Notes under the pieces: generated by a model
The model's database searches: none
Seen by the model: the letters and a program-made list of their open reading frames with translations, nothing else
Told to the model about the DNA's origin: nothing
Translations under genes and position numbers: made by a program
Shown: one piece after another, positions 1-32,927 of the stretch
Numbering within the stretch: the stretch's first letter is position 1
How the letters are laid out: the number at the start of each line of letters is the position of its first letter
From: Alphaproteobacteria bacterium
Lineage (GTDB): Bacteria; Pseudomonadota; Alphaproteobacteria; UBA2966; CAIVPW01
Reading direction: 5' to 3'
Assembly (NCBI GenBank): GCA_018658465.1
Contig: JABHVE010000122.1
Span: 1 to 32,927 of the forward strand
Length of the DNA: 32,927 nt

Positions 1-789
1 GATTTGTGGGCGTTCAACGAAGAAATTGTGGTGCGCGCAGCTGCGGCCAGTGACATCCCGCTGATTTCGGCCATCGGCCACGAGCCCGATTTCACCCTGA
101 TAGATTTTGCCAGCGACCTGCGGGCACCGACCCCAACGGCTGCGGCGGAATTCGCGGTGCCTATGCGGGCCGAATTGATCGCTGGGATCGCAAGTCTTGG
201 GGCAAGGGTGTTCAGCGGTACATCGCGGGAATTGGATCGCCGCCGCGAAACGGTTGCGGGCTTGGGCAGGGGTTTGCGCGGCCCACGGGAGGCCTTGGAG
301 CTGGTCACCCAGCGGTTGGACCACGCCTCGGAACGGCTTTTCCGCGCCCAAACGGCTGCGATGACTAGGGGGGCTCAGGGGCTGGAAGCCACCGGCCGAC
401 GTTTGCGCCCCGATGTGTTGCGCCGGGGATTGGACGATATTCAGCGGCGTTTGGCCGACGGCTCCGCCCGCATGACCCGGGGCGTTCGGCGGACTGTGGC
501 CGACAGCAACCGTCTCTTGGGCACTCTGGCCCCACGTCTGCAAAGCGTTAGCCACCATGGGGTTTTGGCCCGTGGCTATGCCGTTTTGCGGGGCGACGAT
601 GGGGCCCCGGTAACCTCGGCCACGGGGGTGGTCACGGGAATGGGGCTGGACATTGAACTGCGCGACGGCCACATATCCACTGTGGTGACGGACGGGGCAA
701 AGCCATCGGCACCTAAACTTAAAAAGCCCAAGCCCGCGCCGAAGCCAACAAAATCCGGGACCAACGACCCCCAAGGATCGCTGTTATGA
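1..789 (+). CDS. xseA: Exodeoxyribonuclease VII large subunit, C-terminal part (5' truncated by window edge)
   Basis: Protein contains [33 protein letters not shown], characteristic of XseA; open to the window start. Confidence 0.95.
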
Positions 790-1022
790 AAGACACCGTA
801 TCGAACCGACCGCCGGGGCCCGAAGCCGTGCTGAAATACGGCACGCCGGAATTCGAAGTGATTACGCCCGGTGCCTATGTGACCTGCGCCATCACCGGAT
901 CGGTCATTTTGGTGGAGCACCTGAAATATTGGAGCGTTGAGTTCCAAGAGGCCTATGTGGATGCGGCGGCGGCAAATCAGCGCCTGATCGACGCCCGGGG
1001 CCAGGCCGCGGAAGACTCCTGA
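786..1022 (+). CDS. DUF2093 domain-containing small protein
   Basis: 78-aa ORF overlapping the xseA stop (ATGA); [43 protein letters not shown] resembles the DUF2093 family. Confidence 0.8.
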
Positions 1023-1837
1023 TCCGCTTTTTTTCCGCCGTCTTGATGGGCCTTTTCATCCTGGCCCCTCACGCCGCGACATCCCAAACTTTTCAGCTAA
1101 CCGGCAACGCCATCCAAGGCGGCATGATGATCGGCTTGGCACCTGGGGCCGTGTCCGCCAGCGTTGATGGGATTGCCTCTCAGGTCTCTGCCGACGGTGT
1201 CTTCGTTATTGGTTTCCCCACCGAGGCCCCGGACCGCGCGACCCTAACGGTCCGGTTCGCCGATGGTCGATCTGAAACCCGTATTTTGGAAATCGCCCAG
1301 CGCACATATGACGTGGAACGCATTGATGGTCTGCCAGCGGCCCAGGTGACACCGCCCCAAGATGTTCTAAATCGAATCTCTCGGGAAAACGCCGCGATTG
1401 CCGCGGTGCGGGCCATGGATACAGCAGTGCCATGGTTCGCTGGGGGATTTCGCTGGCCGGCCACGGGGCGCATATCAGGGGTCTATGGCAGCCGCAGAAT
1501 TCTGAATGGCCAGCCACGGCAACCCCATTATGGGGTGGATGTGGCGGCCCCCACGGGCACGCCTGTGGTGGCCCCCGCATCTGGCACCATCGCACTGGCC
1601 GAGGCCGATTTGTATTACACCGGGGGCACCGTGATGATCGACCACGGGTTCGGGGTGACGTCGGTGATGTCCCACCTGTCCGCGATCTTGGTCGGAGTGG
1701 GTGCCCATGTGCAGCCCGGCGATGTCATTGGCTTGGTGGGGGCCACGGGCCGGGTCACCGGCGCCCATCTGGATTGGCGGGTGAATTGGTTCACCGTGCG
1801 CCTGGACCCAGCCTTGCTTGTAGGGCCCATGGAGTAG
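1019..1837 (+). CDS. M23 family metallopeptidase, secreted (start uncertain: CTG 1019, TTG 1043 or ATG 1046)
   Basis: HYGVDVAAPTGTPVVAPASGTI...GGTVMIDHGFGVTSVMSHLS...HLDWRVNW matches LytM/M23 motifs; signal peptide (L)[22 protein letters not shown] if started at 1019. Confidence 0.85.
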   Translation: MIRFFSAVLMGLFILAPHAATSQTFQLTGNAIQGGMMIGLAPGAVSASVDGIASQVSADGVFVIGFPTEAPDRATLTVRFADGRSETRILEIAQRTYDVERIDGLPAAQVTPPQDVLNRISRENAAIAAVRAMDTAVPWFAGGFRWPATGRISGVYGSRRILNGQPRQPHYGVDVAAPTGTPVVAPASGTIALAEADLYYTGGTVMIDHGFGVTSVMSHLSAILVGVGAHVQPGDVIGLVGATGRVTGAHLDWRVNWFTVRLDPALLVGPME

Positions 1838-1851
1838 TTGTTGTGTTTGTT

Positions 1852-2060
1852 GGGCCATCTGGAATGCACCCAGAGCCCAATGCTGCGGAGCAGCGATTCA
1901 AGAAGCTGCGGAGCAGCGATTCAAAAATGCAATGGCCCCTGCCAGAGTTAGTCGGGCCATCTGAAATGGACCCAAAGCCATAATGCTGCGGAGCAGCGGT
2001 TCAAAAATGCAATGGCTCCTGCCAGAGCTAGTCGGGCCATCTGGAATGAACCCAGAGCCA
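1852..2060. repeat. Tandem array derived from the lpxL 3' end plus a GCTGC-GGA-GCAGC hairpin spacer
   Basis: GGGCCATCTGRAATGNACCCARAGCC at 1852, 1954 and 2034 (spacing 102 and 80 bp); GCTGCGGAGCAGCG(A/G)TTCAA at 1882, 1905 and about 1985. Confidence 0.9.
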
Positions 2061-2951
2061 TTGCTCCGGGCGCTCAATGATCCATCCCTCGATGATCTCG
2101 TTGACCTCGGCCATGGTTTCCGCCACATCGTTGGCTTCCTTGCCGGACGACGCCGGGACCACGGGCGGATAAAAAGTCAGCCGGAACCGCGCGCCATCCA
2201 ACCGTTCACACCGACAAGGCACAATCGGCACACCTGCCCGAATCGCGAACCGTGCCAGAGCCGGAGCGGTCATGGCGTCGCGGCCAAAAAACGGCACCGG
2301 AATACCGTCGTTCATTTTCTGATCCACCAGCATGGCGAAATGGCGGCCTTGGCCCAGCCCCGCGATCATCGCACGGGCCCCCTGGATGCCTTTGCCGACA
2401 AATCCGCCTGATTTGGCCCGGGCGTTTTGCACCATGCGGTCGACGATGGGGTTGTTTAAAGGCCGGTACACGTTCCCGGTGTTTGGAATGATCTGACCTA
2501 CGCCCAAGGCCACCACGTCCCACGATCCCAGGTGGGCGGAAAACACGATGCCGCCCTTGTCGTCGTCCCGTAATGCTTCCAAATATTCCCGCCCCACCAC
2601 TTCGATGCGGCCGTCCTTTGCGGCGACATCGAAGGCATCAAGGCAGGCGATCTCGGCGGCATAGCGGCCCAAATTTTCCCACATGCCGCGGATCGTTTCG
2701 TCCACTTGGCCGCTGGTCATTTCCGGGAACGCCCCCCGCAAATTTCGCCGGGCGCGTTTGGTCACCCCCAACAGGGGGCCGATGGTGCGGGCGATTGCGG
2801 CCCCGGCGTCGGACGCCCGGTCCACCCCCATCCGCCGGAAAAGCGTCAGCAAAATACCAACCATGAAGGCTTCCAGCGGGTTGCCCACGACCCGCCGTAC
2901 CCAGCCGCGGGAACCCGTGGGAACACTTTGACGTTCAGTCTCGTCGGTCAT
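2028..2951 (-). CDS. lpxL: Lipid A biosynthesis lauroyl/acyl transferase (LpxL/HtrB family)
   Basis: FSAHLGSWD catalytic motif region, RPLNNPIVDRMV, C-terminal RPEQWLWVHSRW. Confidence 0.88.
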   Translation of the reverse strand: MTDETERQSVPTGSRGWVRRVVGNPLEAFMVGILLTLFRRMGVDRASDAGAAIARTIGPLLGVTKRARRNLRGAFPEMTSGQVDETIRGMWENLGRYAAEIACLDAFDVAAKDGRIEVVGREYLEALRDDDKGGIVFSAHLGSWDVVALGVGQIIPNTGNVYRPLNNPIVDRMVQNARAKSGGFVGKGIQGARAMIAGLGQGRHFAMLVDQKMNDGIPVPFFGRDAMTAPALARFAIRAGVPIVPCRCERLDGARFRLTFYPPVVPASSGKEANDVAETMAEVNEIIEGWIIERPEQWLWVHSRWPD

Positions 2952-3964
2952 GGCTTGCCCACCGGGGCCAATACGGCGTCAAGGGCAGCAGGGTCGGCGA
3001 ATTCCATATGGACTTCCACCACCTCCAGACCCTCGGCAATGCGGCTGGGAATGCGCGCCAAGTCTTTCGATGTCGTGACCAAACGGGCGCCGGTGGCCAG
3101 AGCATCAGCGCGCAAGGTTTCCAAGTCTCCGTCCGTATAGGGATGATGATCGGGAAACCCGTGGGTGCGCACAACAGTGCATTCCAATTCTTCCAAGGTT
3201 TGGAAAAACTTTTCCGGGCGGCCGATGCCACAAAACCCGATTACCCTGGCGCCCCCCAGACGGCTGGCGGAGTCTTTTGTGGGCACCAGATGCGCCGCCA
3301 GGACCGGTAGGCCCCCGGTGTCCGCCTGGGTGGTTGGCGCCATTTCATCGTCGACCATCACCACGGCATGGGCCCGGGCAAATCCGATTTCTGGGCGTTC
3401 CCGCAGGGGGCCGGCGGGCAGCAATCGGCCGTTGCCGTGACCAAAGCCAGCGTCGATGACAATGATCGAGACATCTTTTTCCAGCCCGGGGTTTTGAAAT
3501 CCGTCGTCCATGACCAACACCGTTGCCCCGTCCTTGATGGCGGCCTGGGCGCTGATCCGGCGGTCCTTGGAAACCCATGTGGGGGCTGCATTGGCCAACA
3601 ACAATGGCTCGTCGCCGACCTCCACCGCCGTGTGCAAACCTGTGTCCACCCGCACCAGACCTTTTAGATGGCCATGGTATCCACGGGTCAGAAAATGCGG
3701 GGTGTGGCCTTGGGTTGCTAGGCGCTGGGCGATGGCCAAGGCCGTGGGAGTTTTGCCAGCACCGCCCACCACCAGATTGCCGACGCAAACGACCGGCACG
3801 GAAACCCGCAATGGCTTGGCCCTGGCCCATCGGGATTTGGCTGCCATGGCAAAGGCCCAACTGATGGGCACAAGGGCGGTGGATCGAAAGCTAGGCCGTT
3901 CCCAAAACGATGGGGCGCGCGTGTTGCCACGAACACCGCCCCACCAAGACCGCCATTCGTTCAC
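2948..3964 (-). CDS. lpxK: Tetraacyldisaccharide 4'-kinase
   Basis: VCVGNLVVGGAGKTPTALAIAQRL P-loop and DDGFQNPGLEKDVSIIVID; GTG start at 3964 overlaps the upstream gene's stop (the ORF track start at 4126 is an unlikely extension). Confidence 0.93.
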   Translation of the reverse strand: MNEWRSWWGGVRGNTRAPSFWERPSFRSTALVPISWAFAMAAKSRWARAKPLRVSVPVVCVGNLVVGGAGKTPTALAIAQRLATQGHTPHFLTRGYHGHLKGLVRVDTGLHTAVEVGDEPLLLANAAPTWVSKDRRISAQAAIKDGATVLVMDDGFQNPGLEKDVSIIVIDAGFGHGNGRLLPAGPLRERPEIGFARAHAVVMVDDEMAPTTQADTGGLPVLAAHLVPTKDSASRLGGARVIGFCGIGRPEKFFQTLEELECTVVRTHGFPDHHPYTDGDLETLRADALATGARLVTTSKDLARIPSRIAEGLEVVEVHMEFADPAALDAVLAPVGKP

Positions 3965-4680
3965 GCGTTTTGGCTGGGCAGCGCTGGTTCGGGTTCTATT
4001 GGAAGGTGGCCGGTCAGCCGATCCGCGAGGTCGGTGACGGCGGTAATGGCGGCTTCGATTTTTGCTAGGGCGGCGGCGCAGGCGTCGTCGTCCGCGTCCC
4101 GGGGAATTGTGATCGGTTCCCCCCACACGAACACGCCGCGGGAAAACGGCAAGGGCACCTGGAATTTATCCCAGCTGGCCATGATTTTGCGGCGGCTGAC
4201 GCTGATTGCCATGGGGATCACCGGGACCCCTGCCAGACGCGCCGCAGTCACCACGCCTGCCCGGGCGCGCATATGGGGCCCGCGGGGGCCGTCCGGGGCC
4301 AAACAAATGCTGGCACCGTTTTTCAATGTTTTGACCATGGCCCGCAGCACCCCGGCACCGTCATCGGATGACGATCCGCGCAATGCGCCGATGCCAAACC
4401 GGTCCATGGTTTGGGCCAGCAGATCGCCGTCCCGGTGGCGGGAAATGATGGTCTTGATGGGCACGCCTTTGCGCCATCCGTAAAACAACATCATCAGACG
4501 ACCGTGCCAAAAGCTGAGGATAAAAGGCTGGCCCTTGTCCCACATTTGGGCTGGGAATTCCTCGCCCGTGACTTCCCATCGGGTGGTGACGTGGACCAAC
4601 ACCATGTACCAAGCCGCAAGGCGCGCGGCCAAGTACCGAATAAATCCAACTCTTACAATTTGTCTTGCTGCTCGTTTCAT
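3961..4680 (-). CDS. DUF374 lysophospholipid acyltransferase family protein
   Basis: FILSFWHGRLMMLFYGWRKGVPIKTIISRHRDGDLLAQTMDRFGIGALRGSSSDDG...DGPRGPHMRARAGVV. Confidence 0.9.
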   Translation of the reverse strand: MKRAARQIVRVGFIRYLAARLAAWYMVLVHVTTRWEVTGEEFPAQMWDKGQPFILSFWHGRLMMLFYGWRKGVPIKTIISRHRDGDLLAQTMDRFGIGALRGSSSDDGAGVLRAMVKTLKNGASICLAPDGPRGPHMRARAGVVTAARLAGVPVIPMAISVSRRKIMASWDKFQVPLPFSRGVFVWGEPITIPRDADDDACAAALAKIEAAITAVTDLADRLTGHLPIEPEPALPSQNA

Positions 4681-6512
4681 CCGCTCGTTACCAAATTTGC
4701 CGGGGCCTCACCGTCAGGGCCCCCCTGTTCATGTTGGGCGGAATACAAAGATTGGTATAGCCCGCCGCGCATTAATAATTCAGCATGGGTGCCGCTTTCG
4801 ACAATGCGACCCTTGTCAATGGCATGGATTATATCCGCCCCAGCCACGGTGGAAAGCCTGTGAGCCACCACCAATGTCGTTCGGTCCTTCATCAATCGGG
4901 CCAAAGCGACCTGTACTTGGCGCTCAGATTCCGTATCTAAGGCCGATGTCGCCTCATCCAATAGCAGAATTGGCGCATCTTTCAACATCGCCCTGGCAAT
5001 GGCGATCCTTTGGCGCTGGCCGCCGGATAGCAACGCCCCGCCTTCGCCAACCAAAGTGTCATAGCCATTGGGCAACGCCGAGACAAACTCGTGGGCGGCA
5101 GCGGCCTTGGCGCAGGCGATGATGTCGTCGTCGCTGGCACCCATCCGACCATATTCAATGTTGTCCCGCACCGATCCGCTAAACAGGGCTGCTTCTTGGC
5201 TCACCAAGGCGATGGCGCCGCGCAGAGATTCCAAAGTGGCATCCCGCACGTCCATGCCATCCACAACCACGCGGCCTTCGGTGACGTCATAGAACCGCGG
5301 GATCAGGTTTAGCAGCGACGTTTTGCCGCCCCCCGATGGCCCCACCAAGGCTACGGTGCGTCCGGCCGCCAAGACCAAGGAGACATCCGCCAACGCCACC
5401 CGACCATCGCCATATCGGAACGTCACATTTTCAAAATCAATTGTGCCGTCGGTGACCACCAAATTCTTGGCGTCGGCGCGGTCGGCGATCTCCGGCGCGG
5501 CATCCATCAGGGCGAAAATACGCTGGGCCGCTGCCAAGCCTTCCTGCAAAACCGCGTTCAGATTGGCGATGCTTTTCATGGGCTGATAGGCGAACAGCAA
5601 CGCTGTGATGAACGAGAACAAATCCCCCGGAGTCATGGCCCCGTCGATGACCTGGGAGCCCCCGTAATAAATGATTACAGCCACCGCAACGCCGCCCAGG
5701 GCCTCCATGACCGGCGTGTTCGACGCCCGGATAAACACCATGTGGTTCCAAGATTTCAGGCGGGCGTTGATCGCGGATTTGGCGCGATCGGTCTCGAATT
5801 CTTCGCGGCCATAGGCCTTGATTTGGCGGGCCCCCAAAAATGTCTCGGACAGTATGGACGCCAATGAGCCCGTGCGTTCTTGCATGGTCCGCGACGCCAC
5901 CCGCATGCGCTTCCCCAACAGCCGCACCGGGACGATGGCGATGGGGAAAATTATGACGACAACCAAAGTCATTTCCCAACTGCGATAAAGCATCAAGCCG
6001 ATCAGGAAAACCAACATCAGCACGTCTTTGGAAATGCCGGTGATTGCGCGGGCCACGGCGATGCGCAGCAAGTTGGCATCTTCCAAGAAATTCGACACCA
6101 ATTTGCCCGACGGCTCGTTGTGGAAATACGCCAAGTCCGCGCGCATCTGGTGGGCGAACAATCGGGATTGCATTTCGGCGACAATCCTCTGACCGGTGGC
6201 CCCCATCAAATAGGTCTGGGCGAACGACGAAAACCCGATCAGCACCGCCACCCCAAACACCGCAAACGGCACCACGATCAACATGGTGCGGTCCTTTTTC
6301 AACAAGATGTCGTCCAACAAGGGCTGCATCAGCCAGGCATAGGCAGCGGTGGCACCCGCCACCAACACCATGGCCACGGCCGCCACCAACAAGGTGCCGA
6401 TGTGGCCCGCCAGATATTCCCGCACCAGGCGTCGCACCAAGCCCATGGTGGGCAAGTCGGCGGTGGGCAGATCGGCGTTTTTCTCTGATTCTCGCTGGGT
6501 ATTTGTGGTCAT
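4677..6512 (-). CDS. msbA: ABC transporter permease/ATP-binding protein, MsbA-like lipid A flippase
   Basis: Walker A VGPSGGGKTSL, signature LLSGGQRQRIAIARA, Walker B ILLLDEATSALD; sits in a lipid A gene cluster. Confidence 0.88.
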   Translation of the reverse strand: MTTNTQRESEKNADLPTADLPTMGLVRRLVREYLAGHIGTLLVAAVAMVLVAGATAAYAWLMQPLLDDILLKKDRTMLIVVPFAVFGVAVLIGFSSFAQTYLMGATGQRIVAEMQSRLFAHQMRADLAYFHNEPSGKLVSNFLEDANLLRIAVARAITGISKDVLMLVFLIGLMLYRSWEMTLVVVIIFPIAIVPVRLLGKRMRVASRTMQERTGSLASILSETFLGARQIKAYGREEFETDRAKSAINARLKSWNHMVFIRASNTPVMEALGGVAVAVIIYYGGSQVIDGAMTPGDLFSFITALLFAYQPMKSIANLNAVLQEGLAAAQRIFALMDAAPEIADRADAKNLVVTDGTIDFENVTFRYGDGRVALADVSLVLAAGRTVALVGPSGGGKTSLLNLIPRFYDVTEGRVVVDGMDVRDATLESLRGAIALVSQEAALFSGSVRDNIEYGRMGASDDDIIACAKAAAAHEFVSALPNGYDTLVGEGGALLSGGQRQRIAIARAMLKDAPILLLDEATSALDTESERQVQVALARLMKDRTTLVVAHRLSTVAGADIIHAIDKGRIVESGTHAELLMRGGLYQSLYSAQHEQGGPDGEAPANLVTSG

Positions 6513-6560
6513 TTAGGGCGGAATCCTACCACGGAGCTGCATTTTCGCGCCACAGGTAGA

Positions 6561-6911
6561 CTATCCAGTGCAGGGGTAGTTTTCAGCCAACGTGGCGATC
6601 AAGGCCACTGTACGCAGCAGGTCCTTGCCGTCTGGGTTGCGATCTGCCCAATCGACGAAGGCCAGGCGCACCGCCTCGGTGGTTGGCCAGCGCTCAGGGA
6701 AGCAGAACTTGTTGTGTTCCATGGCTTGGAACCCTTCGACCGCGCCGCGCAGCCACCATTCGCAGGTGTCGCGCCGGGGGTCATAGAAATCCTGGGAACA
6801 GGCGTCGATCATGGAGTCCGCCGTGGCCCGAACGTTTTGCTGGGCGGATGCGGGCGCTGCCAGCACCAGGGCGGCCCCTGCCGCCAATCCAACCCGAATT
6901 AATCCACGCAT
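6561..6911 (-). CDS. Secreted Rap1a/Tai-like small cysteine protein (copy 2)
   Basis: Signal peptide; ACSQDFYDPRRDTCEWWLRGAVEGFQ...FCFPERWPT...YPC. Paralogous to the upstream ORF. Confidence 0.7.
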   Translation of the reverse strand: MRGLIRVGLAAGAALVLAAPASAQQNVRATADSMIDACSQDFYDPRRDTCEWWLRGAVEGFQAMEHNKFCFPERWPTTEAVRLAFVDWADRNPDGKDLLRTVALIATLAENYPCTG

Positions 6912-7261
6912 GGGAACGCTTCGGCCACCGCCGCGAACAATGCAGGGGTGCGCAGCATTTCCAGCCGATCATCGTCGGCCTCTGCCCAGGCCACATAGAT
7001 TTCTCGCAAATCCTCTTCATTCGGCCATTTTGCTTCAAAGCAAAATTGCCTGCCCGCTGGGGCAATAAGGGCCGCCGCCTGGTGGCCTTCGATGGCACCG
7101 CGCAGCCACCAAATGCAGCTGGCGCGCATGGGGCTGTAAAAATCTTCGGCGCAGGCCCCCACCATCAGCTTGGCTTTTTCCTTGCTGTTGGCTTCTTGGG
7201 CCCCTGCCTGGACGGCAAAGCCCAACACCAACGCCGCCGAAATTGCCAAAATCTTTTGCAT
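6899..7261 (-). CDS. Secreted Rap1a/Tai-like small cysteine protein (copy 1)
   Basis: Signal peptide; ACAEDFYSPMRASCIWWLRGAIEGHQ...FCFEAKWPN...FPC. Overlaps the next gene by 13 nt. Confidence 0.7.
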   Translation of the reverse strand: MQKILAISAALVLGFAVQAGAQEANSKEKAKLMVGACAEDFYSPMRASCIWWLRGAIEGHQAAALIAPAGRQFCFEAKWPNEEDLREIYVAWAEADDDRLEMLRTPALFAAVAEAFPCVD

Positions 7262-7349
7262 GAGTTGCGGTCCTAGCCAGGGATGCGATTTCCGTCGCCC
7301 AAGCGTACCATGGGGCCCGGAATTTAGGGCACAAAGTCAGGGGGCAATC

Positions 7350-7709
7350 ATGGCCACCAGCGACGGGGCGTTGGAACACATCCTAGATTTGCTGGGGCCG
7401 GTGGAGCCCGAGGCAAAACGCATGTTCGGCGGCCTTGGCATTTTTCACCGGGGCCTGATGTTCGCCCTGATGGACGACGATACCCTGTACATGAAGGTCG
7501 ATGATCTAACCCTTGCAGATTACGAAGCGGAAGGATCAGGCCCGTTCACCGTGGTCATGCGCGGCAAAGAAACCACCATGGGCTATCGCGAAATCCCGGC
7601 GAATGTTTTGGAAGATCACGACCGCCTGATCGACTGGGCCAACAAAGCCATCGATGTGGCCCTGCGCGCCGATGCCGCTAAGCCAGCGTCGAAACGGAAA
7701 ATCAAATAG
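7350..7709 (+). CDS. TfoX N-terminal domain-containing protein
   Basis: LGPVEPEAKRMFGGLGIFHRGLMFALMDDDTLYMKVDD matches TfoX/Sxy N-terminal domains; ATG at 7350 inside a longer ORF. Confidence 0.85.
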   Translation: MATSDGALEHILDLLGPVEPEAKRMFGGLGIFHRGLMFALMDDDTLYMKVDDLTLADYEAEGSGPFTVVMRGKETTMGYREIPANVLEDHDRLIDWANKAIDVALRADAAKPASKRKIK

Positions 7710-7762
7710 CCGGAGGGGTCGTTTTTAGACCTCTTTGGCGGTCGGGATCCCCGAGCGCCTTG

Positions 7763-7799
7763 TTCCCTCTCCCTACAGGGGAGGGATATGGGAGGGGTC
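7763..7799. repeat. Dispersed CCCTCTCC...GGGGAGGG palindrome-like intergenic repeat
   Basis: ttccctctccctacaggggagggatatgggaggggtc; similar G/C-rich palindromes at 27277-27432 and 32587-32610. Confidence 0.55.
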
Positions 7800-7801
7800 G
7801 C

Positions 7802-8584
7802 TTAACTAAGAGCCCCTATGATTTCCCGGTGTAACTCCGGCGGGGCGACGACCACACCGGGGTGGCGAACGTCTTCTTTGTTGTATGAAAATTCCGCGCC
7901 GGACTGATCGGTGACTAGGCACCCGGCTTCGCGGCAAATGATATCGGCGGCGGCGATGTCCCAATCGCTTTTGGGGGCCATGGAAATGGTGGCGTCGAAC
8001 CGGCCGGCGGCGATCAACACCATGCGATAGGCGATGGAATTCACGCCGGTGAACTCGGCGTTTGGCAATGCGGGGCCAGCACCGCCCTGGGCAAACGTCC
8101 GGGGGCTTGCCAGCAATTTGGCGTTGGCCAATGCGGTGTTGTTCCCAACCGCGAGCTCAGCGCCGTTCAGGCGCGCACCGGTGCCCAATCCGGCGTCGAA
8201 GAATTCTTCCCTAGCCGGGTTGCACACGGCACCCAATACCGGGATGCCCCGTTCAACCAGCCCCGCACACACGGTGAATTGCGGGCGGCCTTTCAGGAAT
8301 GCTCGGGTGCCATCAATGGGGTCGACCATCCACACCCGTTCGCGATTCAATCGGTCAGGGGTGTCGGGGGTTTCTTCTGACAGCCAGCCGTAGGTGGGCC
8401 GCGCAGTCATCAGGCGATTTTTCAGCAGGGCGTCCACCGCCAGATCGGCGTCGGACACCGGATTGCCGGGGGATTTTTCCCAAGCTTTGGTGCCGTCGTT
8501 GAAATATTTCAGCGCCAGTGCCGAGGCTTGCGCGACGGCTGCGTTCAGCAGGGCTGCGTCGGCGGCACTCTCATCTGGTGTCAC
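7802..8584 (-). CDS. 3'(2'),5'-bisphosphate nucleotidase / inositol monophosphatase family (CysQ-like)
   Basis: WLSEETPDTPDRLNRERVWMVDPIDGTRAF and SDWDIAAADIICREAGC are IMPase-superfamily metal motifs; GTG start. Confidence 0.88.
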   Translation of the reverse strand: MTPDESAADAALLNAAVAQASALALKYFNDGTKAWEKSPGNPVSDADLAVDALLKNRLMTARPTYGWLSEETPDTPDRLNRERVWMVDPIDGTRAFLKGRPQFTVCAGLVERGIPVLGAVCNPAREEFFDAGLGTGARLNGAELAVGNNTALANAKLLASPRTFAQGGAGPALPNAEFTGVNSIAYRMVLIAAGRFDATISMAPKSDWDIAAADIICREAGCLVTDQSGAEFSYNKEDVRHPGVVVAPPELHREIIGALS

Positions 8585-8609
8585 GTGTGTTTGCCGACCA
8601 CAGCAGGCG

Positions 8610-9983
8610 CTACTTTCCGGCGACGGTCATGCCATCGATGCGGATCGTCGGAGCATCGGTGCCATAGCGGAATTTCAAATCATTTGCCGGGGTGATGTGC
8701 ATGAACATGTCTTTCAGATTTCCGGCAATGGTCAGTTCGGCAATGGGCCCGGCGATCTGGCCATTTTCGATCAAGAACCCAGATGCCCCCCGGCTGTAAT
8801 CGCCGGTCACCGGATTGACCCCAAAGCCGATTAGGCTGTTCACAAAAATGCCTTTGTCGATGTCGGCCATCAGCTCTTCGGGGGTGGCGGTTCCGGCTTC
8901 CATGTACAGATTACTGGGCGAGGGGCTCGGCGGCATGGAAGTGCCTCGGGATGCGTGACCGGTGCTGGCTAGGCCCAATTGCCGGGCCGATGCCGCACTT
9001 AAAATCCAGGTCTTCAATATGCCGTCGTCTATTAACGCCATACGCGATGGGGCGACGCCTTCGCCGTCCACGGGGCGGGAGGACAGGCCACGCTGGCGCA
9101 GGGGATCGTCGATGATGGTGATGCCATCGCCAAAAATTTGCTTGCCCATGTCCTTGCGCAAAAAGCTGGTGCCCCGGGCAACCGATGGCCCCGAAATGCC
9201 CATGGTCAAATGCCCCAACATTGAATTGGCCACCCGTGGTTCGAACACCACGGGCACAGACATGGACTCTACCTTGGCAGGGTTTAGGCGGGCGACGGTA
9301 CGGTCTCCCGCTTCACGGCCAACGGCGCTCGCATCTTCCAAGTCTTCGGCATGGCGGGCGCGGGTCATGGCGTAATCGGTTTCCATGCCGGTGCCCTCAC
9401 CCGCGATCACCGACGCATAGCAACCGAACCCGGATGTGGAATACCCCCCGGCGAATCCGTCCGAGGTCACCAAGGCCCGCTCTGATCGGTTCCAACTGGC
9501 GCCAGCGCCGTCGGAATTGGTGATGCCATCCACGGCCAAGGCGGCGTCCTCGGTGGCCGCAGCCCGGGCATACAATGCCTCGCCGTCGGGTTCAGACGGG
9601 TCCAGCAGATCCAAATCGGGCAGGGCGGTGGTCATCAACTGGCCCGGGTCCACCAAACCGCAATACGGGTCTTCGGGGGCCGCCTTGGCCATGGAAAGTG
9701 CCCGGGAAACCAGCTCGTCCATGGCTTGTTCAGACGTCTCGGTGCTGGCCACCATGGCCTGTTGTTTGCCCATAAACACCCGCAAACCCAAATCGGTGCC
9801 CTCGGCCCGTTCCAGGTCTTCGCGCTTGCCCAGCCGTTGGGTCACCGACAACGAAACGCCGTTGCTGGTCACCGCATCTGCGGCACTGGCACCGGCCTTC
9901 ATGGCCTTTGCCACCAACGTCGACAAAAGATCCAATGACGTGGGTTTGGTGTCTGCTTCGTTCGCCATGTTCGTCGCTCCCAT
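8610..9983 (-). CDS. pmbA: TldD/PmbA family protein (PmbA/TldE)
   Basis: Domain architecture and GIFVNSLIGFGVNPVTGDYSRGASGFLIENGQIAGPIAELTIAGNLKDMF; no HExxxH, as expected for TldE/PmbA. Confidence 0.92.
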   Translation of the reverse strand: MGATNMANEADTKPTSLDLLSTLVAKAMKAGASAADAVTSNGVSLSVTQRLGKREDLERAEGTDLGLRVFMGKQQAMVASTETSEQAMDELVSRALSMAKAAPEDPYCGLVDPGQLMTTALPDLDLLDPSEPDGEALYARAAATEDAALAVDGITNSDGAGASWNRSERALVTSDGFAGGYSTSGFGCYASVIAGEGTGMETDYAMTRARHAEDLEDASAVGREAGDRTVARLNPAKVESMSVPVVFEPRVANSMLGHLTMGISGPSVARGTSFLRKDMGKQIFGDGITIIDDPLRQRGLSSRPVDGEGVAPSRMALIDDGILKTWILSAASARQLGLASTGHASRGTSMPPSPSPSNLYMEAGTATPEELMADIDKGIFVNSLIGFGVNPVTGDYSRGASGFLIENGQIAGPIAELTIAGNLKDMFMHITPANDLKFRYGTDAPTIRIDGMTVAGK

Positions 9984-10001
9984 ATCCCAAAAAATTTTGG
10001 C

Positions 10002-10856
10002 TTAATCGGCCAGGCCGGTCATTTGTTCACTGACCTGCCACAGACGGGCGGCAACATCCATATCCCGCGCCGCCGCCGCAGTGGGGGCCGGGGCCGCCCG
10101 GGCAAAATATTTGCCGCTGATACCGTCGACCTCGGGCGAGGACGCCAGATAAACCGATGTGTAGGCGCCAACTTCCGAGCTGATCAAAAACAGCGAGATA
10201 ATTGGCGCAAAAAACCCAGCCGCTCCAGTAAACAAGTTGGTAGCGACCACCCCTGGATGCAAGGCGTTGGCGGTGACTTGGCCGCCATCCAACCGTCGGG
10301 CCAATTCCTTGGTGAACAATACGTTCGCCAATTTTGATTGGGAATACGCCGGCCACATGCCGAATTTCTGCTTGGATTCTAAATCTTCGAAATTAATGCG
10401 CCCGCCTTTGTGGGCGGTGGATGCGACGTTGACGATGCGCGCGTGCCCAGCGGCCTTGATGTGATCCAACAACAAATTGGTCAGCAAGAACGGCCCCAAA
10501 TGATTGATGGCGAAGACTAGCTCGCGGCCCTCGGCGTTTTCCTCCCGATGGCGCTTTAAAACGCCTGCATTGTTCAACAGCACATGAATTTTCGGATAGG
10601 CCGCGTTTAGTTCGCCCGCCACCCGCCGCACATCGTCCATCAACCCAATGTCCGCCAAAAATAATCGCGCCGCTTTGCCGGTGGCCTTGGCAATTTTTGC
10701 AGCCGCTTCCTCGCCGCGCTCGGCATTGCGGCAGACCAAGGCGACTTCGGCACCCATTTCTGCCAATTCAAGGGCAGCGAAATATCCGATGCCGGAATTG
10801 CCGCCGGTGACGATGCAAACCTTGCCGGTCATGTCAGTGGTCAAATCAGAGGTCAA
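10002..10856 (-). CDS. SDR family oxidoreductase (retinol dehydrogenase-like)
   Basis: VTGGNSGIGYFAALELAEMGA Rossmann motif, LLNNAGV, YSQSKLANVLFTKEL. Confidence 0.9.
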   Translation of the reverse strand: MTSDLTTDMTGKVCIVTGGNSGIGYFAALELAEMGAEVALVCRNAERGEEAAAKIAKATGKAARLFLADIGLMDDVRRVAGELNAAYPKIHVLLNNAGVLKRHREENAEGRELVFAINHLGPFLLTNLLLDHIKAAGHARIVNVASTAHKGGRINFEDLESKQKFGMWPAYSQSKLANVLFTKELARRLDGGQVTANALHPGVVATNLFTGAAGFFAPIISLFLISSEVGAYTSVYLASSPEVDGISGKYFARAAPAPTAAAARDMDVAARLWQVSEQMTGLAD

Positions 10857-10868
10857 AGAATTCTTCCC

Positions 10869-12380
10869 CTATTTCCAAATCGATTTGCCGGATCCGGGCA
10901 ATCCCAAATCCGACCATTTTTTGTCGATCGCTTCGATCACGTCATCTGACATACGGATCGGCGTGCCCCAGGGGCGATTGGTTTCGGGCGGGATTTTGGT
11001 GGTGGCATCCAGGCCGATCTTGCTGCCCAAGCCCGACACTGGCGAGGCGAAATCCAGGTAATCAATCGGCGTGTTCTCCACCAGGGTGATGTCCCGGGCC
11101 GGATCCATATTGACGGACACCGCCCACATGACGTCGGCCCATGATCGGGGGTCGATGTCTTCGTCCACCACGATCACCCACTTCGTGTACAAGAATTGCC
11201 GCAGATACGACCACACCCCCATCATCACGCGCTTGGCCTGCCCGGCGTAAGTTTTCTTGATGGAGACCACGGCGATGCGATAGCTGCAGGCCTCGGGTGG
11301 CAACCAAAAATCCACGATCTCCGGGAACTGCTGCTGCAACAGCGGCACGAACACGTCGTTCAGTGCTTGGCCCAAAATGCTTGGCTCGTCCGGCGGCCGT
11401 CCCGTGAAGGTCGACAAATACATCGCGTCTTTGCGATGGGTAATTGCGGTGACTGTGAACACCGGGAATTGCTCCACGGAATTGTAGAACCCTGTGTGGT
11501 CACCATACGGGCCCTCGTCCGCGTAATCTTCCAACGACACCGTGCCTTCCAAAACAATCTCGGCATGTGCCGGAACTTGAATGGGTTGGGTGATGCAATC
11601 CACCAGCTCCACCGACTTTTTGCGCAGCAGCCCGGCGAATTGGTATTCCGACATGGTGTCGGGTACCGGGGTCACTGCCGCCAATATCGTCCCGGGATCG
11701 GCGCCAATGACGGCGGCGGCGGGCAGGGGCTCAGACTTTTCAGCCTTCCACCGCCCATGATGTTGGGCCCCACCGCGATGCTTCAGCCAGCGCATCAAGG
11801 TGGTGTTTTTGCCGGTGACCTGCATGCGGTAAATGCCCAGATTAAACGAATCCTCCCGTGATCCGCCTGGGCCTTTCGTGACCACCAGGGGCCAGGTGAT
11901 CAGGGGTGCGGGCTCACCCGGCCAGCACATTTGCACCGGCAGGGCGTTCAGGTCGATGTCGTCGCCGGTCAGGACCACTTCTTGAGACGGCACCGATCCA
12001 GATTTCTTTTTGGGCTTCATGGCCAATGCCGTGCGCAGCATGGGCACCAGCTCCAAGGCCTCCCGCCAACCCCCGGGGGGTTCTGGTTGGCGCAAAAACG
12101 CCAAGGCCTCGCCCAACTCCCGCAGCTCAGCGGGTTCGCGCTCCATGCCCCAGGCCACCCGTTCGACGGTGCCGAATAAATTCACCAACACCGGCATGGG
12201 CGATGGGGTGCCGTCAGCGCGGATGGCATTTTCGAACAGCACAGCCGGGCCGCCTTCGGCTAACAGCCGGGTTTGAATTTCGGTCATCTCCAGGTGGGTG
12301 GAAACCGGCTCGGTGACCCGAACCAGCTGTCCCGCCTTTTCCAACCGTTCAATGAAATCGCGCAACGAGGAATAAGCCAT
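10869..12380 (-). CDS. ubiD: UbiD family decarboxylase
   Basis: [66 protein letters not shown]. Confidence 0.92.
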
Positions 12381-12419
12381 CTGAGAGGTACTATAGAGTG
12401 CCGATCAGGGTCGCGCGGC

Positions 12420-13436
12420 TTAGATATCTATTCCGGGGATCGGAACACTGCTGGGGCCCATGACTTGGCCAACCACAATGGCGACCAGAACGATCATCCC
12501 GAATATGTGGTTGGAGCGAAACTTCGACAGACAATTCGCCGGGTCGTTCAGATCGAGATCAACCACCTGCCACGCCATTTGCGCAGCCCCTGCGATCATT
12601 ATTGCGCCAAACGCTGGCATCCACACTCCGGCCAGCCACGCCGCCCAGGCGATCCCGCCAAGGCCCAATGCGTAAAACCCGGCCAGCCATGGTTTGGAGG
12701 TCGCCCCCAACAACAACGCCGTGGATTTGGCACCAACGCGGGCGTCGTCTTTGACGTCTTGGTGGGCATAAATGGTGTCGTACCCGATCACCCAAAAAAT
12801 CGATCCCGCGTACAACACTAACGGTGCGGCGGAGATCGAACCGGTGAAGGCCGTCCACCCCAACAACGCCCCCCAGCTGAACGCCAGCCCCAAAAACAAT
12901 TGCGGCCAATTGGTGATGCGCTTGGCAAACGGATAGAAGGCCACCAACACCAACGATGCGGCCCCAATTAAAATTGCCAATCTGTTCATGGTCAGCAAAA
13001 TCGCTAATCCAATGGCCGATAAGAACACCAAGAATGCGACGGCCCCGGCCACGGTGACCTGACCCGACGGCAATGGCCGCGATGCGGTACGCGCCACCTG
13101 GGCGTCGATGTCCCGGTCGATGATGTCATTAAACGTGCACCCCGCCCCCCGCATGGCAAAGGCACCGATCAGAAACACCACCATCAGAATAGGGTCGGGC
13201 AGGCCCTCGCCGTTGGCCCCCAATCCGGTGACCGCCCATTTCCAGCCCAGGGGTGCTTCCGCAGCGGCCAAGGCCAACGACCACCACGCTGGCCATAACA
13301 GCAACCACGCGCCGATGGGGCGATCGAGGCGACCCAGACGCAAAAACGGCCGCGTGGCTTTGGGTGCCAAGCTATCCACCCAATTCCCAGGGGATGCGTC
13401 GGCAACTGTCGAATCTGTTTCGGAAGCCATGATCAT
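12420..13436 (-). CDS. ubiA: 4-hydroxybenzoate polyprenyltransferase
   Basis: RLDRPIGAWLLLWPAWWSLALA, CTFNDIIDRDIDAQVARTASRPLPSG, YDTIYAHQDVKDDARVGAKSTAL. Confidence 0.95.
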   Translation of the reverse strand: MIMASETDSTVADASPGNWVDSLAPKATRPFLRLGRLDRPIGAWLLLWPAWWSLALAAAEAPLGWKWAVTGLGANGEGLPDPILMVVFLIGAFAMRGAGCTFNDIIDRDIDAQVARTASRPLPSGQVTVAGAVAFLVFLSAIGLAILLTMNRLAILIGAASLVLVAFYPFAKRITNWPQLFLGLAFSWGALLGWTAFTGSISAAPLVLYAGSIFWVIGYDTIYAHQDVKDDARVGAKSTALLLGATSKPWLAGFYALGLGGIAWAAWLAGVWMPAFGAIMIAGAAQMAWQVVDLDLNDPANCLSKFRSNHIFGMIVLVAIVVGQVMGPSSVPIPGIDI

Positions 13437-13563
13437 GTGTACCGTGGATGCCGGATCGGCTCAAACCCGTGGGCAAACACCGATTGGTGATGGGAATTAT
13501 TGTTCTGGTGGGTGGTGTAGTAAAGTTCCCCTGCGCGACCAATTTCCGGTTCCCGGAACGGCC

Positions 13564-14208
13564 ATGAAAAAACATGCCCCCAAACGCAAACTCGCGACCA
13601 TCCTGGCCACTGATGTGGTGGGGTTCAGACGCCTGAAGCGGATTGACGAAAAAGCCGCCATCACGGCCTTGGCAAAACGCCGCAAAATTTCCAATGAGCT
13701 TATCGTCCGCCACGGGGGGCGGTTCTTTTACACCCCGGGGGATTCGGTCATGGCCGAATTCGCCAGCCCGGAGATGGCCATGGGCGCCTTGGTGGAAATT
13801 CATGAAAAAGTTGCGGCGCTGAACGCCGGGCTGCCGAAGAACCGGCGCATGCGGTTCCGTATGGGCATCAACATGGGTGACGTGACCGTTGAAGGCGACG
13901 ATTTGCGTGGCGACACTGTGAGAGTTGCCTCCCGGCTCGAAACCCTTGCTAGCCCGGATTGTGGGATCTGCCTATCTGAAAACGTCCACCAACAGGTGAA
14001 ATCCAATTCGCGTATTCCGTTCCGCGACATGGGGGTCATGCCATTGAGCCTTAAATCCGGAAGGGTGCGCGCGTTTTCCGTGGATTTGGCCGTGCTGGCC
14101 ACGGGGGCTCGGCCGCCGCCCAGCGTGATACGGGAATTTAACCCAGGCATATTCATCGCCGCCGCCATACTGATGGCATTCGCTGGATTTGCCATGTTGA
14201 TGGGGTAA
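13564..14208 (+). CDS. Class III adenylate/guanylate cyclase-like domain protein with C-terminal TM helix
   Basis: ILATDVVGFRRLKRIDE, GDSVMAEFAS, RMGINMGDVTVEGDDLRGDTVRVASRLE; C-terminal IFIAAAILMAFAGFAMLMG. The ORF track's start at 13108 is antisense to ubiA; ATG at 13564 preferred. Confidence 0.82.
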   Translation: MKKHAPKRKLATILATDVVGFRRLKRIDEKAAITALAKRRKISNELIVRHGGRFFYTPGDSVMAEFASPEMAMGALVEIHEKVAALNAGLPKNRRMRFRMGINMGDVTVEGDDLRGDTVRVASRLETLASPDCGICLSENVHQQVKSNSRIPFRDMGVMPLSLKSGRVRAFSVDLAVLATGARPPPSVIREFNPGIFIAAAILMAFAGFAMLMG

Positions 14209-14217
14209 TTTCTTTTA

Positions 14218-14367
14218 TCGATCAGATTTACGTGTCGGCCAGCCCCGCCACGATCTGCTCTTTTTGTTGTCGATCAGATTCACGTGTCGGGCAGGTCCGC
14301 CACGATCTGCTCTTTTTGTTATCGATCAGATTTACGTGTCGGCCAGCCCCGCCACGATCTGCTCTTT
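14218..14367. repeat. Three tandem 52-bp palindromic repeat units (CAGATTYACGTG...CACGATCTGCTC)
   Basis: TCGATCAGATTTACGTGTCGGCCAGCCCCGCCACGATCTGCTCTTT at 14218, 14270 and 14322 with exact 52-bp period. Confidence 0.92.
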
Positions 14368-14442
14368 GACCGGCTCGCCTTGCCATTTCCGGGCCCCGAC
14401 CCTAGTTAGTAGTCGAGTCGTGTAGTCTGGTATGGTCCCACA

Positions 14443-15819
14443 ATGAACGTTCTTGATAAATTTACGCTGCCCATCGAATCGGTGGACGAACTGACCGGCT
14501 ATTTGCAAGCCGGGGCGAAGCCGAAATCCGAATGGCGCATCGGCACCGAACACGAGAAGTTCGGGTTCGATAAGCAAACCTTGGTGCCCATTCCCTATGA
14601 AGGCTCCCACGGCATCAAGGTGCTGTTGGAAAGCATGGCCAAGCAGTTTGGCTGGGACCCGGTGATGGAAGACGGCAACATCGTTGGCCTGTCCCAAGGG
14701 CCCCAATCCATCACTACGGAGCCCGGCGGCCAAATCGAATTGTCGGGCGCGCCGTTGGAAAACATTCACGAAACAATTGTCGAGGTTTATGCCCACCTGG
14801 GGCAGGTAAAGGCGGTGGCCGAGGCCATGGGTATCGGCTTCATCGGCCCGGGCTTTGCCCCCAGCTGGCGGTTGGATGACATTCCCAGAATGCCCAAAGC
14901 CCGATACGGGATCATGCGGGAGACCATGGCCAACACCGGTACTCTGGGACGCGACATGATGTTCCGCACCTGCACGGTCCAGGCCAATCTGGATTTCGAA
15001 AACGAAGCCGACATGGTGAAAAAATTTCGGGTTGGGTTGGCGTTGCAGCCCATCGTCACGGCGTTGTTTGCCAATTCTCCATTCACCGAGGGCAAGCCCA
15101 ACGGCTTTCAAAGCTATCGGTCTCACATTTGGCAGAACACCGACCCGGCCCGCACCGGCGGTCTGCCGTTTGTGTTTGAGGATGGCTTTGGCTTCGAGGC
15201 GTATGTGGATTATGCCCTGGATGTGCCCATGTACTTCGTCGTCCGTGATGGGGCCTATATCCATGCCAAGGGCCAGACCTTCCGGGAATTTATGGCGGGC
15301 ACAGTTGATGTGCTGCCCGGGGAAAAGCCGACGCTTGGGGATTGGGAAACCCACCTGACAACCCTGTTCCCCGATGTGCGCCTGAAACAGTTCTTGGAAA
15401 TGCGCGGGGCCGACGGCGGCCCGTGGTCGCGGATCTGCGCTCTGTCTGCCCTGTGGACCGGGATTTTGTATGACAGCGGGTCGTTGGATGCGGCTTGGGA
15501 TTTGGTGAAAAATTGGAGCCCCGCCGATCGTGCGGGCCTATGCGCCCGGGTCCCACGGGAAGGTCTGCAATCTCCGGCTCCGGCTGGGACCGCCCACGCC
15601 ACGGTTCAGGATATCGCCAAACAGATGATGGAGATTTCCGTGGCCGGACTCCGGCGCCGCAACCGCATTGGCCCGGGTGGCAACGATGAAAGCAAATATC
15701 TGGAAGCCATTTTAGAGATCGCAGAGACCGGCCAAACCCGCGCGCAGATGATGCTGGAGGAATATGATGTCCGCTGGAACCAGTCCGTGGACCCGATTTT
15801 CAGCGTATTTGCGTACTAA
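14443..15819 (+). CDS. gshA: Glutamate-cysteine ligase
   Basis: EWRIGTEHEKFGFDKQTLVPIPYEG, PGGQIELSGAPLENIHET, MGIGFIGPGFAPSW; proteobacterial/plant-type GCL. Confidence 0.9.
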   Translation: MNVLDKFTLPIESVDELTGYLQAGAKPKSEWRIGTEHEKFGFDKQTLVPIPYEGSHGIKVLLESMAKQFGWDPVMEDGNIVGLSQGPQSITTEPGGQIELSGAPLENIHETIVEVYAHLGQVKAVAEAMGIGFIGPGFAPSWRLDDIPRMPKARYGIMRETMANTGTLGRDMMFRTCTVQANLDFENEADMVKKFRVGLALQPIVTALFANSPFTEGKPNGFQSYRSHIWQNTDPARTGGLPFVFEDGFGFEAYVDYALDVPMYFVVRDGAYIHAKGQTFREFMAGTVDVLPGEKPTLGDWETHLTTLFPDVRLKQFLEMRGADGGPWSRICALSALWTGILYDSGSLDAAWDLVKNWSPADRAGLCARVPREGLQSPAPAGTAHATVQDIAKQMMEISVAGLRRRNRIGPGGNDESKYLEAILEIAETGQTRAQMMLEEYDVRWNQSVDPIFSVFAY

Positions 15820-15983
15820 ACCCAAAACCAACCGCCCCTGAAAATTTAACTTGGGTTAAAAATGTCGTGATCCCAGCCTCGTGATGGGCTAGGTTCCCGG
15901 TTCGTGGCCTCCGCCCAGCGGGGGACATGTTGGTTTCGTGGGCGCCTCGGCGCTCGTAGAAGGGTTACCGGGGGAGTCACTCC

Positions 15984-16937
15984 ATGTTCGGACGTAACGC
16001 GGGCGTTGCCATTGCGGCGCTGTTCACAGCTTTAATTGCGGGCGCAGGCGCTGCGCTGGCCCAAGAAGCGGGTCTAGGTGCACCTTTTGATTGGCAAATG
16101 GGCTTTCAGGAGCCTGCCAGCCCGGTGATGCGAGACATCATCGATTTCCACAATTTCATGCTGTGGCTGATCACGGCAATTACCATATTCGTGCTCGGGC
16201 TGATGCTCTACATCATGTTCCGGTTCAACGCGAAATCGAACCCGGTGCCGTCCAAGAACACCCACAACACCATGCTAGAGGTTATTTGGACCGTCGTTCC
16301 CATCATTATTTTGGTGGCCATGGCGATCCCCTCGTTCAAGCTGTTGTACAAGGATGATGTGGTTCCAACCGCCACCAGGGTTGCCGATCTTTACGGCATC
16401 GATGTGGCGGGGGAAATCACGTTAAAAGCCACGGGGCTTCAGTGGGCCTGGGAATATGAATATGTCGACAACGGCGTGTTCCTGTTTTCCAGCTGCCTGT
16501 ATGGCCCGGATTATTGGTGCTTTGGCGGCGAGGCCCCGGAAGGTGCTCACCGACTTTTGGAAACCGACAACCCCGTCGTCGTTCCGGTCAACACTCTGGT
16601 CAAAGTTCAAGTCACTGCGGCGGCGGTGATCCACGCATGGGCGGTCCCGGCGTTTGGCGTCAAGATCGACGCAGTCCCTGGGCGTTTGAACGAAACCTGG
16701 TTTGTCGCCGAACGTATTGGCACCTATTACGGTCAGTGCTCGGAATTGTGCGGCCAGTATCACAGCTACATGCCGATTCAGGTGAATGTGGTGTCCCAAG
16801 AAGACTATGACGCTTGGTTGGCGGGACAATTGGCGGCCATGCAGCCCGATCGGCTGAAGGCACCGACCACAGAATTCGCCCAGCAAGGCATCACCCCTCG
16901 TCGTCCCCTGGCTGTTACGCCGGGCATTGCGAATTAA
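15984..16937 (+). CDS. coxB: Cytochrome c oxidase subunit II (copy 1)
   Basis: Two N-terminal TM helices, LEVIWTVVPIIILV, CuA motif YGQCSELCGQYHSYMPI. Confidence 0.95.
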   Translation: MFGRNAGVAIAALFTALIAGAGAALAQEAGLGAPFDWQMGFQEPASPVMRDIIDFHNFMLWLITAITIFVLGLMLYIMFRFNAKSNPVPSKNTHNTMLEVIWTVVPIIILVAMAIPSFKLLYKDDVVPTATRVADLYGIDVAGEITLKATGLQWAWEYEYVDNGVFLFSSCLYGPDYWCFGGEAPEGAHRLLETDNPVVVPVNTLVKVQVTAAAVIHAWAVPAFGVKIDAVPGRLNETWFVAERIGTYYGQCSELCGQYHSYMPIQVNVVSQEDYDAWLAGQLAAMQPDRLKAPTTEFAQQGITPRRPLAVTPGIAN

Positions 16938-16964
16938 TTAAATCAAGCATTTAGGGATTCGATC

Positions 16965-18566
16965 ATGACCGAAACAACGGCAGGCGCACACGAAGCCCAC
17001 GGAACCCCAACCGGCTGGCGGCGGTGGCTGTACTCCACCAATCACAAAGACATTGGCACCCTTTATCTGATCTTTGCCGTGGTTTTCGGCATCGTCGGCG
17101 GGCTGATGTCCGTGATTATGCGGATGGAATTGCAGGCCCCTGGTATGGATGTGATCTGGGGTGACTCGAGCACTCAAGAACACACGTTCAATGTGCTGGT
17201 CACGGGCCATGGTCTGATCATGGTGTTCTTCATGATCATGCCGGCGTTTATCGGTGGCTTTGGCAACTGGATGGTGCCGTTGATGATCGGTGCGCCGGAT
17301 ATGGCGTTCCCGCGCATGAACAACTTTAGCTTTTGGATTTTGATCCCGTCGGCTTTGCTGTTGGTTGGCTCCACGGTGATTGGCGATGGGGCGGGAACCG
17401 GTTGGACGGTTTACGCGCCGTTATCGACCATAGGCATGACCGGGCCATCGGTGGATATGGCGATTCTTGCCCTGCATCTGGCGGGTGCGTCATCGATCAT
17501 GGCGTCGATCAATTTCATCACCACCATTTTCAATATGCGGGCACCGGGCATGACCCTGCACAAAATGCCCCTGTTCGTGTGGTCGATTTTGATCACTGTG
17601 TTCTTGCTGCTTCTGTCTCTGCCGGTTTTGGCGGGTGCTATCACCATGCTGCTGACCGATCGCAATTTCGGCACGGCATTCTTTGATGCCTCCCAAGGCG
17701 GTGACCCATTGCTGTACCAGCATCTATTCTGGTTCTTCGGCCACCCCGAGGTTTACGTCCTGATATTGCCGTCGTTCGGTGTGATCAGCCACGTGGTGTC
17801 CACGTTCTCGCGTAAGCCCATTTTTGGCTATCTCGGAATGGCCTATGCCATGGTCGCCATCGGCGCGGTCGGGTTCATTGTTTGGGCCCATCACATGTAC
17901 ACGGCGGGTATGGGCGTCGATACCGAGGCCTATTTCTTGGCGGCGACCCTGGTGATCGCGGTACCAACGGGGGTCAAAATCTTTAGTTGGATCGCCACCA
18001 TGTGGGGCGGTTCTCTAACGTTCGAGACGCCAATGCTGTGGGCGATGGGAATGATCTTCCTGTTTGTCCTGGGCGGCGTGACCGGCGTGGTCCTGGCCAA
18101 TTCCGGGCTGACGACAGCGTTCCACGACACCGCTTACGTGGTTGGTCACTTCCATTACGTGATGTCCATGGGTGCCATGTTCGGCATCTTCGCTGGCTTC
18201 TATTACTGGGTCGGCAAAATGACCGGCCACCAATACCCCGAAAAGCTCGGCCAGTGGCATTTCTGGATCACCATGGTCGGCGTTAACCTGACCTTCTTCC
18301 CGATGCACTTTTCGGGTCTGGCGGGGATGCCGCGACGGATCGCTGATTACCCGGACGCCTATGCCGGATGGAACCTGATCTCGTCCTATGGTGCCTATAT
18401 TTCCTTCGCGGCGGCTTTGTTCTTCTTGTACGTCGTGTACAGGACCTTCAAATCTGACGAAAAGCTGGAGGCAAATTACTGGGGCGAGGGTGCAACAACC
18501 CTCGAATGGTCCGTGCCTTCACCGGCACCGCACCATACCCACGAGGCTCCGCCGACCGTTCGCTAA
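16965..18566 (+). CDS. coxA: Cytochrome c oxidase subunit I (copy 1)
   Basis: [61 protein letters not shown]. Confidence 0.97.
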
Positions 18567-18596
18567 TCCCTTTGTTTTAAAGGGCTAATCAGTCAA

Positions 18597-18620
18597 CCCC
18601 CGCCCTTAAATGGGCGGGGG
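18597..18620 (+). terminator. Perfect 9-bp stem hairpin after coxA copy 1, without a U-tract (attenuator-like)
   Basis: CCCCCGCCC-TTAAAT-GGGCGGGGG followed by CACCTTCCC. Confidence 0.55.
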
Positions 18621-18658
18621 CACCTTCCCAACTCTCTGAATTCACGGCCCTAAAATGG

Positions 18659-18683
18659 CCGGTGCGACACTATGTCGCACCGG
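18659..18683 (+). promoter_or_regulatory. Perfect 11-bp inverted repeat/hairpin upstream of coxB copy 2
   Basis: CCGGTGCGACA-CTA-TGTCGCACCGG. Confidence 0.6.
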
Positions 18684-18701
18684 TAGTTGGTGGCGGCTTG
18701 A

Positions 18702-18742
18702 GTAGGTTACCGCGCGTCAAACGGCGTCCACGCGGTAACTAC
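18702..18742 (+). promoter_or_regulatory. Inverted repeat immediately upstream of coxB copy 2
   Basis: GTAGGTTACCGCG ... CGCGGTAACTAC, 12 pairs with one bulge, ending 14 bp before the coxB2 ATG. Confidence 0.55.
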
Positions 18743-18756
18743 GAAAGTGACAAGCC

Positions 18757-19740
18757 ATGAACTCGGTGACCCCCCTTCTTTGGCGTAAAGCCCTTCGGAA
18801 CGTACCCCTTGTGGGGGCCACGATTTTTGCGGCCTTGATTGCCGGCGCGGGCGCAGCGCTGGCCCAAGAAGCGGGCCTCGGCGCGCCGTTTGATTGGCAA
18901 ATGGGCTTTCAGGAGCCTGCCAGCCCGGTGATGCGGGACATCATCGATTTCCACAATTTCATGCTGTGGTTGATCACCATCATCGTGATCTTCGTGCTCG
19001 GGCTGATGCTCTACATCATGTTCCGGTTCAACGCGAAATCGAACCCGGTGCCGTCCAAAAACACCCACAACACCTTGCTAGAGGTTATTTGGACCGTCGT
19101 TCCCATCATTATCTTGGTGGTAATGGCCGTGCCGTCCTTCCGGCTTTTGTACCAGAATGATGTGGTCCCCACGCCGACCAGTGTGGCCGATCTTTACGGG
19201 GTCGATGTGTCGGGTGAAATCACACTGAAAGCCACCGGGCTTCAGTGGGCCTGGGAATATGAATATGTCGACAACGGCGTGTTCCTGTTTTCCAGTTGCC
19301 TGTACGGCCCGGATTATTGGTGCTTTGGCGGCGAGGCTCCGGAAGGCGCTCACCGACTTTTGGAAACCGACAACCCCGTCGTCGTTCCGGTCAACACACT
19401 GGTCAAGGTTCAAGTCACTGCGGCTGCGGTCATCCACGCATGGGCGGTCCCGGCGTTTGGCGTCAAGATCGACGCAGTCCCTGGGCGTTTGAACGAAACC
19501 TGGTTTGTCGCCGAACGTATTGGCACCTATTACGGCCAGTGCTCGGAATTGTGCGGCCAGTATCACAGCTACATGCCGATTCAGGTGAATGTGGTGTCCC
19601 AAGAGGACTATGACGCCTGGATGGCGGGCCAATTGGCGGCCATGCAGCCCGATCGGCTGAAGGCACCGACCACAGAATTCGCCCAGCAAGGCATCACCCC
19701 TCGTCGCGCCCTGGCCATTGCGCCAGATCTTGCGAATTAA
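18757..19740 (+). CDS. coxB: Cytochrome c oxidase subunit II (copy 2)
   Basis: Near-identical to 15984..16937 from AQEAGLGAPFDWQMGFQEPASPVMRDIIDFHNFMLWLIT onward; different N-terminal extension. Confidence 0.95.
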   Translation: MNSVTPLLWRKALRNVPLVGATIFAALIAGAGAALAQEAGLGAPFDWQMGFQEPASPVMRDIIDFHNFMLWLITIIVIFVLGLMLYIMFRFNAKSNPVPSKNTHNTLLEVIWTVVPIIILVVMAVPSFRLLYQNDVVPTPTSVADLYGVDVSGEITLKATGLQWAWEYEYVDNGVFLFSSCLYGPDYWCFGGEAPEGAHRLLETDNPVVVPVNTLVKVQVTAAAVIHAWAVPAFGVKIDAVPGRLNETWFVAERIGTYYGQCSELCGQYHSYMPIQVNVVSQEDYDAWMAGQLAAMQPDRLKAPTTEFAQQGITPRRALAIAPDLAN

Positions 19741-19771
19741 TTAATTAAATCAAGCATTTAGGGATCCGATC

Positions 19772-21373
19772 ATGACCGAAACAACGGCAGGCGCACACGA
19801 AGCCCACGGAAGCCCAACTGGCTGGCGGCGGTGGCTGTACTCCACCAATCACAAAGACATTGGCACCCTGTATCTGACCTTCGCCATCGTGTTTGGCATT
19901 GTTGGCGGGCTGATGTCGGTCATCATGCGGATGGAATTGCAGGCCCCTGGGATTGACATCATCCCGTTGGAGCCTGGGACCCAAGAGCATTTCTTCAATG
20001 TGCTGATCACCGGCCACGGCCTGATCATGGTGTTCTTCATGATCATGCCGGCGTTTATCGGCGGCTTTGGTAACTGGATGGTTCCGTTGATGATCGGTGC
20101 GCCGGATATGGCGTTCCCGCGCATGAACAACCTGTCATTCTGGATCATGATCCCATCGGCTTTGCTGCTGGTTGGCTCCACCGTAATTGGCGATGGGGCG
20201 GGAACCGGTTGGACGGTTTACGCGCCGTTATCGACCATAGGCATGACCGGGCCATCGGTGGATATGGCGATTTTGGCCCTGCATTTGGCTGGCGCCTCAT
20301 CGATCATGGCGTCGATCAATTTCATCACCACCATCTTCAACATGCGGGCGCCGGGCATGACCCTGCACAAGATGCCCCTGTTCGTGTGGTCGATCCTGGT
20401 GACGGTGTTCTTGCTGCTTTTGTCTCTGCCGGTTCTGGCTGGGGCCATCACCATGCTGCTGACTGATCGCAATTTCGGCACAGCATTCTTTGATGCTTCC
20501 CAAGGCGGTGACCCGTTGCTGTACCAGCATCTGTTCTGGTTCTTCGGCCACCCCGAGGTCTACATTTTGGTGTTGCCGTCCTTTGGCGTCATCAGCCAAG
20601 TGGTATCAACGTTCTCCAAGAAACCGATCTTTGGTTATCTCGGCATGGCCTATGCCATGATCGCCATTGGTGCAGTTGGGTTCATCGTGTGGGCCCACCA
20701 CATGTACACAGCCGGTATGGGCGTAGATACCGAAGCCTATTTCTTGGCGGCGACCCTGGTAATCGCGGTACCAACGGGGGTCAAGATTTTCAGTTGGCTG
20801 GCCACCATGTGGGGTGGGTCCATTGAATTCAAAACCCCAATGCTGTGGGCCATGGGCATGATTTTCGTGTTCACCACGGGCGGCGTTACCGGCGTGATCT
20901 TGGCGAATTCAGCACTGGATACGGCGTTCCACGACACCTACTACGTGGTTGGGCATTTTCACTACACCATGTCCATGGGCGCCATGTTTGGCATCTTCGC
21001 CGGGTTCTTCTATTGGATTGGTAAAATGAGCGGCCATCAATATCCCGAAGGTCTGGCCAAATGGCATTTCTGGATCACCATGGTCGGTGTGAATTTGACC
21101 TTCTTCCCGATGCACTTTTCGGGGCTGGCTGGCATGCCGCGACGGATCGCTGATTACCCGGACGCCTATGCCGGATGGAATTTCGTCTCGTCCATGGGAG
21201 CCTATCTCTCCTTTGCTGGCGCGCTTTTGTTCCTGTACATCCTTCGTGTGATTTTCAAATCTACGAAACCTGTCGAAGCGAATTATTGGGGCGAAGGTGC
21301 AACGACTCTTGAATGGTCTGTGCCGTCACCGGCACCGCACCACACCCACGAAGCTCCGCCGACAATTCGGTAA
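19772..21373 (+). CDS. coxA: Cytochrome c oxidase subunit I (copy 2)
   Basis: Same length (533 aa) and near-identical to 16965..18566; all heme/CuB motifs present. Confidence 0.97.
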
Positions 21374-21406
21374 ACCATTCGCGTAGTTGGAGTAGTTTTC
21401 CAAGTC

Positions 21407-21442
21407 AAAACCCCCGTCCATTAAATTGGGCGGGGGTTTTTT
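21407..21442 (+). terminator. Rho-independent terminator after coxA copy 2
   Basis: AAAACCCCCGTCCA-TTAAAT-TGGGCGGGGGTTTTTT, 10-bp stem with T6. Confidence 0.88.
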
Positions 21443-21452
21443 CTGAGCTCAA

Positions 21453-21555
21453 TACCGTCACCCCCGGACTTGATCCGGGGGTCCATCTGATCGCGATAAC
21501 CATTTCCAATTTTCTGAAAGGAAGCTGGATGCCCGGGTCAAGCCCGGGCATGACG
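21453..21555. repeat. Alphaproteobacteria-type palindromic repeat pair (CCCCCGGACTTGATCCGGGGG ... GCCCGGGTCAAGCCCGGGC)
   Basis: Two G/C-rich palindromes flanking about 50 bp: cacccccggacttgatccgggggtccat and gctggatgcccgggtcaagcccgggcatgacg. A degraded relative is at about 27338-27367. Confidence 0.8.
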
Positions 21556-21615
21556 ATGTGGGGTGGGTGCAGAATCCGGTGACTTTATTTTCCGGTGTTG
21601 AACAGTTAGTCGCGC

Positions 21616-21717
21616 GAGCAGATCGTTTTGGGCTCTTGCCCAAAACGTGAATCTGATCGGCCAAGAAAATACGAGTGCAGATCGTTACGCGTCTTCGCGC
21701 AACGTGAATCTGAACGG
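21616..21717. repeat. Two palindromic repeat units of the CAGATTCACG/CGATCTGC family (inverse orientation)
   Basis: GAGCAGATCGTTTTGGGCTCTTGCCCAAAACGTGAATCTGATCGG (21616-21660) and GTGCAGATCGTTACGCGTCTTCGCGCAACGTGAATCTGAACGG (21675-21717). Confidence 0.88.
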
Positions 21718-21722
21718 CAGTA

Positions 21723-23186
21723 TTACGAAAGTTGCGAAGCGCCGCCGCCCTTCATGGCGCTGGTGCCGCCGACGGTCAGACCGTCGATCAGCATGGTCGG
21801 CTGGCCGACGCCAACCGGAACACCCTGGCCATTCTTGCCGCAGGTGCCGATCCCGGGATCCAATTCGGTGTCGTTGCCGATGGCTGAAACCTTTGTCAGA
21901 ACATCGGGGCCGTTGCCGATCAGGGTGGCACCCTTCACCGGGGCCCCCAATTTCCCGTCTTTGACCAAATAAGCCTCGGTGCAACTGAACACAAATTTGC
22001 CCGAGGTAATGTCCACTTGGCCGCCACCGAACGCGGTGGCGTATATGCCGTCTTTGACGCTGGCCAAAATTTCCGCCGGATCGCGATCGCCGTTTTCCAT
22101 CGTGGTGTTGGTCATGCGTGGCATGGGCGAGTTCGCGTAATCTTGGCGGCGGCCGTTGCCGGTGGGGGCAACCCCCATCAACCGGGCGTTCATGCGGTCC
22201 TGCATATAGCCTTTCAGGATGCCGTCTTCGATCAAAACCGTGCGTTGGGTGGGGGTGCCTTCGTCATCGATACTCAGCGATCCGCGGCGGTTGGCAAGGG
22301 TGCCGTCGTCGACAACGGTGACCCCGGGTGCAGCAATGCGTTGCCCCATCAATCCAGAAAAAGCGCTGGTTTTTTTGCGGTTAAAGTCACCTTCCAGGCC
22401 ATGGCCGATGGCTTCGTGTAACAATATGCCGGGCCAACCCGGTCCCAAAACCACTTGCATTTCACCGGCAGGGGCTGGGACCGAATCTAAATTCACAACG
22501 GCTTGGCGCAGGGCTTCGTCCACATCGGCCTGCCAAGCATCGGGGTTGATGTAATCCTGATATGCGGCGCGGCCACCGGCACCATAGCTTCCGGATTCTT
22601 GGCGATCCCCATCGCCCACGACCACCTGAATATTCAGGCGCACCATGGGGCGGATATCGCCCACTCTAAGTCCGCCCGCGCGGATGATTTCCACCACCTG
22701 CCACGATGCCAGCAAGGACGCAGAAACCTGGCGAACTCGGCTGTCTTTTTCCCGAGCATAGGCGTCGATTTTTTCCAACAAGGCGACTTTGTCGGCGAAG
22801 GGAATTTCATCCAACGGATTATCGTCGTTGTATTGAAATTGGTTGGTTCCGGCCGGGTTGTCGGCATAGGTCCCTTGGTGGCCCGACTTCACCGCCTCGA
22901 TGGCGGCGGCGGATCGCTGCATGGCGGATTCAGACAAATCCGATGCGTGGGCATAGCCGGTTGATTCGCCGACCACGGCGCGAATGCCAAATCCTTGGGA
23001 CGTATCGAACGACGCCGATTTCAGTCTGCTGTCGTCCCAAACGAAGCTTTCTGATTGGCGATATTCCATGAACATTTCGCCGTCATCAGCCCCATGCAAG
23101 GACGTGTCGACGATGGATTCAACGCGGCCCCGGTCCAGCCCGGCGCGGCGAAAAAACAGATCTTCAGCTTTGGCGGAATCGGACAT
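21723..23186 (-). CDS. tldD: Metalloprotease TldD
   Basis: LLHEAIGHGLEGDFNRKKTSAFSGLMGQRIA (HExxxH), ILKGYMQDRMNARLMGVAPTGNGRRQDYANSPMPRMTNT. ATG at 23186 preferred over the longer track start. Confidence 0.94.
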   Translation of the reverse strand: MSDSAKAEDLFFRRAGLDRGRVESIVDTSLHGADDGEMFMEYRQSESFVWDDSRLKSASFDTSQGFGIRAVVGESTGYAHASDLSESAMQRSAAAIEAVKSGHQGTYADNPAGTNQFQYNDDNPLDEIPFADKVALLEKIDAYAREKDSRVRQVSASLLASWQVVEIIRAGGLRVGDIRPMVRLNIQVVVGDGDRQESGSYGAGGRAAYQDYINPDAWQADVDEALRQAVVNLDSVPAPAGEMQVVLGPGWPGILLHEAIGHGLEGDFNRKKTSAFSGLMGQRIAAPGVTVVDDGTLANRRGSLSIDDEGTPTQRTVLIEDGILKGYMQDRMNARLMGVAPTGNGRRQDYANSPMPRMTNTTMENGDRDPAEILASVKDGIYATAFGGGQVDITSGKFVFSCTEAYLVKDGKLGAPVKGATLIGNGPDVLTKVSAIGNDTELDPGIGTCGKNGQGVPVGVGQPTMLIDGLTVGGTSAMKGGGASQLS

Positions 23187-23256
23187 TGATGACTTTCCCC
23201 TTGTGGCCCCCCAAAAGCTGGCACTCCAAAGGATGCCAGCGCCCATACACACACAC

Positions 23257-23297
23257 AGTGCGATGCACTGGATCACACATAGTGCGATGCACTGGAT
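23257..23297. repeat. Two direct copies of palindromic AGTGC-GAT-GCACTGGAT, 24-bp period, in the tldD/ctaB divergent intergenic region
   Basis: cagtgcgatgcactggatcacacatagtgcgatgcactggat. Confidence 0.8.
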
Positions 23298-23485
23298 TTA
23301 CCATACCACGGGGCGCAATGTTTGATCCCCGATCCCCACCAAAATTTGATGAAAATGGTGTTATCTGGATTGCCGGAACCCCGCAGTTTGGCTATATCCT
23401 GTATGGTATGATCTGCCCTCAAAAGGGGCGATTGGAACTTCAAAATTAATATGCTGATCTCGACCACAAATCATCGGTTTTGGGG

Positions 23486-24430
23486 ATGACCCAAACCGGA
23501 GTTGACCACGACAATGGGGCAAAGCCTGCCGATCCAGGTTGGACCGGGGAGTCTTTCGTCGGCGACTATGTGTCTTTGCTGAAACCCAGGGTCATGAGCT
23601 TGGTGGTGTTCACCGGTCTGACCGGCATGGTGGTTGCCCCCGGGACAATTCATTGGGTGCTGGGTCTGGTGGCGGTTATTTGCATCTCCATTGGCGCTGG
23701 TGCGTCTGGGGCCATCAACATGTGGTACGACGCCGATATTGACGCCACGATGGATAGGACCTCGGGGCGGCCAATCCCGTCCGGGCGGGTGCCTCGGGCG
23801 GATGCCTTGGGTTTTGGGGTCGCCTTGTCCCTGGCGTCGATCGCCCTGATGGGTGTTGCGGTGAATTGGCTTTCGGCTGCCTTGCTGGCGGTCACCATCG
23901 GATTCTATATTTTCGTTTACACCATGTGGCTAAAGCGCCGGACGCCGCAAAACATTGTCATTGGTGGTGCGGCGGGGGCAATGCCCCCAGTCATTGGCTG
24001 GGCAGCCACCACAGGCGATGTGGGCTTAGGCGCCATTGTGTTGTTTGCCTTGATTTTCCTTTGGACGCCGCCGCATTTTTGGGCCCTGGCCTTGCTGCGG
24101 TCCGGTGAATATGCGGCAGCCAAGGTTCCCATGCTTCCCGTGGTGGCGGGGGAACGGACGACCAAGAACCATATTTTGGCCTACAGCGTGCTGGTCGCCG
24201 TTGCTGGGGTTGCCCCCTGGTACATTGGCTTGGCCGGACTGACCTATGGCATCACCTCGGCCGTGTTGGGCTTGGTGTTTTTGGGCTTCGCCGTGGCGGT
24301 TTGGCGTGGCGAGGGCACAGCCTGGGCGGGGCGCATGTACGGGTTCTCGATTTTGTACCTGTTTTTGATCTTTGCTCTGCTGCTGGTAGACGGTGGCCTG
24401 GCGGCCAATTTTGGTGGAGCAGGGCTGTGA
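23486..24430 (+). CDS. ctaB: Protoheme IX farnesyltransferase
   Basis: LLKPRVMSLVVFTGLTGMVVAPG, NMWYDADIDATMDRTSGRPIPSGR, YTMWLKRRTPQNIVIGGAAGAMPP. Confidence 0.95.
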   Translation: MTQTGVDHDNGAKPADPGWTGESFVGDYVSLLKPRVMSLVVFTGLTGMVVAPGTIHWVLGLVAVICISIGAGASGAINMWYDADIDATMDRTSGRPIPSGRVPRADALGFGVALSLASIALMGVAVNWLSAALLAVTIGFYIFVYTMWLKRRTPQNIVIGGAAGAMPPVIGWAATTGDVGLGAIVLFALIFLWTPPHFWALALLRSGEYAAAKVPMLPVVAGERTTKNHILAYSVLVAVAGVAPWYIGLAGLTYGITSAVLGLVFLGFAVAVWRGEGTAWAGRMYGFSILYLFLIFALLLVDGGLAANFGGAGL

Positions 24431-24555
24431 ACGATCTAGATAAGAACGCAAAGCGCATGCGTGACAAGAACCGGGTGGTGGGGTTTAGCCTGCTAGCGTT
24501 CGTGGTTATAATTGTGCTTGTGACAATGGTGCGGCTTGGTGCGTTAAATGGCTGA
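24427..24555 (+). CDS. Small single-TM protein (42 aa) of the cox operon, CoxF-like position
   Basis: GTG start overlaps the ctaB TGA and its stop overlaps the ctaG ATG; VNDLDKNAKRMRDKNRVVGFSLLAFVVIIVLVTMVRLGALNG. Confidence 0.75.
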   Translation: MNDLDKNAKRMRDKNRVVGFSLLAFVVIIVLVTMVRLGALNG

Positions 24556-25183
24556 TCCACAACAAATTTTGGCGGCTGGCCCGCGGCATGACCCGGCCAC
24601 GCGCAACAAGGTTGTTGGCATGATCGCCGGCCTTGCCGCCCTTGGCATGGTTGGGGCGGCGTTTGCCGCCGTTCCCCTGTATCGGGTGTTCTGCCAAGTC
24701 ACGGGATACGGCGGTGCCACCAATGTCGCGACCATGGCCCCGGGACATATTGTCGCAGATCGCCAAATTACGGTGAGATTTGACGCGAACGTGGCCCGGG
24801 GCATGCCTTGGGACTTTTTGCCAGCCCAACGCCAGGTTTCTGTGGCGGCCGGGGAAGAAGCCCTGGTGTTCTATGTGGCCACCAACCCAACCGACCGCAC
24901 AATCACGGGAACGGCCACTTTCAACGTCTCACCCGCCAAAGCGGGCAAGTATTTCAGCAAAATTGAGTGTTTTTGCTTCACGGAGCAGGTTTTAGTGCCG
25001 GGTCAGTCCGTGGATATGGGAATTACCTTCTTTGTAGACCCAGAAATAGTGAACGATCGGTACTTGGATGACGTGACTGAGATCACACTTTCGTATACAT
25101 TCTTCGAGGTTTTGAAGGAGAACGCGGACCTGGGTGCCCCAGGTGCGATGTCTCCGATTTTGGTTGAGGCAATCCGCAGATAG
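24548..25183 (+). CDS. ctaG: Cytochrome c oxidase assembly protein CtaG/Cox11
   Basis: VPLYRVFCQVTGYGGAT, YFSKIECFCFTEQVL, PVDMGI-like VFFVDPEI region. Confidence 0.95.
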   Translation: MADPQQILAAGPRHDPATRNKVVGMIAGLAALGMVGAAFAAVPLYRVFCQVTGYGGATNVATMAPGHIVADRQITVRFDANVARGMPWDFLPAQRQVSVAAGEEALVFYVATNPTDRTITGTATFNVSPAKAGKYFSKIECFCFTEQVLVPGQSVDMGITFFVDPEIVNDRYLDDVTEITLSYTFFEVLKENADLGAPGAMSPILVEAIRR

Positions 25184-25264
25184 GTTAGTGGTTTTTCGAT
25201 CGGCCAATCCGGCCAAGCTGCTGCCTTCAAAATAATTCGGATAAAAGCTGGGAGACGCCAGATT

Positions 25265-26083
25265 ATGACGACACACGAAGCTTCCCATGAATACCACATG
25301 GTCGACCCAAGCCCGTGGCCTGCTTTGGCCATGGTTTCAGTGTTCCTGCTGGCCAGCGGGCTCATCATGTTTATGCATGATGTAACGCCTTGGGTTCTGC
25401 CTCTCGGGCTACTCGCCGTTCTGTACACCATGTTCGTGTGGTTTCGGGATGTGGTGAATGAAGCCACCCACCAAGGGGATCACACCCCGGTGGTTCAGAT
25501 TGGCCTGCGGTATGGCATGGCTTTGTTCATTGCCTCCGAAGTCATGTTCTTCGTGGCGTGGTTCTGGGCGTTTTTTAATGCCGCCATTTATCCGACCCCG
25601 CAGATGGGCGGTTTCTGGCCGCCGGAAGGCATTGAACTGTTCAATCCCTGGGGTGTGCCGCTGCTCAATACTGCCATTTTGCTGAGCTCGGGTGTCACCG
25701 TGACCTTTGCCCACCATGCTTTGCGCAAGGGTGACAACAAGGGCACGGTCATGTGGTTGTGGGTAACGGTTGCCTTGGGCATCTCGTTCACCGGCTTCCA
25801 GGCTTTGGAATACATGGAAGCGCCGTTCTCGATCTCTGGCGGCATCTATGGCACCACATTCTTCATGGCCACCGGGTTCCACGGGTTCCACGTGATTGTC
25901 GGCACCATTTTCCTGGCCGTCTGCCTGTACCGCGCTCAAAAGGGACACTTCACGCCAGACCACCATTTTGGCTTCGAAGCGGCCGCTTGGTACTGGCACT
26001 TTGTTGATGTTGTTTGGCTGTTCCTGTTCACCTTCGTGTACTGGTGGACATCCGTGCAGCCCGGTGCCGTTCTGCACGGCTAA
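25265..26083 (+). CDS. coxC: Cytochrome c oxidase subunit III
   Basis: YHMVDPSPWPALA, SEVMFFVAWFWAFFNAAIYPTPQ, TGFHGFHVIVGTIFL, WHFVDVVWLFLF. Confidence 0.96.
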   Translation: MTTHEASHEYHMVDPSPWPALAMVSVFLLASGLIMFMHDVTPWVLPLGLLAVLYTMFVWFRDVVNEATHQGDHTPVVQIGLRYGMALFIASEVMFFVAWFWAFFNAAIYPTPQMGGFWPPEGIELFNPWGVPLLNTAILLSSGVTVTFAHHALRKGDNKGTVMWLWVTVALGISFTGFQALEYMEAPFSISGGIYGTTFFMATGFHGFHVIVGTIFLAVCLYRAQKGHFTPDHHFGFEAAAWYWHFVDVVWLFLFTFVYWWTSVQPGAVLHG

Positions 26084-26107
26084 GCCAGCGGCTGATTGTA
26101 GGCCCGG

Positions 26108-26494
26108 ATGACCGGGCAAATCGCACCAGAAATTTCCCCTTTCCGCGCCGGACTGACGTTTAAGTGTCCGAACTGCGGGAAGGGGAAACTCTATTCTAAG
26201 TACCTCGAAATCACCGAAAACTGCGACGTTTGCGGCGTAACCCTGGGCGACCTGGACACCGGCGACGGCCCAGCCGTATTCGTCATGCTGTTGGTGGGCT
26301 TTGCCGTTGTCGGCCTGGCCCTGGTGGTGGAGGTCAAATTTTCACCGCCTCTGTGGATGCATATGGCACTGTGGACCCCGCTGATTTTGGGCGGGTCCTT
26401 GTCCATGTTGCCGTTATTGAAATCGATGATGTTTGCTGCGCAATATCGCACCCGCGCTGGCGAAGATGTAACAACGGAAGATGATAAATCATGA
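26108..26494 (+). CDS. DUF983 family protein
   Basis: FKCPNCGKGKLYSKYLEITENCDVCGVTLGDLDTGDGPAVFVML zinc-finger-like N-terminus plus TM helices; between coxC and surf1. Confidence 0.9.
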   Translation: MTGQIAPEISPFRAGLTFKCPNCGKGKLYSKYLEITENCDVCGVTLGDLDTGDGPAVFVMLLVGFAVVGLALVVEVKFSPPLWMHMALWTPLILGGSLSMLPLLKSMMFAAQYRTRAGEDVTTEDDKS

Positions 26495-27228
26495 GCCGCG
26501 GTGCCGTTATTTTCATGTCGATCTTGGTGGTTGTCCCGGCGTTTGCGGTGTTGATCGGCCTGGGGTCTTGGCAGGTCCAGCGCCTGAATTGGAAGAACGA
26601 TTTGATCTTCACCCGTCAAGCCGCCCTTGACGTGGATCCGGTGCCCATCCCGGGCCGCGACGACCAAGTGGAGCGCATGACGTTTCGCCGGGTGATCGTC
26701 ACCGGCACCTTCCTCCATGACCAGGAATTCTATTTTTACGCCCCCAAATCCGGCAAACAGGGGTACCGGGTTGTCACCCCCGTGTTACAGCAAATCGGCG
26801 TGACCTTGTTGGTGGATCGCGGCTGGGTCCCGGCGGATAAACGTGACCCGGCGACGCGCCCCGAAGGCCAGGTCGAAGGCGAGGTCACCATCACCGGCAT
26901 TGTCCGCACCGACATTGTCGGGGTCCAAGGGCCGCTGCCCGACAATGACGTGGAAAACAATGAATGGTTCTGGGTTGATCCCACCGCCATGTCGGCGGTC
27001 CACGGGGCCTATTACCGACCGGCCATTGTGGTCGCCGACGACACCGCCAATCCCGGCGGCTGGCCCCAGGGTGATGCCACCGTACCGGGCCTGCGCAACG
27101 CCCATCTGGGGTACGCGATCACCTGGTTTTCGTTGGCCTTTGCGCTGATTGTGATCTGGATCCTGGCCCTGCGACGGCGGCTGTCCGGTGCGGATACTGT
27201 CCCCGTCAAAGACTGGGGCGAAGATTAG
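26491..27228 (+). CDS. surf1: SURF1 family cytochrome oxidase biogenesis protein
   Basis: LGSWQVQRLNWKNDLI, GYRVVTPVLQQIGVTLLVDRGWVPADKRDP, HLGYAITWFSLAFALIVIW. Confidence 0.93.
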   Translation: MSRGAVIFMSILVVVPAFAVLIGLGSWQVQRLNWKNDLIFTRQAALDVDPVPIPGRDDQVERMTFRRVIVTGTFLHDQEFYFYAPKSGKQGYRVVTPVLQQIGVTLLVDRGWVPADKRDPATRPEGQVEGEVTITGIVRTDIVGVQGPLPDNDVENNEWFWVDPTAMSAVHGAYYRPAIVVADDTANPGGWPQGDATVPGLRNAHLGYAITWFSLAFALIVIWILALRRRLSGADTVPVKDWGED

Positions 27229-27276
27229 CCGCCAACGGGCGGCCCGCTGTTTTTCTCCGTCGATTTCTCGCTTTCC

Positions 27277-27432
27277 CTCTCCCCACCGAGGGAGTGAGTG
27301 CGACTGCACGCAAAAGGCTGCTTCGCCACCGCTGTATGGACCCCCGGATTAATTCCCGGGTGATGACAAAGGGGAAATTGGGGAAACGGCATGTCCCCTC
27401 TCCCGCCTGCGGGGGAGGGGTAGGGTGGGGGT
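27277..27432. repeat. Cluster of degraded G/C-rich palindromic intergenic repeats
   Basis: ccctctccccaccgagggagtgag; tggacccccggattaattcccgggtgatgac; cccctctcccgcctgcgggggaggggtagggtgggg. Confidence 0.6.
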
Positions 27433-27449
27433 GTTCAACGAAGGGACCG

Positions 27450-28745
27450 TCAGGCCCAGAACATGGCAGTGGCGTAAAGCCAGTGGCCCACGTTAGCGCC
27501 GACGAGAGGCGCCGAATGCCAAAGTCCCCAGGAAAACCCGACAAGCATAGCCGAAGCTGTTAATACCGCGGCCATCAGCCACCCGACAATCACGACTTTT
27601 TCGCCGGTTGAAGGCGCATCGCCAGATTCCAACATCCCCGCTATTGGCACTCGTCCCGGCATTGGGCGTAGGACCAACGCTGTCAACCCGGTTACCATGT
27701 GCAGAGCGGTTGGAATCAGAGTGGTGGCCAACATTCCCGTGACCACAAGACCAGCAGCAAATGGGGTGTCATGAGCCGCCCTGGCGAATGAAACCCAGTC
27801 CACTGCATTCGCACCTATTTGCCCAAATCCCGCATTTAGCGCAATGACAATGGGGGGTAGCCAGAAGGCTAGCGAAAACAGAAATCCAAGGGCGAGCATG
27901 GCGTCCACCGCAATTTTTCCTGCCACTTTCCATGGGTTCACGTCCTTGGCGATCAGTCCAACAAAAATCCGACTTGCCGCCCAGGACAACCAATCGTGCA
28001 AAGCGTTGAGCAGAGGTAGTACCACTAAGAAAATCGTCAAATATATTGCGGTGATTGAGGAGCCGATCGCTACTAGCAACAAGGCTCCAGCAGCCGCGGA
28101 AGCCGTGAAGAATGTGGCTGCTTTGGTGCCGTCTGAAGGGTTCAAGCTCATCGCGCCGATAGCGATTCCAGCGATAGCTATCGTTCCGATTAGTCCAATC
28201 CCTCCACCGACTTTAAGCGCTAGATACGCAATGCCAGTAACCGGGCCAGCTACAAGAATCGCCGACATGAGGCCCCAAGGCTCTACGAACTCGGCGGGCC
28301 ATTTGCTCTTGCGAAACGGCCGCTTTCCCCCGTGGATAAACCCAAACGAGTATCCAACCGCTGCACCTGCTGCCAAAACCAGTATACCCATCGCATCGCT
28401 CGGACTTGGTTGGTCCGAATTTTCTACATCAGCCGTTACTGTCAAGATGCTCGCCGACCCACCAACCGCCCAGGAAGCGAGAAAGAACGCCACAGGGTAT
28501 ATGAGCGAAAGACTTAGTGAGCGGGTAAAAGCGAGCCAGGAGAAACTCGGGCCGAAGAAATTTTCTGTCCAACCCAACCCTATGGCTAGGGCCTGTCAAT
28601 ATCCGACCCACCATGACCCATTCCTCAGCCACTCCGCCAATCGCGCCTGATCCTTTGGGTCGCTCACAATGTTGTAAAGGAGCCGAGCAATTCCGCCGCC
28701 GCCAATGACAAAGAAGATGATCGAAATCCAGTTGCCCGCGATCAC
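27450..28745 (-). pseudogene. Multi-TM membrane protein of unknown function interrupted by a single in-frame TGA at 28598-28596
   Basis: The 375-aa ORF (27450..28577) and the ORF ending at 28596 are in the same frame, separated only by TGA CAG GCC CTA GCC ATA GGG. Candidate GTG start at 28745, just after the upstream ABC gene stop. Confidence 0.7.
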
Positions 28746-28756
28746 ACCCGACCCCT

Positions 28757-30613
28757 CTAGTCCGCCGCTTCTAGGTCTAAATTTTTCTGTTGCCGCGCCC
28801 ACAACATGGCATAGGTCCCGCCGTCGCGCAGCAAGGCATCGTGGGTGCCGCGTTCAACCGTCTTGCCGTCTTCCAACACCAATATCTCGTCGGCATGGAC
28901 CACGGTGGAGAGCCGGTGGGCGATGATCAACGTGGTGGTGTCTTTGGATACTTCGCGCAGGCTTTTCTGAATTTCCCGCTCGGTTTTGGAATCCAATGCC
29001 GACGTGGCCTCATCAAACAAAAAGATCCTGGGGTTTTTCAAGATCGCTCGGGCGATGGCCACCCGCTGCTTTTCGCCGCCCGATAATTTCAGGCCCCGTT
29101 CCCCAACCACCGTGTCATAGCCATCGGGCAATCCGGTGGCAAAGTCGTTGATTTGCGCCAATTTTGCCGCGTTTTCTACTTGATCTTGGGTGGCGTCCGG
29201 CTGGCCAAAGGCGATGTTGTAATACAAAGAATCGTTGAACAGCACCGCGTCTTGGGGGACCACGCCAATGGCGGCGCGCACCGTGTCCACTTTGACATCG
29301 CGCAGATCGGCACCGTCCACCAACACTTGGCCCGACGACGGATCATAAAAGCGGAACAGCAAACGCCCCAATGTTGTCTTTCCCGCGCCGCTGGCGCCGA
29401 CGATGCCGACGGTGCGCCCGGCCTGCACGGTGAACGAAACATGGTCCAACAACGGTCGGCGCACATCATAGGTAAAGGATACGTCGCGGAATTCGACCTT
29501 GCCGTCGCCGCCGCCTAATGGCGTGGCGTTTGGGGCATCGCTGACCTCGGGCTCCTCCATCAACAAGCCCATCATCTGCTCCACATCGACGAACGACTGT
29601 TTGATGTTGCGATACAAATTGCCGACCCGGTCCAAGGGCCGGATGATTTGCAGCATGTACATGTTCACCAGGACAAAGCCGAAAACCTCCATGGAGCCAG
29701 CGACGATTCGGTTGCCCGCCAACAAAATCATGCCGGTTAGGCCCAAGCCCAAAATCAAAACCTGGATGACCCCGGTGACGGATCGCGAGGTCAACGCCTT
29801 GATGGTCAGGCGTTCCACTTTGGCCAGGGAATCGTCATACCGTCCGGCGACGAAATCTTCGTTGCCGAAATACTTCACGGTTTCATAATTCAGAAGGCTA
29901 TCCACTGCCTTGCCGTGGGCAGCGGCGGATTCCACCACGGCTTTGCGTTGATGTTTGCGCAGCCATTCCGATCCGATGATCAACGCCACGGTGTACAGAA
30001 CGAATGTGCCCAGAATGATGGCGGTGAAAACGAAATCGAAAAACGCCAACATCACCACCAAGATGATGACGATTTCGGTGACCAGGGGCAAAATCATGAA
30101 CACCGTGGCCATCAGCAGATTGTCGACGCCGCGGGTGCCGTTATCCATGATCCGGCTCAACGCCCCGGTTTTGCGACCGATGTGAAACCGCATGCTCAGT
30201 TCATGCAGATGCCGGAACACGGTCATGGCGACGTTGCGCTTCAGGCGCTGCTCGATGGGGCCGTACAGCAACCAGCGCAATTCGCTCATTGCCTTGCCGA
30301 ACGAATGCACCGCGCCGTACCCCAGCAGGACGGCCAACGGCAAGACGGTGACAGCGATGACCCCAACGACCTCGCCACCGTCGCCAATGATTTCGCTCGG
30401 TGTTAGGCGGTCCACAGCCAGGGCAAAAAGCACCGGAGCCAAGGCGTTCAGCCCCGCCGTCGCCGCCAACAAGCTGATCGAAATCACCAGCCGCACGCGC
30501 AAGGCGATGTCGTCCTTGGGCCACAAGAACGGCGCCATCATGGCCAGGGCCTTGATGTCGTGGGCCTTGCTCAGCTCCGCGTCTTCGGTAATTCGTCCCA
30601 ATCCGTGTGCCAT
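28757..30613 (-). CDS. ABC transporter permease/ATP-binding protein, Atm1/HMT-like
   Basis: Atm1-like TM region (RFHIGRKTGALSRIMDNGTRGVDNLLMA), Walker A VGASGAGKTTLGR, LSGGEKQRVAIARA, IFLFDEATSALD. Confidence 0.9.
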   Translation of the reverse strand: MAHGLGRITEDAELSKAHDIKALAMMAPFLWPKDDIALRVRLVISISLLAATAGLNALAPVLFALAVDRLTPSEIIGDGGEVVGVIAVTVLPLAVLLGYGAVHSFGKAMSELRWLLYGPIEQRLKRNVAMTVFRHLHELSMRFHIGRKTGALSRIMDNGTRGVDNLLMATVFMILPLVTEIVIILVVMLAFFDFVFTAIILGTFVLYTVALIIGSEWLRKHQRKAVVESAAAHGKAVDSLLNYETVKYFGNEDFVAGRYDDSLAKVERLTIKALTSRSVTGVIQVLILGLGLTGMILLAGNRIVAGSMEVFGFVLVNMYMLQIIRPLDRVGNLYRNIKQSFVDVEQMMGLLMEEPEVSDAPNATPLGGGDGKVEFRDVSFTYDVRRPLLDHVSFTVQAGRTVGIVGASGAGKTTLGRLLFRFYDPSSGQVLVDGADLRDVKVDTVRAAIGVVPQDAVLFNDSLYYNIAFGQPDATQDQVENAAKLAQINDFATGLPDGYDTVVGERGLKLSGGEKQRVAIARAILKNPRIFLFDEATSALDSKTEREIQKSLREVSKDTTTLIIAHRLSTVVHADEILVLEDGKTVERGTHDALLRDGGTYAMLWARQQKNLDLEAAD

Positions 30614-30700
30614 GGGGCATCAATACCACGATTTCGCCGCCACTCCGCCTCAGGCCCGTCATTTGCCCGCCATGATTGCTGGGAAAGATGGCCGGGCCTT

Positions 30701-30925
30701 ATGGATGACCCCGCCGAAGCGCTGTTGCGCCACATCATTACCCAAGCCGTTGTGTTGGCCGTGGACGGCGCGCCGATGCATTTGTTGGTGCCGGTGCCGC
30801 CGGACCTGGCCGATGCCTTGGCGGTTTGGGGCGCGGATCGCGAAGATCTGGAGGACGCCGGCGACCGGGAAGACAGCGACGATGTGGTGCCGGGCTCGAT
30901 GATTAACCAATTGGAGATTTGGTAG
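30701..30925 (+). CDS. Hypothetical acidic protein (74 aa)
   Basis: ATG at 30701: MDDPAEALLRHIITQAVVLAVDGAPMHLLVPVPPDLADALAVWGADREDLEDAGDREDSDDVVPGSMINQLEIW; plausible codon use, no recognised domain. Confidence 0.5.
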   Translation: MDDPAEALLRHIITQAVVLAVDGAPMHLLVPVPPDLADALAVWGADREDLEDAGDREDSDDVVPGSMINQLEIW

Positions 30926-30939
30926 CGCGGATTGTTCAT

Positions 30940-31053
30940 GACGTTCAGATTCACGTGTCGCAATGTTGCGGAGCAACGATAGGAAAGTGCGCCACGATCT
31001 GCACTTTTTCTGACGTTCAGATTCACGCGGCGCAAGCGCCACGATCTGCACTT
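30940..31053. repeat. Two palindromic repeat units of the CAGATTCACG/CGATCTGC family
   Basis: gacgttcagattcacgtgtcgcaatgttgcggagcaacgataggaaagtgcgccacgatctgcac (30940-about 31004) and gacgttcagattcacgcggcgcaagcgccacgatctgcac (31012-about 31052). Confidence 0.88.
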
Positions 31054-31115
31054 GTCTCCCCGCCCGGCGGGCGTATAGTGCCGCGGCGCTGATCCCTTTA
31101 GCCCCCTTAAAAATC

Positions 31116-32048
31116 ATGTCTAATTCGCCGACCGTCGGTCGGACCATGGGCGCGTCCCAATGGGCCATTTTGCTTCTGCTCTCGGTGTTGTGGGGCGGCT
31201 CGTTCTATTTCATTGCCGTGGCCCTGACGGCATTGCCGCCGCTGACCGTGGTGACCTTGCGCGTTGGTCTGGCCACCCTGGCGCTGTTGGCGGTGATGAT
31301 GGTGATGGGCATCAAAATACCCTCCGGGCCGGTGTGGCGGGTTTATTTGGGCCTGGGGTTCATCAACATCGCAGCACCTTTTTCGTTGATCGTATGGGGG
31401 CAAACCCATATTCCCAGCGGCTTGGCGTCGATTTTGAACGCCGCGACCCCACTGTTCGGGGTGGTGATCGCCCACATTTTCACCTCAGACGAAAAAATGA
31501 CCCCCGGTCGTGCGGCGGGGGTCGTCATCGGCTTTTCCGGCGTCGCCATCATGGTGGGGCCAGAGGCATTAGAAGGAATCGGCACAAATGTGATGGCCCA
31601 ACTGGCGGTCTTGGGGGCGGGGATTTGCTATGCGATTGGCACCGTGTACGCGCGATTGCGGCTAAAGCCTTTCGGCATCAACCCCATTGCCTCGGCGGCA
31701 GGCCAGGTGGCGGGGGGCACGGTTTTCATGCTGCCCCTGGCGTTGGTCATCGAACAACCCTGGACCTTAGCCATGCCCGGAATGGGCGCGTGGGGGGCGG
31801 TGCTGGGCTTAGCCTTGGCCTCCACCGCCCTGGCCTACATCTTCTATTTCAAACTGCTGGAATCCACCGGTGCCGCGAATATTTTACTGGTGACGTTCTT
31901 GATCCCGGTGACGTCGATTTTGTTGGGGGTCGGTCTACTCAACGAAGTGCTTCTTCCCAAACACTTCATCGGCATGGGTATTATTGGGTTGGGCCTCGCC
32001 GCCATCGATGGCAGGCCCTACGCCGCCTTTCGACGGCGTATTTGGTAA
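31116..32048 (+). CDS. DMT superfamily (EamA) transporter
   Basis: About 10 TM helices; LLLSVLWGGSFYFIAVALTALPPLTVVTLRVGLATLAL...FTSDEKMTPGRAAGVVIGFSGVAIMVGP. Confidence 0.9.
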   Translation: MSNSPTVGRTMGASQWAILLLLSVLWGGSFYFIAVALTALPPLTVVTLRVGLATLALLAVMMVMGIKIPSGPVWRVYLGLGFINIAAPFSLIVWGQTHIPSGLASILNAATPLFGVVIAHIFTSDEKMTPGRAAGVVIGFSGVAIMVGPEALEGIGTNVMAQLAVLGAGICYAIGTVYARLRLKPFGINPIASAAGQVAGGTVFMLPLALVIEQPWTLAMPGMGAWGAVLGLALASTALAYIFYFKLLESTGAANILLVTFLIPVTSILLGVGLLNEVLLPKHFIGMGIIGLGLAAIDGRPYAAFRRRIW

Positions 32049-32108
32049 GCCGGCCTTTCGACGGCGTATTTGGTAAGCCGGCCTTTCGACGGCGTACTGG
32101 GTAAGTCC
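32025..32108. repeat. Three tandem 28-bp units spanning the stop codon of the DMT transporter gene
   Basis: GCCTTTCGACGGCGTATTTGGTAAGCCG at 32025 and 32053; GCCTTTCGACGGCGTACTGGGTAAGTCC at 32081. Confidence 0.92.
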
Positions 32109-32129
32109 AGGCCGCCCGGGGGGTTTCGC

Positions 32130-32501
32130 CTATTCCGACAGCAGGCGTTTGCTTTTCTCGAATTCTGGTCCGTCGATCTCGCCCTTGGCAAAGCGTTCGC
32201 GCAATATCTCCAACGCCTCTGAATTGGCGCTTGCGTGTGGGCCGCGAAACCATGATCCCATGTCATCCGGCGATCCGCCCTCTGTCCGCAGGACCCTTAG
32301 AGTCACAAAAACGACCATGCCAGAGACCATCACCAAGAACATGGTCAGAGGGACAATCGCCGTCAATGGGCCCGGGCCCACGGCTCCGCCCCAGCCTCTG
32401 CCTAAGTCGTGCCAAGGCTGTGCCAGGGCCACAGACGGTGCAACGGTACTTGCTAGAACCACTGCACTCGCGATCAGTCCGCCGATTTTGCTGTTCTTCA
32501 T
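32130..32501 (-). CDS. SHOCT domain-containing membrane protein
   Basis: Signal/TM segments and C-terminal EALEILRERFAKGEIDGPEFEKSKRLL SHOCT motif; MKNSKIGG start preferred over the 32513 start. Confidence 0.85.
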   Translation of the reverse strand: MKNSKIGGLIASAVVLASTVAPSVALAQPWHDLGRGWGGAVGPGPLTAIVPLTMFLVMVSGMVVFVTLRVLRTEGGSPDDMGSWFRGPHASANSEALEILRERFAKGEIDGPEFEKSKRLLSE

Positions 32502-32638
32502 GATTTTCCCCACGGCCGGTCGAATTCCCCCGGCCCAGTAAATTGCTCATCAGGATTCGATATGGGAACGAATTTGCGGGTGCCAACCCCTCCCCGGAAG
32601 GGGAGGGGGGTTTAGGCAGCGGCTGGCCGGTCACCGTC

Positions 32639-32927
32639 TTATGCGGTCAGCACGCGCTTTCTCGCCTCGAACTCTTCCTCGTCGATCTCGCCGTCTGCCA
32701 GGCGTTTTTGCAAGATCTGCAACGCCTCGCTGGCGGGCTGGTACGGCGCGCCAAAAATCGACCGGGGTGGTTTGATTTTGAGCCGATAAAGCACAAGCAC
32801 ACTGATCACGATGATCAACACCGGAACCAGGATCACCATGAACGGGCCGAAAACCATCATCGGCGCCCATCCCCAATCTTGGGATTGAGCGGCTGTCGAC
32901 GGCACCACCGCCAATGCAGCGGCCAGC
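32639..32927 (-). CDS. SHOCT domain-containing membrane protein (5' end beyond window)
   Basis: EALQILQKRLADGEIDEEEFEARKRVLTA; a signal-peptide-like LAAALAVVPSTAAQSQ continues to the window edge. Confidence 0.82.
   Translation of the reverse strand, partial: LAAALAVVPSTAAQSQDWGWAPMMVFGPFMVILVPVLIIVISVLVLYRLKIKPPRSIFGAPYQPASEALQILQKRLADGEIDEEEFEARKRVLTA

Follow-up and report, generated by a model that had tools for sequence, protein, structure and literature searches.

The occurrence of single nonsense codons in otherwise intact bacterial genes has been investigated by Belinky et al. 2021, where conserved in-frame stops were judged by their presence in two or more species combined with dN/dS (PMC7918605). 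The gene described here resembles these cases in carrying one nonsense codon in a frame that is otherwise intact, but it differs in that its TGA is found in one genome only instead of two or more species. With selenocysteine genes it shares an in-frame UGA, but it lacks SelB, tRNA-Sec, a SECIS-like structure and a cysteine at the corresponding column. Its closest counterpart is a multi-transmembrane (multi-TM) family of Pseudomonadota, represented by L059, L068, L055, L056 of Leisingera aquaemixtae, L053 of Rhodovulum and, in other classes, L121 and L122. Common to these proteins and our copy are an N-terminal TM segment, the motifs 'LR.g....Y...L...L..vd.fFg', 'YP', 'LPLlNA.fDwlS' and 'LfsTllPTllH', a similar length and a hydrophobic, variable centre, whereas our copy is distinguished by its interruption and by a short centre that is devoid of AVAVAGAV runs. 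The gene resides in the window, by which we refer to the whole analyzed stretch of 32,927 nucleotides of an alphaproteobacterial contig, where the relevant features are the following:

27450..28745, minus strand: interrupted multi-TM family gene (GTG start, 49 amino acids, TGA, 381 amino acids, TGA)
28757..30613, minus strand: ABC transporter (membrane and ATPase domains), the upstream neighbour, ending 11 nt before GTG 28745
28752..28758, minus strand: Shine-Dalgarno-like AGAGGGG, 6 nt before GTG 28745, read from the sequence
28599..28745, minus strand: upstream part of 49 amino acids, with an N-terminal hydrophobic helix and the first half of the 'LR.G....Y' motif
28596..28598, minus strand: in-frame TGA, followed by C, straight after a conserved Tyr and within predicted helix 45-64
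28575..28577, minus strand: TTG, the first start-like codon past the TGA, with an abutting GGG but no Shine-Dalgarno sequence at usable spacing
27450..28595, minus strand: downstream part of 381 amino acids, with motifs FGxSFSxLAFxRSLSLSLIYP, LPLLNALxDWLS and LxTTLIPTxLH
26491..27228, plus strand: SURF1 family gene, the convergent downstream neighbour

On the minus strand, the frame proceeds from the GTG at 28745 through another 48 codons to the TGA (28598-28596) and continues for 381 open codons to a terminal TGA at 27450, exactly as described in an earlier note on this DNA. The note was also right in placing both sides of the TGA in the same frame, with six sense codons separating it from TTG 28577; the TTG itself, which it took for an annotated start, is no more than the earliest start-like codon past the stop, and 375 codons are open from there. 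At the local composition, an open run of 381 codons would arise by chance with a probability of about 5e-7, that of the 48 upstream codons with a probability of 0.16, which by itself is unremarkable. When the whole window was scanned for split frames by codon usage, other sites were listed but not the TGA of the multi-TM gene, illustrating that codon usage alone is unable to single out this split. The proposal that the sequence is coding on both sides is upheld by homology.

The TGA itself falls within a conserved element. Across 18 homologous rows, the region is defined by the element LR.G....Y-x-..L...L..vd.fFg, where the TGA occupies position x immediately after a near-invariant tyrosine. 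At this column, all 18 rows contain a sense residue, either Q, R, K, A, T, D, E, L or F, as seen when the homologues were compared in the way that the earlier note had recommended. The lost codon may, as had been suggested, have been an arginine, but the column is variable. The homologous rows extend upstream through the N-terminal segment, all except one that is cut by a contig end. A profile constructed without the window copy assigns 135.1 bits to the joined frame (E 1.7e-43 in a database of one) compared to 118.0 bits for the frame starting at TTG 28577, and none of 2000 shuffles of the upstream 49 residues reached the value of the joined frame. The upstream part adds 17 bits to this window-free score, and it is because of this homology that we consider both parts to belong together. 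In a smaller profile confined to alphaproteobacterial members, the equivalent scores are 65.5 and 58.7 bits, with 4 of 2000 shuffles reaching the former. The joined frame as modelled by AlphaFold (mean pLDDT 66.8) contains an N-terminal helix comprising residues 2-28, and its residue 50 falls within a helix spanning residues 45-64. By homology, and by its N-terminal TM segment and tyrosine motif, the gene is a member of the family, with the continuity of its frame as the feature that is missing. It has retained 33 of 50 conserved columns, compared to 34/52, 34/50 and 36/52 in intact divergent members.

Contrary to its initial description as an orphan, the protein belongs to a family with patchy distribution in Pseudomonadota, from whose other members it has diverged very far (18-25% identity). 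Searches with the downstream part as single sequence did not detect relatives in 61 close genomes, a scan of GTDB contigs or plasmids. Access to the family came from a permissive search across the class that used the joined frame and identified a 510-residue protein at L004 with 40% identity over residues 49-96, a weak match that falls just where the TGA is located. The reverse search from the L004 protein recovered the window gene including its TGA, with a pairwise alignment of 294 columns. Members were found in 11 of 385 sampled genomes of the class Alphaproteobacteria in a profile search (E up to 0.01), and equally in 11/385 with a larger profile at 1e-5, where several of the matches are short or partial. 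Further members exist elsewhere in the phylum, some of whose matches cover only the low-complexity centre and are to be discounted. In a tree, the window copy groups weakly with members from other classes and with L124 (support 82/75), on a long branch that leaves its placement uncertain. The family had no match in Pfam and PADLOC at 0.1, a single weak one in NCBIfam (1 of 13 members, E 0.039) and an insignificant one in a sequence search of the PDB (E 0.15). Fold searches of the PDB gave no credible match from which a function could be read off (best E 0.016 and 0.05, TM about 0.2), and no copy of the family turned up in plasmids, phages or viral contigs when these were searched with the members tried. 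As a guess, intact relatives might work as membrane transporters or sensors.

The family is fast-evolving, and several of its members have features of their own. The genes at L050:3156-4705, L051:3-1406 and L055:1585-3105 share about 76-86% DNA identity at their ends, while their centres cannot be aligned at the DNA level, and in two of them (L050 and L051) the GC content falls to 0.43-0.49 in this region. From these sequences, it looks as if a central segment had been exchanged between conserved ends. Long hydrophobic repeats of the type AVAVAGAVAVAFAVA are found in the centre of L045:4947-6644, L061, L068 and L124. In the L050 homologue, the reading frame shifts around positions 4000-4040, in or close to a run of eight A (A8), reflecting slippage, error or decay. 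Tandem copies are present in genome G259 (L045:3198-6644) and two copies in G301 (L059 and L068). Inspection by eye places the family gene of two Rhodobacteraceae (L050, L055) about 12-24 nt behind a gene resembling a peptide-binding ABC transporter protein. Overall, the neighbour genes of homologues are not conserved.

The surroundings of the window copy are informative with respect to its origin. In both G001 and G004, which represent sister genera, the ABC transporter gene directly meets surf1 with an overlap of four bases, and other genomes of the same taxonomic family contain no copy detectable in a search of low sensitivity. The multi-TM gene was therefore probably inserted between these two neighbours. 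Its downstream part has a lower GC3 (0.57) than all 18 window genes compared (0.64-0.77) and ranks below each of the listed window genes in codon-usage score, both in keeping with foreign or relaxed sequence. Between the interrupted gene and surf1 lies a GC-rich palindrome (CCCCTCCCCCGC..GCGGGAGAGGGG) at positions 27394-27434. It is a REP-like dispersed element, with partial copies (81-96%) at about ten other places of the genome.

Together, these results describe one interrupted multi-TM gene, for which the suggestion of a recent pseudogene in the earlier note stands as the best reading, whereas its assignment as an orphan does not and its mention of selenocysteine is disfavoured. We assign a probability of about 0.68 to a family gene that was acquired between the ABC transporter gene and surf1 and in which one recent nonsense mutation has turned codon 50 into a TGA that stops translation. 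The 381 downstream codons contain no second lesion despite 108 single-base paths to a new stop, which, if the sequence has evolved neutrally, sets an upper limit of about 0.02-0.09 substitutions per site to the divergence since the appearance of the TGA, with or without indels counted. This intactness and the retained conserved columns imply that the interruption is either recent, an error or tolerated, and the lack of a second lesion would be expected just as well if the assembly were wrong or the stop were read through. It is rather unlikely that the TGA was introduced by a mistake in assembly or sequencing, or that the consensus picked up a minor allele, while the living population carries an intact gene. 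Such an origin would agree with the otherwise undamaged frame and with the location of the window on one contig of a draft genome of 155, and the stop was seen in the consensus of one MAG, the sole genome representing its genus; yet single-base errors are uncommon in an assembled consensus.

A functional role of the stop has to be regarded as improbable. Read through at its UGA-C context, it would throttle the output of full-length protein, and its maintenance as a low-level throttle on a costly multi-TM protein appears slightly more doubtful still. The frame, the start site and the motifs are kept on either side, and in-frame stops that are conserved by purifying selection have been reported to be widespread in bacteria (PMC7918605), but such stops tend to persist for only a short evolutionary time (PMC7918605), a stop at this column is absent from all 18 homologous rows, no second genome keeps the TGA and the surrounding RNA is not unusually structured (z -0.2 to -0.6). 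The possibility of readthrough raised in the earlier note has thus found no positive evidence. The same z-scores apply to the proposed SECIS-like stem 3' of the UGA, which was not found, nor were selenocysteine genes: in the genome, which is about 95% complete, no SelB scored above cut-off and the sole match over threshold in the search for tRNA-Sec was a tRNA-Ser(tga). With cysteine also absent from the column in all 18 rows, selenocysteine at this position is disfavoured. So is a reassignment of UGA, since RF2 is present (prfB, 505.7 bits), TGA serves as the stop of several window genes and no internal TGA occurs in 18 window genes (7,224 codons), although the latter were chosen as open frames and show only that long genes need no decoding of this codon. 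Less credible than readthrough is a separate, shorter gene from TTG 28577, expressed alone or by reinitiation after the TGA. Most of what the family profile scores (118.0 bits) falls on its 375 open codons, but a usable Shine-Dalgarno site was not recognized in the preceding sequence, no homologue among the 18 rows begins near this position, where the earlier note had considered separate proteins, and the TTG is located within a conserved predicted helix, so that a start there would drop the first TM segment. The GTG, in contrast, has a Shine-Dalgarno-like sequence 6 nt in front of it, which overlaps the stop of the ABC transporter gene.

In case of a recent nonsense change, ribosomes would start at GTG 28745 and terminate after 49 residues, leaving a fragment with one TM segment as product, while the remaining 381 residues would be made at most at a background level of readthrough or reinitiation. 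The gene would then count as a pseudogene of young age, or else as an allele of the population that carries a nonsense codon. The interruption itself is a matter of ordinary gene decay or of sequencing. More interesting is the multi-TM family, whose ends are conserved while its central part varies strongly from one close relative to the next. It has no matching Pfam or NCBIfam model and is worth a family model and the assignment of a function.
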